From assembly GCA_024280775.1 (NCBI GenBank), contig JAJRPM010000013.1, positions 62,001 through 126,000 on the forward strand: a stretch of 64,000 nucleotides of DNA, read 5' to 3'. The translations under genes were made by a program, and so were the position numbers. Of this stretch, positions 1 to 64,000 are shown one piece after another. This DNA comes from Candidatus Zixiibacteriota bacterium. GTDB taxonomy: Bacteria; Zixibacteria; MSB-5A5; GN15; JACZUZ01. The notes below the pieces were generated by a model. It was given only the letters and a program-made list of their open reading frames with translations, searched no databases and had not been told where the DNA came from. Within the stretch, counting starts at the first letter, position 1. Each line of letters begins with the position of its first letter.

Positions 1-340
1 AGCGCTCTGCTATACATAAACTGGCGAGCAAACACAACGGAACACTATACACCGATGTTACAAATGTTTTTCTCAAGAGAATCTGGAGGATTCGATTGAT
101 TGAAGAAATGAATCCTGATTGACAGGAATTCTTTTGAAGAGATTACCTGAGGCTCCGGCCTGCCTGGATGCCCGCCTTCGCGGGCAAGACAATTCGTTGC
201 AATCTGGAATGGTAGAAACTATTAGGCTCGACTAGCGAGAACAACATGTCGGGTTTCTCCGCGTCTGCGACGCTCCGGAACCCGACCTACGGCTCCACAA
301 CTGAAGCAAACTTGCGATATGTAATGTGAAAAAAACGAGA
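1..340. other. Left-edge intergenic region with hairpin repeats
   Basis: No gene is clearly supported here. Two plus-strand frames are open from the window edge, one to a stop ending at 122 and one to about 99. Either could be the tail of a gene outside the window, but neither has recognisable motifs. A small perfect hairpin (GCCCGC, CTTC loop, GCGGGC) lies at 170-185, and a GTCGGGTT/AACCCGAC repeat at 245-291 is annotated separately. No convincing terminator for the leftward envC operon was found. Confidence 0.4.
245..291. repeat. GTCGGGTT/AACCCGAC hairpin repeat, copy 1
   Basis: This is an imperfect inverted repeat with arms GTCGGGTTTC and GGAACCCGACCTAC around a short variable centre. The same arms recur at 36180-36227, 36264-36308 and 62761-62809, always between genes. 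The unit resembles a REP-like or MITE-like hairpin. Confidence 0.7.
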
Positions 341-1591
341 CTAATGCAATTCGCCGAAATCCAGCCAGATTATTGGGTCTACTGATTCTTTGCCGCTTCG
401 TATTTCGAATTTCACTGACCCGGTTGCGGTAACTCCAACTGCGGTGCGCACTGCAATCGTTTGGTCCAGCACAACCTTGACTCTGTCCAATCCGCCGTAG
501 GTTGTGTAGAACCCGTCGTCATGGGCGACAATGACAAACTTCCCATAGCCCCGCAGGGAGCCGATATAGGCAATCACACCCTCAGCAACCGCGCGCACAT
601 TGTAATTGGGCTTGCCCTGAATCTCAACTCCTGGTGAAAATGTCTTCAGGTTACTAACACCATCAGTCTTCCAACCGAACCCGGTGATAATTCGTCCCTG
701 AATCGGCGGCTTGAGCCGTCCTTTTTGCGCGATAAACAACCCTGTGAAATCCGCCTGCGGGGTCGAACGTCGCGAGGTGTTCTTCTCGCGCTCACGAGCC
801 TCAAGCCGAGCGACAACGTCACTCATATGTTTGGCCTCTTCACTCAAATAGAGCAGTCTGTCGGCCACAGATTCTTTGTCCTTGCGCAACTTGCCAAGTT
901 TCCCCTTGGACATATCCCGCTCGGACTTACGCAGACTTGCTCCGGCGGCTCGTTTCCTTTTCAACTTCTTAACATCACGCTCCGACTTACTGACATTACT
1001 CAGATTAGACTCGGCGCTCTTCGCCAAATCAATCGAAACACCCACTTCATGGCGCCTCAATTTTCCAATAGCCCCGAAATACGCAGTCTGCCAAACTTCA
1101 TCACTAGAGGCCGGAGCGTCAATTTGTCCTAATGGATTATCAGCGCCTTGCGGATTGGGAGTGAGGTCAAATTCCTGTAGATAGAAAGAGCGCAAGTCCC
1201 GTTTGAACCTATCCTGCGTATTGGCCATCAGTTTCTTGCGCGCTTCAAGACGCTCTTTAGCGGCGGCTTTCTTTTTCTGTAAACGTCCGAGTTTGGCGTT
1301 TACTTTCTTGATAACCTGCCTGTCAAGCTCGATACGCTCATCAAGGTCTTTTAGTTTGTTCAGAAGTTTTGTTTCACTACCGCGAAGCGAATCGAGTTGC
1401 TTTTGTGTCTCATCCAGCTCGACTCGAACTTTCGATAACTCCGTCTTCTTTTTCTTCACATCTTTGGAAGGAGACTTCGCCGCCACAATCGGAGATAGCG
1501 CCAAAGAAAGAAGCATTAGTATCAACGAGAGCGCAAATGTGCGCTTTGAATTTTCAGTTTGATTGCACATACTTATTGATACCCGGCGCAT
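341..1591 (-). CDS. envC: EnvC-like murein hydrolase activator (degenerate LytM/M23 domain)
   Basis: Probable periplasmic activator of cell-wall amidases at the division site, working under FtsEX. The protein (416 aa) has a basic N-terminus and a hydrophobic signal segment at about residues 20-38, a long charged coiled coil at about 45-280, and a C-terminal M23/LytM domain from about 290. The metal-binding positions of active M23 peptidases are lost: the HxxxD region reads FSPGVEIQ and the HxH region reads VKFEIRSG. This is the state of regulatory EnvC/dLytM proteins, which activate amidases rather than cut wall themselves. The ATG at 1591 was chosen over an upstream TTG because its A is the last base of the ftsX stop codon (TGATG). 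That overlap implies translational coupling. The gene order ftsE-ftsX-envC supports the call; amidase partners are not in the window. Confidence 0.85.
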   Translation of the reverse strand: MRRVSISMCNQTENSKRTFALSLILMLLSLALSPIVAAKSPSKDVKKKKTELSKVRVELDETQKQLDSLRGSETKLLNKLKDLDERIELDRQVIKKVNAKLGRLQKKKAAAKERLEARKKLMANTQDRFKRDLRSFYLQEFDLTPNPQGADNPLGQIDAPASSDEVWQTAYFGAIGKLRRHEVGVSIDLAKSAESNLSNVSKSERDVKKLKRKRAAGASLRKSERDMSKGKLGKLRKDKESVADRLLYLSEEAKHMSDVVARLEAREREKNTSRRSTPQADFTGLFIAQKGRLKPPIQGRIITGFGWKTDGVSNLKTFSPGVEIQGKPNYNVRAVAEGVIAYIGSLRGYGKFVIVAHDDGFYTTYGGLDRVKVVLDQTIAVRTAVGVTATGSVKFEIRSGKESVDPIIWLDFGELH

Positions 1592-2451
1592 CAACGCGAG
1601 GTTCCGCGCGACCCGCTCACAGCAAACAACGCCCCGAAGAACCCGACCGCAGTAGCCACTAGAATCATCAAACCCATTTCTTCATAGGTCGGTAGCGCTG
1701 ATTCAACATGCGCCAGATGCCATTTGCTTTGCGCAAAAATAATAGCTCCCCAACTCAATGCCGCAGAGAGCGCAGTCAATGTGACACCCTCAACCACAAA
1801 CGGCATCCCCAAAAACCAAGACCCCGCGCCCAGCAAACGCATTTGCTTGAAATGACCAGTCTTGGCTCGCACCACTAGCCCCACCAATAACGCCGCATTA
1901 AGAGAAACTCCGGCAAAAATCCCCAGCATCACAAATCGCAATATGTAGCTAGTCCTCTGACGATTCTCAGTGGCCGCCTTCAGCCATTGACGATTGTAAC
2001 TCACCTGCAAAACTCCCGGCCACTTCTCAAAACGTTGATTCAGACTGGTGAAATACTCCTGTGACGGACTACCACGTTCAAAGTGTACCTGAATAGAGCG
2101 CGGCAGAGGGTTAACGGTGTCTCCGGCAAGAAAATCAGAGCCAAGCTTGGTCATCAGTCTCGCGCGCGCTTTGTCTTTATCGAGCGCAACAACTTTTGCA
2201 ATACCTTCCAGCGACTGAATCTCCTGCGCATGAGCGGTGAAATCTGCGTCAGAAATAGCATCATCAAAAAACACTTCCATAGTCAATTCAGAAAACAGAT
2301 CATCATAGAAATTCTCAATAGCATGCGACCCAATCCACACCATATTGAAAAGCACAAACAACAAAGTAGAAATAAAGAGCGAACCCAGATGGGCCAGCGG
2401 CGAACGACGCAAGTTACGCCCGAACTCCTGCAAAAAATATCCTCCACTCAT
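1591..2451 (-). CDS. ftsX: Cell division ABC transporter permease-like protein FtsX
   Basis: Inner-membrane FtsX (286 aa). It has a cytoplasmic N-terminus and a first membrane helix at about residues 22-44. A large periplasmic loop follows (about 45-165), containing the typical acidic VFF-type segment and an LPRSIQVHF-like strand. Three further membrane helices fall at about 168-195, 210-235 and 255-280. In known systems the loop binds EnvC or another hydrolase activator and the cytoplasmic face binds FtsE. An AGAGGGAT ribosome-binding site lies about 10 nt before the ATG. The gene starts 15 bp after ftsE and overlaps envC by one base. FtsX itself looks intact, which makes the degenerate FtsE next door more striking. 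Confidence 0.93.
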   Translation of the reverse strand: MSGGYFLQEFGRNLRRSPLAHLGSLFISTLLFVLFNMVWIGSHAIENFYDDLFSELTMEVFFDDAISDADFTAHAQEIQSLEGIAKVVALDKDKARARLMTKLGSDFLAGDTVNPLPRSIQVHFERGSPSQEYFTSLNQRFEKWPGVLQVSYNRQWLKAATENRQRTSYILRFVMLGIFAGVSLNAALLVGLVVRAKTGHFKQMRLLGAGSWFLGMPFVVEGVTLTALSAALSWGAIIFAQSKWHLAHVESALPTYEEMGLMILVATAVGFFGALFAVSGSRGTSR

Positions 2452-2466
2452 TGTCGCTATATCCCT

Positions 2467-3198
2467 CTAGTTGTCTTGTGACTTCTTGTCTTGAGAATTC
2501 TTATCTTGTGACTTCATGCTTTGTGATTTCTTAGAAAAAGCGCCGGTGTATTCATGAAAGAGAAGCGCCGTTGAACCGGTAACTGCGAGTCTCTTGAAAT
2601 GCTCAACAATCACGCCGCTCCAATTCGCATCAAGGCCACTCAAAGGCGCCTCGAGAATCATCAACTCCGGATCATGTGTCAGCGCGCGAGCAATCAATGT
2701 GACCCTGCGCTCAATTGCTCCCAGATGCGCCACCGGCTCAGCCAGCAAATCCCCTAATTGCAACGCCTCGCTAATTCTCTCAATTCGCATTTGTGTCTGA
2801 CGTTTCCCTAGGCGACGAATCATGCAGGGCAATGCCAGATTCTGTGAAACATTCAATTCGGCTATCAAATCATAGCCTCCGCCAACAATTCCAATTCTCC
2901 TGCGAAGCCTGAGAATCTCGCGTTTGCTGATATCGCCCAAATCGAACCCCAAAACACTAACCGCCCCGACAGGAGGTCTCCGCTGACCGGTCAAATAGCG
3001 CAATAATCCGGCTACCGCCCTGGAACTCAAGGAGTTAACCGTGGTCAAAGCCCCGGAGGCAACTGAGATTCCGTCTTGGCGGACTGCCTTAGACTCATCG
3101 GTGCCAGCGGATTCATCCCCGGAATACATATCAGAAAGGAATTCGCCGCTGATTTCCACGGCCACTTGAGTTTCGGAATCGGTTTCTAGAGCTTGCAT
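2467..3198 (-). CDS. ftsE: FtsE-like ABC ATPase with lost catalytic motifs
   Basis: Occupies the FtsE position upstream of ftsX and aligns with FtsE along most of its length (LRRRIG, the LALP segment, ARAL, SGLD). The nucleotide-handling motifs are missing. The P-loop region (about residues 52-66) has no GxxGxGKS/T and no lysine. The Q-loop FQD is VGGGYD (105-110). The signature LSGGE is LGAIE (159-163). Walker B LLADEP is ILEAPL (181-186), so the catalytic Asp-Glu pair becomes Glu-Ala. The D-loop SGLD and a possible H-loop His215 remain. The frame is uninterrupted over 243 aa, so this is not a simple frameshift. The last 20 residues are pentapeptide repeats of the KSQDK type made by a 15-nt DNA repeat. 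The protein likely binds FtsX as a structural pseudo-ATPase. A second, active FtsE elsewhere cannot be excluded. Confidence 0.82.
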   Translation of the reverse strand: MQALETDSETQVAVEISGEFLSDMYSGDESAGTDESKAVRQDGISVASGALTTVNSLSSRAVAGLLRYLTGQRRPPVGAVSVLGFDLGDISKREILRLRRRIGIVGGGYDLIAELNVSQNLALPCMIRRLGKRQTQMRIERISEALQLGDLLAEPVAHLGAIERRVTLIARALTHDPELMILEAPLSGLDANWSGVIVEHFKRLAVTGSTALLFHEYTGAFSKKSQSMKSQDKNSQDKKSQDN

Positions 3199-3590
3199 AA
3201 CGTTATATCTAATACGTTTTCCTGGTACAGAGCGGTTTCTAGGCTAGTATGACTGTCAAAACAGGTGAATGCTGTTCATTATTTGAACTTGTCAGACAAA
3301 AATGATATTCTTCCCGAGGACAGGTTTGCCTGTCTGGTGAAAAAACCGGGACAATCATCTAGCCTGTGTACAACTGACAACGATTTCCGGTTGTATAACA
3401 TTCTGAGCTTTCACAGCCGACATTCGATTTACCATGTCAGCTATCCGGCCGATACTGGCTATATATGAACGACCCAAGAGATAACAATCTCTTCACAAAT
3501 AAGCAGAATTCACATATGCGTCCCAATCAATAAACATGACGGCCGCAACACCTAAGAGAAACCCCAGCGCTAGTCAAAGGCAAGTCAAAA
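3199..3590. other. Divergent intergenic region between ftsE and the propeller gene
   Basis: This 392 bp gap lies between divergent genes and must hold promoters for both. It contains one short plus-strand frame (3265-3468) without recognisable sequence or ribosome-binding site, which I do not call. No clear promoter consensus or repeat was found. Confidence 0.4.
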
Positions 3591-4694
3591 ATGGATAGTC
3601 TCCCACGTAAAAATACCAAGCCAACCATCAAAACAACATTCTCGGGCCGAGTTCTTCTCACCAATCTGCAAACCAGGTCAAAAGCCCTTACATTCGCAAC
3701 AACTCTGGTGTGTACGCTGGCCGCAGTTTCCCTGGCCCCTACCCAAACGCAGGCTCAATTCAAAAAAACTGACTGGCGCGCTTTGGAAACCAACACCAAG
3801 GTGGAATTCACCGGAGCGTCGATATTTTCTCTTGCAACTACGCTATATGTTGATGAAAAGGGTTACCTGTGGGACACCTGGGACACCTTGCTTATCCCCA
3901 AACCGCATCATCTCGATGTAATAAACTCAAACCGTGAGCCAATCGAGGCAGTGCGCTTCACCGATGTCGAATACAATACCGACTCCAGCGGATTTATTTG
4001 CGGCGAGCAGGGAATTCTCCTACAAACAAAGGACTGGGGACGAAACTGGAAACAGCGTTACTTTCCGAATCTAGATATGCTGTATTTCTATGATATGACC
4101 TTTATCAACCGCAGACAGGGCGTGTTGATTGGGGTAACAGGCAGTGATTCTATCCGCTACAAGGGTATAGTGTATCGCACCGACGATGGCGGCGACACCT
4201 GGCAGGAAGTCACAGGAGTTCTGGGCATTGGTTTTTCACACGTTCACCGTGACCTGGAAACCGACAATCTAATAATCACCGCTATAGGCTCTGTGTTAAT
4301 CTCTGAAGACCGCGGCAAAACCTGGGAATCAATCAAACTTCCCGAGGGTGATATCATGCGCTCCACAATCGTGACCGGCGACCACGGAATCTCCGTCGGA
4401 ATGAATGGTCGGATACTGCGTTCAGAAGACGCCGGAAAAACCTGGAAAGACAGTGAGTCACCTACTGAGAATTCTCTGACAAGCGTCACTCGCTATGCTC
4501 CGGGAGTATGGTACATAGCCGGAGAGCATGGAGAAGTATGGAGCACAAAAGACTTTGGGAAGTCTTGGAAGAATATGCGGATAAAGAAAGATGTGCGACT
4601 CAATGGAGTATATCGCAGAGGTCCCAAATTATTCGTTTGGGGTACAGACGGAACAATCATGGTTCGCGGACTAGGACGGGGACACAGCGAATAA
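3591..4694 (+). CDS. Exported Ycf48/BNR-type beta-propeller protein
   Basis: A 367-aa exported protein. A long polar N-terminus precedes a signal segment (about residues 32-54, TFATTLVCTLAAVSLAPT, ending in a QAQ-like site). The rest is a series of propeller blades. Each carries a sialidase/Ycf48-type turn of the form S/T-x-D-x-G-x-x-W: KDWGRNW, DDGGDTW, EDRGKTW, EDAGKTW and KDFGKSW. Ycf48 itself helps photosystem II assembly, but most bacterial relatives are secreted or periplasmic proteins of unknown ligand, and nothing here suggests photosynthesis. The gene stands alone, divergent from ftsE and convergent with rho. Function beyond a protein- or ligand-binding propeller is unknown. Confidence 0.8.
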   Translation: MDSLPRKNTKPTIKTTFSGRVLLTNLQTRSKALTFATTLVCTLAAVSLAPTQTQAQFKKTDWRALETNTKVEFTGASIFSLATTLYVDEKGYLWDTWDTLLIPKPHHLDVINSNREPIEAVRFTDVEYNTDSSGFICGEQGILLQTKDWGRNWKQRYFPNLDMLYFYDMTFINRRQGVLIGVTGSDSIRYKGIVYRTDDGGDTWQEVTGVLGIGFSHVHRDLETDNLIITAIGSVLISEDRGKTWESIKLPEGDIMRSTIVTGDHGISVGMNGRILRSEDAGKTWKDSESPTENSLTSVTRYAPGVWYIAGEHGEVWSTKDFGKSWKNMRIKKDVRLNGVYRRGPKLFVWGTDGTIMVRGLGRGHSE

Positions 4695-4705
4695 GCCATT
4701 TCCCG

Positions 4706-4745
4706 AAAAAAAGAAGTCTTCAGGCGTAACGCTACGCCTGAAGAC
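4706..4745 (-). terminator. Intrinsic terminator of rho
   Basis: A perfect 13-bp stem (4716-4728 with 4733-4745) closes a 4-nt loop. Read on the minus strand it is followed by a run of seven T (4706-4712). It sits 33 bp past the rho stop codon. On the plus strand there is no U-run, so it would be a weak terminator for the propeller gene. Confidence 0.88.
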
Positions 4746-4778
4746 CTCAAAAAATATCAATCAATTTGAGGCTTAACG

Positions 4779-6224
4779 TCAGTCTTTCATCGACTGCAAG
4801 AATGCCTTGTTGGTCTTGGATTTTTTCATACGATCACGCAGGAATTCCATTGCTTCAATCGGATTCATCTCCGAAAGGAACTTTCTCAGAATCCAAATCT
4901 TCTGCAATGTGTCACTATCGAGAAGTAACTCTTCCTTACGAGTGGAGCTACGATTGATGTCAATCGCCGGGTAAATTCGTCTATCTCCGAGACGTCTATC
5001 GAGAACCAACTCCATATTGCCAGTTCCTTTGAACTCCTCGAAAATCACTTCATCCATGCGAGAACCGGTTTCAATCAACGCCGTGGCGATAATTGTAAGC
5101 GAACCACCGTTCTCAACATTACGCGCCGCGCCAAAGAAACGCTTCGGACGATGAAGCGCATTTGAATCCACACCACCGGATAGAATCTTACCCGAATGAG
5201 GCACAACCGAGTTATGCGCTCTCGCCAAACGCGTCAGAGAATCCAGCAAAATCACTACATCATGCTTATGCTCCACCAAACGCTTGGCCTTGGCCGTTAC
5301 CATATCAGCAACCTGTACATGACGCTCAGCCGGTTCGTCAAAGGTAGAAGATATGACCTCGCCCCTAACGGTCTTTCTCATATCAGTGACTTCTTCAGGA
5401 CGTTCATCAATCAATAACACAATCAACTTGACTTCGGGATGGTTCACAGCAATCGCATTGGCGATTCTCTGCAGAATCATGGTCTTACCGGCTTTTGGCG
5501 GCGAGGTAATCAAACCACGCTGTCCTCTACCAATCGGACAAAGCAAATCTATTGTTCTGCCAGTCAACTCATCCGGCTCAGTCTCCAAACAGAACGCATC
5601 ATCGGCGTACAATGGCGTAAGGTTATCAAAATGAATCTTGTGTTTGGAAATCTCCGGCTCCTGATAGTTGATTGACTCAATCTTCAAGAGAGCAAAATAG
5701 CGCTCGGAGTCTTTCGGAGGACGAACCTGACCGGCGACAGTGTCACCAGTGCTTAGATCAAAGCGTTTGATCTGCGACGGCGAGACATAAATATCGTCAG
5801 GCCCCGGTAGGTAGTTGTAATTCGGCGACCTGAGGAAACCATAACCCTCATCGAGAATCTCAAGCGCCCCCTCGGCGTAGAGCATCCCGGATTGAGTGCT
5901 ATGCGCTTCCATAATCTTGAAAATCAATTCTGATTTCCTCAATCCGGAAACGCCCGGAATCCCGAGAGACTCCGCCATCTTTAGCAATTCAGCAATGGTT
6001 TTCGTTTTCAGATCGACTGCTTCGCTACTTGTCGTAGTATTTGCCATGGTATTTCCCATAGTACTATTCTCTGAATTATTGTTTTTGCGCATTGGATTCG
6101 CTTGAGGCCTGGGGCCGCGTTTGGAATCTGAGCTTGAGCCAGATCTACCGCGACTTGTTCGCGAGGAACCACTTTTCGGTTTTGAGGAAGCCCCGGCGTT
6201 ACGATCTTTTGTTTTGACAGTCAT
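4779..6224 (-). CDS. rho: Transcription termination factor Rho
   Basis: Homohexameric RNA helicase that ends transcription at Rho-dependent sites. The 481-aa protein has a disordered basic N-terminal extension of about 70 residues rich in Ser, Lys, Arg and Asn. It then has a Rho N-domain helical region ([12 protein letters not shown]), the RNA-binding cold-shock-like domain ([23 protein letters not shown] region) and the RecA-like ATPase. Walker A is PPKAGKT, the Walker B strand is [14 protein letters not shown], and GGVDSNAL forms the Q-loop region. The extension contains a 12-nt tandem repeat encoding [12 protein letters not shown]. Such Rho extensions are known in Bacteroidetes and relatives. 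Rho is followed by a strong intrinsic terminator. The 276-bp stretch before the start may hold its own leader. Confidence 0.98.
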
Positions 6225-6500
6225 TGTCGCTTTCTATTCTAATTTTGCTTACCGGAAAGTCTTACTGGCTCCAAAGCCGAATCAATTCTGAATCTATGAA
6301 GTCTTTAGTGTTGTACAGAACTTTTGGGTAACTAATCTGAATTCTATTCTAGTGTTAATATTTACGGAGATTATTTTTTTTCTCGAGAATGTTCTTCTAC
6401 AAGAATGTTCTACTTCAAGGTTGTTCTATTGTGTGGAGGCGCTTCTCCTAAAGGACTGAATCGCTGATTCAGCGCTTACAGTTGAGGACGGTTGGTTCAC
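6225..6500. other. rho upstream region with short tandem repeats
   Basis: This 276 bp gap between rsfS and rho should contain the rho promoter or leader. Visible structure is limited to three imperfect 16-nt tandem units (GAATGTTCT-type) around 6388-6432 and a small CTGAATC/GATTCAG dyad near 6456-6472. I see no gene. Confidence 0.4.
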
Positions 6501-6899
6501 TTAGCCGGAGCTTTCTCCCGTTTGTAAGTCAGACTGGTCTGGTTCAGAGGATTCTGAGAAAGGAATCTCAGGAGCGTCGCCCCAAAGCTTTTCCAACGAG
6601 TAAAACTCCCGAACCGGCTCTAGAAAGATATGCGCCACTACGTCAAAGTAGTCGAGCAAAACCCAACGACCACTCTGCATCCCCTCTTTCACGGAGGGAT
6701 GCGATCCTTCCCTAGACAACTCTTCGGAGATTGAGGCGCCTATGGCATTGACATGCATGGTCGCTTCACCTGAAGCAATGACAAAGAAATCAGTCACACT
6801 TGAGATTCCTCTTAAGTCCAATATCTTAATGTCAAACCCTTTCTTTGAAAGAGCTACTTCGGCGATTCGAATCGCCAATTCTTGCGCGTTTGTATTCAA
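6501..6899 (-). CDS. rsfS: Ribosome silencing factor RsfS (Iojap/YbeB family)
   Basis: Binds ribosomal protein uL14 on the large subunit and blocks subunit joining, sparing translation in stationary phase or starvation. The 132-aa protein has the full Iojap domain: LDLRGISSVTDFFVIASG near residues 25-42, then HVNAIG, GRWVLLDYFDVVAHIF and REFYSLEKLWGDA. A 20-residue polar tail follows. The start is TTG at 6899; the only nearby upstream ATG runs into a stop. The protein lies downstream of a LytR_C gene, an arrangement seen in many bacteria. Confidence 0.95.
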   Translation of the reverse strand: MNTNAQELAIRIAEVALSKKGFDIKILDLRGISSVTDFFVIASGEATMHVNAIGASISEELSREGSHPSVKEGMQSGRWVLLDYFDVVAHIFLEPVREFYSLEKLWGDAPEIPFSESSEPDQSDLQTGESSG

Positions 6900-7201
6900 C
6901 TAATTGTACATCTCACTAAGCGAAACTAGACTCGCTAAAACTAATTATTTTCTGCGGTGAATATAACTCAAACTCCCCTGGCCAACAACCTTCAATCCGT
7001 AACTAGCGAATAATATAATTATTGAAAGGAAGATTGAATCGGCTCTTACCGGAGATGGTTTCCGGAGCTTTGACTCTGAGCAATTACTACCAAAACAATT
7101 ACTACCAAAACGATAGCTACTGCAATACCGCGGTTCAGTTCAAAAAACGTGGGGCTCCGCAGAGGCGCGGACTATGATTACGGATTACTTCAGAAACTTC
7201 T
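6900..7201. other. Intergenic region with short tandem duplications
   Basis: 302 bp without a supported gene. It holds a 15-nt direct repeat (AATTACTACCAAAAC twice, near 7080-7112) and a 17-nt direct repeat (CAGAAACTTCTCT core, near 7191-7221). The second overlaps the 3' end of the next gene, so the stop codon lies inside the duplication. Confidence 0.5.
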
Positions 7202-7726
7202 CTATTTCAGAAACTTCTCTTTGTAATCCCTGCCAACAACCAATGTCACCTGGATTGAACGGTAATTGTCCTCTAAGGGAGCGTAGATAATGTCGTCGCG
7301 AAACAAACCTAACTGGTCAGCCAGTAATCTTGTGTCTTCAACGTGCTGTGTACGAGAGATGAGAAAAGACTTCTCAATGTCGTAGACAGTAAAGTTATCA
7401 ACATTGACAACAGAAACTTCCAATGGAAGCCGCACTCTAGACTTGAGCGCTTCAGCGACTTTTCCCGCTGAGCCACGCTCTCCGCATCCATTTAGTATCT
7501 GAACCCTCAGGCTAACCTCGGGTACCGGACGTGTCTTACTTACTCCGTTGGACACCTTCGCCGCAAAACTAGCGGCATAAACTACTGCCAGCGCAAAACC
7601 GATAACAATTAACGTTTCCAGCGCGCGTGACACCAGCCCCGACGATACTCGTTTTTTTGACACACGCCTGCCTGGCGCACGTTTCAATAAAGTAGTGAGA
7701 TTCCCCTTTCGTGGTTTTCTAGCCAT
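7202..7726 (-). CDS. Membrane-anchored LytR_C domain protein
   Basis: A 174-aa protein with a very basic N-terminus (about residues 1-32), one membrane helix (about 35-53, LIVIGFALAVVYAASFAA) and an extracytoplasmic LytR_C domain from about 72 to the end. The typical opening strand and turn VQILNGCGERGSAGKVAEAL is present, and the domain closes with VTLVVGRDY. LytR_C domains occur at the ends of LytR-CpsA-Psr proteins and as standalone anchored proteins; the molecular role of the standalone form is not established. It precedes rsfS in the same direction with a 300-bp gap. The stop codon is inside a short tandem repeat. Confidence 0.8.
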   Translation of the reverse strand: MARKPRKGNLTTLLKRAPGRRVSKKRVSSGLVSRALETLIVIGFALAVVYAASFAAKVSNGVSKTRPVPEVSLRVQILNGCGERGSAGKVAEALKSRVRLPLEVSVVNVDNFTVYDIEKSFLISRTQHVEDTRLLADQLGLFRDDIIYAPLEDNYRSIQVTLVVGRDYKEKFLK

Positions 7727-8127
7727 GTCTTCATGGTGTTATTTAACACCATACATTGGCAACTTAAAAATTCAATTATCTCTCAATAATCCTATAAAAC
7801 TTCTCTTGTTCTCTGCTTTTGCATAAGTAAGCGTCACTGCGCCCTGGCCCCCCTAATGGAGCTTTCAATGGAGACTACAACCGGGGGCTTGATAATCCAT
7901 CACCAGCTTACAGTGGCAAACAACTCAAAATTCGTTATTGGTGAATCGGAATAGGTCGGAAAGGCGACTGAGCCGCCGATGAAACCGCCATCAGCGTGAG
8001 TCTAAATCAACTGCCGATGAGGTCAGGATTTTAGAATATCCAATATGCTACCTAGCCTGTTTGCTACAAAAATTCCCCTGCTTGGAAGAAACGCTTGAAT
8101 ATGAAATAACGCATTGACCAGGATTGG
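7727..8127. other. Intergenic region without recognised features
   Basis: About 400 bp between two minus-strand genes. I see no open frame with codon bias or motifs, no strong terminator and no family repeat. It presumably contains the promoter of the LytR_C gene. Confidence 0.35.
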
Positions 8128-8676
8128 TCAAAACGGGTTAGCGCCGAAGCCATAACCATTGCTAAAGCCATTTCCGAATCCGCCAAAGGCGCCACCATAT
8201 CCGCTATACGGATTCAGATACCCCGAGGAATATCTGTTTGAGTACGGACTGCGTTGGACATTGATCCTCAAGCGGAATTTCGAATTCGGATGATAATCTA
8301 AAGCAAAGGCGGGAAACAAATCTCCCGTTGAATTAACAGCATTTCCAGAGAGATTCTGAGCCACCCCTAAAGCAAATTGCATTGAGAGTTTCGGTGAGAA
8401 TTCATAAAGCAAAGACCCGGTATACATTCCCACACCTGAGGAGCCAAAGGAATTCGATCCAAACGAGACAGAATAACTATGCGACCATTTCAGCTTGGAT
8501 AAATCTATCAACGAAAATGGCTTAACCGCCGGCTCAACCGAAACGGCGTTTTGATTGCGAATTTCATTCACCTTAACCCGATCAACGCCATTACTACTGG
8601 CATTTGCCGTTGCGGAGAATCCTAGCAGGACTCCAGCGCCAACGATAATAACCGCTCTGTTAAGTTGATTTCTCAT
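8128..8676 (-). CDS. Exported hypothetical protein, Gly/Phe/Asn-rich C-terminus
   Basis: A 182-aa protein with a signal peptide (RAVIIVGAGVLLGFSATANA, cleavage near residue 27). The middle reads like beta-strands of a small outer-membrane or surface protein (SHSYSVSFGS, GSLLYEF, LSMQFALGVAQNL, RLRINVQRSP). The C-terminal 35 residues are rich in Gly, Tyr, Phe and Asn (GGFGNGFSNGYGFGANPF) and the protein ends in Phe, as many outer-membrane proteins do. I do not recognise a named family. It is likely envelope-localised, and its neighbours give no functional hint. Confidence 0.6.
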   Translation of the reverse strand: MRNQLNRAVIIVGAGVLLGFSATANASSNGVDRVKVNEIRNQNAVSVEPAVKPFSLIDLSKLKWSHSYSVSFGSNSFGSSGVGMYTGSLLYEFSPKLSMQFALGVAQNLSGNAVNSTGDLFPAFALDYHPNSKFRLRINVQRSPYSNRYSSGYLNPYSGYGGAFGGFGNGFSNGYGFGANPF

Positions 8677-8912
8677 ATCTCTATAATACTAAAGAGCTTT
8701 TGCGGCTCTGTCAACTGGTTTCTAGCTAGATTCAGCAATGGGGCGATGAAGCAATATTGGCCCTATTATAATTATCGACCTTCTGACCTCTCCTATTTAC
8801 TCTAACACCTCAAAGTAACGGAAAGTTGCCTTTATTAGCCATAATCCGAAAATATTCGTAATCTCATGCTGTTCAACAAATTACGCGCTAACACGGCTCG
8901 CAAATCAGACCC

Positions 8913-9659
8913 TTAGCTGAATAGCTGTTCCAGTTCCTTCAATTGCTCCACTGAGTTAATCCCTCGAACCTCATCAGGATTCCCCGCCTGAGAGACAAAA
9001 CAAGGTTTGCCTTGTTTATTGAGAATTGAAATTACATCGGTCAAATAGTACTCGCCCTGTGAATTATCAGTGGTAACGGCATCGAGAGCCGAGAATAACT
9101 CCAAAGCCGAGAAAGCGAATATCCCGCTGTTTATTTCGTTAATCTGGAGAATCTCCGCTGATGCGTCCTTATGCTCCACAATTTCCAACAGCCTGTCACT
9201 GTCTCCATCGCGCACCGCCCTGCCATAACCGGTTGCATCCTCAAAGACCGCGCTCAAACAAGTGGCGCAAGCGGAATTCGCTTCATGATCGGCAAAAAGT
9301 GAACTCAGAGTCTTCTCGGATATAAAAGGCACATCACCGGCGGTAACCACCACTGCGCCGTCAAAACCAGCGAGAGTATCTTTGGTCATCATCACCGCAT
9401 GCCCGGTGCCTTTTTGCTCTCTCTGCCAGCAGAACTCAATCGAATGCTCAGGGAATGTCGCTCGAAGATGCTTCTCCACTTCCTCACCTTGATGACCAAT
9501 TACCACAACGATGCGGTTTATGCCAGCGCCTTTCAAGGCTCTTATTACATGATCAATAATCGGTTTGCCGGCGATTTCATGCAACACCTTGGCGCGCTCA
9601 GAGCGCATGCGGGTGCCCTTGCCGGCCGCTAAGACAATTGCGGCTCGTTCGTTATTCAT
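8913..9659 (-). CDS. UDP-N-acetylglucosamine pyrophosphorylase domain protein (GlmU N-terminal type)
   Basis: A nucleotidyltransferase that should convert GlcNAc-1-phosphate and UTP to UDP-GlcNAc, a precursor of peptidoglycan and lipid A. The nucleotide-binding motif LAAGKGTRMRS (residues 10-20), QREQKGTGHAV, VTAGDVPFI, TGYGRAVRD and EINSGIFAF all match the GlmU uridylyltransferase domain. At 248 aa it ends where that domain ends and lacks the left-handed beta-helix acetyltransferase half of bifunctional GlmU, so acetylation of glucosamine-1-phosphate must come from another protein. The gene stands between an exported hypothetical and panD. Confidence 0.88.
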   Translation of the reverse strand: MNNERAAIVLAAGKGTRMRSERAKVLHEIAGKPIIDHVIRALKGAGINRIVVVIGHQGEEVEKHLRATFPEHSIEFCWQREQKGTGHAVMMTKDTLAGFDGAVVVTAGDVPFISEKTLSSLFADHEANSACATCLSAVFEDATGYGRAVRDGDSDRLLEIVEHKDASAEILQINEINSGIFAFSALELFSALDAVTTDNSQGEYYLTDVISILNKQGKPCFVSQAGNPDEVRGINSVEQLKELEQLFS

Positions 9660-9742
9660 ATTTTCTCAGTTTTGAAGGTGAATATGTTGGTGAAAATCAA
9701 AGTGGGACAGCAGGAAGTTCAAGAAGCAGGTTTCCTATGATA

Positions 9743-10135
9743 CTATGTCGCGAGACTGTAGGGGGTTTCGGCGGTCTCACGTTCAAGTTTGACCGGACGA
9801 TTCTCCGCATCAACAAACACAAAACGCGGCACATATTTTTTGGCGTCACTCTCAGCCATTTGGGCAAAGGCAATAATAATTATCAAATCGCCCTTATGAG
9901 CCTTATGCGCGGCGGCTCCATTGATTCCTATCACCCCGGAATCCGCTTCGCCCTTGATAACATAGGTTTCAAACCTGTCACCGGTCGTGATATTAGCCAC
10001 TGAAACCTGCTCGAATTCCAGCAACCCGGCTTGTTTCATCAGGGTTTCATCAATGGTTATCGAACCAATATAGTCCAGATTCGCCTCGGTCACTGTGGCC
10101 CGGTGAATCTTACATTTGCACATTGTCACTGTCAT
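9743..10135 (-). CDS. panD: Aspartate 1-decarboxylase PanD (pyruvoyl enzyme)
   Basis: Makes beta-alanine from aspartate for pantothenate and coenzyme A. From the ATG at 10135 the protein is 130 aa and numbering matches the E. coli enzyme: Gly24-Ser25 is the self-cleavage site that yields the pyruvoyl group, and Arg54 and Tyr58 are in place. The KIHRATVTEANLDYIGS stretch is diagnostic. The frame stays open ten codons further upstream because of a 15-nt tandem repeat (MAVIG/MTVLD/MTVTM), but the family numbering argues for 10135. panC follows upstream on the same strand; panB is not in the window. Confidence 0.96.
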   Translation of the reverse strand: MTVTMCKCKIHRATVTEANLDYIGSITIDETLMKQAGLLEFEQVSVANITTGDRFETYVIKGEADSGVIGINGAAAHKAHKGDLIIIIAFAQMAESDAKKYVPRFVFVDAENRPVKLERETAETPYSLAT

Positions 10136-10279
10136 ATCTAACACTGTCATACCTATTACTGCCACAATTATACTTTATTAATCATCTGCCACCAACCCAA
10201 GAGCCCCAAGCCGACCGGCGCACCGAATATAATGATTACCACAGCCTAGGCAAGCGGTTTTTCAGTCGATTTGCCTCTC

Positions 10280-11122
10280 TCACAGGCGCAGATTATCTAT
10301 CAATCGAACGCCATGCACTCTGGCGGCCAATGAAATCATCGCGCCCTTTTTGAGAGCTTTCAGTGGCGCGAATGTCTCGAAGTCAGTAACAGCCACATAT
10401 TCGAATTTCACAGTCGGGCAAACCGTTTTGGCTTCACTTCTAATAAGTTCCCCAATCGCTCTGACGCTGGTCTCTCCGGCTTTGAACGCTTTACGCGCCG
10501 CGCGCAATCCAATTATTAAACACACGGCCTCCGCCCTTTGTTCGGGACTAAAATATTGATTACGGCTGGACATCGCCAACCCATCACGCTCTCTAACTGT
10601 CGGCGCTATGATGAATTTTACCGGATAGGCCAAATCAAGGCACATTCTTCTCAGAGTAAGCGCCTGTTGGTAATCTTTCTGCCCGAATATCACTACATCC
10701 GGTCTGGTAATATTCAACAATTTAGCCACAACTGTAGTTACACCCCGAAAATGTCCCGGACGACTGGCGCCCTCAAGCGTTTGTGTCATTTTCTCAACTG
10801 ACACATAGGTTTCAAATCCTTCGGGATAAATATCCTTCACCTGCGGCAGGAAAACAATATCCACACCTCTCTCTCGCAAAAGCGCCAGATCACGTCGATT
10901 ATCACGGGGATAATTCAAATAGTCTTCACCTGGTCCGAATTGAGTGGGATTTACAAATATCGAGGCAAGCGTCACATCGGCGCTCTTGCGAGCCCTATCT
11001 ACCAAAGCCAAATGCCCCTCATGCAAAGCGCCCATAGTTGGAACTAAGGCAAGTGTCTTTCCTGCGGCTACCAATTCACGCACAGCTTGTGACATTTTCT
11101 TTGGTGATCTGATTGTTCGCAT
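10280..11122 (-). CDS. panC: Pantothenate synthetase PanC
   Basis: ATP-dependent ligase that joins pantoate and beta-alanine. All class signatures are present in 280 aa: PTMGALHEGH near residues 28-37 (the HIGH-like motif), FVNPTQFGPGED, GHFRGVTTVVAKLLN, IFGQKDYQQ and AMSSRN (KMSKS-like). It ends 144 bp before panD on the same strand and starts 21 bp after the LTA-synthase-like gene. It therefore probably shares a transcript with that gene and with panD. Confidence 0.98.
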   Translation of the reverse strand: MRTIRSPKKMSQAVRELVAAGKTLALVPTMGALHEGHLALVDRARKSADVTLASIFVNPTQFGPGEDYLNYPRDNRRDLALLRERGVDIVFLPQVKDIYPEGFETYVSVEKMTQTLEGASRPGHFRGVTTVVAKLLNITRPDVVIFGQKDYQQALTLRRMCLDLAYPVKFIIAPTVRERDGLAMSSRNQYFSPEQRAEAVCLIIGLRAARKAFKAGETSVRAIGELIRSEAKTVCPTVKFEYVAVTDFETFAPLKALKKGAMISLAARVHGVRLIDNLRL

Positions 11123-11143
11123 TGATATACTCTGCCCGCTCTT

Positions 11144-13135
11144 CTATTGCTCTTTTGCCTTTGAAGTTGTGTCAAAAACTCCCTGATCAGACTTCAAGAG
11201 CCCTTTCTTGTACATCCCATATCCAATCTGAAAATAACTAATGGCGTCTCTGGCAAGCGATGACTCGATATTCTCGCCTAACAAAGTAAACTTGCCGTTA
11301 CTGGAATTGCGCAACCATAACTCCGCTCCACCTAGAATACCAAGCACCGCCAGCGTATCATTGCGCAACATAGCGACATCACGATTATGTGACAGCAGTA
11401 TCCAATCATCATGAGCATCCGGACGCAACATCGAGCGACCGAAGAAACTAGAATTGTAACTGAAATCCAGCATATCGAGAATCGTTGGAGCCAAATCCAG
11501 CTGTGACCCCAGCCGATCATTACGACTACCGGCAGGAAACAAAGCCGGGGCATAGAACAACAATGGTATTTCATAAGAGTCCATCGGAATCTCCTGCCGT
11601 CCATAGACTCTGGCGCCGTGATCGGCCATAAAGATAAACAAAGTGCTATCAAAAAACTCATGTGACTTCGCATCAGCTATGAACTTACCAATAGCATAAT
11701 CAGCATAGCGCACCGCAAACTTGCGAAACTGTTTTTGGGGATTAAATGGGATTCTGCCCTCGGGATAGGTAAATGGTGAATGATTCGAAACTGTAATCAT
11801 AGTGGCAAAGAACGGCTTCTTCTGCGCATGAAGTGAATCAAAGGTCATAAGCGCATTGTCAAATAGGTCCTCATCGCAAACTCCCCAAATTGTCGAAAAA
11901 GTCTTGCGGGAAAAATCGGTTTCATCGAGAACTTTGTCATAGGAGTTATTCGAGGCAAAATGCTCAAAATTATCAAAATAGGCGCGTCCGCCATAGAGGA
12001 ATACAGTTTGGTAGTCCTGAGTTTTGAGAGCCGAAGCTAGTGTAAAGAGGTCTTCATTGGCCGGACGCTTGACTATAGAGCGCCCTGGAATCGGCGGAAA
12101 ACTAATCACCGAGGCCTCAAGTCCGCGTACAGTGCGATTGCCTGTTGCATAGATATTCGTAAAGAGCACACCCTCGCCGGCCAGTGAGTCAAAATGCGGA
12201 GTAATGTTCACGCCCTCAGGCCTCAGCGAGCCGATAAATTCCGACCCAAAACTTTCCTCCAGCACTAGCACAATGTTGAAACGCCTCGCAGGTTTTTCGG
12301 ATTCAATTCGACGTGTCAATGTTCTTGCGCTTAGTGACTCTACATTCGCAACTGTAAACTCAGCGTCAGTGGTTTTGACTTGCCTCCGCACACGCTCAAT
12401 CGCCTCTGTCTCATCAATCGTGGCATAGTACACCTCGTAGTCCAACTCATTAGTTACAAAAGCATGAAAGAAATTGTAAACACCATTACCGGCGATTTCA
12501 TTGAGAACCCGGTTATCAGACACTCTGCTAGTGTCAATGTTGAACGACAAATAGAAAGCGCCACAAAGCGCCAAAAGGGCCAAAGAGCTACGCAGTCGCA
12601 CACCAAAGCTCGTGACATTCTCAAGAGCGCTAAGAATCCAGCGACGTGACAGCCACACAATCGCAACACTCAAAATCAAATCAATCAGTAGAACTGTACC
12701 AACGGGATATGTGTCCCAAAGATTGACGAAGACTTCATGCGGATAAACCAAATAGTCCACCGCCACATAATTCAGACGAGAGCTGAATTCATCGAAGAAA
12801 AACAACTCCAACACTATCAAATAAATAGCGGCATAGACAAAAATGAAGAATCCTCCGAAAGTCAGCCAGCGACCAAAGGCCGCCTCAAGCCACCTTTTCG
12901 GGAAGACCAATAAGAAAAGTGAATATAACAGAGCAAAGCCCGAAGCTACATATACATCAAAAGTAACACCCGAAAGAAGCGCCTGAAAATAATCCAGCGC
13001 CGAGACATCCACATTTGAAGATTGCAATATCAGTAGTGTAACTCTGGTGATGGTAGTAGAGACCAAATAGACTAGCGCCACCAACAGGAGAAGCTTGTTC
13101 TGGCCGGTAATATATGATGCAAATATTCTCTTCAA
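11144..13135 (-). CDS. LTA synthase-family phosphoglycerol transferase (sulfatase fold)
   Basis: A 663-aa polytopic enzyme. Five membrane segments occupy about residues 15-205. The extracytoplasmic alkaline-phosphatase/sulfatase domain runs from about 285 to 615. Expected catalytic features are visible: an acidic metal ligand in VLEESFGSEF (about 292-300), the nucleophilic threonine in NRTVRGLE (Thr335), and the metal-binding MADHG near residue 505. Relatives transfer glycerol phosphate to lipoteichoic acid in Gram-positives, or to membrane-derived oligosaccharides and other glycans in diderms (OpgB-type). In this diderm the acceptor is unknown; a periplasmic or outer-membrane glycan is the likely target. 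It sits between a GNAT gene and panC with short gaps. Confidence 0.85.
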   Translation of the reverse strand: MKRIFASYITGQNKLLLLVALVYLVSTTITRVTLLILQSSNVDVSALDYFQALLSGVTFDVYVASGFALLYSLFLLVFPKRWLEAAFGRWLTFGGFFIFVYAAIYLIVLELFFFDEFSSRLNYVAVDYLVYPHEVFVNLWDTYPVGTVLLIDLILSVAIVWLSRRWILSALENVTSFGVRLRSSLALLALCGAFYLSFNIDTSRVSDNRVLNEIAGNGVYNFFHAFVTNELDYEVYYATIDETEAIERVRRQVKTTDAEFTVANVESLSARTLTRRIESEKPARRFNIVLVLEESFGSEFIGSLRPEGVNITPHFDSLAGEGVLFTNIYATGNRTVRGLEASVISFPPIPGRSIVKRPANEDLFTLASALKTQDYQTVFLYGGRAYFDNFEHFASNNSYDKVLDETDFSRKTFSTIWGVCDEDLFDNALMTFDSLHAQKKPFFATMITVSNHSPFTYPEGRIPFNPQKQFRKFAVRYADYAIGKFIADAKSHEFFDSTLFIFMADHGARVYGRQEIPMDSYEIPLLFYAPALFPAGSRNDRLGSQLDLAPTILDMLDFSYNSSFFGRSMLRPDAHDDWILLSHNRDVAMLRNDTLAVLGILGGAELWLRNSSNGKFTLLGENIESSLARDAISYFQIGYGMYKKGLLKSDQGVFDTTSKAKEQ

Positions 13136-13151
13136 GTTCAGATTTCCAATT

Positions 13152-13748
13152 CTAGCGGCTAGATTTTGTGTTGGGGTTGTTCAAGGCATACATTCGAACT
13201 GTAACTCCGTCCATCACTATTACGTCTTTTTCGTACACCATTCCAATACGCTCGGCAACTTTTTGTGACGCTATATTTTCAGGATATATAAGTGATACCA
13301 TTCTGGCATAATTCCGTTCACTGAATCCCCAATCACGCGTAGCGCCTGCAGCCTCAGTTGCATAACCAAATCCCCAGTACTCTTTCCCCAACAAGTAAGC
13401 AATCTCATATTCGATAACTCCATTGATTTCCCAATAGAGAACCCCGCAATGACCAATCATAGTAGGCTTGGACAGAGTAGAATCAGACAGAGTAGGCTCA
13501 GACATAGCAGACTCAGAATCGTTATCATCAGCGAGAAAAACCGACCATAGTCCGATGTTTCTTTCCAAATGATGTGTGTGTTGGTGCTTCTTGATACTGT
13601 CGCGAACTTTTTCAACAGATTCAACTATATCACCCTTACCGATATAGCGCATTACCTCAGGATCAGAATAAAACCGGTAGTACTCAGGAGCGTCATCAAC
13701 GCTGATAGGTCTTAAGATGAGTCTTTCGGTTATAATAGTCCCGATCAT
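13152..13748 (-). CDS. GNAT-family N-acetyltransferase (RimJ/RimL-like)
   Basis: A 198-aa acetyltransferase of the RimJ/RimL branch: TERLILRPISVDDAPEYY at the N-terminus, EYEIAYLLGKEYWGFGYATEA (acetyl-CoA pyrophosphate-loop region, about residues 113-133) and ENIASQKVAERIGMVYE at the end. The substrate cannot be told. Residues about 77-96 are an insertion of pentapeptide repeats (SESAM, SEPTL, SDSTL, SKPTM) made by 15-nt DNA repeats, placed between two core strands, so probably a surface loop. It ends 16 bp before the LTA-synthase-like gene and may share its transcript. Confidence 0.85.
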   Translation of the reverse strand: MIGTIITERLILRPISVDDAPEYYRFYSDPEVMRYIGKGDIVESVEKVRDSIKKHQHTHHLERNIGLWSVFLADDNDSESAMSEPTLSDSTLSKPTMIGHCGVLYWEINGVIEYEIAYLLGKEYWGFGYATEAAGATRDWGFSERNYARMVSLIYPENIASQKVAERIGMVYEKDVIVMDGVTVRMYALNNPNTKSSR

Positions 13749-14015
13749 ATACTTCCCTGTTCGCTCTCCTCTTGGAGAATCTCTCCGGCATACGACAACC
13801 TTAGCGCCGCGCAGACTTTCATCCTGAGCGTAGCGAAGGTTCTTCTTCGATTCGTCCTGCTAACAACCAACAAGATACTTCGCTTCGCTCAGCATGACAC
13901 CCACCCGAATGGCGCATCCTGCGCCCTCCCGAATGTAGCTTTTCTCGCACAGTCACACAATACTTACCCGGCTTTAGCGCTTGTCTGACCTTCGCATGAG
14001 CGCTAACTTTCCTCT
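13749..14015. other. Divergent intergenic region carrying a palindromic repeat
   Basis: 267 bp between the divergent GNAT and M50-HlyD genes. Most of its middle is copy 1 of the 80-bp palindromic element; the remainder must hold both promoters, for which I see no clear consensus. Confidence 0.5.
13818..13898. repeat. 80-bp palindromic repeat element, copy 1
   Basis: The end reads CTTCGCTTCGCTCAGCATGAC and the opposite end TCATCCTGAGCGTAGCGAAG, giving an imperfect terminal inverted repeat. Copies of nearly the same length lie at 41473-41552, 42383-42462 (opposite orientation) and 49720-49801. All are intergenic. The form is that of a MITE or REP-like element with no coding capacity. Confidence 0.85.
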
Positions 14016-16409
14016 ATGCCCTCAAATCCGACAAAACAAGGAGACACCCACCCTGATAGGTATGACCACCCAGGTAATCTCCCTAAAATTCGCGACGACC
14101 TGGTCTCATCTCGCAGCGAATCCCAGGGGCAAATGTTCGTAATCATCAAAGACCCTCGCACCGGCCGCTATTTTCGAGTCCGCGAGCCGGAGTTCTGGCT
14201 CATCAACCAATTCAATGGCAAGCGCTCCGCAGATCAAATCGCAGTCCTCTTTGCGGATAAATTCAACATGGAATTACCCGCCACTGCAATAGAAAAATTC
14301 GCTCAAAAACTCGACTCACTCTTCTTTCTCGATACTGACCGCGCCGAATACGAGTCCAATCGGGCAATTCACAATACTCAGGACAACGAGAATCGCTCTA
14401 CTCTCTCAAAAATTCTGTTTCTAAAACTAGTATCATTCGACCCGACGAGTTTTCTGGACTCCATGCTAAAAGTATATCGCCCGATCCACGGTAAACTTCT
14501 CTTCGGCCTTTCATGGTTGTTCATGCTCTATGGACTAGGGGTAATGTGGAACAACATCGGCGCCTTCGCCCACGGCCTGGCCGATATTTTCTCATTAGGC
14601 TCGATATTCACCGCTATGATCGCTTTGGCTATAGTGATATTCCTGCATGAGCTGGCGCATGCAATAACCTGTCGCATTCACGGTGGCCAGGTCACCGAAG
14701 TCGGTTTCCTGCTCCTGTATTTTGAGCCATGTTTTTTTACCAATCTCTCCGATGCCTGGCTGTTCTCCGAGAAGAAACACCGCCTCGCGGTAATCTGGGC
14801 CGGACCATTTATGCAAATGCTAACCCTGGCTGCAGTGGTCCTGCTATGGCGAATCACGGTAGTCGGCTCGGCCATCAACCAAATCGCACAAATCAGCGCA
14901 ATTGTTTCACTAGTGACAATACTTTTTAATTTCAACCCGCTAATCAAACTCGACGGTTACTATTTGCTCTCAGACTGGCTGGAAATCCCCAACCTGCGAC
15001 GCAAAGCCTTCAAGTATTTCGGATCCCGCGCTAAACAGGCTCTATTTGGCATTGAAGATGACAGCTTCAACCCCGAGGAGTACACCCCTCGGGAGCGAAA
15101 AATACTCATGCGCTATGCCATCGCCTCAGTCCTATACTCTGCCATCCTGCTCGGCTATATCGGGTTTATCGCCGGAAGCTGGCTAATAGAGACTTTCGGC
15201 CTGGCCGGCGCGCTGGTATTGATAGCCACTCCGTTGTATATTCTACGTAAGGAATTGGTTGCGAGTATTCGCTATCTATCTAACCCTATGAAAGTTACAA
15301 AAAACATATTCAGCAGTCCCTTGCGAAGCATCTCGTATATCCTTTTCGGGATAGTTGTCGTAGTGGTGGTGTTTTTTGTGCCGTTCAAAGAGCGTGTGAG
15401 CGGCACAGTCGAGTTACTACCAATACAACGTTTCGCTATCAGCGCCGGCTCCGGCGGACAGGTATTCACCGAAATGAGAATATGCGGTGATAAACCAGAC
15501 CTGAAAACCGGCTACCTCAATATGAGCTCCTTCGACCTCTCAGCGTTGAGCATCAGCAAGCGAGTCTCTGCCGGAGAAATCGTCTCAGCAGGAGATACCT
15601 TGCTGGCGCTCCAATCAAATCAAGTCACCTCAGAATTAGAAGTAGCGCGTTCAGCCCTGACGACACTAGAAGCCCAACTGGCGCTTTTGAAATCTCCACC
15701 CAAGGCCGAAAGCCTGATGGTTCTAGTCGCCGATGCGCAGGCCTATGAATCCGAGTTTGAGCGAGCAACCTCCGAACTTAGTCGCAAACGCGAACTCTAT
15801 AGCAAACACCTTATTGCAAAAAACGAACTGGAAGACGCAGAATCCGCTGTCGGAATCAGCGCCTCAAAATGGAACTCCGCCAAATCTGTGGTTGAACTCC
15901 ACAAATCCCCCCCCAAACCGGAGCAGGAAGCCGTCATCAATAGCGATATCATCCAACAACAAGCCCGCATAAAGTTCCTCGAATCCCAAGTCTCCGCTCA
16001 AGTCATCACCAGTCCCTTCGATGGAAAAGTGGTCGAGGGAGCAGGCGAATCTGAATTCCTAGTGGTCATTGATGAAAGCCAAATTGAAGCGCGTATTCAC
16101 GTCTCAGATTTTGACCTGACTAAGGTAAGCCTGGGCCAAAACGTATCACTACGTGTGCGAAGCTACAGCTCTGAGACATTCGAAGGGCGCGTAAACCGCA
16201 TCAGCCAGGTCGGCTTTCGGCAGGAAATCCAAAATACCGCAAACACCGGAGAATTTGTAGTAGCGGCGATTTACCAGAATACTGAGGGAAAACTGCGACC
16301 GGGGATGAGCGGTTATGCGAAAATCGATATCGGCGAAAAAAATGCCTTCAATCTCATAGCCCAAAAAGTCCGCTCCTTCATAAGAGTGGAATTCTGGTCC
16401 CTATGGTAA
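14016..16409 (+). CDS. PqqD-like / M50 zinc protease / HlyD fusion protein
   Basis: A 797-aa membrane protein with three parts. Residues about 25-106 resemble PqqD, the domain that binds leader peptides of ribosomal natural products (RIKDP-type start, FWLINQFNGKRSADQIA, SLFFLD). Residues about 155-430 form an M50 site-2-type protease with HELAH at 211-215 and a third ligand region NPLIKLDGYY (Asp313), embedded in several membrane helices. From about 435 to the end is an HlyD-type adaptor: membrane helix, barrel-sandwich halves split by a coiled coil (about 535-660), and a closing beta domain. Such proteins are associated with maturation and export of small peptides. A tiny Gly-rich peptide gene with its own promoter lies 373 bp downstream. 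The actual substrate is inferred, not shown. Confidence 0.85.
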   Translation: MPSNPTKQGDTHPDRYDHPGNLPKIRDDLVSSRSESQGQMFVIIKDPRTGRYFRVREPEFWLINQFNGKRSADQIAVLFADKFNMELPATAIEKFAQKLDSLFFLDTDRAEYESNRAIHNTQDNENRSTLSKILFLKLVSFDPTSFLDSMLKVYRPIHGKLLFGLSWLFMLYGLGVMWNNIGAFAHGLADIFSLGSIFTAMIALAIVIFLHELAHAITCRIHGGQVTEVGFLLLYFEPCFFTNLSDAWLFSEKKHRLAVIWAGPFMQMLTLAAVVLLWRITVVGSAINQIAQISAIVSLVTILFNFNPLIKLDGYYLLSDWLEIPNLRRKAFKYFGSRAKQALFGIEDDSFNPEEYTPRERKILMRYAIASVLYSAILLGYIGFIAGSWLIETFGLAGALVLIATPLYILRKELVASIRYLSNPMKVTKNIFSSPLRSISYILFGIVVVVVVFFVPFKERVSGTVELLPIQRFAISAGSGGQVFTEMRICGDKPDLKTGYLNMSSFDLSALSISKRVSAGEIVSAGDTLLALQSNQVTSELEVARSALTTLEAQLALLKSPPKAESLMVLVADAQAYESEFERATSELSRKRELYSKHLIAKNELEDAESAVGISASKWNSAKSVVELHKSPPKPEQEAVINSDIIQQQARIKFLESQVSAQVITSPFDGKVVEGAGESEFLVVIDESQIEARIHVSDFDLTKVSLGQNVSLRVRSYSSETFEGRVNRISQVGFRQEIQNTANTGEFVVAAIYQNTEGKLRPGMSGYAKIDIGEKNAFNLIAQKVRSFIRVEFWSLW

Positions 16410-16501
16410 TCAGGGCTTCGCTGTAAACCGCTTCGAGTCAATAGATTACAAACGGAAACTCTTATGAGCATACTGCGTATATACAGTCATAGTTTTGGCC
16501 T

Positions 16502-16536
16502 TTTCCGCCACGCTGAAATTCAGAGCCAGGCGGAAA
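16502..16536. promoter_or_regulatory. Inverted repeat just upstream of the peptide promoter
   Basis: Perfect 8-bp arms TTTCCGCC (16502-16509) and GGCGGAAA (16529-16536) enclose a second small dyad (CTGAA/TTCAG). The repeat ends 4 bp before the TTGACA box. It lacks a following T-run on either strand, so an operator or structured site is more likely than a terminator for the upstream gene. Confidence 0.5.
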
Positions 16537-16540
16537 GGAC

Positions 16541-16568
16541 TTGACACAAGGTTAGATTAGTCTATCTT
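16541..16568 (+). promoter_or_regulatory. Predicted sigma-70-type promoter of the small-peptide transcript
   Basis: A perfect -35 box TTGACA (16541-16546) is followed, after a 16-bp spacer, by TATCTT (16563-16568), four of six bases of the -10 consensus. An imperfect dyad at 16554-16582 (AGATT...CTATCT TTAC AGATAG AATCT) covers the -10 and the expected start site, so it could be an operator or the first hairpin of the RNA. Confidence 0.55.
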
Positions 16569-16582
16569 TACAGATAGAATCT

Positions 16583-16782
16583 CCCTCCGCCGCCGCCCTT
16601 TGGATATTCGAGGGTAAATGGAAGGCGAGCGCGGGAGTCTTGCAAGGAAGTAAGGGTGGTTACCCGAGAGGGTATTCCACATTGAAATTGAGTCACACCC
16701 GGTCAGTCACCTTTGTCAGATGACTGAGGCGCAGGTGCTTGATTCGGGAACGGATTTGAACAACACGGAAGGAGGTGATTCT
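16583..16782 (+). ncRNA. Candidate structured 5' leader of the small-peptide gene
   Basis: About 200 nt between the predicted promoter and the peptide start. Pairing visible by eye includes a hairpin at 16656-16680 with GTGG/CCAC and TACCC/GGGTA closing a GAGA (GNRA) loop. A CAGTCA/TGACTG stem lies near 16705-16726, and CACCT (16708-16712) can pair with AGGTG (16733-16737) in an alternative or pseudoknot pairing. An 11-codon frame (ATG at 16618, MEGERGSLARK) could be a leader peptide. It matches no riboswitch class that I recognise. A cis-regulatory leader is inference; covariation would be needed. Confidence 0.35.
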
Positions 16783-16884
16783 TTGGAAAAATACGATCTA
16801 GCCATTGAAGAGCTTGAAGCAAAAATAGCTCCAATTGGCATCAGTCAAGGTGGTCAGCGTTGGGGCGGTTTCGGTGGCGGTTGA
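16783..16884 (+). CDS. Small Gly-rich peptide, candidate RiPP-type precursor
   Basis: A 33-residue peptide starting at TTG 16783, 7 nt after a full-consensus Shine-Dalgarno (AAGGAGGTGAT, 16769-16779), the strongest ribosome-binding site noticed in the window. The N-terminal half is an amphipathic acidic segment (EKYDLAIEELEAKIAP). The C-terminal half is core-like (IGISQGGQRWGGFGGG). This leader/core architecture resembles precursors of ribosomally made, modified peptides. In-frame starts further upstream (ATG 16720, 54 aa) are possible but lack a ribosome-binding site. The gene has its own promoter and terminator and follows a PqqD-M50-HlyD gene. No modifying enzyme lies in the window. Alternatives are a small regulatory protein or a chance frame. 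Confidence 0.6.
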   Translation: MEKYDLAIEELEAKIAPIGISQGGQRWGGFGGG

Positions 16885-16953
16885 TAAACCCACCGGCTTC
16901 CTTCGCTTTGAAGCCACTGTAGTAGTTTGCTGATACTGCAAAGTATTGGCCCC

Positions 16954-16990
16954 GAAGGCGGGATGGACGAACATCCCGTCTTCTTTTTTT
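16954..16990 (+). terminator. Strong intrinsic terminator of the small-peptide transcript
   Basis: A 12-bp stem (16954-16965 with 16972-16983, one G-T pair) with a 6-nt loop is followed by TTTTTTT at 16984-16990. It lies 70 bp after the peptide stop and ends 33 bp before the convergent kinase gene, closing a transcript of roughly 0.4 kb. Confidence 0.9.
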
Positions 16991-17023
16991 GCCTACACTT
17001 TTTTTTCAAACACTCAAATCAAC

Positions 17024-20000
17024 TCAATCAACATTCATTCTCTGCTTGAGTTGCATGATTTCTATCGACATGCGATTCATAAAAGGCTGATGAGTAAACA
17101 ACCGCACGCTTTCCTTATTGGGCAAAACCGACGCGAGCTTCCTGATAGAAACCATAGCCCGTATCAACGCGGCATAGCTCTCCTCAAATTCACCACACTT
17201 CGACCCAACCTCAGCAAACACAATTTCCAGTTTCCATGAATGCAAACACTCACTCTGCGATTGCGCCTGAACATCGGCAAAACTTAGTCGCTCAAAAATC
17301 TCCTGCAAAGAATCTTGCCCAATACTTGAATCCATCATTCGGAGTTCAGCCCACAAACGCCAAAAACGAAACTGATCAATGTCCTCTGCGACACTTTGAA
17401 AAAACTCAGCGGCCTTCTCCATGTATTCTGCAGCCTTGACCGGGTCGCCCGATTCAATAAAGTACTCGGCCAACGCCAATTCACACAGGGCGATATCCCG
17501 AGGCGCCTTTGATGTCAATCCCAATTCAAGCGCAAACAACAAACGCTCTAAATCAACATTATCCGTTGCCAAGATACATTGTATTTGCGCCTGTTTATCA
17601 CCAATCTCTTGCGATAACTTAGACGCCCGCTCTATACAAAGGCCATTCTTATCCGGTAACTGCATTTGGCCATACAACTCAGCCTGAATAAGCAAGCATC
17701 CCACTTCCAAAACCTTATCGGAAAGCTCAGCAGCAGTGGACATACTTCGCAAAGCCAAGCGAAGCGCATGATCCCATTGCCCGGTGCGCAGGAGAATCCT
17801 GGCGAGGTTCGCATCAAAGATTGCCTTGCTATGTTTATCATGCAATTCTTCCGACAGCTCACGTCCACGCCGAATATGCGAGAGCGCATCAGCAAACCTG
17901 CCTGCCGTAATTGCGCAGGAAACAAAATTATCCAGATTGGTGATTATTTCCTTCTTACTGCTCTCTACTTCATTGATCTGAAGCGCCTCTTCCAAAACTT
18001 CCAGCGCTTCTGGCAGTTTCCCCTGGAGGTAGTATGTATAACCTAGATTATTGAGCGTACGCGCAACTTCCGAACGATTCTCCAGCTTGCGCTTCATTGC
18101 CAGTGACAGCGAATATATATAAATCGCCCTTTCGAGCCTTCCAGTGACTGCGTAAATCGAAGCAATGTTATTAACAGTCGATGAAATATCCGCGAGGTCA
18201 TCGCGTTTGCGATGCAGTTTCAGCGCCCGCCGATAAGAATTGAGCGCTTCTTCATACTGCGCCACAATCCAATGAATGTTACCCATGTTATTGGTAACCC
18301 GAGCCAATTCTGTTGTGTCCTCAAGCTCACCATATAACCGCTCGGCTTCCCGTAACGCTTTCAGCCCCGCCTTGAAATCCTGTTTCAGCTTATACAGATC
18401 ACCGAGATCTTTGTAGGTTTCCGCCAAAATACGAGATTTTTTTGAACCGGACAGCTCAACAATACGAACATAACGCGATTCAGCGCCGTTCATATCCCCT
18501 GAGTCTCTACGAATATCCGCATCACGATGTAAAGTCTCAATCAGAATCTCGGTCGCATCAGTTTTCTCAGCAAAGGATGCAATCTTTCCTAGCAACGACA
18601 GTGCTTCGATTTGTCGATTCTCGCTCTTTAGCTCTTCACAATACCTAAAAGCGCTATTGGCGCTCTTTTCGAGCTCCTCGGCTTGCAATTGAAGTGTGGC
18701 AAGTAACCCCAACATCTCACCTGAGACTTCGACGGAGCTCCTCCTGTCAGAACTCGTTTCTCTGGAAATCAACAGCTTCGCCAACAGGCAAGATTGCATC
18801 TTGATAGTCGATTCCGCCAAATCACCGCGAACAATTTCAACCAACGCTGAATTCGCGACACTAGGCCTGAGACCTTTGGGCGGATAAATAATCTGAAGTA
18901 GCTTACCTACATCACCAACAACAGCGCAACGAATTATCCAGCGCGCTTCTGAAAGAGTGAGAACGCTAAACTCTTTGCGCTCCCAAATTCGCAAACGACG
19001 AGGCCAAACATATTTGTGAAAACCCTTTGTCCCGCGAATGACACCGTCAGCCCAAACCAATTCCCCACTCCGGAAAGTTGCATCAAGTATCAAACGAATC
19101 TTGCGAACATCACCATTGCTAATGCGATGTAAATAATTTCGAGCGGGTAGGTTGAACCCCGGAAGAGTTGAAAGCTCTTCAATGTCCTGCTCTAGGGTCA
19201 CCGGTAACAACTGGCTCGGTCGAATCGCTTTTCGGAAGGGATACATCGCTCCCTGCTCTTCGAGAGCTTCACAAACAGCAAAACCACTCTTCGGACGCAA
19301 AGCCGGCTCTTTGGCCATCATTGACTGGATTAATTTCGCCAAATCCTGCGGGAACCCTTCCAACTCTTTATCCAAACGCGGTGGCATATACTCTGCGACA
19401 GCCGCTGAGATTGCGGCGGGGTCATTGGTTTCAAATAGAAAAGGATGACGGCCACAAGCGAGGTAGTAGGCTATCACACCCAGTGAGAAAATATCGGACT
19501 GCGGTGTTAGCTTGTCATGTGACGTAGCTTCATGTAACGTAGTTTCATGTGACGTAGCTTCATGTAACGTAGTTTCATGTAACATAGTCTCCGGAGCGCT
19601 ATACCCCAAAGTGCCCATGCCGCTCCGACTTTTTCCAGACTCACCAACTCGAATCCCCATAGAAAAATCTATTAGCTGTGGGAAAAATATCCGTTTGAAA
19701 TCGTATCCATCTTCGAAGATGTTCTCAGGAAAAAATAGGTTGTGAGGCTTGCAATCACCATGCGCCACAGACTTGAGTTCAAGATAATAGAGAGACATTG
19801 CAAGAGCCGATATCAACTCTCGTAGAAGCGCAGGACGAATAGGTCTTTCGATATCAATTAATGATTTACCATGAACAACCGGCATTATCAAACCAGCTTT
19901 TGGATTGGAGCAAATAATAGCTGAAACTTGCGTTACGCTGGGATGATTTAGGTTTTTGGTGAGATCAAGCTCACGCTCAACCGCGCAAGCAAAACTATCA

Positions 20001-20200
20001 ATATCCCCTGCGCCGCCATCTTGTGGACCTACAGCGGCAAGTGGATATTTGTATGCGAACTGACGTCCGTCGGATTCCCTTTGGACTAACGCTACTTCAG
20101 ATGTGCCTCCCTTACCGAGTAGTTTGACAAAGCGGTATTCCGGGGGAAGATCAAATGAGGCAGACTCAGTCTTTGGATTTTTGCTCTTCAGGCTCTTCAC
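17024..20200 (-). CDS. Serine/threonine protein kinase with C-terminal TPR array
   Basis: A 1058-aa cytoplasmic signalling protein. The kinase domain (about residues 22-320) has the Gly loop GKGGTSEV, Lys51, a catalytic loop HGDCKPHN (Asp149, Asn154; HGD replaces HRD), DFS in place of DFG (178-180) and APE (202-204). Right after APE, residues 206-231 are pentapeptide repeats (LHEAT/SHETT) from a 15-nt tandem DNA repeat at 19515-19586. A helical linker (about 320-430) follows, then tetratricopeptide repeats from about 440 to 1000 (for example ARVTNNMGNIHWIVAQYEEAL, VARTLNNLGYTYYLQGKLPEAL). The gene starts at GTG and overlaps the upstream histidine kinase by 35 nt, so the two are almost certainly made together. 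Its substrates are unknown. Confidence 0.9.
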   Translation of the reverse strand: MKSLKSKNPKTESASFDLPPEYRFVKLLGKGGTSEVALVQRESDGRQFAYKYPLAAVGPQDGGAGDIDSFACAVERELDLTKNLNHPSVTQVSAIICSNPKAGLIMPVVHGKSLIDIERPIRPALLRELISALAMSLYYLELKSVAHGDCKPHNLFFPENIFEDGYDFKRIFFPQLIDFSMGIRVGESGKSRSGMGTLGYSAPETMLHETTLHEATSHETTLHEATSHDKLTPQSDIFSLGVIAYYLACGRHPFLFETNDPAAISAAVAEYMPPRLDKELEGFPQDLAKLIQSMMAKEPALRPKSGFAVCEALEEQGAMYPFRKAIRPSQLLPVTLEQDIEELSTLPGFNLPARNYLHRISNGDVRKIRLILDATFRSGELVWADGVIRGTKGFHKYVWPRRLRIWERKEFSVLTLSEARWIIRCAVVGDVGKLLQIIYPPKGLRPSVANSALVEIVRGDLAESTIKMQSCLLAKLLISRETSSDRRSSVEVSGEMLGLLATLQLQAEELEKSANSAFRYCEELKSENRQIEALSLLGKIASFAEKTDATEILIETLHRDADIRRDSGDMNGAESRYVRIVELSGSKKSRILAETYKDLGDLYKLKQDFKAGLKALREAERLYGELEDTTELARVTNNMGNIHWIVAQYEEALNSYRRALKLHRKRDDLADISSTVNNIASIYAVTGRLERAIYIYSLSLAMKRKLENRSEVARTLNNLGYTYYLQGKLPEALEVLEEALQINEVESSKKEIITNLDNFVSCAITAGRFADALSHIRRGRELSEELHDKHSKAIFDANLARILLRTGQWDHALRLALRSMSTAAELSDKVLEVGCLLIQAELYGQMQLPDKNGLCIERASKLSQEIGDKQAQIQCILATDNVDLERLLFALELGLTSKAPRDIALCELALAEYFIESGDPVKAAEYMEKAAEFFQSVAEDIDQFRFWRLWAELRMMDSSIGQDSLQEIFERLSFADVQAQSQSECLHSWKLEIVFAEVGSKCGEFEESYAALIRAMVSIRKLASVLPNKESVRLFTHQPFMNRMSIEIMQLKQRMNVD
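19515..19586 (-). repeat. 15-nt coding tandem repeat in the kinase gene
   Basis: About five near-identical 15-nt units (CATGTGACGTAGCTT and CATGTAACGTAGTTT alternating) encode the pentapeptides LHEAT and SHETT directly behind the APE motif of the kinase domain. Loss or gain of units would keep the frame and change loop length. Confidence 0.9.
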
Positions 20201-22028
20201 GATTCACAGGTAGTGTCAGACGAAATAGTGTTCCTTCGCCAAATTTTGATTCAACAACAAGCTCACCGCCATGACGAGCCGCTATCTTCTTGCAATTGGC
20301 GAGGCCGAGTCCATGGCCGCTTTCTTTGGTCGTGAAATGAGGGCGGAACAGATTCTTGAGTGTGTCCTCTGTCATGCCCATGGCGTTATCAATTACTTCT
20401 GCTACTATGCGCTCTTTGCGCGCATCGAGACGAACATTAATTCCCAAACGCTTCTCAAACTTGGACTCTTCGCCCTTTTTCTCTGCGCTTTCACGTTCGC
20501 TCTTCTCTCTCTCCTCAAGAGCATCAGCGGCATTGTTAAACAGATTCAGAAAAATCTGCTGAATCTGACCAACATCAATACTAATCTGCGGAATTGAAGC
20601 GTCAATTTCCGTGGTAAACAATATCTCTTTGAATCGTGTCTGTGCGCGCAACGAAAACAGCAAGTCCTCAACAAGATGCTTCAAGTCATAGCGCAAGAAT
20701 TCGCTATCCAACTTACTGAAGTCCATCAAACCGTCAGTAAAGCGCTTCATACTACTAATGTTGTCTGTAATCCTCTGGCAGTTAAAGCCAACTTTTTCAA
20801 AGTTTTCAGACTTAAGATTACGCTCAAGCAATTCCGCGTTGTTGTTTATGATCGTCAGATAGTTATTGAGCTCATGTCCAATAGACGCCGCCATCTCGCC
20901 GCGCGCTACAAGTTTTTCAGAGAGAATCACATACTTTTCCAGTATTACATTCTCAGTAATATCCTCAAGCGCCATAATCAATCCATCCCCCCCCAGCGGC
21001 AATTTGCTCAAAGGAGAAAGTTTAATGTTAAGCGCCTTCTCTACATAACCTGTATTGTGAAAATAGCGAGAATCCTCAAATGATTGCTGAGTATTGAAGG
21101 CAATATCTATCATCTGACGCCAACGTGATGTTTCACTATCGGGCACAAACTCAAAGAAACGTGTCGGCTCTTCTGAATCACCTACAACGGAAACCTCTTT
21201 CTTGTTCTTATCGAAAATAGCCAAACCGGCGTCATTGATAGAAACAAGTTGATACTGCGAATCAATAACCAAAATACCTACCGGCGACTTATTGATAACA
21301 TTTTCAGTGAAGCTCTTTAGGTCGAGAAGATGTTCATATAGTGACGCATTGTGAATCGCCGAAGCCGCCAAACCGGCGAGAAGCTGAAAGACATACAAGT
21401 CAGACTTAAGAAAATGTTTGCTCTGCAATGAATTATCCAGATAAATAACACCAATGACATTCTGCTTTAGTTTTAGTGGAACGCAGATTATTGAGCGTAG
21501 GTGCAATTCCTGAATAGAAGCCTGGTCCGAAAAACGGTCATCATCCTGCGCATCCGAAGCAAAAATCGCCTTGCCGGACTTGGCGACTTTTGTAGCGATA
21601 CTATTGGAAATTTTCAGACCATCACCTGAGAGTTCTTTGCTGGAGATGTTGTATGCGGTTTTGCATTGCAAGGAGCCGTAATCATCCAACAGCATTATGA
21701 ATCCACGCTCAGCGCCAAGTAACTCAATGGCGTTCTTCATCACATTATCAAGAGTATCCTCAAGACGCATCGTGGAATTGATTCCCAGCGATATCTCAAG
21801 TAAGGCCTGCAAATCCTCGGTGGATTGTTGGTCAGCCTGTGCGGCGGCTTTTATGCGCGGCTCATTGCGCGCGATATCTTTCAACTGCTCTTCGAATTCC
21901 TGCAGTATTGATCCTGTTTCGTGTAACGGATCACGCTCCGAGTCTTGAGCGGCAGAAACCTGAGTACCCGAACCGAGCGGACTACTAGTACTAGAATCTT
22001 GATTGGATCTTGATTTTGAGTAATTCAT
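20166..22028 (-). CDS. GAF-PAS sensor histidine kinase
   Basis: A 620-aa soluble histidine kinase. A polar N-terminus (1-60) precedes a GAF domain (about 75-230), a PAS-like domain (about 240-360) and a dimerisation domain with the phosphorylated histidine in SIGHELNNYL (His385). The ATPase domain shows an N-box (LNLFNNAADALEE), a G1 region (VIDNAMGM), an F/G2 region (FTTKESGHGLGL) and a closing GEGTLFRLTLPV. There is no membrane segment, so it likely senses a cytoplasmic signal. The overlapping downstream gene is a TPR Ser/Thr kinase, and no response regulator is nearby. This suggests a direct histidine kinase to Ser/Thr kinase partnership or a distant regulator. Confidence 0.92.
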   Translation of the reverse strand: MNYSKSRSNQDSSTSSPLGSGTQVSAAQDSERDPLHETGSILQEFEEQLKDIARNEPRIKAAAQADQQSTEDLQALLEISLGINSTMRLEDTLDNVMKNAIELLGAERGFIMLLDDYGSLQCKTAYNISSKELSGDGLKISNSIATKVAKSGKAIFASDAQDDDRFSDQASIQELHLRSIICVPLKLKQNVIGVIYLDNSLQSKHFLKSDLYVFQLLAGLAASAIHNASLYEHLLDLKSFTENVINKSPVGILVIDSQYQLVSINDAGLAIFDKNKKEVSVVGDSEEPTRFFEFVPDSETSRWRQMIDIAFNTQQSFEDSRYFHNTGYVEKALNIKLSPLSKLPLGGDGLIMALEDITENVILEKYVILSEKLVARGEMAASIGHELNNYLTIINNNAELLERNLKSENFEKVGFNCQRITDNISSMKRFTDGLMDFSKLDSEFLRYDLKHLVEDLLFSLRAQTRFKEILFTTEIDASIPQISIDVGQIQQIFLNLFNNAADALEEREKSERESAEKKGEESKFEKRLGINVRLDARKERIVAEVIDNAMGMTEDTLKNLFRPHFTTKESGHGLGLANCKKIAARHGGELVVESKFGEGTLFRLTLPVNREEPEEQKSKD

Positions 22029-22527
22029 AATTCACACTAGCTGGTGATTCTCCCTCTCACATCCGCGCTTTTCGCGCAGACACTTAGATTAGTACCTGAC
22101 CCCACGGTATTCTTTTCGAAAGAAAGGCGCTCAAATTCCCTCTTCCTCACTACTTAGTGTATCGGCCATAGAGAAAATCCCCTTTAGGACTTAAAGGCCT
22201 ATAAGGAGCCATAAGGAGATTGAGAAGATTTAAGCTAGCGGCGACTCACACTGCCGCTCAGAATTCACAACAATACGGTGCAAACAGAAACAAGACATCG
22301 GGCCCCACGTCCAAGGGGCCTGTTGATAAACCTGAATCCTGTTGTGTCGGGTCTTGCGATGGCGTTTTTTGTCGTCGTGTGACCCGACACTTCCTCTATG
22401 AAAGGAGTGTGAGGTCACAATTTTCAAAAAGCGAAAATCAAGACCTCACACAACAAATAGAACTTTATCAACAAGCCCCAAGGGACGTGACCACGAAAAC
22501 AAAAGTAGATTCTACAGGGGGAAAAGG
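22029..22527. other. Intergenic region with a nested palindromic element
   Basis: About 500 bp between the histidine kinase start and the Omp85 stop. The 185-bp nested-hairpin element (22306-22490) fills the Omp85 side. The part next to the kinase (22029-22300) should contain its promoter, but I see no convincing consensus. Confidence 0.5.
22306..22490. repeat. 185-bp nested-hairpin (MITE-like) element
   Basis: Imperfect terminal inverted repeats of about 25 bp (22306-22330 and 22465-22490, shared TGTTGATAAA end and CACGTCC start) enclose two further hairpins. One has perfect 10-bp arms GTGTCGGGTC/GACCCGACAC (22344-22353, 22381-22390). The other has perfect 10-bp arms GTGTGAGGTC/GACCTCACAC (22407-22416, 22443-22452) and an inner ATTTTC/GAAAAT stem. 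No reading frame of note lies within. The nested symmetry suggests a non-autonomous mobile element or an RNA with a multi-branch fold. Confidence 0.75.
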
Positions 22528-24405
22528 CTAAAACTCTACTGCAACACGCAAAGAAGGATCCGAGGCATCGAGTCGACGAGCAATATTCAGACGAACACCG
22601 CCATCAATAGCGACACCCAATCCAACAGACTGCAGCAATCTGGTGTCGCCAAATGAAACATTATCTGCAATCTGACCTACATCATAAAACATCCAAAACT
22701 TCAGAAAACCAAGCCCTGCTCCTTTGAAGCTAATCCCATAATCCACAGCGGCCGCCCAGCTCTTGGTCCCCATAAATTCTTTGTGATCAAAACCTCGCAA
22801 CCAACGATATCCACCCAAGAAAAACTTACGATACAAAGGCAAATTCCCGCTTGATGCATTGATTTGCCCTCGCAAACTCAGACTCGAAAGCTTGGTGAGA
22901 TAACGCTCATAAACTCCACTAGCTGAAAACCGGGTAAAAGAAAAATCTGAATCCAATCCGGTTAAAGCCTTTTCGAAAGTCGCCCGCGTTCGCCATTCTG
23001 GTTTGCGCGGCTTGAACTCTCTCTTGTTTCGCGCCGTGGCGGTAATAATCAATCCAGCCGACCTCTTGTCATTGATTTCAACTCGGGCGCTATCCGCTAA
23101 AGATTGTGGTATCCCCTCGTAATTGAGATAGAAACGTCTGTCACCTCCTAATAGAGACCACAAATCCCGAGTACTGCGAATCGCTTTGAGATGGTCAGTG
23201 TAAACATCGACGCCAAAAGTAAACCGCTTCAGATGGGAATACTCCAAACCAAGCGAACCTCCATCGGTTTCATAGTAATTCTTGTAATCTGTGGTAGTCA
23301 GTAACGCATACAAAGTATTCTGCCACTCAGGAAGCAAATAGTCATCATCGCTCTTGAGTTCCTTATACGCAGCTCCTTTGATTGACAATCTGCCGTCACG
23401 AAGCAACGGTTGACGCACACTAAGCCGATAGCGCTGTCTCTCTGGAGTAGTCGCCAACCCGTAAGTTAATTTCAAGTCAGGAAGAAGCGAATCTGAATCG
23501 GTAAACTTCCAGCCAATCCGCGGCGCAAAGCCATCGACTCGATTATAAGTAAATGACGGAACAAAACTCAAACGTTGCTTTGCCGTAGTCCAGGGCCTTT
23601 CGGGGCGACGCACTCTGCGTCCTGACACCTTCGGTAAAATATATCCATAAACCTTACTACCTTCGGCAATAGTGACACTGCCCCCGAGCGCCACTATATG
23701 GTCACGCACAACTCCAGTAGCGCCCATAGTAACATTGCCACCAAAGACAATGACACTATGATTAACTTCGCCATCGACAATAACATTCGAATTGAAGTTT
23801 ATTATCGAACCACGAATAAAACCTCCTGTAGGGATTCGGGTCTCTTTTCGACTTTGAAGTCGAGAGCCTGAGGACTTGAACGCCGCTCCGGTTTTTGAAT
23901 TGGAGGTCCAAAGAATCACACTAACTACTTTATCCAAGGAATTATCCGGATCGCGATAAACACTATCGGTAACCTTGGCCACCTCCCCAAACTCAATCTG
24001 CTGTCCCAAAACAGAGAACCCATCATCAGTAAGGACAAATCCAGAAGAGGCGTTATATAGATCACTCAATGGTGTCACTAACTCAGTGGCCACCACACCC
24101 GAATCATCAGAAAACAGTCGAATCCTGACTGAATCTCGAGCCGCAACTAAAGTCGCCAAAGGAACAAATCTGGTCTTCTTGGATCGCCTGGTGTATTTCT
24201 TATACTTGGGCGCTCCAGCGCCACTTTGCTCAGCTGAGCTAGAGGAAGCCGCCTGCGCGCCACTACCAAGAAGAACACCAATGCAAAACAAACCTATCAA
24301 CCACAAGACACAAATAGAACGATTCGAAGACCTCGGTGGCGACACATCAGTTTTCTGAAAGGCGCTCACACCAGATTCCTTGGATGCATTTACAATACCT
24401 ATCAC
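22528..24405 (-). CDS. Omp85/BamA-type outer-membrane barrel with beta-helix-like N-domain
   Basis: A 625-aa outer-membrane protein. After a signal segment (about residues 30-52, starting from GTG 24405) there is a domain of about 100 residues. A passage near 190-245 in it has the regular glycine/valine repeats of bactofilin or polymer-forming proteins (VDGEVNHSVIVFGGNVTMGATG, in part). From about 270 the protein becomes a bacterial surface-antigen (Omp85) barrel, with the conserved GGYRWLRGFDHKEF motif near residue 510 and a terminal VAVEF ending in Phe. Omp85 proteins insert proteins into the outer membrane or export attached passengers. No POTRA domain is visible; the N-domain may replace it. 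NUDIX and stress-signalling genes lie upstream. Confidence 0.82.
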   Translation of the reverse strand: MIGIVNASKESGVSAFQKTDVSPPRSSNRSICVLWLIGLFCIGVLLGSGAQAASSSSAEQSGAGAPKYKKYTRRSKKTRFVPLATLVAARDSVRIRLFSDDSGVVATELVTPLSDLYNASSGFVLTDDGFSVLGQQIEFGEVAKVTDSVYRDPDNSLDKVVSVILWTSNSKTGAAFKSSGSRLQSRKETRIPTGGFIRGSIINFNSNVIVDGEVNHSVIVFGGNVTMGATGVVRDHIVALGGSVTIAEGSKVYGYILPKVSGRRVRRPERPWTTAKQRLSFVPSFTYNRVDGFAPRIGWKFTDSDSLLPDLKLTYGLATTPERQRYRLSVRQPLLRDGRLSIKGAAYKELKSDDDYLLPEWQNTLYALLTTTDYKNYYETDGGSLGLEYSHLKRFTFGVDVYTDHLKAIRSTRDLWSLLGGDRRFYLNYEGIPQSLADSARVEINDKRSAGLIITATARNKREFKPRKPEWRTRATFEKALTGLDSDFSFTRFSASGVYERYLTKLSSLSLRGQINASSGNLPLYRKFFLGGYRWLRGFDHKEFMGTKSWAAAVDYGISFKGAGLGFLKFWMFYDVGQIADNVSFGDTRLLQSVGLGVAIDGGVRLNIARRLDASDPSLRVAVEF

Positions 24406-24443
24406 TTGTTCTATATCCTAAAATCTTAACCAGCGCTTGGGTC

Positions 24444-25082
24444 TCAAACGTGACTTCCAGAGGGCTTCACTTCACCGGCTTCCACTCTGCGACGTAGCTC
24501 TTGAATTGCATGAACATGCGCTACAAACGCGATATCTTTGGGAATATCATCAAACTGAAAAAAGGCCGCCTCCATCGCATCATCACCGGCCTCAAGCTTC
24601 CCGCCAACAATATGCCCGGTATACAACGTCAATACCGCGTTCGTCCGCGGATCATCATCACCGGAATAGACGTCAAAGAGCGAATCAATTTCAATAATTA
24701 AACCAGTCTCTTCCTGAGTTTCTCGTATCGCCGCCTCTTTCGGAGATTCAGCCCATTCCATATACCCCGCTGGCAAACACCAGGAACCGATACGTGGTGG
24801 ATGCGCTCTTTTCACCAGCAACATCCCCTTATCGGTGTATATAACTGATCCCGCCCCAGGAATAGGGTTATGATAGAAAACAAAACCGCAATCAGAAGAT
24901 TCACAGACTAACCGAGAGCCGCCATCCAGCTCTCGCCTGACCAACTCTGAGGCGCACCAGGGACAATAGCGATAACCATTGAAATTATTCTTCCGAGCCA
25001 TGAGCTCCTTGGCGCAAAAATTCGCATGCCGTGACTCATCTCCTGAGGAGCCTTTGGGGCTGGTCTTTTCGTGGTTGGTCAT
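24444..25082 (-). CDS. NUDIX hydrolase with N-terminal zinc ribbon
   Basis: A 212-aa pyrophosphohydrolase. A zinc ribbon with CPWC and a second pair CESSDC lies at about residues 39-63. The NUDIX box follows with its full pattern: a Gly opening the loop, then REXXEEXG as RETQEETGL (about 137-145). The overall form matches NudC-like or ADP-ribose/NADH pyrophosphatases, but the substrate cannot be set from sequence. A later ATG (MARKNNF, residue 29) may be the true start, because the first 28 residues are polar and not family-like. The gene ends 38 bp before the Omp85 gene. Confidence 0.88.
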   Translation of the reverse strand: MTNHEKTSPKGSSGDESRHANFCAKELMARKNNFNGYRYCPWCASELVRRELDGGSRLVCESSDCGFVFYHNPIPGAGSVIYTDKGMLLVKRAHPPRIGSWCLPAGYMEWAESPKEAAIRETQEETGLIIEIDSLFDVYSGDDDPRTNAVLTLYTGHIVGGKLEAGDDAMEAAFFQFDDIPKDIAFVAHVHAIQELRRRVEAGEVKPSGSHV

Positions 25083-25185
25083 GATGGAATCAAACCCTTA
25101 TCTTTCCCTGAATTGAGCTTTTCGATTTGCATCTGGCCTACGGCGCTCTTCCTACGTCTCTAATCGGACATACTACAAATACACC

Positions 25186-27459
25186 TTAAGCGCTCACATG
25201 TTCCGCAGTTGAATTCGGCGCCACTCCGGCCTTTAGCACAACTATGGTTCGGTCATCCTGGGGGAGTTCATCCGGCTGGAACGCATGCAAGTCCTCCAGC
25301 GCCAAACGAATAATCTCATCCGGGTGCATACTCTCTAGTTTCTGTAAGAACTCAACAAGTCTGTCCTCACCATATTCCTCTTCATCGTCATCCATAGTCT
25401 CAGAAATACCGTCAGTAAAGAAAAATATGAAATCATCGGGATACATTTTGATAGTAGCTGATTCGTACACAGCATCCGCAAACGCCCCAATTAGCATACC
25501 ACCAATATCCAACCGCTCACAGGACCCATCCTTGCGAATCAGCGCCGGATAATTATGACCGGCATTGGTATATTCAAAAAGCCCCCGAGCGCTATCAAAA
25601 ACTCCAAAACACAATGTCGCAAATTTCTCTGACGAGGTAAGCGTCACAAGGTGATTATTGACATTCGAAAGCGCCTGACAAATATCATTACGATTACTTA
25701 ACTCGCTACGAAGCATAGCTTGAATCTGAGTAATAACCATCGCCGCCGGCATACCTTTTCCTGATGCATCAGCTATTACTATGCCATACTTATCTTCGCC
25801 CAGCGGTATAACATCATAGAAATCACCACCGACAGTCCGTGAAGGAACCGAATGCGCCGCCAGAGAAAAGCTCGCCGACGAGGGCAAAGTTCGTGGTAGC
25901 AATCCAATCTGAATTTGACGCGCCATCGCCACTTCCTCTTCCAGGCGCTTCTTCTCCACCGTCTCGGCATATAATCGCGCATTTGTCAGAGCCGAAACCA
26001 ACTGATTCGAGAGCACCTTTAGCAAGTTCTGATCTTCGCTCGTATACTTTGCGCCGCTGACTTTTTCTGAGAGCACAATAAACCCAAGTAACCTGTCTGC
26101 ATCACGAAGCGGCAGAATCAAAGCGCCACTTCGTTTGCGAATTTCTTCCAATAGGCGACTGTCGTCTGCTACATGGGCTATATCATTCAACGGAGTGGGT
26201 ATCTCCAACTGGCCTATTGCCCCTAGTAGAACATCAGCTCTATCGATTATGTGACGTTTCTCAAAGCCTCCTCCGGCGAGGATAGCATATTCCTTGAGAG
26301 TGTCCTGATAGAGAGCGAAATACACCGACCTGACCATCAAATGCTCTTTTAGAGTCTCTTCGATAATCGCGCGAAGTGAAGTGGGTTCAAATACCGAAAT
26401 CGTCTGACGCGAAAAGCGCTCTATCAGATTGCGGTAATCGGATTTGTCACGCAGAAATATGCGACGCACCACTTCCTCAATTTGACTATTCAACGGCTGG
26501 AAAAATATCAGCGCTAAAACAGCAAATCCAATAGTAAGAGCCACACCCTCACCGCCGGTCATAACACTTATCCTCTCCTGAACCGCGCCGATTCCAAGCA
26601 AATAAGCCCCGGCAAAGACACCGGTGGATACCGTGTAGGCAACTGACTGCCGCACAGCTAATCCAATATTGAGAAATTGGTAACGAATAACCGACCACAA
26701 AAACGCCCCGACAAATATCGCAATTGCCGCAGTCAAAGCCAGCGCCCGCGTCGATGAGCTCAAATCAAATTCAAATAATGCATCGCTTACAAAAAAGGCA
26801 ATGTAGGTCAATGTCGGCAACGCCACTCCGGCGGTGATAATTATCGCCTGCTTCCTGAAGAGCAAATTGTGCGCGCGCATAGCATAGTTACCAAGAATTG
26901 TAACAGCCGCGATTCCATATATCGCGTTCAACGGTGGAAACACCTTGTCCTGTTCACCAATCCAGGTGTTAACCTTAAGGACAAAAAACTGCAACTGAAC
27001 AAAAATATCACCCAGAAGAGAATCAAAAGCCCCATTAGGTTTATCTACTACCAAATAAGCTATCAGACTATCAGCGTTTCTGAATACTAACATCGCGAAA
27101 AGGTGCATAGCTTGCGGAGCAAGTATCAACAGAAACAATAGCCTCCGCCGGGAGCGAGAGATTTCATAGGAGGTAAACACCAGCGCAAAAATAATCAACG
27201 CCGGAAAAACAAATTCCCATATAGGATAGAGATCGTAGAATATTGATTCGTCGAAAGGGTTTGTTGCGTTGGGGAATCGATTGATAGCGCTCCCGAGAGC
27301 GTCAAAAATCGGAGCCAGTCCTGCAAAAAAGAATACCACAGCGCTGATACGATTCAATCTATTGGATAGATTGTCCCGCAACACAGTGGCCGCGAGAAAA
27401 AGAAGCGTCGCGCCAAGCGCAAAACTAAATATGGTTACTGTAAGTTCAAATCCAGACAC
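25186..27459 (-). CDS. Membrane GAF-PP2C phosphatase (SpoIIE/RsbU type)
   Basis: A 757-aa serine phosphatase. The N-terminal 310 residues contain about eight to nine membrane helices. A GAF domain follows (about 330-490), then a coiled linker (ETVEKKRLEEEVAMARQIQ) typical of RsbU. The SpoIIE/PP2C domain (about 540-750) has its metal-binding motifs: GGDFYDV, IADASGKGMPAA, TNAGHNYP, FFTDGISE and QDDRTIVV. Family members dephosphorylate STAS anti-anti-sigma factors. RsbW-like and RsbV-like proteins are encoded just upstream, so this is most likely the phosphatase of that switch, driven by a membrane or GAF signal. The start is GTG at 27459; no in-frame ATG is better placed. Confidence 0.93.
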   Translation of the reverse strand: MSGFELTVTIFSFALGATLLFLAATVLRDNLSNRLNRISAVVFFFAGLAPIFDALGSAINRFPNATNPFDESIFYDLYPIWEFVFPALIIFALVFTSYEISRSRRRLLFLLILAPQAMHLFAMLVFRNADSLIAYLVVDKPNGAFDSLLGDIFVQLQFFVLKVNTWIGEQDKVFPPLNAIYGIAAVTILGNYAMRAHNLLFRKQAIIITAGVALPTLTYIAFFVSDALFEFDLSSSTRALALTAAIAIFVGAFLWSVIRYQFLNIGLAVRQSVAYTVSTGVFAGAYLLGIGAVQERISVMTGGEGVALTIGFAVLALIFFQPLNSQIEEVVRRIFLRDKSDYRNLIERFSRQTISVFEPTSLRAIIEETLKEHLMVRSVYFALYQDTLKEYAILAGGGFEKRHIIDRADVLLGAIGQLEIPTPLNDIAHVADDSRLLEEIRKRSGALILPLRDADRLLGFIVLSEKVSGAKYTSEDQNLLKVLSNQLVSALTNARLYAETVEKKRLEEEVAMARQIQIGLLPRTLPSSASFSLAAHSVPSRTVGGDFYDVIPLGEDKYGIVIADASGKGMPAAMVITQIQAMLRSELSNRNDICQALSNVNNHLVTLTSSEKFATLCFGVFDSARGLFEYTNAGHNYPALIRKDGSCERLDIGGMLIGAFADAVYESATIKMYPDDFIFFFTDGISETMDDDEEEYGEDRLVEFLQKLESMHPDEIIRLALEDLHAFQPDELPQDDRTIVVLKAGVAPNSTAEHVSA

Positions 27460-27599
27460 TATTCGCCTGCATCCAATACTGAATTAAGTGCTATCAAAGT
27501 CATTCAAGATTACCCGTTCCCGTCCTCGCCAATTCACAGCGCCCTTGTTTTACCGAAATTCTTCCACCACAAGGGCAAAAAATGTAAACTCGTTAGGAA

Positions 27600-28019
27600 T
27601 CAGAGGTTTTTTTCCAAAGTCACAGTAGAGCCGCCGTCATGAGTGTCAAATGACACTGAATCCATCAATGAGCGAGCGATGAAAATCCCGCGGCCAACCT
27701 CTTTTAGCAAATTTTCTTCCTTCAGCGGATCTGCAATATCATCCGGATTAAACCCCGGCCCCTCATCTGAAACGGCAAAAGAAACTGAGCTACCTTTCCT
27801 ACTGATGCTCAGAGTGACAATCTTGCTGGTGTCACTCTTGTTCCCATGCAATATGCTATTATTGACTATCTCGGTGACCGAAATAGCAATATCTGCAATC
27901 GTCGATTCATCCACTGAGAAACCACGCAGTGTGCCCTCCAGGAAATCATCAACCGCCGCCAAATACTCCGGGTCCGAGGGAATCGATATTGAATTCCCCT
28001 TTATAACCGGTCCGTCCAT
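27600..28019 (-). CDS. RsbW-like anti-sigma factor / serine kinase
   Basis: A 139-aa GHKL ATPase of the RsbW/SpoIIAB type: VTEIVNNSILHGN (N-box, about residues 47-59), VSDEGPGF (G1, about 89-96) and EVGRGIFIARSLMD (G2, about 113-126). In known systems it binds a sigma factor or another target and phosphorylates the STAS partner on serine. A good ribosome-binding site (AGGAG) precedes the ATG. It lies between the STAS gene and the phosphatase gene, but no sigma factor is adjacent, so the controlled target is unknown. Confidence 0.92.
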   Translation of the reverse strand: MDGPVIKGNSISIPSDPEYLAAVDDFLEGTLRGFSVDESTIADIAISVTEIVNNSILHGNKSDTSKIVTLSISRKGSSVSFAVSDEGPGFNPDDIADPLKEENLLKEVGRGIFIARSLMDSVSFDTHDGGSTVTLEKNL

Positions 28020-28417
28020 AATTCTCCTCTTCTCTTATCTTATCTCAAGATTCTCTTTTTCTATCTTTTCTAAGCGACCTTTTCTAAGCGCCACTTTTCG
28101 CCAGTGGCCAAGGTCACGACCAGTTGCTGTAATGAAGTATTCACAGAATCAGAATAACCTACGCAACAGTTACCTTCATTGCCCTACCGCCTATACGCGC
28201 CAATTGTTGAATTATATTCGAAAAACTTCTTCGAAAAACTCTTATCGAGAAGCTTCTCACGAAAAACTACATTCCAAATAATCTACACGAAAAAAATGAC
28301 CGGCGAATCTTCAACGCCGGCCACATTTCAGCTAAGAACAACTTATCTCGCAAAGCTACGTCATCAACAGCTGTAACACCCACTCGTACCCCCTGTGGGT
28401 ACGCTAAGGCAGGTCTA
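28020..28417. other. Intergenic region between STAS and RsbW genes
   Basis: About 400 bp. It holds the intrinsic terminator of the STAS gene (28289-28322), a small CGTACCC/GGGTACG hairpin near 28386-28404 close to the STAS stop, and short repeats of CTTTTCTAAGCG and GAAAAACT type. The rsbW-like gene should have its own promoter here. Confidence 0.5.
28289..28322 (-). terminator. Intrinsic terminator of the STAS gene
   Basis: Minus-strand GGCCGGCG and CGCCGGTC arms (28315-28322 and 28298-28305, with one G-T pair) enclose a 9-nt loop and are followed by A then a run of T (28289-28296). It lies about 95 bp after the STAS stop and separates this gene from the RsbW-like gene. Confidence 0.85.
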
Positions 28418-28759
28418 TCAATTATCGAAAGCCGCAATAGCCTCAGCAACTGTCTCATGCGACTCGAATACTGTAACCAACTTGGTAATAGTCAGCAGAG
28501 AATGAATCTTCTCAGTGACATTGGCCAGCTTGAGCCGACCCTCGTTGTTCTTCATTGTCGATAGTCCAGCAATCAATATCCCCAAACCGGTGGAATTGAC
28601 CCAGTCCACACGAGACAAATCGATTACCACATTCTTGACACCGTTTTCGATATGCTCATGTAGCTTCTCATGCAACAAGGTGGAATCAGAACCACCCATA
28701 ATCTTTCCAGAGGGCTCCAAAATCGCAACCCCGTTCTCAAGTCTATCACTTAGTTTCAT
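28418..28759 (-). CDS. STAS-domain anti-anti-sigma factor (RsbV/SpoIIAA-like)
   Basis: A 113-aa single STAS domain. The phosphorylation-site region is DWVNSTGLGIL, where the serine of NSTG is the expected target of the RsbW-like kinase. The domain opens with GVAILEPSGKIMGG and has the NVVIDLSRV strand. The ATG at 28759 is preferred over the GTG two codons upstream because GGGAG lies 9-10 nt before it. The gene has its own terminator. With the downstream RsbW-like and RsbU-like genes it forms a partner-switching set. Confidence 0.93.
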   Translation of the reverse strand: MKLSDRLENGVAILEPSGKIMGGSDSTLLHEKLHEHIENGVKNVVIDLSRVDWVNSTGLGILIAGLSTMKNNEGRLKLANVTEKIHSLLTITKLVTVFESHETVAEAIAAFDN

Positions 28760-28765
28760 AAACAC

Positions 28766-29269
28766 ACTTCTCCCTGGTTATATTTGTGTTATATCTATTT
28801 GTTTACTGTGATTTATGATGTCTGAATAAACCGATATATCTGCACCCAAATTGCCAGCGCCCATTGGGTGATTTTTCGATGAAACTGCCCTACAACTATG
28901 GATCTGTTTCACGCCCAAAGCGTTTGACGAGATTACCACTATAGATTTTCGAGAAAAAGCCAGTCAAAGTCAAGTCTCATAACCATAAGCTATATTAGCG
29001 CCAGCATTTTAGGGCAATCGAGCGCGCCCCCGAGATAGCGGATCTCTGAGAATTGGAACCGGAGCCCATCCGATCAATCTCCAGCATGATTTCTCAGTAT
29101 TCCCTTCCCCTGCGATTGAATTTCATCCACTATATCCGATATACTGTTGATAAGCGGTTCTCTCGGCTTAAGTTAGTCGAAAAGGCCAAAATGACGACCC
29201 AAAAGGCCGCCGCCCGGGATTCACTGCAAACCTATTAAGACGCTAACTGATTATCAGCATCCGACTATT
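28766..29269. other. Divergent intergenic region
   Basis: About 500 bp between divergent genes. I see short open frames without motifs, no family repeat and no clear hairpin. Promoters for the STAS gene and the Roadblock-like gene should lie here. Confidence 0.35.
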
Positions 29270-30067
29270 ATGGCAAAAACTAGCTCACAATTCATTCCAG
29301 CAGGTCGGACAGCGCGCATGAAACGTGGCGATGCTGAGATTCAGCTACAAACCGAGTACGCGCCTCGCCCCACTCCCAGAATCACCTCCAGCATTCTCCT
29401 CTCGGGTGAACTCCTCCACAAAATTGAGACCCCTCTTGACTCGCCAATAGAGACCCAGGAACAGCTCGATAAGGTGGAACGCCTGATGTTGCGTCAGCAC
29501 GGCGACGCCCTCAAAGCCCTAAAGAATCAACCCGAAGGAGAGCGCTCACGTTTTTCATTCGAATCGATGAAAGCTCGCCGAAAAGAGCGAGAAACACCCA
29601 AACCCGACAGCCAACGCCCGCGCACTAACCAAACTCTCCGGCCAAAAGAAACCGCGCAACTGAAAGAAATGGTTCACAAAGCCGAGCAGGCGGGACCACT
29701 TCAGAGTAATTCGATGTCCCAAAGCGACAGAATTCACAAGCTCAAACGCACCACTCTCGAGCGCCTCTATGAAATCGAAGGAGTGGACAAAATCGCCACT
29801 CTCGATTGGAAGGGCCGATTCCTCTCAGAAAAGGCCGAAAAGGAATTCAAAAGCAAGTTCTCATCAATCTATAAGCACCTCAAGGAAGCTATCGAAATCT
29901 TCTCGCCTCTCGGAAATGGAAGAGGCAGAGAAGAAGGTGTCTATGAAGCCGAACACCGACGCCTCTACATGGTCTCCCATTGCGGGTTTATCTATTTCCT
30001 GATTATGAAGAGAATGCCCAAAAACGGCACGATCGAAGAAATCGTGCGTGAAGCCCTAAGCTCCTAA
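29270..30067 (+). CDS. Hypothetical protein with Roadblock/LC7-like C-terminal domain
   Basis: A 265-aa cytoplasmic protein. The N-terminal 150 residues are charged and low in hydrophobic content, with a Pro-rich start and a basic region at about 100-140. The C-terminal 105 residues (from about 160) read like a Roadblock/LC7 domain: LERLYEIEGVDKIATLDWKG, a helix, then the strands RRLYMVSHCGFIYFLIMKR. Roadblock proteins pair with small GTPases of the MglA type in bacteria, but no such GTPase is in the window. The assignment is by pattern only; I do not recognise the N-terminal region. Confidence 0.55.
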   Translation: MAKTSSQFIPAGRTARMKRGDAEIQLQTEYAPRPTPRITSSILLSGELLHKIETPLDSPIETQEQLDKVERLMLRQHGDALKALKNQPEGERSRFSFESMKARRKERETPKPDSQRPRTNQTLRPKETAQLKEMVHKAEQAGPLQSNSMSQSDRIHKLKRTTLERLYEIEGVDKIATLDWKGRFLSEKAEKEFKSKFSSIYKHLKEAIEIFSPLGNGRGREEGVYEAEHRRLYMVSHCGFIYFLIMKRMPKNGTIEEIVREALSS

Positions 30068-30544
30068 AACTTCTAGCTTTCTGACCCAAAAAAATAGGCG
30101 GCAACCGCCGCCTATCATCCCGAGAATCTTTATCCAGGAAAACTGTCCTGATGACCCCGTCGCAGGAGCCCAAGAGTCAGGAAATTTTTGAGTTAGAAAG
30201 GGATGATATTTGAAAACGCTCCTCCGAAAACACGTTAAAGGGTTTTTACAGCCGCTAGCGGACCTCTCGCTTCGCTATTCAATCTTCTGTTCAACAGCAG
30301 ATTAAGTTCACGGCGTCAGCTCAGCCCTAACAGAGACAACCTTCATTGCAGAGGGGTAAGAGGTTTTCAAATGTTCCCTTTCTAACTCTATATCTTCAAT
30401 AACAATATCCTCAAAAACAACTCTACACTTCCAATCCCAAATACAAGATAATCAATTCATCGAATTTGTACACAATATTAAATACGCTTTTCTAGCCTGG
30501 GATATTTGGCGCTCCCTGCAACAGAGGTTATATATTCCAGCGGC
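30068..30544. other. Intergenic region with a hairpin
   Basis: About 480 bp without a supported gene. A perfect 9-bp hairpin with an AACC loop sits at 30094-30115. It has seven A residues before it and no T after it, so as a terminator it would serve minus-strand transcription, yet no minus-strand gene is close. A TCCTGA/TCAGGA pairing spans about 30147-30182. The promoter of acpS-pyrE is probably near the right end. Confidence 0.4.
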
Positions 30545-30910
30545 ATGATAGATAGTATAGGCTTGGACATAATTGAAATCGACAGAATCGCGAAAACCTT
30601 CGCGAGGCATGGAACGCGTTTCACTACCAGAATCCTAAGCGCCAAAGAAGACGAAATCCTCCAACAAAGAGTCGATGCCGCCACTTTTCTCGCCGGACGA
30701 TTCGCCGCCAAAGAAGCCGTCATGAAAGCCTTGGGCGAGTTTTTCTCATCTGATGTCCGTCTGAAAGATATTGAAATACTAAACGACCCCTCGGGAAGAC
30801 CATTCGTTGAATTACCGAAACGTCTCACAGATTCCCTAACGAAGAAAAAGATATTGATCTCGATAAGTCACTCCCGCGGCAATGCAGTAGCGGTAGCTGT
30901 CATCGGATGA
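30545..30910 (+). CDS. acpS: Holo-[acyl-carrier-protein] synthase AcpS
   Basis: Transfers phosphopantetheine from coenzyme A to a serine of acyl carrier protein, switching on fatty-acid synthesis. From the ATG at 30545 the protein is 121 aa, with the metal ligand Asp8 in SIGLDIIEIDRI and Glu57 in FAAKEAVMKALG, and the closing ISHSRGNAVAVAV motif. Thirteen extra codons open further upstream do not fit the family and were excluded. The gene is followed by pyrE 37 bp downstream, probably in one operon. Confidence 0.97.
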   Translation: MIDSIGLDIIEIDRIAKTFARHGTRFTTRILSAKEDEILQQRVDAATFLAGRFAAKEAVMKALGEFFSSDVRLKDIEILNDPSGRPFVELPKRLTDSLTKKKILISISHSRGNAVAVAVIG

Positions 30911-30947
30911 TACACTCAGCAACCAACTTCAAAGAAAGAATAGACTC

Positions 30948-31559
30948 ATGAATACCCAAACCAAAGAACAAGCGCCCTTGCTCAGCGAAGAGGAAACCTT
31001 GAAACTCTTCACCGATTCAGGAGCCTTACTGCACGGACATTTCAAACTGACCTCCGGACGACACAGTGATTTGTATTATGAGAAGTTTACTATCCTAAAG
31101 AACCCGGCAGTGTGCGAACCCTTGTGCCGACAGATGGCGCGGCTCTTTTCAGAGCAACAAGTCGAAGTGGTAGTAGGCCCAACAACCGGCGGAATCCTAA
31201 TCGCTTATGAAGTGGCGAAAGAATTGGGTGTCCACTCGCTCTATGCCGAACCTGGCGAATCAGGTGACAAAAGAATCTTCAAACGCGGTTTTTCACTGGA
31301 TGCGGGTCAGCGAGTGTTGATTGTCGATGACATAGTAACCACCGGCCGCTCAATGTTTGAAGTGATAAGTTTGGTAGAATCCTATGACGCGAAAATCGTA
31401 GGAATCGGCGCAATGCTGGATAGATCCGGTGGCGCTATCGATCTCGGCTACCCGCTATCAGCCCTGACTACAGTCTCAGCCGATAGTTGGACTCCCGAGG
31501 ATTGCCCGATGTGCAAAGAAGGTAAGGAACTAACTCAACGCGGCAGTCGCAGTAGCTAA
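30948..31559 (+). CDS. pyrE: Orotate phosphoribosyltransferase PyrE
   Basis: Joins orotate and PRPP to make OMP in pyrimidine synthesis. The 203-aa protein has the PRPP-binding motif VLIVDDIVTTGRS (about residues 123-135), an opening GALLHGHFKLTSGRHSDLYYEK segment and the pyrimidine loop region EPGESGDKRIFKRGF. It ends with a Cys-containing tail (WTPEDCPMC) typical of one PyrE branch. The gene overlaps a short tandem repeat at its 3' end (GTAGCTAATCA units) and converges with the menG gene 26 bp away; no terminator fits in that gap. Confidence 0.97.
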   Translation: MNTQTKEQAPLLSEEETLKLFTDSGALLHGHFKLTSGRHSDLYYEKFTILKNPAVCEPLCRQMARLFSEQQVEVVVGPTTGGILIAYEVAKELGVHSLYAEPGESGDKRIFKRGFSLDAGQRVLIVDDIVTTGRSMFEVISLVESYDAKIVGIGAMLDRSGGAIDLGYPLSALTTVSADSWTPEDCPMCKEGKELTQRGSRSS

Positions 31560-31585
31560 TCAGTAGCTAATACTGTGTTGTCACA

Positions 31586-32353
31586 TCAGACAGTCGCTAG
31601 ATAAACTGTCACTAATCCGAAAGTCATCGGCAAAACTTCCACCGCGCTGAAACCCGATCCGGTAATAACTTTCGCGAATTCATCACGCGCCGGAAAAGCC
31701 TCGGCGCTTTCATTGAGATAGCGATAGGCCTCAGCGTCACCGCTGAACAGCGCTCCTATCCGTGGAAGAATCTGCCGGAAATAAACGCGGTAAAGCGCTC
31801 CTATCAGCGCCGAGGACGGCATTGAGAATTCCAAAATAGCGAAACGACCGCCGGGTTTAAGAACCCGCGCCGCCTCGGAAAGCGCCTTGGGGATATTGTT
31901 GACATTACGAATCCCAAACGCCACCATCGCCACATCAAATCTGTCATTCTCAAACGGCAATTCTTCAGCGTCACCCTGTTGAAACTTGATTCGTTCAGAA
32001 ATATCCGCCTGGTCTTGTGATTTCTTCTTGAGTTTCACATCAGCAAATGTAAGCATCTCCGCAGAGAAATCTAATGCCTGAATTTCTGCAAAGGTATTCT
32101 TACTTTGCCGAGCAACTTCAAATGTCATATCCCCAGTGCCACAACAAATATCCAAACAATGCGCGCCCTCCAAATTCCCCAGAGCCTTGACCGCAACTTT
32201 GCGCCAGTGACGGTCTATGCCCAGAGTCAAAGTGCGATTCAACGCATCATAGGTCGGAGAAATCCTATCGAACATCGAGCGAATCTTATCGGGATTCTGC
32301 TCGACCCTATCCTGTAGGTCTAGTTCCGTTTCGCTTTTCTTTGTTTGTGACAT
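31586..32353 (-). CDS. menG: Demethylmenaquinone methyltransferase MenG/UbiE
   Basis: Last step of menaquinone synthesis: SAM-dependent methylation of demethylmenaquinone at the membrane. The 255-aa protein has the UbiE signatures FDRISPTYDALNRTLTLGIDRHWR, the SAM-binding DICCGTGDMT, and FGIRNVNNIPKAL with GRFAILEFS. The ATG at 32353 was chosen over an upstream TTG because AAGGA stands 5 nt before it and the upstream extension would overlap the prenyltransferase gene by 55 nt. It is the last gene of the menaquinone cluster. Confidence 0.95.
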   Translation of the reverse strand: MSQTKKSETELDLQDRVEQNPDKIRSMFDRISPTYDALNRTLTLGIDRHWRKVAVKALGNLEGAHCLDICCGTGDMTFEVARQSKNTFAEIQALDFSAEMLTFADVKLKKKSQDQADISERIKFQQGDAEELPFENDRFDVAMVAFGIRNVNNIPKALSEAARVLKPGGRFAILEFSMPSSALIGALYRVYFRQILPRIGALFSGDAEAYRYLNESAEAFPARDEFAKVITGSGFSAVEVLPMTFGLVTVYLATV

Positions 32354-32361
32354 TTGATTCC

Positions 32362-33255
32362 TTAAAGTGCGAAATACACTACACCCACTGCTATACAATA
32401 TAGAAATCCTATCCAACCATTGACTGTGAAAAACGCCACATCCAAACGCGATAGATCATTGGCGCTAACGAGTGTATGCTGACGAACAAAGAGCGCCAGA
32501 GTAGGAACAATGCTCAACAATGCCAGCGCCGGTAGTTGCAATTGAAAAAATAAAACCACCATCAATCCAAAACTGATTACATGAAACACCCGCGATAGAA
32601 TTATCGCCCGATGTTTACCCAGCGCGCCAGGGATTGAGTGCAACTTATGCTCATTATCAAACTCCGCATCAGCCAAGGAATAAAGAATATCAAACCCCGC
32701 CACCCAAAACACTACTATCGCTCCTAACAGAAACGGAGTAGCAGACAAAGGAGCGCCAACTGCGAGCCACCCGGCCCCGGGAGAAACACCTAGCGCCACC
32801 CCCAACACCAAATGCGAAAACGCAGTAAAGCGTTTGGCAAAAGAATACCCCAAAATCAGCGCCAAAGTAGGCAGAGCCAAGATTCCACAAAGCGGATTAA
32901 GCGCATTAGCAAAAACGACGAATAGGACTGAAGAAACCACAGTCAGAATACTCGCCTGACGTAATGACAGCTCTCCTGTGACTAACTCACGACCGGCAGT
33001 GCGCGGATTGTTTGCATCATATGACACATCAACAATACGATTAAACGCCATAGCCGCAGTGCGTGCCGCAACCAAGGCCAGCGACACAAAGACCATCACA
33101 CTAACCGTCGGCCAACCGTCAGCGGCAAGCGCCACACCTAGAGCCACAAACGGAGCGGAAAACACCGTGTGCTGGATTTTCACCAATGACGCAAATGAGC
33201 GCGCAGTCTTGAGAACGCTTTTGCTTTCAACATTGGTAACGACAGTATTACTCAT
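32362..33255 (-). CDS. mqnP: UbiA-family prenyltransferase (MqnP-type)
   Basis: A 297-aa integral membrane enzyme with about eight to nine helices. The first Asp-rich motif is NRIVDVSYDANNPRT (about residues 71-85) and the second region is FDILYSLADAEFD (about 189-201). These bind the Mg-prenyl diphosphate. In the futalosine route the enzyme prenylates the naphthoate ring before final decarboxylation and methylation. It lies 4 bp from ubiX and 8 bp from menG, in a cluster with mqnA, C, D and E, which supports MqnP rather than 4-hydroxybenzoate prenyltransferase. Confidence 0.9.
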   Translation of the reverse strand: MSNTVVTNVESKSVLKTARSFASLVKIQHTVFSAPFVALGVALAADGWPTVSVMVFVSLALVAARTAAMAFNRIVDVSYDANNPRTAGRELVTGELSLRQASILTVVSSVLFVVFANALNPLCGILALPTLALILGYSFAKRFTAFSHLVLGVALGVSPGAGWLAVGAPLSATPFLLGAIVVFWVAGFDILYSLADAEFDNEHKLHSIPGALGKHRAIILSRVFHVISFGLMVVLFFQLQLPALALLSIVPTLALFVRQHTLVSANDLSRLDVAFFTVNGWIGFLYCIAVGVVYFAL

Positions 33256-33259
33256 AACA

Positions 33260-33856
33260 TCATCTCTCGGCCTTCAGCCCCTGCCAGTCAGGAAGAAGCG
33301 CATCAAAACCAAGTTTGACCATCACCCGGTCAACCACCGAATCAACTAATTCTTCAATCGTTTTAGGCTGGCGATAGAAAGAAGGTGACGCAGGCAGGAT
33401 TGTCGCTCCATATAGTGACAGTAGTTTCATATTTTCCAAAAAGGGAGTGGAATAGGGAGACTCACGCGGAACCAGAATAAACGGCCAGCGCTCTTTGAGA
33501 GCCACAGCCCCCAATCGAGCAATCAAAGTAGCGCCAACCCCCTGAGCAATCATCCCCAGCGAACTGGCCGAACAAGGACAAACTACAGCGCCGCGCAACA
33601 AAAACGACCCCGATGCAATACACGCCCCGACTTCGCCATTGCCATGTGTCACTACACCCGGAATCGCGCTGAGGTCCCGCAAACTCAAATTCATTTCTTC
33701 CTTAAGAACCAAACGCGCCGCATCAGATACAACTACATGCGTCTCGGCGCCAGCGGCGCTGAGACATTGCAATAAACGCACACCATAGATAGCGCCTGAT
33801 GCGCCAGTTAGCGCAACAGCAACAGGCAAATTTTGTTTTTTGGTTTCAGCGCTCAT
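33260..33856 (-). CDS. ubiX: UbiX-family flavin prenyltransferase
   Basis: A 198-aa enzyme that builds the prenylated FMN cofactor used by UbiD-type decarboxylases. Family signatures are clear: VALTGASGAIYG (about residues 13-24, FMN binding), VVCPCSASSLGMIAQG, and VPRESPYSTPFLENMKLL (phosphate-binding arginine). It sits 3 bp after the amidohydrolase gene and 4 bp before the prenyltransferase. Its presence implies a UbiD-like decarboxylase (MqnL-type) acting on the prenylated naphthoate, but none is encoded in the window. Confidence 0.94.
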   Translation of the reverse strand: MSAETKKQNLPVAVALTGASGAIYGVRLLQCLSAAGAETHVVVSDAARLVLKEEMNLSLRDLSAIPGVVTHGNGEVGACIASGSFLLRGAVVCPCSASSLGMIAQGVGATLIARLGAVALKERWPFILVPRESPYSTPFLENMKLLSLYGATILPASPSFYRQPKTIEELVDSVVDRVMVKLGFDALLPDWQGLKAER

Positions 33857-33859
33857 AAT

Positions 33860-35179
33860 TTACTCTGACCTGTCAATTGACATTTCTGCATCCGCCAGTT
33901 TCCGAAGAGCCTCCGAACCGGCAGTTATTAACAAATCAAATAACTCCTCAGAGGAATTGAAGTCAAGCGACTCACCACTTTCGCTCAAATCAACTGCAAA
34001 CACACCAGGCGATTTACCAACTTTCAACTCACCTAAACTCTCGCTAAGCCCCAGCGCCCCAGCGCCTCCGGTTGTCGCAAGCGAGAAAAGAGTTTCTCGT
34101 GAGGTCTCAGGAAACATTGAGCGCAACTGCCGCATTTCTGCGAATAAATCCAAATCATTATTCGACCCCAAAGAATCTGTGCCCAGCGCCAACGGTATTC
34201 CGCGCTCAATAAATTTCTCCAACGGCGCAACTCCCACATCTATATAGGCATTAGAAGCAGGGCAAAGAACCACAGTAGCCCCGCTTTGCGCTATAGTCTC
34301 AATATCCAAATCATCTACCTGCACCGCATGAATCAACAGCATTCCGGAATTCAAAACTCCCAGTGAATGCAAATACTGAATCGGCGAACACCCAGGCGGC
34401 TCCCAATCCGCATCATCCTTGCCGATTTCCCGCAAGCGCTCTCTCCAAGGACCAGAACCATCTTGCAACAAACGAACCTCTTCTATGTTCTCGGCAACGT
34501 GAATACTAGATCGCCCCGATACGCCGGCAAGCAACTGAATCAATTCAGCGCTACAAGAATAGGAAGCGTGCGGCGCCGGATGTAGTGACAATCTATCGTT
34601 GTCAGCAACCAAGCTCTCGACCTCAGCTAGGTCATTCTGCAATTCTTCAATCACCAGATCGGCAAGCGAACTCGGAAAACCCAAGCGCTCCACAAAAAAT
34701 CTGCAAATCATTCCCGAATCAATAATTGGTTGCAAAGAAAGAAAATCATTAGCGATCTCACCAATAGCTACAATGCCTGTATCCTGCATACGATTCAAAG
34801 CCGACTGTATGTCCGCTTTGCGCTCTGCATCACTGCGAGTTTCACGCGCAGAAAGCGCCGCCTTCACCCACTCCACCATAGAACCGGATTCAAAGCTTAG
34901 TTTGGATTTAGCTGGAAAAGATACAGGAACCGGAAAGTTTGTATGAACGTGACAGTTTATCAACCCCGGAATCAGGGCGCTAGCGCCAAGATCAATTGTA
35001 TCTGTCTGTCCGCGCTTGGAGGCATCACCTACGGCTAGGTGCTCAGACTTCGTTCCAACAAACGTAATCTTTGAACCTCTCAGCGCAAGCGCCGCATCTT
35101 CGATAACCGCATCGGCTGTCACCAACCAACGCGAGTAATACACTTTGGAAGTGTCCAAACTGAGCGCCTGATTATCCAA
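33860..35179 (-). CDS. mqnX: Amidohydrolase, probable aminodeoxyfutalosine deaminase (MqnX-type)
   Basis: A 439-aa metal-dependent amidohydrolase of the SAH/MTA/guanine deaminase group. Metal and substrate motifs are NCHVHTNF (about residue 75), HPAPHASYS, SIHVAEN, LIHAVQV and LALGTDSLGSN. Within a futalosine cluster it most likely deaminates 6-amino-6-deoxyfutalosine, the MqnE product, to futalosine. The start shown is TTG 35179; a GTG at residue 14 is possible. It is 48 bp from mqnD and 3 bp from ubiX. Chlorohydrolase or SAH deaminase activity is the alternative reading. Confidence 0.82.
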   Translation of the reverse strand: MDNQALSLDTSKVYYSRWLVTADAVIEDAALALRGSKITFVGTKSEHLAVGDASKRGQTDTIDLGASALIPGLINCHVHTNFPVPVSFPAKSKLSFESGSMVEWVKAALSARETRSDAERKADIQSALNRMQDTGIVAIGEIANDFLSLQPIIDSGMICRFFVERLGFPSSLADLVIEELQNDLAEVESLVADNDRLSLHPAPHASYSCSAELIQLLAGVSGRSSIHVAENIEEVRLLQDGSGPWRERLREIGKDDADWEPPGCSPIQYLHSLGVLNSGMLLIHAVQVDDLDIETIAQSGATVVLCPASNAYIDVGVAPLEKFIERGIPLALGTDSLGSNNDLDLFAEMRQLRSMFPETSRETLFSLATTGGAGALGLSESLGELKVGKSPGVFAVDLSESGESLDFNSSEELFDLLITAGSEALRKLADAEMSIDRSE

Positions 35180-35227
35180 AAGTGAGTCTTTAGTTTTTGA
35201 TTTGAAAAAACGACTAGCCGAGGCGCG

Positions 35228-36118
35228 CTAAACGAAATCGAGCTTGAAACTCTCAGAAATCATTCCAGCGGCTTCACCCTCTTGCAGGAACAGCCGAATC
35301 GCCTCTCTGCCGTCGGCGCCATAATCCAATGTGTAGTCATTGACATACATCCCGATAAACTTGTCAGCGAGAGGAATATCCAAACCGCGTCCGAATTCCA
35401 GCGCATACGCCACTGCCTCTTCGCGATGATCCAATGAATACTGAATTGACTCTTTGAGCACCCGGGAGAGGTCGCGAATTTTCTGCTCGCCAAGATCACG
35501 ACGCACACAATTACCACCGAGCGGCAATGGCAGGCCGCTGGTTTTCTTATTCCACCAAACACCCAAATCCAAAACCGACTTCAATCCACTCTGAGCGTAG
35601 GTCAACTGCCCTTCATGAATAATCAACCCCGCGTCAACCTCACCTGAAGTGACAGCCGGTATTATCTCATCAAAGGGAATAACTTTGTACTTGTAAGTTC
35701 CGATAGCCAACTTTAAAGCCAAGAACGCCGAAGTCTTCAAACCCGGAACCGCAATCGTCATTGAGTTCAAATCCTCAACAGTTTTCTGCTCGGTGCAAAC
35801 TACCATCGGGCCATAATTATCACCCATAGAACCGCCCGAACCCAGCAAAGCATACTTATCTGCAATCCCCGGAAACGCATGAATAGAAACCGCAGTGATT
35901 TCAAGCTCGCCCTTAAGCGCACGTTGATTCAAAGTCTCAATGTCATCAAGCACATGCTCAAACTCAAACCCGGCGCTATCAATCAATCCCTTAGCCAATG
36001 CATAAAACATAAACGCATCATCAGGGTCCGGCGAATGTCCCAAACGAATGTGGGTCTTGGTCGGGACAGCGCTTGCTGTACCGTTTGCTGATTGCATTGA
36101 GCCTGGTTCGACACTCAT
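35228..36118 (-). CDS. mqnD: 1,4-dihydroxy-6-naphthoate synthase MqnD
   Basis: Opens cyclic dehypoxanthinyl futalosine to 1,4-dihydroxy-6-naphthoate. The 296-aa protein has the periplasmic-binding-protein fold of the family: RLGHSPDPDDAFMFYALA near residues 24-41, VSIHAFPGIADKYALLGSGGSMGDNYGPMVV, and PLPLGGNCVRRDLG. It has no signal peptide and acts in the cytoplasm. It follows mqnC after a 270-bp gap filled with repeats, which may split the cluster into two transcripts. Confidence 0.96.
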   Translation of the reverse strand: MSVEPGSMQSANGTASAVPTKTHIRLGHSPDPDDAFMFYALAKGLIDSAGFEFEHVLDDIETLNQRALKGELEITAVSIHAFPGIADKYALLGSGGSMGDNYGPMVVCTEQKTVEDLNSMTIAVPGLKTSAFLALKLAIGTYKYKVIPFDEIIPAVTSGEVDAGLIIHEGQLTYAQSGLKSVLDLGVWWNKKTSGLPLPLGGNCVRRDLGEQKIRDLSRVLKESIQYSLDHREEAVAYALEFGRGLDIPLADKFIGMYVNDYTLDYGADGREAIRLFLQEGEAAGMISESFKLDFV

Positions 36119-36179
36119 AGTCTTATATATCCTGTAACAAAGTTTTTCTTATCTAAGTTTTTTATGTGTTTTTGTATCT

Positions 36180-36308
36180 GTAGGTCGGGTTCCGAAGTCA
36201 CATTCATGTGACGTAGAAACCCGACAATCTTTGATTCAAATGATATATATCGTTGACGCTATCGTCGGGTTTCTTGCTCGCTGTCGCTCACGCGGAACCC
36301 GACCTACG
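36180..36308. repeat. GTCGGGTT/AACCCGAC hairpin repeat, copies 2 and 3
   Basis: Copy 2 (36180-36227) has arms TAGGTCGGGTTCCG and GTAGAAACCCGACA with a CACATTCATGTG centre. Copy 3 (36264-36308) lies in the opposite orientation with arms GTCGGGTTTC and GGAACCCGACCTACG. Both match the copies at 245-291 and 62761-62809. Confidence 0.8.
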
Positions 36309-36360
36309 AGCGGGGCTCGACCTACGAGCGAGGCCCGACCTACGAGCGAGGCCCGACCTA
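36300..36360. repeat. 18-nt tandem repeat
   Basis: About 3.5 units of CGACCTACGAGCGAGGCC grow out of the arm of hairpin copy 3. The pattern suggests slippage-type duplication of the repeat end. Confidence 0.8.
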
Positions 36361-36388
36361 CAAAATACTAGGCGCTTCCAACTTGGAA

Positions 36389-37510
36389 TTAGGCGGTAAC
36401 AGCCTCGGAAAGTCGGGGCGCTCCCTTTGCAAGTGTATCCTTGGGAGGAAAGGCCTCATAGCTATCGTCACGCAATTTCGGCGCAAACCCCGCCTCAGTA
36501 ATCAAGCGCCTGATTTCTTCTTCGCCGACAATATTATCAGTCCCTGCGGCGGAGACCACATTCTCTTCAATCATCGTAGAGCCAAAATCATCAGCCCCGA
36601 ATGACAGTGACAACTGCCCAATCTCCGAACCCTGCGTGACATACGAAAGTTGCACATGTTGAAAGTTGTCCAGAAAAATCCGCGCCAGCGCCAATGTCCG
36701 CAGATAATCCCATGAATCAGTTTCCTCAATACGGCGCTCCAGCGCCGTATTCCCCGGCTGAAATGTCCAGGGAATAAAAGAAGTAAACCCGCCGGTTTCA
36801 TCCTGCAAATCACGAATCCGCCCAAGATGCTCTACTCGCTCGGCCAATGACTCACCCACTCCCAACATCATAGTCGCAGTAGTAGGCAATGCGCGCGCAT
36901 GACTCTCGCGCATAACATCTATCCATTCTTCGGGAGAGCGCTTATGCGGCGAAATCCGCTTACGTGTCGACTCAGTCAAAATCTCCGCGCCACCACCGGG
37001 CATCGAATCCATCCCAGCCTCAATCAGCCGGTCTAATGTCTCACCAACTGACAGCTTAGAAACTTCGGTAATATGCAACACTTCCGGTGGCCCCAGCGCG
37101 TGATTACGAATCTTGTGGTTGGCTTTGATGTGACGAAACATCTTTTCATAAAACTCTATATCGAGTTTCTCATTATGTCCGCCCTGCAACAGAATTCTCG
37201 AGGCGCCGAGCTCCAGCGCCTCGTCTATCTTCTTTGAGATTTCCTCAAAGGACAAAGTATAGGAACCGTCCTGCTTCTCAGTGCGATAGAAAGCGCAGAA
37301 CTTGCAAAACACATTACATATATTAGTGTAATTGATATTGCGATCTATAATGTAAGTGACAACTCGCTCGGGATTCTTCTTGAATCTCACAAAATTAGCC
37401 AGACGCCCCAACTCATGTAACGACATCGACTCAAATGCCAACAGCGCCTCATCGGCGTTAATACGCTCGCTCGCTAATATCTTCGCGGAAATTTTCTCAA
37501 GGGAAATCAT
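36389..37510 (-). CDS. mqnC: Cyclic dehypoxanthinyl futalosine synthase MqnC (radical SAM)
   Basis: A radical SAM enzyme that cyclises dehypoxanthinyl futalosine. The 373-aa protein has the 4Fe-4S motif CNVFCKFC (about residues 62-69) after INYTNI, then LLQGGHNEKLDIEFYE, a PGGGAEIL motif and FIPWTFQPGNTALE, all MqnC-specific. It is 8 bp downstream of mqnA, and MqnE is the related enzyme at the head of the same cluster. Its substrate normally comes from futalosine hydrolase MqnB, which is absent here. Confidence 0.97.
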   Translation of the reverse strand: MISLEKISAKILASERINADEALLAFESMSLHELGRLANFVRFKKNPERVVTYIIDRNINYTNICNVFCKFCAFYRTEKQDGSYTLSFEEISKKIDEALELGASRILLQGGHNEKLDIEFYEKMFRHIKANHKIRNHALGPPEVLHITEVSKLSVGETLDRLIEAGMDSMPGGGAEILTESTRKRISPHKRSPEEWIDVMRESHARALPTTATMMLGVGESLAERVEHLGRIRDLQDETGGFTSFIPWTFQPGNTALERRIEETDSWDYLRTLALARIFLDNFQHVQLSYVTQGSEIGQLSLSFGADDFGSTMIEENVVSAAGTDNIVGEEEIRRLITEAGFAPKLRDDSYEAFPPKDTLAKGAPRLSEAVTA

Positions 37511-37518
37511 AAGAGAAG

Positions 37519-38328
37519 TCAGACTACAGTAGGCCCAACAGTCATATACATCCGAATCTTATCAGTAGGAATCATACCATACTTGTAGGCCAAATCAATA
37601 AAGGTCTTGATACCCATATGATCACGTTGCTCAAGCTCAAAGTGTAGCTTACGATACAGGTAGTCATCAACATTGATGAGCTTCCCGGTCAATTTGCTCG
37701 CCTCATGCACCAGCAACTCACGCTCGCGCAAATTATCCTGCAGGCGACCAATAAGTAAATCCGAATAACGCTCCAAAACTTCCTCAGTGCGAGCCGCCCA
37801 TACGCCAAAGACAAATGGCATACCTGTCTCACGAAACCACGCCTCGCCCAAATCAATCTGGTCCGCGGTATCAGTCTCAAATGCCCGGTCACCAATTACA
37901 ATTTCGCCTTCCTCAGAATCAGCATCAGCAATCAAATCTCTGCCAAACTCTACATTGAACAACAATCGCGCCAGCAAATTCGAAGTCCCCGACGCCGGAT
38001 CCGGCTTGTAGGTCTTCATCAATTTCAAATCAGTGTTGTACACAAATTTGACTGAAGTAACCGGCCCGCGACAAGCAATACCCACATCGCCCAAAAACGG
38101 CCAGCTATTCGATACCGCGGTCACCAGCGGAACCAAAGCCAAATCCACCTTGCCGCTATCAAGCAACGAGGCGCACTCCGACGGCGAACCCAAATAGCGT
38201 CTCTGCCCGGGCAGAGCCTCTTCAAGACCACGAATCAATGGATAGGCGTTCAGAAATTTTATCCCCGCCCAACTTCGCGGTCTGCCATGCTCCTGCTCAC
38301 CTTCAGAATTCATATAACGGATATTCAT
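37519..38328 (-). CDS. mqnA: Chorismate dehydratase MqnA
   Basis: Dehydrates chorismate to 3-[(1-carboxyvinyl)oxy]benzoate, the entry step of the futalosine route. The 269-aa protein shows the family pattern IKFLNAYPLIRGLEE near residues 24-38, SGKVDLALVPLV, CRGPVTSVKFVYN and FVFGVWAAR. It lies 18 bp after mqnE and 8 bp before mqnC, so the three first enzymes are translated from one message. A second ATG five codons in is an equally possible start. Confidence 0.95.
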   Translation of the reverse strand: MNIRYMNSEGEQEHGRPRSWAGIKFLNAYPLIRGLEEALPGQRRYLGSPSECASLLDSGKVDLALVPLVTAVSNSWPFLGDVGIACRGPVTSVKFVYNTDLKLMKTYKPDPASGTSNLLARLLFNVEFGRDLIADADSEEGEIVIGDRAFETDTADQIDLGEAWFRETGMPFVFGVWAARTEEVLERYSDLLIGRLQDNLRERELLVHEASKLTGKLINVDDYLYRKLHFELEQRDHMGIKTFIDLAYKYGMIPTDKIRMYMTVGPTVV

Positions 38329-38346
38329 CTTCTCTTTTTTCTAAAA

Positions 38347-39474
38347 TCAGGCGTCCAATGCCGCTAGCGTTTCTTTCGTATCTGCGCTCACCCACTCGGG
38401 GATATTATACAGCGCATCACGTTCCTGCGGCCTGCGTCCCACATTTTCAATCATCTTCTGCAAACGCGACGCGGTGACCGACATAGCTGTCGCCGCTCCG
38501 GCGCGATGATATATCTTTTCCTGAATCACCGTACCGTCAATATCATTGGCCCCAAATGCCAGCGAGACCTGAGCGAGACGTTCGCCCATCAATATCCAAT
38601 ACGCCTTAATGTGCTCAAAGTTATCCAACATCAACCGCGAAACCGCAACCGTCTTCAAAATCTCCGGTGCGCTCGGATTATGCTCAACCTCAAGATCATT
38701 GTTATCAGCATGATACGCCAGCGGAATAAATGCCTGAAAGCCCCCGGTCTTATCCTGCAATTTGCGCAACAAGTCCAAATGCACCACCCGCTCTTCGTAC
38801 GTCTCAATATGCCCAAAAAGCATGGTCGCATTGGTCTTGATACCATTCTCATGGCAAATCTGCGCCACTTCCAACCAGCGATGCGCCCCCGCCTTATGCT
38901 TGAACATATAACTATGCAATCTGTTCGAGAAAACTTCAGCGCCGCCGCCCGGGCAGGCGTCAAGTCCAGCGTCCTTCAACTCCGCGAGAATATCCTCCAC
39001 CGGACGCTTATACTTACGCGCGAAAAAGTCCAACTCGACCATAGTGAATGCTTTGACATGAGTCTGCGGACGAGCCGCCTTAATCCGGCTAATCATCTCC
39101 GGGTAATAGTCCCACGGGATTTTACCATTACACCCGCCGACAATATGCACCTCAGCGAGGTTACCCGGATAGGCTAAAATCTCATCAACTGTCCGCTCAT
39201 GACTATAAACATAGCCATCCTCAGGCTTTATCCGCGAAAAAGCGCAAAACTTACAGCCCACAGCGCAAATATCCGTGTAATTGACGTGCATATTCCGCAC
39301 CCAATACACCGTATCGCCAGCCTTACGCTCTCTAGCTACATCAGCGACATAGCCAATCCCCGGCAAATCATCGCTCTCAAAGAGCGTCAATCCGTCTTCC
39401 CGGTCTAATCGTATGCCGTTCTGTACCTTATCAAGAATCGGCGCCAGGCGTTTATCTGTCAGCGAAGCATCCAT
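38347..39474 (-). CDS. mqnE: Aminofutalosine synthase MqnE (radical SAM)
   Basis: A radical SAM enzyme that joins the MqnA product with the adenosyl group of SAM to give 6-amino-6-deoxyfutalosine. The 375-aa protein has CAVGCKFCAFSR (about residues 70-81, 4Fe-4S), VHIVGGCNGKIPWDYY, CPGGGAEVFS and FIPLAYHADNN, which separate MqnE from MqnC. The ATG at 39474 was preferred to a TTG thirteen codons upstream because an AGGTG sequence precedes it and the family normally starts here. It is the first gene of the cluster. Confidence 0.96.
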   Translation of the reverse strand: MDASLTDKRLAPILDKVQNGIRLDREDGLTLFESDDLPGIGYVADVARERKAGDTVYWVRNMHVNYTDICAVGCKFCAFSRIKPEDGYVYSHERTVDEILAYPGNLAEVHIVGGCNGKIPWDYYPEMISRIKAARPQTHVKAFTMVELDFFARKYKRPVEDILAELKDAGLDACPGGGAEVFSNRLHSYMFKHKAGAHRWLEVAQICHENGIKTNATMLFGHIETYEERVVHLDLLRKLQDKTGGFQAFIPLAYHADNNDLEVEHNPSAPEILKTVAVSRLMLDNFEHIKAYWILMGERLAQVSLAFGANDIDGTVIQEKIYHRAGAATAMSVTASRLQKMIENVGRRPQERDALYNIPEWVSADTKETLAALDA

Positions 39475-39585
39475 ACCGGCACCTATGAAAACAATTTTCC
39501 CCCTCAAAAGCAAGAGAAGCCTGGGGGAATAGTAGAATATGCGATGGGCCTGTTCTAGACCAATTGATGAGACAGGAATGGAAGA

Positions 39586-41349
39586 TTACCTCTCATCCCC
39601 GACAATCGAGGTTTCCTCCATCAAGACGCCATTCTTCCATTGTTGCTCGGCAGAGGCAATCCCGCTAGAATCGAAAACCTCCCATTTACCCACTTTGAGT
39701 CCATTGTAGCTCACAGGGCCCGAAGAGGATTTCAATTCATTACGATCAAACAATTTCTTGTAAGCGACCTCGCCAGTCAACCGGTCTCTTGCAGCAGAAA
39801 AGTCAGTTTCACTTGATTTAGTTCCCTGCGGTCTCCACTCGACCCAGATTCCAACCTTAAGTCTTCCTACATATTGACCCTCAAGCTTCTTAGATGAATT
39901 TGGGTAGTATTCAACATAGGACCTCTTGCGGCGATCATGTCGAAATTCGCGCTCTGATTTTCGAGTACCATCCACATACCATTCAAGTTCAAATCCGAAC
40001 TCCAACTCCCCGGAGTTGACTTTTCGTATTGAATCCGCCATACGCATCAGAGAATCTCGAACCGGTGAGTAACCTCTTCTTGGTCTCCAGATGAATTCCT
40101 GAACAGAGTCAACCCTTCTTTCATAAGAGATTTGACCCGTCTCATACCATCTTTTTACAATACGTGGCTCAGAACCTCTACAGGACTCTAGCCGAATCTG
40201 GCCAGATTCATACCAAACTCTGTGACACAATGTACCATCATATTCCTGTTCAGATGAGATCTGACCATTCTTAAACCAATGCTTCTCGACTTCTACCTTA
40301 CGATTGTCTTCATAGTGAACTTCAGAAGACATCACTCCATCAGCAAACCACGTAAACCAAGCGCCTTGTTTCTTACCATCCAAATACTCTTGATAACTGG
40401 CTTTTTGCCCATTGGCATACCACAATGTTCCAGTTCCATTTTCATAGGAACCACTGTCAATCAAGTTCCCTTTAACGTCATACCTAGTCCACAAACCATG
40501 CGGCAAATCATGACGATAGCCGATAACCGAAGATTCTCTTCCGTCTAGGTACCATTCACGATGTATACCTTCCTTCTTCCCCTCAGAGTATTCAGCCTGT
40601 ATTAAGAGCTTTCCATTATCACTCCACCTGCGCAACAGTCCATGCGGCCTACCCATTTTCCGTGACATCTCAAACGTCAATCTTCCTTCTTCTGACCAAC
40701 CTTGCTGTAAACCATGCTTCCTCAGAATCCCCAGCGAATCAAAACGCTCAATCCATTTCGATGATACAGCGCCCGATTCATAAAACTTTGCGCGTTCAAA
40801 TTCCCAACCCAACGGATTGACTAACTCCGTAATATCTTCACCCGGATACACTCCCACAGTATCGGTCAATTCAATACCACTGTAGTCATTCTCAACTTGT
40901 ACACAATACACAACTCCGCCATCAAGCGTCGGCTTGGAAAAACAGATTCCACTGTCAATTTGTAACTGACGTGACCTAATCATCTTGTCATCCCAATTGA
41001 ATTTGGCAAAATCATATTCCTCGGAGAAAAAGAGAAAATCGCTTCCAAGTGTCATACTTAAAGCAGTGTCACTCGAAAGTGTATCGAGAGCGAACAGAAA
41101 ATATCGTCCGCGCCCTGTAGTCCCATCAGTTCTTATCGTCGTAGTCCAAAGCGTATCACCTGGACTCATCTCTGCCAAATACAACTTGATGTGACTCCCA
41201 CGCCCCCAATTATCAACCATGATTCGAAGCCGAACCTTCGGTTCAGATGTAAGCTGACAGGATGAAACTGCTAATACTCCTATCAGCACACCAAAGACTA
41301 ATCTCACAATCAGAGGCGCAAGGCCGTATATACGTTTCCCCTTGAACAT
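39586..41349 (-). CDS. Lipoprotein with YwqK/MORN_2-type repeats
   Basis: A 587-aa predicted lipoprotein. The signal segment ends in a lipobox (VLAVSSC, Cys near residue 31). The first part (to about 190) is a beta-rich domain without a recognised family. The rest is a series of YwqK-type repeats of about 22-25 residues with the form G-x-W-x-x-W-x-x-G-x-x-x-x-x-x-x-Y: RRWSDNGKLLIQAEY, REWYLDGRESSVIGY, LWYANGQKASYQEY, TWFADGVMSSEVHY, KHWFKNGQISSEQEY and others. YwqK-like repeat proteins are often called antitoxins by association, but most have no shown function. An ATG at 41349 was chosen over a TTG five codons upstream. The gene stands alone next to a palindromic repeat. Confidence 0.75.
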   Translation of the reverse strand: MFKGKRIYGLAPLIVRLVFGVLIGVLAVSSCQLTSEPKVRLRIMVDNWGRGSHIKLYLAEMSPGDTLWTTTIRTDGTTGRGRYFLFALDTLSSDTALSMTLGSDFLFFSEEYDFAKFNWDDKMIRSRQLQIDSGICFSKPTLDGGVVYCVQVENDYSGIELTDTVGVYPGEDITELVNPLGWEFERAKFYESGAVSSKWIERFDSLGILRKHGLQQGWSEEGRLTFEMSRKMGRPHGLLRRWSDNGKLLIQAEYSEGKKEGIHREWYLDGRESSVIGYRHDLPHGLWTRYDVKGNLIDSGSYENGTGTLWYANGQKASYQEYLDGKKQGAWFTWFADGVMSSEVHYEDNRKVEVEKHWFKNGQISSEQEYDGTLCHRVWYESGQIRLESCRGSEPRIVKRWYETGQISYERRVDSVQEFIWRPRRGYSPVRDSLMRMADSIRKVNSGELEFGFELEWYVDGTRKSEREFRHDRRKRSYVEYYPNSSKKLEGQYVGRLKVGIWVEWRPQGTKSSETDFSAARDRLTGEVAYKKLFDRNELKSSSGPVSYNGLKVGKWEVFDSSGIASAEQQWKNGVLMEETSIVGDER

Positions 41350-41472
41350 CAGGCAATATTCCAAAAGTTTCAGTTTCCTTGAGAGAGAGGATGTTTCATA
41401 AACATAGTATCTGTACCCTAATCTTGCAAGACTTTTGTATACGCCCTATAGGCCAAGTTCATCTAATAAAAT

Positions 41473-41552
41473 GTCATGCTGAGCGAAGCGAAGTATCTTG
41501 TTGGACATTAGCAGGATAACCAGAACAGATTCTTCGCTTCACTCAGAATGAC
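41473..41552. repeat. 80-bp palindromic repeat element, copy 2
   Basis: Starts GTCATGCTGAGCGAAGCGAAG and ends CTTCGCTTCACTCAGAATGAC. It lies between two lipoprotein genes. Its length and ends match copy 3 almost exactly. Confidence 0.9.
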
Positions 41553-41595
41553 AATCACAGCTGATGCACACCCGGTCATGAGACCACCATACAGT

Positions 41596-42258
41596 CTACA
41601 TGATTCGATAGTCCAACAAAGTCCAAATCTCATTTATTACTATGCGAACCCCGCCACCATCATTCAGATTGTAAACCTCACGGCGTCCAATGATTCCGAC
41701 ATTCGGCGCTACAAGCGTAATCGTCCATCCCCCGTTTCCTTCAAATCCAGTTGACCATCCACGTTCAATCACAGCCGAGCCAGGAAAGCTCCCCGCTGGC
41801 GCGCTCATCCGCCCTACTCCAGTTACCTTACTGGAATCGGACTCCTCTCCAGCTCTACCACTCCATGTCCGGCCTTTTTCAAAAGGAAGCACAAACTGCT
41901 CAACACGAACCAACCCGTTCCCCTGCCTTACAGTTATCGTATCACCAATAACTGTAACAGTATTAGAGAGCAATTCTCCTGTCGCTGAACTCGTAAGAGT
42001 CCAAACCCTTGGAACTTCGGGAGCGACAACTGAATCGGGGCCAGTCACAGAAATAGTCAACGTATCAATCACGTTCGCCACAAGATCATTGCGCTCATAA
42101 ACCCACCAATTCCCCACCGTATTGGGAAATGGATTTGCCACCGGCTGAGGCGGCGACGGTTGCGACTCATTAACACCACAGCCGGAAACAACTATGCAAA
42201 ACGCAACAGCCATCCCCATTATGATTCTAGCTGTTATGATTTTAGCTATGCTTTTCAT
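41596..42258 (-). CDS. Hypothetical lipoprotein
   Basis: A 220-aa predicted lipoprotein with a signal peptide ending in a lipobox (CIVVSGC, Cys at about residue 27) and a Pro-rich linker. An extracytoplasmic beta-rich domain follows (NPFPNTVGNWWVYERND, VLPFEKGRTWSG, VAPNVGIIGRREVYN). The GNWWVYE opening is seen in several small exported proteins of FCB bacteria. I do not recognise a named family or function. It is flanked on both sides by copies of the 80-bp repeat. Confidence 0.7.
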   Translation of the reverse strand: MKSIAKIITARIIMGMAVAFCIVVSGCGVNESQPSPPQPVANPFPNTVGNWWVYERNDLVANVIDTLTISVTGPDSVVAPEVPRVWTLTSSATGELLSNTVTVIGDTITVRQGNGLVRVEQFVLPFEKGRTWSGRAGEESDSSKVTGVGRMSAPAGSFPGSAVIERGWSTGFEGNGGWTITLVAPNVGIIGRREVYNLNDGGGVRIVINEIWTLLDYRIM

Positions 42259-42382
42259 GAATCACCTCTCATGTGAATACATACTTATGTCTCTATAGAA
42301 ACCTAGGATATGTGCGTAAGGTTGTCAATATCTCGATTTGCCAAGATATTGACCTGAAGCAGAACTTAGAGATGGAAAGTTT

Positions 42383-42462
42383 GTCATGCTGAGCGAAGCG
42401 AAGTATCTTGCTAGACACCTGCAGAAAAACCGGAACAGATTCTTCTCTTCACCCAGAATGAC
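42383..42462. repeat. 80-bp palindromic repeat element, copy 3
   Basis: Same orientation and length as copy 2, with ends GTCATGCTGAGCGAAGCGAAG and CTTCACCCAGAATGAC. The centre differs at several positions, so the copies are not recent duplicates of the whole region. Confidence 0.9.
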
Positions 42463-42478
42463 AATCACAGCCCGGTAA

Positions 42479-42595
42479 GTCAAGTCTCCTTCTTGGGACT
42501 TGACATGTTAGCTAACAGATGAAATTACGGCTCACAAAGCTATCCACATAAGAGACTAAAAAAGTCAAGTCCCTAAAAAGGGGACTTTACCTACA
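42479..42595. repeat. Pair of GTCAAGTCCC hairpins
   Basis: First hairpin: GTCAAGTCTCC (42479-42489) with GGGACTTGAC (42495-42504). Second: AGTCAAGTCCC and GGGGACTTTACC around 42563-42592. The two share the arm sequence and form direct and inverted copies of a third small repeat type. Confidence 0.65.
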
Positions 42596-42844
42596 GAGAT
42601 TCTTTTAACACAACCCACACAAAAACCCTACCAACCCCGCGCATAATCTCACCCACCCGCACAATAGACGGAACAGGAGCCGACAAACAAAATCGCTACC
42701 AAAGCAACACAGCAGCGCCCTAAATATGCCGAACGAACCCATTTCTGAGAGCAGTACATTGATTGTGATGAATTGTGATGAATTGTGAATCGCGAGAATC
42801 TAAGCTGGCAAGAACGACTGAAATATGGTCAAACTACACTAGCG

Positions 42845-43330
42845 CTAACTACCGGTATGGCCGAAACCGCCAGCGCCGCGTTCAGTGGTCGGCAGTTCTT
42901 CTTGAACTTGCCAGAGAACACGAGGAACCGGAGCAATCAACATCTGAGCGATTCGCATTCCGCGCGTCACTTCAAAGGCCGCTAAACCGTGATTCACCAA
43001 AGCTATTTTAACTTCACCGCGATAGTCCGAATCGATTGTCCCTGGTGAATTGATGACAGTGATGCCATGTTTCACGGCCAATCCCGAACGCGGACGTATC
43101 TGCGCCTCAAACCCTTCCGGAACCGCCATTGCAAAACCAGTCGGGATAAGCGCAATAGCCCCGGGTTCTATAACCAAAGTCTCGCTCACCGCCGCATGAA
43201 TATCCATCGCCGCCGAAGACTCAGTTTGATAAGCCGGAAGCGGAATATCCTCGCACCCCGGCAAGTACTTGATTGACACTGAAAGTGTTGCAGTATTAAG
43301 AGTTGTATTATTTGGGCTTGTATTATTCAT
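42845..43330 (-). CDS. dut: dUTP diphosphatase
   Basis: Trimeric dUTPase that removes dUTP and supplies dUMP. All five motifs are present in 161 aa: SAAMDIHA (about residue 39), [23 protein letters not shown] with the catalytic Asp, [13 protein letters not shown] and the C-terminal [10 protein letters not shown] arm. The first 18 residues ([17 protein letters not shown]) are an extension made of pentapeptide repeats from a 15-nt DNA repeat; the family core begins at VSIKYLPG. A start within the core cannot be excluded, though no other ATG is near. Confidence 0.96.
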
Positions 43331-43456
43331 AGCCGGAAAATAGACAGGTTTGCCTCTCTAAGCAAGCCCTCAGCGGCAAGAAACCTCTTGCAACACAGGG
43401 CTTTGTATATTACTTTGACAATGGAAGGTAATTACTGCAATTAAGGAGACTCCACT

Positions 43457-44635
43457 ATGGCTCATGGACATAGACATTCAAATCTGATTGGCGTTGTTTT
43501 GTTGGCTATATCCATCATGCTACTGCCAAATGCCAAACCTCTAATGGCCCAACCGGCAGAAATCTCAGTTCGAGCTGAAGGTACGATCCAAAACGACTGC
43601 TTCAACAACCTCGATGGCTTAGCTTTTCGTTGGAGGCCATTGCAGTTAATCATCAGCGCCAAATCGCAAGTAACTCAGACTGGCGCTACCATCGGCTTTG
43701 TAATCTACAGTCCCGACAACTCTACTTCCTCCGACACAATTCTCTCCGCTCAGATGAGTCCAGATTGGGCGTCAGCCACATATTGGAATCTCGGCGGAGG
43801 ACTCATTACCGAGTTCTTCGGTAACGGACTACCTGACTCGCTCTTAACCGGTGGAGCGATGGTAACAAATGCCGGATTTCAGAGCAATAATTTCGTTGAT
43901 ATATTGACTCTTGACATCAATCTAACAGAAAACGGTATCATATGTATTGACAGCTCCTTTATTCTGCCTAGTGGCTCATGGTTCATGAGTCCTGGCGGAG
44001 CTCCTCTCTGGCATGGAGGCGCCGGCGATGTCGCTGTTGGCGGTACAAGCTCAACCGCATTTTGTTTAACAATAACAGACCCATCCCCGGGGCCTAATTC
44101 TTGCTTCCTTTTCTCATTCGGAATATCTACCTCCTCTCAGGTACGCCTGGGAAACACTTTGGTGGTTAGTGACACATTGAACATAGTTTACCCCGACCTT
44201 GCTGATTTCTCGGTAACAAACGATGGAGCAGGAATAGCTACAATTGACTCCGCAGGTTATTCGACATATACACCAAGCCCGCTGGATGTAGACAAGACAA
44301 TTGAATTTGGAATCAGCTTCACAATGGAAGACAATCTCTCTCCCTGCCCGGAGATAAACCGTTTTCTCTGCGAAGGTCACGGGTCAATGATTAGTGTCCT
44401 GCCACAGGATAATTGCTGTGACGTCCCCGGTGACGCTGACCATAGTGGCTCGACCAACATTGGCGATGTAACATATATGATACAAAGAATATTCAATGGC
44501 GGACCGCCGCCGATTTGTCCTAACGAATCTGACCCAAACGCCGATGGATTCTTTAATATCGGCGATGTGACAATGTTAATTACTAGGATTTTTGCTAACG
44601 GCGTAGCGCCAGTATGTGGGACAATTGTAAACTAG
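43457..44635 (+). CDS. Secreted protein with C-terminal dockerin type I-like repeats
   Basis: A 392-aa exported protein. A signal peptide (about residues 8-31, ending PLMAQ) is followed by a domain that starts AEISVRAEG and resembles exported beta-sandwich proteins, with no catalytic motif I recognise. The last 70 residues are two EF-hand-like dockerin repeats: DVPGDADHSGSTNIGDVTYMIQRIF and DPNADGFFNIGDVTMLITRIF (each quoted in part of the loop and helix), framed by CC and C residues. In cellulosome bacteria such repeats bind cohesins; in this lineage they occur on many surface proteins and the partner is unknown. The ribosome-binding site AAGGAG precedes the ATG. A paralogue follows 6 bp downstream. 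Confidence 0.85.
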   Translation: MAHGHRHSNLIGVVLLAISIMLLPNAKPLMAQPAEISVRAEGTIQNDCFNNLDGLAFRWRPLQLIISAKSQVTQTGATIGFVIYSPDNSTSSDTILSAQMSPDWASATYWNLGGGLITEFFGNGLPDSLLTGGAMVTNAGFQSNNFVDILTLDINLTENGIICIDSSFILPSGSWFMSPGGAPLWHGGAGDVAVGGTSSTAFCLTITDPSPGPNSCFLFSFGISTSSQVRLGNTLVVSDTLNIVYPDLADFSVTNDGAGIATIDSAGYSTYTPSPLDVDKTIEFGISFTMEDNLSPCPEINRFLCEGHGSMISVLPQDNCCDVPGDADHSGSTNIGDVTYMIQRIFNGGPPPICPNESDPNADGFFNIGDVTMLITRIFANGVAPVCGTIVN

Positions 44636-44641
44636 GAATCT

Positions 44642-45799
44642 ATGCTGAAGAAAAAAAACATAGCGCTCCTGCTCCTCTCATTGGCAACAATGATTTCCGT
44701 TCAATCCATCAGCGCAATAGCTCAACCGGCCGAAATCTCCGTTCGGATTGATGCTGGCCTACCCTCTGACTGCATCAATGGACTAGATGGAGTGTTTTTT
44801 CTTTTCGACCCCGCACGGTTCATCATCAGCGCCAAATCTCTCAATTTGCAATCCGGCGCCAGTATCGGCTTTGAAATCTACAGCCCTGATAATTCAACGA
44901 CTACTGACACAATCACACTATCGCAAATGGATAGCAGATGGGGAGGAAGCGAATTCTGGAACCTCGGGGTAGGCCTGTTGCATGAACATCGCGGCGCCGG
45001 TCTACCAGACTCAGTTCTCACCGGAGGGGTCGCTTTACCGGGAGCTGGTTTTCAAAGTAGCTCCTTCATTGACATACTTACTATTGATTTGGATATCAAC
45101 GAAATTGGAATTATCTGCATCGATAGTGTCTTTGTCGCTCCAAGTGGTAACTGGTTAATGACACCCGATGGCCCACCAGTTTGGAATGGCGGCGGAGGGG
45201 ATATTTCCGTGGGCGGCTCAAGCCCTACAGCCTTCTGCATGACCGTAACTCCACCTATTGGAGAATCCCCCTGCATTTTTAGCGGGTCCGCCAACCCACT
45301 CCAACCCTCCTATCAGGTAGGACTAGGGGACACTCTCGTGCTTCTTGACAGTATAGTAAGCGAACGAGCGGATTACAGCGTCACAACCACTGGCGCAGGA
45401 GTAGCCAGTGTAGATTCGGCGGGGTACACTACTTACATCCCCAGCCCGTCGGAGTTGGACAGCACAATCACATTTGAGCTTACCTATTCATTGCCAACTT
45501 TCTCAACTACCTGCATCGTTCCCGAAAGAGTCTCTTGCACCGACTTCGCCCTTGTCAGCGTCACAATCGGCGCTAGTTGTTGCGACGTTCCAGGTGACGC
45601 CGACCATAGCGGCTCGGTGAACATCGGTGATGTCACCTTCATGATTGCCCGCATATTCTCCGGAGGCCCGGCGCCGCTTTGTCCCAATGAATCCGACGCC
45701 AACGCCGATGGAGCATTCAATGTTGCTGATGTAACTTATCTGATTTCGAGAATCTTCTCCGGCGGCCCGGCGCCAGTGTGTGGAACAGTTGTAAATTGA
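44642..45799 (+). CDS. Secreted dockerin-repeat protein, tandem paralogue
   Basis: A 385-aa paralogue of the upstream protein along its whole length: the same AQPAEISVRI start after the signal peptide, matching IISAKS, IYSPDNST and LPDSVLTGG segments, and a two-repeat C-terminus (GDADHSGSVNIGDVTFMIARI, in part, and DANADGAFNVADVTYLISRIF) ending GTVVN. The C-terminal repeats are better conserved than the N-domain, so the N-domains may have diverged in binding. It starts 6 bp after its neighbour and is surely co-transcribed. No catalytic residues are evident. Confidence 0.85.
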   Translation: MLKKKNIALLLLSLATMISVQSISAIAQPAEISVRIDAGLPSDCINGLDGVFFLFDPARFIISAKSLNLQSGASIGFEIYSPDNSTTTDTITLSQMDSRWGGSEFWNLGVGLLHEHRGAGLPDSVLTGGVALPGAGFQSSSFIDILTIDLDINEIGIICIDSVFVAPSGNWLMTPDGPPVWNGGGGDISVGGSSPTAFCMTVTPPIGESPCIFSGSANPLQPSYQVGLGDTLVLLDSIVSERADYSVTTTGAGVASVDSAGYTTYIPSPSELDSTITFELTYSLPTFSTTCIVPERVSCTDFALVSVTIGASCCDVPGDADHSGSVNIGDVTFMIARIFSGGPAPLCPNESDANADGAFNVADVTYLISRIFSGGPAPVCGTVVN

Positions 45800-45814
45800 T
45801 ATTACACTAAAGAC

Positions 45815-45865
45815 AAAAAAACAGCGGCGCTCTGTCAGTTAGTCACTGACAGAACAGCCGCCGTT
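45815..45865 (-). terminator. Intrinsic terminator of ahcY
   Basis: A two-part hairpin, CTGTCAGT/ACTGACAG (45832-45839, 45845-45852) extended by CGGCG/CGCCG, is followed on the minus strand by seven T (45815-45821). It lies 68 bp past the ahcY stop and close to the convergent dockerin gene, whose own transcript may also stop in it less efficiently. Confidence 0.82.
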
Positions 45866-45933
45866 CGCTCGTCCAATTAGTTATTCTTAAACATTACTGC
45901 TACGCCTTAGCGCAAATACATCTATCACACCGA

Positions 45934-47211
<1,278 letters not shown>

Positions 47212-47299
47212 TTAATTCCTTACAAATGTGTGTTATGTGATTCTATATCAGATATTCTTGCGAAGTGTCAGCAACTTACTAGCGTGGCAAATAGAACTC

Positions 47300-48502
47300 T
47301 TATCCCGCCACTGAAACTTTTTGCGATGACTTTGCCAATTCCCCGGCCTTGTCAGTTTTTTCCCAGATGAACTCCGGCAAACTTCTTCCGAAGTGCCCGT
47401 AGTTGGAGGTCTTGCGATAAATCGGGCGAAGCAAATCAAGCGAGTCAATTATGTCCTTGGGTGTTAGCGCAAAATTATCACGCACCAACGAAACTAGCTG
47501 GGCTTCGCTTAGATTTGAAGTGCCATGCGTATCAATCATAATCGACACCGGCTCGGCCACACCGATTGCGTAGGCCAACTGGACAGTGCACCGACTTGCC
47601 AATTTCGAAGCTACGATATTCTTGGCAATATAGCGCGCCTGATAGTGTGCGCTTCTATCAACTTTTGTCGGATCTTTGCCGGAGAACGCGCCTCCACCGT
47701 GCGGGGCGTAACCACCATAGGTATCGACAATGATTTTCCGTCCTGTGACACCTGCGTCACCATGCGGCCCACCTACCACAAATTTCCCGGTAGGGTTTAT
47801 GTGAAAAACTGTTTCATCATCAATTAGCTCTTTCGGGATAATCGGCAGAATGATTTTCTCTTTGATTTCATTACGCGCCGCATCGGTGATTGAAGCGCCG
47901 TCGGGTTTGAGAATCTCTTCGGTATGTTGTGATGAAACCACAACTGCGGTTACACGCTTGGGAGTGGTTCCCTCATACTCAACAGATACCTGAGATTTAC
48001 CGTCAGGACCAAGATATGCCAACTCGCCGCTTTTGCGCGACTCGGCAAGACGATAGGTAAGTTTGTGCGCCAAAGTAATCGGCAGAGGCATCAACTCTTC
48101 GGTTTCATCACAAGCATAACCAAACATCATACCCTGATCGCCTGCGCCGCCAGTGTCAACGCCTTGGGCGATATCCGGCGATTGCGAATCAAGAACATTC
48201 AACACCGCGCAGTTTTCACCGGAAAAACCATAACGCTGATTGGTGTAGCCGATGTCTTTGACTACCTCGCGAACGATTTTCTGCAAATCGATATAGGCGT
48301 TGGTGGTTATTTCACCGCCAACGATTACCAATCCGGTAGTTACCATTGTTTCGCAAGCAACACGGCTGTATTTGTCTTCGGTCAGGACTGCATCAAGTAC
48401 CGCATCGGAGATTTGATCTGCGACTTTGTCGGGATGACCTTCGGTCACCGACTCAGAAGTAAATAATCTAGTATTGAGATTGTTATCACTCACAATTGAC
48501 AC
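47300..48502 (-). CDS. metK: S-adenosylmethionine synthetase
   Basis: Makes SAM from methionine and ATP. The 400-aa protein has [18 protein letters not shown] (about residues 19-36), [12 protein letters not shown] (about 115-126), [20 protein letters not shown] and the glycine-rich [16 protein letters not shown]. The start shown is GTG 48502; a second GTG three codons in is possible. It shares direction with ahcY, a functional link because many methyltransferases in the window (menG, the 59.5-kb methyltransferase) and the radical SAM enzymes MqnC and MqnE use SAM. No SAM riboswitch is visible upstream. Confidence 0.98.
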
Positions 48503-48617
48503 CTGTTTTTTGGGTATTATATCTTACTAGAAATGAACAGTTAAGATATGAACTATGTTGGCTTGTTGAATCACTTAGGTTGTGACCTAAACTCGGAGCG
48601 TTTGACGTTCGTAAAAG

Positions 48618-49622
48618 TTAAACAGCGGGAGCTTCAAGCGGCTTTACAACTCCATCATCTCCTACATCGAATACACCGTTTTGAGAATGAACACTGACAC
48701 TTTCTCCAAGAATAGAATTCTCTAACACACTATTTGTAATTACACACTCCGGTCCGATAATGCAATTCTGCAATTTCGATTCACTTATCTTGCAGTCATC
48801 ATATATCGTCACATTCGGACCAATTGTTGAATTCTCGACTTGCACACCATCACCAATCCAAACTGAACCTTCTACTTTCACCCCTTGAGAATCCGAAACA
48901 TAAGCTGGGATGCGAGGGTTAGCGGCAAGTAGCCTGGCATTGGTATCGAGCATTGTCTCGCGCTTACCGCAATCCAGCCAGCCATCAATCGAAAATGGCG
49001 TAAATGGCTCGCCCTTGCCTAGCATATCCGAAAGAGCGTCAGTTAGCTGGATTTCTCCGGCGGTTTTTCTGCCCGAATCAGATAGCGCAACCAGCGCTTG
49101 CAATAGTGTACGAGGTCTCTGGAAATAATACAACCCCACCACGGCCAAATTGGATTTGGGTTTCTGGGGCTTTTCGACCAGTTTGGTTATGCATGAACCC
49201 TCAGTTTCAGCAACTCCGAACCTCCTGGGGTCCGCAACTTCTTTAAGGGCAAGAACATTCTCACCTGCGTTAACAAAAGCTTGAAAATCAGCCTGTATTA
49301 TAGTATCCGCCAGAATTACCAATACATCCTCATCGAGCGAGATTCTCTCCAAACCCAGTTGCACGGCATAACCCAGTCCCAGGAGTTGATCTTGCTCAAC
49401 AATTGTCAATTTGAAGTCATATTTCTGACGTACATAATCAGCCATTTGCTCGCCTCGATAACCGACCACCATACAAACTTCCGAAGGCTCCAACGCAACC
49501 AACGGCTCCAGCAGGTAATCAATCACCGTTTTGCCGGCTATGCGTAACAACGGCTTGGGTCTAGTCAAAGTATGGGGTCGAAGGCGAACGCCTTCTCCGG
49601 CGGCTGGGATGATTATCTTCAT
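48618..49622 (-). CDS. Sugar-phosphate nucleotidyltransferase with beta-helix tail
   Basis: A 334-aa NTP-transferase of the glucose-1-phosphate thymidylyl/uridylyl group. The nucleotide-binding start is PAAGEGVRLRPHTLTRPKPLL (residues 6 onward), then DTIIQAD, GVAETEG, LVEKPQKPKS and WLDCGKRETM. From about residue 250 hexapeptide repeats form a left-handed beta-helix (VWIGDGVQVENSTIGPNVTI, in part, CIIGPECVITNSVLENSILG), which in relatives can be an acyltransferase or only a regulatory domain. The sugar and nucleotide are not clear. It stands between metK and a repeat element. Confidence 0.88.
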   Translation of the reverse strand: MKIIIPAAGEGVRLRPHTLTRPKPLLRIAGKTVIDYLLEPLVALEPSEVCMVVGYRGEQMADYVRQKYDFKLTIVEQDQLLGLGYAVQLGLERISLDEDVLVILADTIIQADFQAFVNAGENVLALKEVADPRRFGVAETEGSCITKLVEKPQKPKSNLAVVGLYYFQRPRTLLQALVALSDSGRKTAGEIQLTDALSDMLGKGEPFTPFSIDGWLDCGKRETMLDTNARLLAANPRIPAYVSDSQGVKVEGSVWIGDGVQVENSTIGPNVTIYDDCKISESKLQNCIIGPECVITNSVLENSILGESVSVHSQNGVFDVGDDGVVKPLEAPAV

Positions 49623-49719
49623 ATATCTTGGTTCGTGCTTTGTGCCTTTTTGCTTTTTGCTTTGTGCTTTTTGCTTTGTGTGATGAACCTGCTACTAAAT
49701 CAACGGTATTCTACTAAAT

Positions 49720-49801
49720 GTCATTTTGGGCGGAGCAGAGAATCTGCTTTCGATTCATTCTGCTAACATCCAACAAGATAATTCGCTTCGCTCGTCATGA
49801 C
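49720..49801. repeat. 80-bp palindromic repeat element, copy 4
   Basis: Ends are GTCATTTTGGGCGGAGCAGAG and CTTCGCTCGTCATGAC, with the centre CATCCAACAAGATA shared with copy 1. It is 82 bp long and intergenic. A CTTTGTGC/CTTTTTGC tandem repeat (about 49630-49682) lies next to it. Confidence 0.82.
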
Positions 49802-49814
49802 AAATTGTCATTCG

Positions 49815-50492
49815 TCAGTTGAAAAGCGAGCCGATAGAGCCACCTATCCAATCGTCAATCAAGAATGACATCCGACCAATTAGCAACGATACACGTCCCA
49901 TCACCGTATATCCGAATTGCGCCCCGAAGGCTACCATGATAAACCAGATTCCGACTTTAGCCACTCCTCCAAGAACACCTTTATGCTCCTTGGAAAAGTA
50001 AAAATACACTAGAGTGGAAATCACCCCAACTAGTATCAGGGAGGCCATCGCGAATGACCGAAAATCGGTCACTTTGCTGAACTGCGCAAAGGTGTCCAAG
50101 GTCTGAGGCATCACCAGTCCGTGCAATTGGGCAATCAGGAATATACCGGCAGTAGAACCGACCGTGATAGCCAGCCCCCAACGGCTCATCCATGACAAAT
50201 CAGGAATCGGCCCAATTGGAGTCAAACGAGTTAGCATCATCATACCGAAAACAAACGGAATCAGAAGCATGAAATTAGCGCCGAAATCGGTGTAAAGCGG
50301 ATCCATCAATTGGGTGTAAATCACCGACTGGCAGATTAACCCTGCATAATATCCGGCGGATAACCCAGCGAAGACATGCTCCACGAATTTGTAAACAGGA
50401 TTATCCTTATACAAAAACGAAAAGAGCGCTAGAGTAACGAACGCCTCTAGCCAAAGGGTGAGATGAGCTCCGGTTGTCAGTGATTCAGTCAT
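49815..50492 (-). CDS. Conserved-type membrane protein, gene 4 of a four-gene cassette
   Basis: A 225-aa integral membrane protein with about six hydrophobic helices (LWLEAFVTLALFSFLY, VFAGLSAGYYAGL, FMLLIPFVFGMMML, WGLAITVGSTAGIFLIA, FAMASLILVGVISTLVYFYF, VGIWFIMVAFGAQFGYTV). No charged catalytic motif is visible. I do not recognise a family with confidence. It lies 27 bp after the third gene of the cassette, whose proteins all have membrane helices, so it is probably part of one membrane complex. Confidence 0.75.
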   Translation of the reverse strand: MTESLTTGAHLTLWLEAFVTLALFSFLYKDNPVYKFVEHVFAGLSAGYYAGLICQSVIYTQLMDPLYTDFGANFMLLIPFVFGMMMLTRLTPIGPIPDLSWMSRWGLAITVGSTAGIFLIAQLHGLVMPQTLDTFAQFSKVTDFRSFAMASLILVGVISTLVYFYFSKEHKGVLGGVAKVGIWFIMVAFGAQFGYTVMGRVSLLIGRMSFLIDDWIGGSIGSLFN

Positions 50493-50519
50493 ATTTACTA
50501 ATCTAGCGGCCTAGGTAAT

Positions 50520-51377
50520 CTAGAATGCTGCGCCAGTTTTCTTTCTACGCGAGATGAAGTAACCAATATTGCCCAGCAATACCATTGCGATAATCAAGAA
50601 ATGTACCAGTGATTGCACACTCATCCCTTTGACCGCCTCTGCTCTTTGTCCTACCAGAATCTCATACTCAGCGGCGCCCTTCATGCCGCCCAGCAGTCCG
50701 GTCAATTGCCCTGATGACACTAGCGGATAATATTTTGGCGCTGAAACAGCGGTAACCGACGCGCCAACCGGTGTGCCGTATTGGGCGTTAACAATCGAAA
50801 CCCAGTAGTCAACAATCGCATTGTCCGCAACGACAAAGATGAAATCGATATCGCCATAGTCTTTGATGTCTTTCATCATCGGCAGGTCAGCTAACCTTGT
50901 ACCGGAGTTATCAGACGGATATATCCCTTCAATAGAAGAACCCATTCCAGAGAGTACCGCTACATAATTGGCTTTGAACCCGAGATTCACATAGTCAATG
51001 CCATAGACCTTGTCATATTTCTTTGCCATATCACGTGTAACACGTTCAGAAATCGCAGGGCCGCCCAAAGGTATGGTGGTCACCGTTAGGATTTTGCAGT
51101 TTTTCTGGAACAGATGATGCAACGCCGCACGCGCGGCAGGTTCAGTTTCAGGGAGCGCTGAGGCATAGAAATCAAAGGTCAACATCACAGTCGAACTATC
51201 CGGTAGTTCATCAATTGCATCATACAATTGTCTGGCTTCCGGTGTGATGCCAATAGGAACAGAAATTGGCCAGATAAGCGGGATTATCACACTTACCGCC
51301 ACTGACAAATATATCCAGCGACGGTCAAGCTGTGAGATTTTCTCCCAGATTCCCACTTTGGTATTGCTATCATTCAC
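50520..51377 (-). CDS. Membrane-anchored extracytoplasmic protein, gene 3 of the cassette
   Basis: A 285-aa protein with a helix near the start (about residues 20-42, WIYLSVAVSVIIPLIWPI) and one at the end (about 258-276, LVHFLIIAMVLLGNIGYFI), leaving a soluble domain of about 200 residues between them. That domain has alternating strands and helices (STVMLTFDFYASALPETE, ILTVTTIPLGGPA, IDFIFVVADNAIVDYWVS), like a Rossmann-type fold. GTG 51377 was chosen because it lies 4 bp after the upstream stop codon; the longer frame would overlap that gene by over 90 nt. No known family is recognised. Confidence 0.72.
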   Translation of the reverse strand: MNDSNTKVGIWEKISQLDRRWIYLSVAVSVIIPLIWPISVPIGITPEARQLYDAIDELPDSSTVMLTFDFYASALPETEPAARAALHHLFQKNCKILTVTTIPLGGPAISERVTRDMAKKYDKVYGIDYVNLGFKANYVAVLSGMGSSIEGIYPSDNSGTRLADLPMMKDIKDYGDIDFIFVVADNAIVDYWVSIVNAQYGTPVGASVTAVSAPKYYPLVSSGQLTGLLGGMKGAAEYEILVGQRAEAVKGMSVQSLVHFLIIAMVLLGNIGYFISRRKKTGAAF

Positions 51378-51381
51378 GGTA

Positions 51382-52101
51382 TCAGGTTTTCCCCAGATAG
51401 ATACGTTCAATGCCGAGGATAATCCGCAATGACATAGAGGCCGCGCCGAGCGCCGCGCCGATGATGATTCCACGTTGGACTGAGGCGTTCACTCCGCGCA
51501 TCAAGATCATGTTAATCCATTCCGGTATTTCAGGAGAAACCATATTCAACACCGCCTCGCCCATTGGCACTCGCCAAAACATCACCAACACCGCCGCAAC
51601 CAGTAGTAATGTTGCTTCGAGCGTTCTGGCGCGGAAAGCGCGGTATGCCGCCGAGGCAATATAGAACGCCAAAGTTGCAAACATGGTCGACATCATAGGC
51701 GCATCGAGATGATCAAAGAGCCAGTTGACGATTATGCCGTTCTGACTGCCATACACGCCTATCCATGAAGGCAAATATGTGTAGAGGACTTTGCCGACTT
51801 CAGTTTCGGGCCCCGGAAAGATTCCAGGAATAGCCATGACCAATAGCGAGATAATCGTCACCAGACTATACCATCTATCGGGTTTCTTTTGCGAGAAAGA
51901 TTTCAAGTTAACTTGAAGAATAGAAACCACACCAAGGATTAGTGTGAATCCTCCGATTATGGTCACCCATATCAATATCTCCTGCTTGATATCATCAGGT
52001 GTGACACCGAAAAACATCGCGAAATCACGATTGAGAAAAAACACCAACGCCAAGATGGACGCGGTGGAAACAGCTAATATTATCGGAACAGTTCGTTTCA
52101 T
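51382..52101 (-). CDS. Polytopic membrane protein, gene 2 of the cassette
   Basis: A 239-aa protein with six to seven membrane helices (IILAVSTASILALVFFL, ILIWVTIIGGFTLILGVVSIL, WYSLVTIISLLVMAIPGIF, MMSTMFATLAFYIASAAYRAF, TLLLVAAVLVMFW, IIIGAALGAASMSLRIIL). No transporter or enzyme motif is evident. It starts 37 bp after the DUF6754-like gene and ends 4 bp before the next start. Function unknown. Confidence 0.75.
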   Translation of the reverse strand: MKRTVPIILAVSTASILALVFFLNRDFAMFFGVTPDDIKQEILIWVTIIGGFTLILGVVSILQVNLKSFSQKKPDRWYSLVTIISLLVMAIPGIFPGPETEVGKVLYTYLPSWIGVYGSQNGIIVNWLFDHLDAPMMSTMFATLAFYIASAAYRAFRARTLEATLLLVAAVLVMFWRVPMGEAVLNMVSPEIPEWINMILMRGVNASVQRGIIIGAALGAASMSLRIILGIERIYLGKT

Positions 52102-52138
52102 GGGGCTAATATCGAATCACAGTTTTAATTTCATAGTT

Positions 52139-53209
52139 TCAATTGTTGTACTCGCCATTTAGAAGAACCGTCAGCCAATTGCCAAGAGTATCAGGAAACA
52201 CCAATACCCCGATTACACCCAGCAGTATTATCGCTATCAATGAGGCCTTGAACAGGTCCTGCCCTTTTAACCCGCCTAGTAACAACGGTTCATGCGAGAG
52301 ATACGCCGAAGCCGCATAAAGTTCTTCACCCAGCAAGGTATAATCACATGCGGCGATAAAAAACGGTAGTTGCGCCGGTTCGGCTGTGCCGGCGATTTGA
52401 ATCGCGCCCGAAGCAAAACCACTTTCGGCCAGCAACAAAGATTCGGCGAAAAAACCACCCATATAGATATTCGCCGCCGGTTTCTCACGCATCATCCAGC
52501 CGTTTACATGCGCGGCAAATGCGAATTGCTCACCTGCAACATAGCGCACCATATCATCCCGATAGAAATCACCACGCCCGACTTCCGCATAGGACTGCTT
52601 AACAGTCTCCTGCGCCCCGGCGAACACCAGCGGATAACGCACCGGCACCATCAACGGTGTTTCGTATTCGGCTGTGATTCTGGCGATTCTACCGAGAATT
52701 GTTACTCCGGCAATAGTCTGGATTTCGTCCAGCTCTTGAATACCAGGGATGAACAGCACAGTGCGACCCATTTCGGTGGCGCGACCAACTGCTTCTTCTA
52801 TTGCTTCCAGTCCGGGGATTTTGCGGATAAACAAAGACTTGCCGGCTTTGGCTTTTTGGGTAAAGAAAATAATGGCCCCCGAGAAAAAGATGACCAACAG
52901 AAATGCATTCCATTTGCGCCAAGCAATCAAACCTGTCGGCTTGGCTGGTTTAGTCTCTCCGATCACTGACGAAGCCAGGACAGATTCGATGATGGAGCTA
53001 TCTTGAGTCGTTAAATCCGATGAGCTTGAATCTGCAAGTGTAGTATCTACAATATCAGAATTGTTTGTCTCTTGCGCCAAAGCAATGTCCGAAGAATAGA
53101 ACCAAACGCAACAAAAGACAGCGGCGAAATACACAACAGCGGAGCTAGCGAGCTGAGCATATTTGTTCCACGCGCCTCTGGCCGGGCGATTTGTTTCAAT
53201 CGTATTCAT
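52139..53209 (-). CDS. DUF6754-like membrane protein, gene 1 of the cassette
   Basis: A 356-aa protein with three hydrophobic helices: near residues 18-44 (possibly a signal anchor), about 97-113 (WNAFLLVIFFSGAIIFF) and about 323-340 (ASLIAIILLGVIGVLVF). A Ser/Thr/Asp-rich linker joins the first two. The conserved-looking part between helices 2 and 3 begins IPGLEAIEEAVGRATEMGRTVLFIPG and continues with TIAGVTILGRIARITAEYETP, AGEQFAFAAHVNGWMMRE and NIYMGGFFAESLLLAESG. This pattern resembles the domain of unknown function DUF6754; I give that name from memory and with moderate confidence. It leads the four-gene cassette. Confidence 0.7.
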   Translation of the reverse strand: MNTIETNRPARGAWNKYAQLASSAVVYFAAVFCCVWFYSSDIALAQETNNSDIVDTTLADSSSSDLTTQDSSIIESVLASSVIGETKPAKPTGLIAWRKWNAFLLVIFFSGAIIFFTQKAKAGKSLFIRKIPGLEAIEEAVGRATEMGRTVLFIPGIQELDEIQTIAGVTILGRIARITAEYETPLMVPVRYPLVFAGAQETVKQSYAEVGRGDFYRDDMVRYVAGEQFAFAAHVNGWMMREKPAANIYMGGFFAESLLLAESGFASGAIQIAGTAEPAQLPFFIAACDYTLLGEELYAASAYLSHEPLLLGGLKGQDLFKASLIAIILLGVIGVLVFPDTLGNWLTVLLNGEYNN

Positions 53210-53280
53210 GCTATGGGCAATGAACGCAATTACTTGCGAAGCGTCAACCTATCGACGCAACTCTGCTGGCCCGATTCAGC

Positions 53281-54351
53281 CTAAGACTGGGCTAGTTCGA
53301 GCTTGAGATTCTCAATCGCCTCAACCGGGGTCGGGTCCACGCCATTTAGGACAGATAGATAATAGGAGACAAAATCACCCAACTGCACCAGATGGAACAA
53401 CCTCGTCAAACGATTCCCGCCAGCGCTGGCGACGTCCTTAACGGTGACCGATTTGTCGGTGAGCAGTTTTGCGAAAATATCCATCCGTAATTTGATACGC
53501 GCGTGGTCATCCTCATCTCTGAGCAAAACAACCGCAAGATTGTCTTTCTGAGCTTCAGCGGAATGTGACCAGCCTACCAATTCGTTGTGATTCATTTCGG
53601 GGAAAGTGTTCGAAAACGCCAGAGATTTTCCGTTTTCAGAAATCTGCCCTCTCCAGCGCACAGTAACTGGGCTAAGAAGTCCGGCGCTGGAATAAATCAG
53701 CGGCTGTTTACCGTCAAATGCATTAGCTAGTGCTTTCGCCGGATTGCCAGCAAGAGCTTCTTCACGCGCGAGTTGTTTGCGGGTGTCTTTCAAATGCAGA
53801 ATAGTTTCAGAGAGGTCAGGCGAGACATCTTTGATAAATCCCAGTTTCTCAAAAAGAGCCAGCAAAGGAATCATTGAGTAGGCCAATGCCGCTCTTGGCT
53901 GTAGACCTGCAGGAATCTTCACACATACTATTCCTTCTTCTGCGGCTATCTCACCAACTTTTCCGCCAGTAGTAACGCAAGCCACCATCGCCGAGCGCTC
54001 AAGCGCATCGGCAAACATCGCCAGTGTTTCTTCAGTGTTACCAGAATAACTGGAGATAATCACCAGTGATTCGTCATCGACATACTCAGGTAGTTCATAG
54101 CTACGACAGACATGGAACGGAATCTGCAATTTGTTTTGCAAGTAACTTCCCAGCAAATCACCACCAATCGCTGAACCACCCATACCCGCTAGAACAATAT
54201 TCTTTACATCAACAAATTCATCCTTGTCCACTTCCCATGCTTCACCAATAGCTCTGGCGGCTTCCATTTGCTCCGGGAAATCATAGATGGCGCTGTACAT
54301 GCCTTCCGGGTCCAGTGTTTGCATCTGCTGTATATCATCAAGTGTGTTCAC
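53281..54351 (-). CDS. Bifunctional phosphoglucose/phosphomannose isomerase
   Basis: A 356-aa SIS-domain enzyme of the archaeal/bacterial PGI/PMI type, interconverting fructose-6-phosphate with glucose-6-phosphate and mannose-6-phosphate. Motifs are VLAGMGGSAIGGDLLGSYL (about residues 53-71), IISSYSGNTEETLAM, an ALAYSMIPLLALFEKLG helix and SNTFPEMNHNELVGW near residue 250, containing the catalytic Glu and His region. It starts with GTG and overlaps the ptsI stop by 14 nt, so it is translated together with PTS enzyme I. Confidence 0.92.
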   Translation of the reverse strand: MNTLDDIQQMQTLDPEGMYSAIYDFPEQMEAARAIGEAWEVDKDEFVDVKNIVLAGMGGSAIGGDLLGSYLQNKLQIPFHVCRSYELPEYVDDESLVIISSYSGNTEETLAMFADALERSAMVACVTTGGKVGEIAAEEGIVCVKIPAGLQPRAALAYSMIPLLALFEKLGFIKDVSPDLSETILHLKDTRKQLAREEALAGNPAKALANAFDGKQPLIYSSAGLLSPVTVRWRGQISENGKSLAFSNTFPEMNHNELVGWSHSAEAQKDNLAVVLLRDEDDHARIKLRMDIFAKLLTDKSVTVKDVASAGGNRLTRLFHLVQLGDFVSYYLSVLNGVDPTPVEAIENLKLELAQS

Positions 54352-56092
54352 TGAAAACTCCTGTTAAGCGGGATTTAAGTTTATCATGAAAAGCATCTAC
54401 TAATTGTTCTGTTTCTTTTACTGTCGCGGCTCTTAACGTCTCTTCGGCAAAAGCTTTTGCTTCGGCCATAGAAAGCGCCGAAATTACCGAGGCGGCTTCG
54501 TACAAACTTGCCGGATTCATCGAAAGTCCATTCGCGCCCATTCCGATAAGCAAGGGCACCGCGCGCATATCACCGGCCATTTCGCCACAAACAGTGACAG
54601 GAACATCTCTTTTGCGCGCGGAGTCAATGGTCATTTGTATCAAACGTAGCTGAGCTGGATGGAACATGCGATACAAGTCCGCCACTCGGTTGTTGTCACG
54701 ATCGACAGCCATGGTGTATTGCAATAAATCATTGGTGCCAATCGAAAGGAAAGCCGCGCTCTGCGCGAAGCAATCAGTTGTTAGCGCCGCCGAGGGAGTC
54801 TCAATCATCGCGCCGATTTCGATATCTGTATCGAAGTCAACTTTCTCTCTTTGTAGCTCAACCATCACACGCTTGATAATCCGTCGGGCGCGAGTGAGTT
54901 CCCCTACATCCGATAGGAACGGCAACATCAATTTGACATTCTTACGGGTCGAGGCGCGAAGAATCGCGCGAAGTTGAGTTTTGAACAGCGGTGGTGAACC
55001 AAGTGAAGTGCGTATGCCGCGCCATCCCAGCGCCGGATTACTTTCCGGTAGCGGTTGTAATTCTTCAACATATTTGTCAGAGCCAAGATCGAATGTACGT
55101 AGCACAACTTTTTGCGGCGCGTACTGCTCAGCAATGTTGTCGTAGTATTCGAATTGCTCGTCTTCAGCCGGGAAGTGATTTGATTGCAGATAAATAAACT
55201 CGGTACGATACAACCCAACACCGACATTACGTTCTGAAAGTTCCGCGTCACGCGGCCCCGGCAATTCAATATTCGCGGCAAGCTCAACTGTATGTCCATC
55301 AGTAGTGACAGGCGGGAATTTATCCAGCCCGGAGAGGCGCTTGATTGATTCGAGTGAATCGCCGCCCTTTTTGCTCTGATAACTCTCCCACAGCGCGTCA
55401 TCGGGTTTTATGAAAACTTTACCGAGACCGCCATCGACTATCAGCCTGTCACCATTGCGAATCTTATTCTGAACTCTGTCTGCGCCGACAACAGCGGGTA
55501 AATACAAAGCGCGAGCGATTAGAGCCATGTGCGCATGGGCGCTGCCCTCTGCACTGACCACTCCGACGGCGCCACGTTCGTAGAATCTAAGAGTTTCAGC
55601 GGGAGTGACTCTCTTGGCTACAATAATTGTATTGGGCGGGAACGGATGATCGGCGGTATCGCCGTTACCGGTCAGATGTGAAAGAACTTTCTTACTGACA
55701 GATTCAATATCGGTCAACATCTGACGCATGTAGGAATCTTTTGACTTGCGTAATGATCTGGTGTTCTCCGATACTAGCGAACTGTAAACTCCCTCGGCGC
55801 ATTGCAAACGCGCGGTAATCTGCTCTTTGACTGACTTCAAAAACTCCGCATCGCTGGCAATCATCAATTGAGCGTCAAAAATTTTGGCAACCGGGCCGCC
55901 TGCGTGCTTGCCGGCTCGCTCACGAATCTCTTTTAGCTCGGCAACTGCCTTTTCGACAGCGGTGTCCAGCCGCTGATGCTCACGATTAACTTCATCGGTA
56001 GAAATCGGACGCTCTGGCGCCATCGAGTCCAGAGTAAAGACAACTCGGGCCTCACCTAAGGCCACGCCCGCAGACGCAGGAATACCCTGCAT
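54338..56092 (-). CDS. ptsI: PTS enzyme I (phosphoenolpyruvate-protein phosphotransferase)
   Basis: Takes phosphate from PEP and passes it to HPr. The 584-aa protein has the swivelling His-domain with the active histidine in GSAHAHMALIARALYLPA, a variant of the usual GGxTSHxAI motif. It also has the PEP-binding barrel: GVGLYRTEFIYLQ, GWRGIRTSL, TMAVDRDNNRVADLY and VTVCGEMAGD with the catalytic Cys. ATG 56092 (MQGIPASAG) fits the family start better than the TTG or GTG just upstream. HPr is encoded 212 bp before it, but no sugar-specific EII is in the window. A regulatory or nitrogen-type PTS is therefore possible. Confidence 0.94.
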   Translation of the reverse strand: MQGIPASAGVALGEARVVFTLDSMAPERPISTDEVNREHQRLDTAVEKAVAELKEIRERAGKHAGGPVAKIFDAQLMIASDAEFLKSVKEQITARLQCAEGVYSSLVSENTRSLRKSKDSYMRQMLTDIESVSKKVLSHLTGNGDTADHPFPPNTIIVAKRVTPAETLRFYERGAVGVVSAEGSAHAHMALIARALYLPAVVGADRVQNKIRNGDRLIVDGGLGKVFIKPDDALWESYQSKKGGDSLESIKRLSGLDKFPPVTTDGHTVELAANIELPGPRDAELSERNVGVGLYRTEFIYLQSNHFPAEDEQFEYYDNIAEQYAPQKVVLRTFDLGSDKYVEELQPLPESNPALGWRGIRTSLGSPPLFKTQLRAILRASTRKNVKLMLPFLSDVGELTRARRIIKRVMVELQREKVDFDTDIEIGAMIETPSAALTTDCFAQSAAFLSIGTNDLLQYTMAVDRDNNRVADLYRMFHPAQLRLIQMTIDSARKRDVPVTVCGEMAGDMRAVPLLIGMGANGLSMNPASLYEAASVISALSMAEAKAFAEETLRAATVKETEQLVDAFHDKLKSRLTGVFSEHT

Positions 56093-56304
56093 TTGAGTTG
56101 ATTTCACCAAGAGAAAACTCTATTTGTCGGTCCCATATAATATCACCAATAATACCCCTGCCCCGACACAGCCATCAATCAGCTGTGGGGCTGGTACATT
56201 TATTGTACTCTGTTAACGAGTTGACGACAATTCTTTTGAATACTTATTTGATAGCCAACCCAGGCTGAAATCTGCTTGGACTCGGTTTAGACTAGGCAAA
56301 CGCA

Positions 56305-56583
56305 TTATGAACTCGGCTTGGTTTCTCCGAAACCCGAGGCGACTATCTCCTGCATTGCCTTCAGCGCTTCTTCCTCATCGGGGCCCTCGGTGGTCACAAT
56401 CAAAGTAGAGCCCTGCTCAGCGGCGAGCATCATAATGCCCATAATCGATTTCGCGTTTATCTTAAGGCCGTCTTTTTCCAGCCAAACCTCGGAGGCAAAT
56501 CTAGTAGCCTGCTCGACGACCATCGCCGATGGCCGGGCATGGAGTCCCAAGCGGTTAGTTATAGTCGCAGAACCGGTCTTCAT
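56305..56583 (-). CDS. ptsH: PTS phosphocarrier protein HPr
   Basis: A 92-aa HPr with the phosphorylated His15 in GLHARPS and the regulatory-site Ser46 in NAKSIMGIM, both at the standard positions. It opens with the family strand and has a GPDEEEALKAM C-terminal helix. It precedes ptsI in the same direction. Ser46 would allow control by an HPr kinase, which is not encoded here. Confidence 0.95.
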   Translation of the reverse strand: MKTGSATITNRLGLHARPSAMVVEQATRFASEVWLEKDGLKINAKSIMGIMMLAAEQGSTLIVTTEGPDEEEALKAMQEIVASGFGETKPSS

Positions 56584-56667
56584 CGGCGGCGAACATACAA
56601 AAATCTATCCGATAAGTCTATGAATGGAGCAGGATTATCGCTGATATTTGAGACGAAATGTAAATGC

Positions 56668-57780
56668 CTACTCATTGAGAGAGAAACGCTTGCCGGATAA
56701 TTCGCGCACCACACCTCGAAGTTCAAGAGCCAAAAGCGTAGGCAAAGTCTCAGAAACACTCAAACCAAGCTCAGATGAGAGAACATCGATTTGCATGGGC
56801 CCTTCGGTCACCTTCTCAACGATTTTCTCCTCAACCGGGGTCAGTTTCTCGAAACTCCTGACCTTACGTGCGCTGACTCCTCGTCGGAGACGCGGAAGTT
56901 GTCGGTACAAATCCTCAGTGCAGGTAAAGAGAGTGGCTCCCTGCTTGATAAGTTCATTTGCGCCTTGGCTTTGTCTGCGTCCAGGAAAACCCGGGACTGC
57001 GAATAGCTCGCGGTTTTGGTCTAAGGCATTATTCGCAGTTAGCAGGGCGCCGGAGCGTAGCGCCGCTTCCACTACAATAACACCCTGCGATAGACCAGAG
57101 ATTATACGGTTGCGGCGCGGGAAATTCTCCGGCAGAGTTGGAGTTCCAATTGTGAATTCTGAGAATACCACGCCGGAATCGGCTATTGCTTCGACTTGTT
57201 TTCTATCCGATGGCGAAAAATTGTAATCCAGCCCGCTCCCCAAGACTGCAATTGTTCGTCCTGAAGCGAAAAGCGCTCCCTTATGCGCCGCGCGATCAAT
57301 TCCGTGGGCCAGCCCGGAGACTATCGTGATTCCGTCAGCCGCTAGTTCGGCGGAAATCTTATTGGCAAACTCACGGCCGGACTCACTGGCGAGCCGTGAG
57401 CCGACAATCGCGATTGCAGTTACATCTTCATCAGTATAAGAGCCTAGATAAAACAGAATCGGCGGACGAGAGCTGATTTCCAGTAATGAACCCGGATAGC
57501 CGACATCGGTGTCTAACATCACCCCCCAATTGAATTGGTGGATTTTCTCGACCATGCGCGAGGCGCGCTCAAGGTCTAGTTTTTCTACGATGGTTGAGGC
57601 CAGCGCGCGGGAGATTCCGGCTTTTTCCACATAGTCCGAAACAGACTGCTTGCAGGCGGAATCAGCGCTAGCAAATCCTTTTATCAACTTTGATAGAGCC
57701 ACCGGGCCTACACCCGGAACCGCCATCAGGGCTAAGTAGCCTGTTATTTCGTTAACCCGTTTTGAGTCGTTCCAATTCAT
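56668..57780 (-). CDS. dprA: DNA processing protein DprA
   Basis: Binds incoming single-stranded DNA and loads RecA during natural transformation; widely kept even where competence is unproven. The 370-aa protein has a helix-hairpin-helix region (VPGVGPVALSKLI, about 19-31), the Rossmann DprA core (AIVGSRLASESG, GLAHGIDRAAHKGAL, TIAVLGSGLDYNFSP, RNRIISGLSQGVIVVEA, SGALLTANNALDQNRELFAVPG) and a winged-helix C-terminus (about 305-365). Its start overlaps the obgE stop by 29 nt. Other competence genes are not in the window. Confidence 0.96.
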   Translation of the reverse strand: MNWNDSKRVNEITGYLALMAVPGVGPVALSKLIKGFASADSACKQSVSDYVEKAGISRALASTIVEKLDLERASRMVEKIHQFNWGVMLDTDVGYPGSLLEISSRPPILFYLGSYTDEDVTAIAIVGSRLASESGREFANKISAELAADGITIVSGLAHGIDRAAHKGALFASGRTIAVLGSGLDYNFSPSDRKQVEAIADSGVVFSEFTIGTPTLPENFPRRNRIISGLSQGVIVVEAALRSGALLTANNALDQNRELFAVPGFPGRRQSQGANELIKQGATLFTCTEDLYRQLPRLRRGVSARKVRSFEKLTPVEEKIVEKVTEGPMQIDVLSSELGLSVSETLPTLLALELRGVVRELSGKRFSLNE

Positions 57781-58750
57781 TTCCGATTCTCCGTAGAAGC
57801 TCTTCCAGTCCCTGCCCAGTCACAGCCGACATGCGAATCACCTCGCCCTGAATCTCGCCGTTTTTGGAGATATTGAGTATCACATTTTCCGAATCTTCAC
57901 CTAGAATATCAACCTTATTGAGCGCCACTATACTGGGTCGCCGCAATAGGTCCGAATCAAAGTCGCCAACTTCTTTACGCAACACCGCCAGCGTTTCCTC
58001 AATATCTCCTGATATATCTATCAAATACAACAAGATTTTTGTTCGTTGAATATGGCGCAGGAATTGATGTCCCAGCCCCTTGCCCTCAGAGGCTCCCTCG
58101 ATAATCCCCGGAATATCCGCCATCACAAATGAGCGATAATCACCGATACGAACAATTCCCAAATTCGGTTTGAGCGTGGTGAAAGGATAATCTGCAATTT
58201 TCGGACGAGCCGCTGATAGTCGTGATAGCAAAGTAGATTTTCCAGCATTCGGTAGACCAACCAGTCCGACATCGGCAAACAGCTTCAGCTCCAAAGCAAG
58301 CCTGAATGAATCACCCTCGCGACCCGGACGGGCAATTCGGGGCGTTTGATTTGTAGCGGTTTTGAAATGGGTATTGCCTTTGCCACCGCGCCCACCTCGT
58401 GCGACGATTATTTCTTTGCCATCGACATCCAAATCACCCATTGGATTGCCAGAGCTTTTATCAGTTAAAGTCACACCAACCGGAACACGCAGTATGATAT
58501 CGCTTCCGGCTCTGCCGTTCTTGTTTCCACCGGAGCCGGGTTTTCCTTTGTCGGCGCGATATACATTGGAATAGCGCAAATCCAGCAAGGTGCCAAGGTT
58601 GCTGTCGGCTTTGAGAATCACACTGCCGCCATGACCACCGTCGCCTCCGTCAGGTCCGCCCTTAGGTCGGAATTTTTCCCGCACAAAAGAGACGCAACCG
58701 TCGCCTCCTCTACCGGCGATAACTTCTATTTCTACATAATCTATAAACAT
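57752..58750 (-). CDS. obgE: GTPase ObgE/CgtA
   Basis: An essential GTPase tied to large-subunit assembly and stress signalling. The 332-aa protein has the glycine-rich Obg fold (FIDYVEIEVIAGRGGDGCVSF, in part, GGPDGGDGGHGG, about residues 1-157). The G domain follows: G1 GLPNAGKST (about 166-174), G3 DIPGII, G4 NKVD and G5 MSAVTG. It ends soon after the G domain, so it lacks the acidic or OCT tails of some Obg proteins. It overlaps dprA by 29 nt. Confidence 0.97.
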   Translation of the reverse strand: MFIDYVEIEVIAGRGGDGCVSFVREKFRPKGGPDGGDGGHGGSVILKADSNLGTLLDLRYSNVYRADKGKPGSGGNKNGRAGSDIILRVPVGVTLTDKSSGNPMGDLDVDGKEIIVARGGRGGKGNTHFKTATNQTPRIARPGREGDSFRLALELKLFADVGLVGLPNAGKSTLLSRLSAARPKIADYPFTTLKPNLGIVRIGDYRSFVMADIPGIIEGASEGKGLGHQFLRHIQRTKILLYLIDISGDIEETLAVLRKEVGDFDSDLLRRPSIVALNKVDILGEDSENVILNISKNGEIQGEVIRMSAVTGQGLEELLRRIGNELERLKTG

Positions 58751-58967
58751 CTGTTTTCTTTCTTTGGGAACCGGCTCTGGAGATGAGCGCCTGCGAAGAC
58801 ATCAAAACCGGTCTGATTGCGCCCTACTGAAATCTGTTCAGAGAACAAGCAAAAACTATTGATAGCGGCGCGACCGCGCAACCCCTATATTAGAGATAGC
58901 GCTATGATTGCCGGATAACTCCGGCTCTGGACTTGATAACAGATAACATTAGGGTTCTCTTTTCTCT
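58751..58967. other. Divergent intergenic region (obgE / TPR gene)
   Basis: 217 bp between divergent genes that should contain both promoters. No clear consensus, dyad or repeat was found. Confidence 0.35.
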
Positions 58968-59480
58968 ATGAACGAAGGTTCACCGACCAGTAATTTAATC
59001 GAAGCCCAAGCCGCCTATGACAAAGGCGAGCTACATCACAGCAATCGGCGTTTTGAATCCGCCTTGCATGAATTCAAACGTGCGCATCAACTGGCCCCCG
59101 ACAACGATCGCTATCTCTTCAAAGTGGCCGCCTCATATCACAATACCGAACAATACGAAAAGTCCGCCGAAATGTACGCGGCGCTAATAGCGCGTCTCGA
59201 AAACCAACCTTTCCGTGAGGCTTTACTCTTAGCGCTGGCCTATCGAGGCGGAAACCTGGCAATGCTGGGGCGCTTTGAAGAGGCCGAAGAGTTGATTGAG
59301 AAGGCGCTGGAAATGGACTCAGTTAGCGTAATCGGGCTGGCGATGAAAGCCCAATTATTTCTCTCTAGCGGTCGTCCGCGTGAAGCGTTAACCCATATCC
59401 AACGAGCACATGAAATCGACCCGGGCAACAAAATTGTCTCGGCGATTCGCAATCGAATTCTAAATCACCTGGAACCTTAG
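58968..59480 (+). CDS. TPR-repeat protein
   Basis: A 170-aa protein made of about four tetratricopeptide repeats (AQAAYDKGELHHSNRRFESAL, HQLAPDNDRYLFKVAASYHN, RGGNLAMLGRFEEAEELIEKAL, MKAQLFLSSGRPREALTHIQ). It has no signal peptide and no extra domain, so it is a cytoplasmic protein-binding scaffold. It is followed 37 bp later by a methyltransferase gene in the same direction, the likely operon partner; the bound partner is unknown. Confidence 0.85.
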   Translation: MNEGSPTSNLIEAQAAYDKGELHHSNRRFESALHEFKRAHQLAPDNDRYLFKVAASYHNTEQYEKSAEMYAALIARLENQPFREALLLALAYRGGNLAMLGRFEEAEELIEKALEMDSVSVIGLAMKAQLFLSSGRPREALTHIQRAHEIDPGNKIVSAIRNRILNHLEP

Positions 59481-59517
59481 TTCTCTCTCGGCACACTTCA
59501 ATTGAGCAAGAACACCT

Positions 59518-60198
59518 ATGCAAGACATCGATTCCATCAAACTACAAGAATACTACGAGAGCAGAGCTCCCGAGTATGAAAAAGTCTATGGATTCACTGA
59601 CCCTGCGCGACGCAAAGAACTCGACGCAATAGAATTGCTGGCGCGTGATACATTTAAGGACAAGTCTGTATTGGAAATCGCGTGCGGTTCCGGCTACTGG
59701 ACAGAATTATTATCTGGGGTAGCCAGTGATATTCTGGCAATAGATTATTCTAATGCGATGCTGGAGATTGCAAGAAACAGAGATTACCCGCAGGGCGAAG
59801 ACGCTCTTGAGAAGATTACCTTCAAGAAATTTGACGCATACCAGCTCGAAACTTTGCCGGAAAAATATGATGCGGCGCTGGCGGGGTTTTGGCTTTCACA
59901 CATTCCTAAGAAACGTTTGAGCGCCTTTCTAGCTGGTTTGCAGTCATGCCTGAAGACTGGGGCCCCGGTTCTGTTTTTCGACAATAACAAAGTTGCCGGA
60001 CTCGGCGGCGAAGTAGCGCGGCGGCCTGACTCAGATGACACTTTCAAAGAGCGAACTATCGGTAATGGCTCTACTCACATTGTTCTCAAGAACTACTTTA
60101 CGAAAGACCAATTGCAGGAGCTCATTGCTCCATACGCCTGTAAAGTTGAGATAACCACAGGCAAATGGTATTGGTCAACTATGTACTACAGCAAGTGA
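59518..60198 (+). CDS. Class I SAM-dependent methyltransferase
   Basis: A 226-aa Rossmann-fold methyltransferase. Motif I is VLEIACGSGYWTELL (about residues 49-63), an acidic residue follows in ILAIDYSNAMLEIA (motif II), and motif IV reads DAALAGFWLSHIPKKRL. The C-terminal part has no added domain. Its substrate (small molecule, protein or nucleic acid) cannot be inferred from sequence or neighbours. Confidence 0.88.
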   Translation: MQDIDSIKLQEYYESRAPEYEKVYGFTDPARRKELDAIELLARDTFKDKSVLEIACGSGYWTELLSGVASDILAIDYSNAMLEIARNRDYPQGEDALEKITFKKFDAYQLETLPEKYDAALAGFWLSHIPKKRLSAFLAGLQSCLKTGAPVLFFDNNKVAGLGGEVARRPDSDDTFKERTIGNGSTHIVLKNYFTKDQLQELIAPYACKVEITTGKWYWSTMYYSK

Positions 60199-60259
60199 CT
60201 TCTCGATGGATATTTGCTTAAGGAAGAAAATGGCTCTACAATAAATCACTTCACAAACA

Positions 60260-60299
60260 AAAGCCCCGGCGACAAGAATCACCGGGGCTTTCTATTTTT
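60260..60299. terminator. Bidirectional intrinsic terminator
   Basis: Perfect 10-bp arms AAAGCCCCGG and CCGGGGCTTT (60260-60269 and 60282-60291) enclose a 12-nt loop, followed on the plus strand by TATTTTT. It serves the methyltransferase transcript and, in the other direction, lies just past the purL stop codon. Confidence 0.88.
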
Positions 60300-60322
60300 A
60301 AGTTTCTCATCACAATCGAACT

Positions 60323-62599
60323 CTACACCATTCGTTCTGCGAGAGCGGGTAAACTCTGATAAAACTTGGCGCTCAAATCAGTGAGCGCAACATCAACTAT
60401 ACCTGTGATAGTCATGCGCTGGCCGCCGACTACTCCGACACGCGAAAACTCTTGGTTCGCATCTGTAAGCAGACGATAGAAATCGCCATGATCTTCCGGG
60501 GCCACCGAAACTATCACTCGTGATTGACTCTCACCGAACAACAATCCATCTACACGAAGGCCGTCAAGTTTTTCTAAAGTCACCTCAGCGCCCAATGGAT
60601 TGTCTCTATCACCAATACAACACTCAGTCAAAGCCACAGCCAATCCACCGTCACTAACGTCATGCGCCGAGCGAACCAATCGTTTCTCAATAGCGCTGAG
60701 AAGTGTCTTCTGCAGGCGTAATTCTTCTTCCATATTCAAGCGCGGTGGAATCCCTTCGGTGCGATTGTGAATCACTTTCAGGAATTCAGTTCCACCGAGT
60801 TCATTCTTTGATACGCCAAGTACATAAATAATATCACCCTCATTCTTAAACCAAGAGGTAGTGACACAAGCGACATCATCAATCAGGCCCACCATACCAA
60901 TCACCGGAGTAGGAAACACCTTGCGCTGGGGGTCTTCATTGTAGAATGACACATTGCCACCAGTTACAGGTGTGCCAAGGGCGCTGCAGGCGTCACTCAT
61001 GCCCTCGATTGCGGCTTTGAAGGTGTAATAGACTTCCGGTTTGTAGGGATTGCCGAAATTCAAACAGTTGGTAACCGCCAGCGGCTTTGCGCCGGAACAA
61101 ACCAGATTCCGCGCAGACTCGGCAACAGCTATGCGAGTTCCTTCGAATGGGTCAAGATAGCAATAGCGCGCATTACAATCAGTCGCCATCGCCAGCGCCT
61201 TGCGAGTTTTCTTCAAACGAATAACCGCGGCATCCGAACCCGGACCTACGACGGTATTACTGCGGACTGAGCTGTCATACTGATGAAATACCCAGCCCTT
61301 ATCTGCTAGATTCGGCGAGGCCAGCATAGTCAGCAGAGTCTCATTCCAATCCAGGTCCTGAGATAATTCGCCTATATCGAGAGCATGCGCTTCATCGAGA
61401 TAAGCTGGCCGTTTGGTTTCACGGATATAAACCGGAGTTTCGCCGCCCAACGCCAAAGTAGTCGAAGGAATATCAGAGACCACCTGGCCTTTGCTTGTAA
61501 CTACAAAACGTCCGGTGTCGGTCACTTCTCCAATAATTGTTGAATCCAGCTCCCATTTTGAGAAAATCTCACGAACCCGCTCCTCATTACCGGCCTTCAC
61601 ACATAACAACATGCGCTCCTGTGATTCAGAAAGCAGAATCTCATAAGGAGACATCCCCGGCTCACGAGTCGGCACCTTGTCAATATCAATTTCAACTCCC
61701 ACCTCGCCTTTGGCGGACATCTCCGCGCAAGAGCAGGTGATTCCCGCAGCGCCCATATCCTGCATCCCGACAGCCAGCTTCTCTTTGATTATCTCAAGTG
61801 AGGCTTCCAAAAGCAGTTTTTCGGTAAATGGATCACCGACCTGCACCGAGCTTCTCTGCGATTCGGATTCTTTGCTTAACTCCACTGAAGCAAATGTTGC
61901 GCCATGGATACCGTCACGGCCGGTTTTTGAACCGACAATCATTATCGGATTGCCAATGCCTTCCATCGTAGCTGAAATCATGCCATCGACTTTGACCACA
62001 CCTACTGACATCGCATTGACCAGCGGATTGCCGGTATAGCATTCATCAAAGAAGACTTCCCCGCCCACAGTCGGAACACCAAAACAGTTACCATAATCGC
62101 CAATACCGCGCACGACACCATCAAGCAAATGCCGAACTCGCGGATTATCCAATGAGCCGAAACGCAATGAATTCAAAGAGGCTAACGGACGGGCTCCCAT
62201 GGTAAAAATATCGCGATGGATACCGCCGACACCGGTCGCCGCGCCTTGATATGGTTCTAATGCGCTGGGGTGATTGTGGGATTCTATTTTGAAGACTACC
62301 GCGAGCCCACCGCCAATATCAACAGCTCCGGCGTTTTCCTCTCCGGCTTTGGCCAGTAGCGCATCACCCTCACGCGGTAAGGTCTTTAGCAAGGCTATTG
62401 AGTTCTTGTAGGAACAATGCTCAGACCACATGACCGAATAAACTCCCAACTCGGTAAATGTGGGCGTACGGCCAAGAAAGCCTTTGATTTGCTCGAATTC
62501 ATCCGGCAGAATCCCCAGCTCTGAATACAGAGCCTCATTCACTTCCGGGTCTCCCGCTATGGGCTTTACTTCGCTGGTGATGGTATCACTGGAGGGCAT
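60323..62599 (-). CDS. purL: Phosphoribosylformylglycinamidine synthase subunit PurL
   Basis: The ATP-dependent synthase subunit of the fourth purine step, working with PurQ (glutaminase) and PurS. The 758-aa form is the small PurL type: [18 protein letters not shown] (about residues 51-68), [53 protein letters not shown] and [17 protein letters not shown] 62599 fits the family start; a further 27 codons open upstream look unrelated. No purQ or purS is adjacent. Confidence 0.97.
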
Positions 62600-62760
62600 A
62601 TTAGCGCTTCCGTTTTTCAGAGTTCTATCGGAGGTCAAGCTCCATGGGAGGCAAACGATTTTCTCCCGTAACGAATGCAAATATATTGGCGTTATACCGC
62701 CCAGTCAATTCCAGCGTAGCACATAACTTAACCGAATTGTCTTACCGGCAGAAAACTACT

Positions 62761-62809
62761 CGTAGGTCGGGTTCCGGAGTCCCATTAATGGGACGGAGAA
62801 ACCCGACAT
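62761..62809. repeat. GTCGGGTT/AACCCGAC hairpin repeat, copy 4
   Basis: Arms CGTAGGTCGGGTTCCGGAG and GGAGAAACCCGACA surround a perfect TCCCATTAATGGGA centre. A further AACCCGACCTAC remnant lies at 62838-62849. It sits between purL and tilS, which are divergent, and thus next to their promoters. Confidence 0.8.
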
Positions 62810-62972
62810 CCCTAAAGTTCATAGTACCTCGACCTTAAACCCGACCTACTTCCTCACCAACAGAAGTCCACCAACGAGGTAGGGTGTCAGCACGACAAAG
62901 AAATGTAACAAAAACACATAATTCGCCTTTGAAGGCGAGCGCTAAAGATTACAAGAGATTATATTCAGGATT

Positions 62973-64000
62973 ATGGCCAGTCCAAAACGAAAGAAGAAGC
63001 TTAATACGCAAGAGCTAAACTCCGAGTTTCTTGAGCAGGACTTTGAGAGAGAGGAAAGTGTACTAATCGGTCTCTCCGGCGGGGCGGATTCGGTGGCTCT
63101 TACCGATATGCTGGTACAGCTTTCTGAGACTATGGAATTATCTTTGACAGCCTGCCATATCAATCATCAATTACGAGGCGCCGAGAGTGATGCGGACTGC
63201 AAGTTTTGCGAGGAACTCTGCGATAAATGGGAGATTCCATTTATTCAGGCAGATATCGACATCGCTGAAATCGCCAAACAGCAAAAAATGGGGCTAGAAG
63301 AGGCTGGGAGAATCATACGCTACAATGTTTTCACCCAAATCGCCTCCGAGGACAAAATAGCTAGAATAGCGCTGGCGCATCACGCCGACGATCAGGTCGA
63401 AACCATGCTTTTCCGGCTTTTTCGGGGCACCGGTCCCGCGGGACTATCCGGTATCCCTCGTCAAAGAGGGAAAGTCATTAGGCCGCTACTTTCGTACAAT
63501 AAACAGGAAATCATTGATTATCTGAATAAACGCGGACTGCCATTTCGTGAGGACAGCTCAAATAAAGATGTAAAATTCTCCCGAAACGCGATTCGTCAGG
63601 AGATTCTTCCAGCAATCGAAAAGCATTTCCCTGCGGTGCGCCCGGCGATGTTGCGTCTTTGCAATATCCAAACCGATGAGAGTGAGCATTTGGGTTTCCA
63701 AACCAGGCTCATGTATGACGAACTCGTATCAGTGACACCTGGAGGAAGTAGCATAATTGACCTGGCGCGATTCAATCAGCAGTCACGCTGGATGAAACGA
63801 CGGGTTTTGCGTTGGACTCTCGATGAGATGACCGGCGTTCGTTGCGGTGTTAGCCTCGATACTATTGACGGCCTGCTGAAAATAGCCTCATCGGAGACCG
63901 GTGGAGCCAGCCTCAAACAGGGCTACCAGGCCAAAGTGGAGCGCGGGGACTTATACATTTACACTGCTGTGCCAGTTAGTATTACCCAGAGGCGCTTCGA
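62973..64000 (+). CDS. tilS: tRNA(Ile)-lysidine synthase TilS (3' end beyond window)
   Basis: An ATP-dependent enzyme that places lysidine at C34 of the AUA-reading tRNA-Ile. The frame opens at ATG 62973 and stays open to the window edge (at least 342 residues). It carries the PP-loop LIGLSGGADSVAL (about residues 31-43), CHINHQLRGAESDAD, LAHHADDQVETMLFRLFRGTG and the linker RPLLSYNKQEIIDYL, followed by NAIRQEILPAIEKHFP. A TilS-type middle domain follows. The C-terminal domain and stop lie outside the window. It is divergent from purL. Confidence 0.96.
   Translation, partial: MASPKRKKKLNTQELNSEFLEQDFEREESVLIGLSGGADSVALTDMLVQLSETMELSLTACHINHQLRGAESDADCKFCEELCDKWEIPFIQADIDIAEIAKQQKMGLEEAGRIIRYNVFTQIASEDKIARIALAHHADDQVETMLFRLFRGTGPAGLSGIPRQRGKVIRPLLSYNKQEIIDYLNKRGLPFREDSSNKDVKFSRNAIRQEILPAIEKHFPAVRPAMLRLCNIQTDESEHLGFQTRLMYDELVSVTPGGSSIIDLARFNQQSRWMKRRVLRWTLDEMTGVRCGVSLDTIDGLLKIASSETGGASLKQGYQAKVERGDLYIYTAVPVSITQRRF

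Follow-up and report, generated by a model that had tools for sequence, protein, structure and literature searches.

A candidate leader-guided peptide processing and export system in Zixiibacteriota, related in logic to daptide processing

Organization of the locus

The window analyzed here, a stretch of 64,000 nucleotides from a Zixiibacteriota genome of 3.17 Mb, carries a gene for a three-domain fusion protein, followed on the same strand by a very short peptide gene and, on the opposite strand, by two kinase genes. The features are as follows.

14016..16409, + strand: PqqD/RRE-M50-HlyD fusion of 797 aa, a single ORF (Pfam, NCBIfam, predicted structure)
14067..14324, + strand: RRE-like (PqqD-fold) domain, predicted leader binder, about residues 18-103 (model, Foldseek, PqqD Pfam matches)
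14595..14981, + strand: M50 site-2 protease core, with HELAH at 14646-14660 and NPLIKLDG at 14934-14957 (invariant catalytic residues, NCBIfam daptide_HExxH)
15381..16343, + strand: HlyD/EmrA/MacA-type periplasmic adaptor, about residues 456-776 (Pfam, fold matches, model)
16541..16568, + strand: putative sigma-70-like promoter of the peptide, TTGACA-16-TATCTT (kept in the sister genome)
16769..16779, + strand: Shine-Dalgarno sequence AAGGAGGTGAT (a strong one precedes nearly all Zixiibacteriota family members)
16783..16884, + strand: precursor peptide gene, TTG start, 33 aa (homologues across the phylum)
16783..16833, + strand: leader MEKYDLAIEELEAKIAP (invariant residues; boundary placed by analogy with the daptide leader ELDPMEAP, PMC10036551)
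16834..16881, + strand: predicted core IGISQGGQRWGGFGGG (IGISQGGQ conserved, RWGGFGGG not common to the same-genus relative)
16954..16990, + strand: intrinsic terminator of 12 pairs (hairpin and T run 16954-16983) and then seven T (partly kept in the sister genome)
17024..20200, - strand: Ser/Thr kinase-TPR (STK-TPR) gene, convergent with the peptide (Pfam, neighbourhood conservation)
20166..22028, - strand: GAF/PAS histidine kinase gene, second in the conserved block (Pfam, neighbourhood conservation)

The first-pass annotation of this unit had missed the conserved convergent STK-TPR and histidine kinase genes. Upstream of the fusion gene, positions 13820-13900 hold a repeat-like intergenic sequence (CATCCTGAGCGTAGCGAAGG...).

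The peptide gene and its signals

The 33-codon frame is a real gene. A TTG-started frame at 16783-16884 behind the consensus Shine-Dalgarno sequence had been singled out from the window alone; both were present. Genomes throughout the phylum carry a gene for this peptide, which therefore recurs well beyond the window, and it is not a product of chance. The constraint at synonymous sites that had been proposed as a check was found as well: a codon comparison of 201 pairs, which were chosen at 70% amino-acid identity and overlap and whose pN is therefore biased down, gave a pS of 0.67 and a pN of 0.09 for the leader, and a pS of 0.66 and a pN of 0.19 for the core. With a pS of 0.67, silent positions have come close to saturation, yet the protein has been kept. 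A non-coding or chance ORF might be suspected from the unusual TTG start and from the lack of the C-terminal extension in the sister genome, but the conservation of the frame, its Shine-Dalgarno sequence, the codon-level constraint and the co-occurrence with the fusion leave this reading with a virtually nil probability, and conservation has already refuted it.

The 12-bp terminator with seven T was found as annotated. The TTGACA promoter fared less well, since the match exists and is kept in the sister genome but is by itself not above chance, with one match to the promoter consensus against 1.2 expected; the heptamer CTTGACA was observed in 27 of 68 regions upstream of the peptide. Moreover, the sister genome matches the window unusually well over 16690-16765, ahead of the Shine-Dalgarno sequence (GATGACTGAGGCG and its flanks), and this segment could be a regulatory leader RNA. 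Rfam detected no RNA family in the window as a whole, around the peptide or in 12 related loci, the weak matches being judged as chance.

Leader and core anatomy

The leader follows the family consensus xLx[IV]ExLExRIAP. Across 67 Zixiibacteriota peptides, no variation is seen at L-7, E-6 and P-1, and very little at Y-14, L-12, E-9, R/K-4, I-3 and A-2. Daptide leaders have the motif ELDPMEAP and are reported to be removed by an RRE-dependent intramembrane peptidase (PMC10036551). When the ELEAKIAP of the window peptide is laid on this motif, L-7, the acid at -6 and P-1 align, and on this analogy we infer cleavage after IAP, which would release IGISQGGQRWGGFGGG as the core of the window peptide.

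Most Zixiibacteriota cores counted from this boundary have 6-9 residues, with a peak at 6-8, and usually read xGxSxGGQ; the looser pattern xxSxGGQ occurs in 47/67 peptides, and the endings include GGQ, GGG, AD and ID. The conserved core is probably xGxSxGGQ directly after IAP. The core-like end GGQRWGGFGGG described earlier had to be revised accordingly in both directions, as the core most likely starts right after IAP and RWGGFGGG is missing in the same-genus relative, whose peptide ends at GGQ. Trp/Phe/Gly-rich extensions after GGQ nevertheless recur in about a dozen species.

A changed core of the form SR[YWF]G (SRYGAE, SRWGAD) was observed in two loci with tandem precursors, seven copies in L091 (12441-14156) and four in L092 (12464-13569), with no kinase-TPR gene alongside. 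Strong matches to the peptide in the phylum all sit in frames of at most 141 residues, and the possibility that the leader is a tag of large proteins was rejected.

The fusion protein

That one protein unites PqqD-like, M50 and HlyD parts, as first annotated, was borne out by Pfam (HlyD_3 at 1e-8, M50 at 7.5e-6), by the presence of HELAH and NPLIKLDGYY, and by an AlphaFold model with a mean pLDDT of 84.9, in which RRE-like strands and helices at residues 30-101, membrane helices and the HlyD domain are seen. In its PqqD-like part, the window protein falls below the Pfam threshold (PF05402, E 0.6, although this is the sole PF05402 match genome-wide), and sequence comparison of the N-terminal domain with the PDB gave only non-significant RRE matches, so that a fold search was needed; 12/52 members of the fusion family, however, match PqqD, the best at 5e-6, and the model has the RRE topology, three strands and then three helices at a pLDDT of about 90. 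Searched alone with Foldseek, this domain retrieved the lasso-peptide RRE TbiB1 at the top (E 0.004-0.02, probability 1.00), followed by ThcOx and CteB. The N-terminus is modelled as an RRE fold, for which leader binding is predicted.

The protease residues H211, E212, H215 and D313 do not vary among the 52 fusion proteins aligned and constitute the HExxH motif and distal Asp by which M50 site-2 proteases are recognized. The closest counterpart of this protease is MpaP of the daptides: the window protein scored 209.4 bits against NCBIfam daptide_HExxH, whose family cut-off is 300, and all 52 members matched the model, with scores below or near that of the window protein. The C-terminal part shows the barrel-sandwich, hairpin and beta-barrel fold of periplasmic adaptors and resembles EmrA and MacA of TolC pumps. 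TolC-like proteins are present in the window genome. A point against the export model proposed below is that the conserved neighbours of the fusion and the peptide include neither an ABC transporter nor any other energy-coupling one.

Distribution and co-occurrence in Zixiibacteriota

In a first survey, 60 relatives were searched with the fusion as query and the loci returned were scanned for short frames, and a homologous frame was found beside the fusion in nearly all of them. The recurrence of a short frame next to fusion homologues, which the first-pass annotation had set as a test of its proposal, was thus observed, with a conserved leader and a variable tail, in Zixiibacteriota and beyond. 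Of 60 fully flanked loci, drawn from a separate named collection, 49 had a motif frame no more than 1.5 kb from the fusion (30/40 in Zixiibacteriota, 19/20 in other phyla), whereas the 591 kb of flanking sequence that lay beyond 3 kb contained none. The Zixiibacteriota loci that have no adjoining frame appear to come mostly from lineages with the peptide elsewhere in the genome.

Profile searches extended this association to the phylum at large, with 132 genomes covered. Of these, 101 have the fusion, almost always as a single copy, and 104 have the peptide, as detected by a profile built from 39 peptides with hits counted at E <= 1e-3 and a clear gap to chance matches. Both were present in 97 genomes, the fusion alone in 4, the peptide alone in 7 and neither in 24 (Fisher p about 3e-16, a value that overstates independence because the genomes are related, though many fusion-peptide pairs are unlinked in the genome).

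Searches of the literature on the motif, the tails or the domain fusion returned no description. The peptide family is real and conserved, is undescribed in the libraries and papers searched, and is missed by Pfam and NCBIfam; its leader makes such precursors findable in unannotated genomes.

Processing, export and the nature of the product

The earlier proposal that the fusion recognizes, trims and exports the peptide is supported by these data through homology, namely by the RRE fold, the MpaP-like M50 protease and the EmrA/MacA-like adaptor. The cytosolic RRE domain would bind the acidic leader (L-7, E-6 ... P-1) and so bring the peptide to the M50 protease in the membrane, where it would be cut after IAP. 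The HlyD/EmrA-like domain would then pass the linear core on to an outer-membrane channel of the TolC type, encoded at another locus. The Zixiibacteriota product would be short, in most cases xGxSxGGQ, and would most likely serve as a secreted signal, possibly a pheromone. The data show the genes, their conservation, the coding constraint, the co-occurrence and the predicted domain folds, from which binding, the cleavage site, export and signalling are inferred. Overall, the evidence argues for leader-guided peptide processing and export in which the Zixiibacteriota core is probably a secreted signal.

M50 proteases usually cut membrane proteins, and an RRE might bind a leader in order to regulate, which would allow the peptide to stay on the fusion as a regulator of the protease while the real substrate is another membrane protein. 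This is highly unlikely, as the leader-core anatomy, the variable tails, the tandem paralogues and the daptide precedent better fit a substrate.

In a true RiPP, processing and export would be the same, but an enzyme from another part of the genome would act on the core beforehand. RiPP systems are characterized by RRE domains and leader peptides, sequence comparison revealed the conserved leader and variable core in a ribosomal precursor that mark this class, and the Trp/Phe/Gly-rich extensions after GGQ would suit such a product. Against this, no enzyme family is conserved near the peptide or the fusion: no modifying enzyme was conserved in the neighbourhoods compared, which reached about 10 kb for Zixiibacteriota and about 5 kb for other phyla, in agreement with the earlier remark that none is present. 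SPASM radical-SAM modification, the sole enzyme class searched genome-wide, was rejected for the window genome, which has no SPASM protein. We consider a modified product unlikely. The label RiPP given at first therefore fits the leader, the core and the RRE, the latter by predicted fold and distant sequence match, but the class is not established, since no modifying enzyme is conserved nearby.

Kinase neighbours and the signalling proposal

The reading of the core as a secreted signal derives from the association of the peptide with a kinase block. Among 74 testable non-redundant peptides, the 3' end faces an STK-TPR gene in 56 and lies on the same strand in 0, the usual gap being 30-100 bases, and 11 of the 18 exceptions are tandem copies from two genomes (4 and 7 copies). 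The peptide-STK-histidine kinase block is kept where the fusion lies tens of kilobases off or on another contig, and in differing wider contexts. In the window, the STK-TPR kinase contains a short tandem repeat, HETTLHEATSHETTLHEATS.

From this neighbourhood, the STK-TPR and GAF/PAS histidine kinases are put forward as tentative partners of the secreted peptide. No transmembrane sensor was recognized in either kinase, and consequently a secreted ligand would need re-import, or the kinases would act upstream. A wider and still more tentative reading is that of a minimal linear-peptide pheromone system of diderms, in which the RRE-site-2-protease-HlyD protein makes a signal of 6-9 residues (usually xGxSxGGQ) that is read by the STK-TPR and histidine kinases, while a sister branch, dispersed by horizontal transfer, would export conserved Gly/Asn/Pro-rich peptides, in sets, from a number of other phyla. 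Two points count against a signalling role: the two tandem genomes (4 and 7 copies) have no adjoining STK, and the long Gly/Asn/Pro-rich tails found elsewhere are unlike pheromones. To our knowledge, no peptide language is known in the host phyla; if the cores do signal, the system would offer a testable one that brings together a predicted ligand, its predicted processing enzyme and candidate receptors.

Homologous loci in other phyla

The first-pass annotation had also missed the spread of the system to other phyla. Homologous loci occur sporadically in MAGs labelled as seven or more non-Zixiibacteriota phyla, among them Verrucomicrobiota, Acidobacteriota, Planctomycetota, Eisenbacteria, Bacteroidota, Rokubacteria and Aminicenantes. 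These loci carry 1-5 adjoining precursors with the same leader and diverse Gly/Asn/Pro-rich tails, mostly longer than in Zixiibacteriota. A close homologue was found in just 1/241 Verrucomicrobiota genomes, the other matches being distant proteins with no motif frame in their short flanks, and this rarity suggests horizontal spread of the system between phyla, a reading that depends on MAG labels that may be wrong.

The tails also bear on whether the peptides might be secreted for a bioactive or structural role, as antimicrobials or matrix for instance, instead of as signals. Outside Zixiibacteriota they are about 10-110 residues long, hydrophilic and Gly/Asn/Pro-rich, with several different ones per locus, as such material might be. 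However, the tail types NPGNNNPPLNNTNNPGNEGTGGQVSTG, GYEGQPGNQ and FPPGQFPSGNPAHAPG recur almost unchanged across phyla, a pattern that differs from that of arms-race toxins, the cores in Zixiibacteriota mostly have 6-9 residues and are tied to kinases, and no immunity gene was seen, which makes this a somewhat unlikely explanation.

Several of these loci have an organization of their own. The Aminicenantes-type loci L137 (11714-12073) and L143 (7837-8321) contain 3-4 near-identical tandem precursors, MAKKSTKKVVKLNVERLEKRIAPTRAAIAMG, on the strand opposite to that of the fusion. A single acidobacterial genome (L222 1907-2209, L223 13-159, L225 802-1050) has several scattered precursors, with cores such as DGGETVLPLP... 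and DSSASFLD, together with the start of a second fusion. Kinase-AAA-TPR-sigma54 proteins were observed near the fusion in two acidobacterial loci and add to the kinase association behind the signalling proposal, and in L139, L144, L146 and L148 a gene of about 360 codons lies just downstream of the fusion, with no Pfam match in the two scanned.

Comparison with known systems

The LExLExR-like N-terminal sequence recalls the LEPR-XLL sorting signal (NF012209), which was rejected as an explanation because it exceeded its cut-off in just 3/21 system-bearing genomes, on large proteins. The epipeptide protease YydH/LiaK (NF058609) is likewise M50-type and processes a short ribosomal peptide, but only the protease part of the fusion matches it, at 43 bits against a cut-off of 225, and no radical SAM gene is conserved nearby. 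Residues 456-776 share the fold of the EmrA and MacA adaptors of TolC pumps, which here is fused to a protease and an RRE, with no MFS or ABC partner conserved nearby. In Gram-positive bacteria, Eep-type M50 proteases process linear peptide pheromones, which are then sensed by receptors of the TPR (RRNPP) kind. The present system shares with them a short, presumably linear peptide, predicted M50 processing and an adjoining TPR protein; unlike them, its hosts are diderm, its processing would be RRE-guided and its TPR is fused to a Ser/Thr kinase. It may be viewed as an example of RRE-guided processing fused to an export adaptor, with no conserved modifying enzymes, in mostly uncultured phyla.

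The closest resemblance is to daptides. Differences lie in the fusion of the protease to an HlyD adaptor and in the phyla concerned, in the score of 209 bits, which places the window protein outside the daptide protease family as delimited at 300, and in cores that do not carry the invariant C-terminal Thr; moreover, in a clustering of conserved neighbours in which not every gene was annotated, no MpaB/C/D/M-type enzyme (decarboxylase, aminotransferase, methyltransferase) recurred. The likeness consists of an RRE with an M50 protease and several precursors per locus, as in MpaP/MpaA (PMC10036551; NF041824), and of a leader with L at -7, an acid at -6 and P at -1. Although it is not a daptide and not a proven RiPP, the system is related in its logic to daptide processing.
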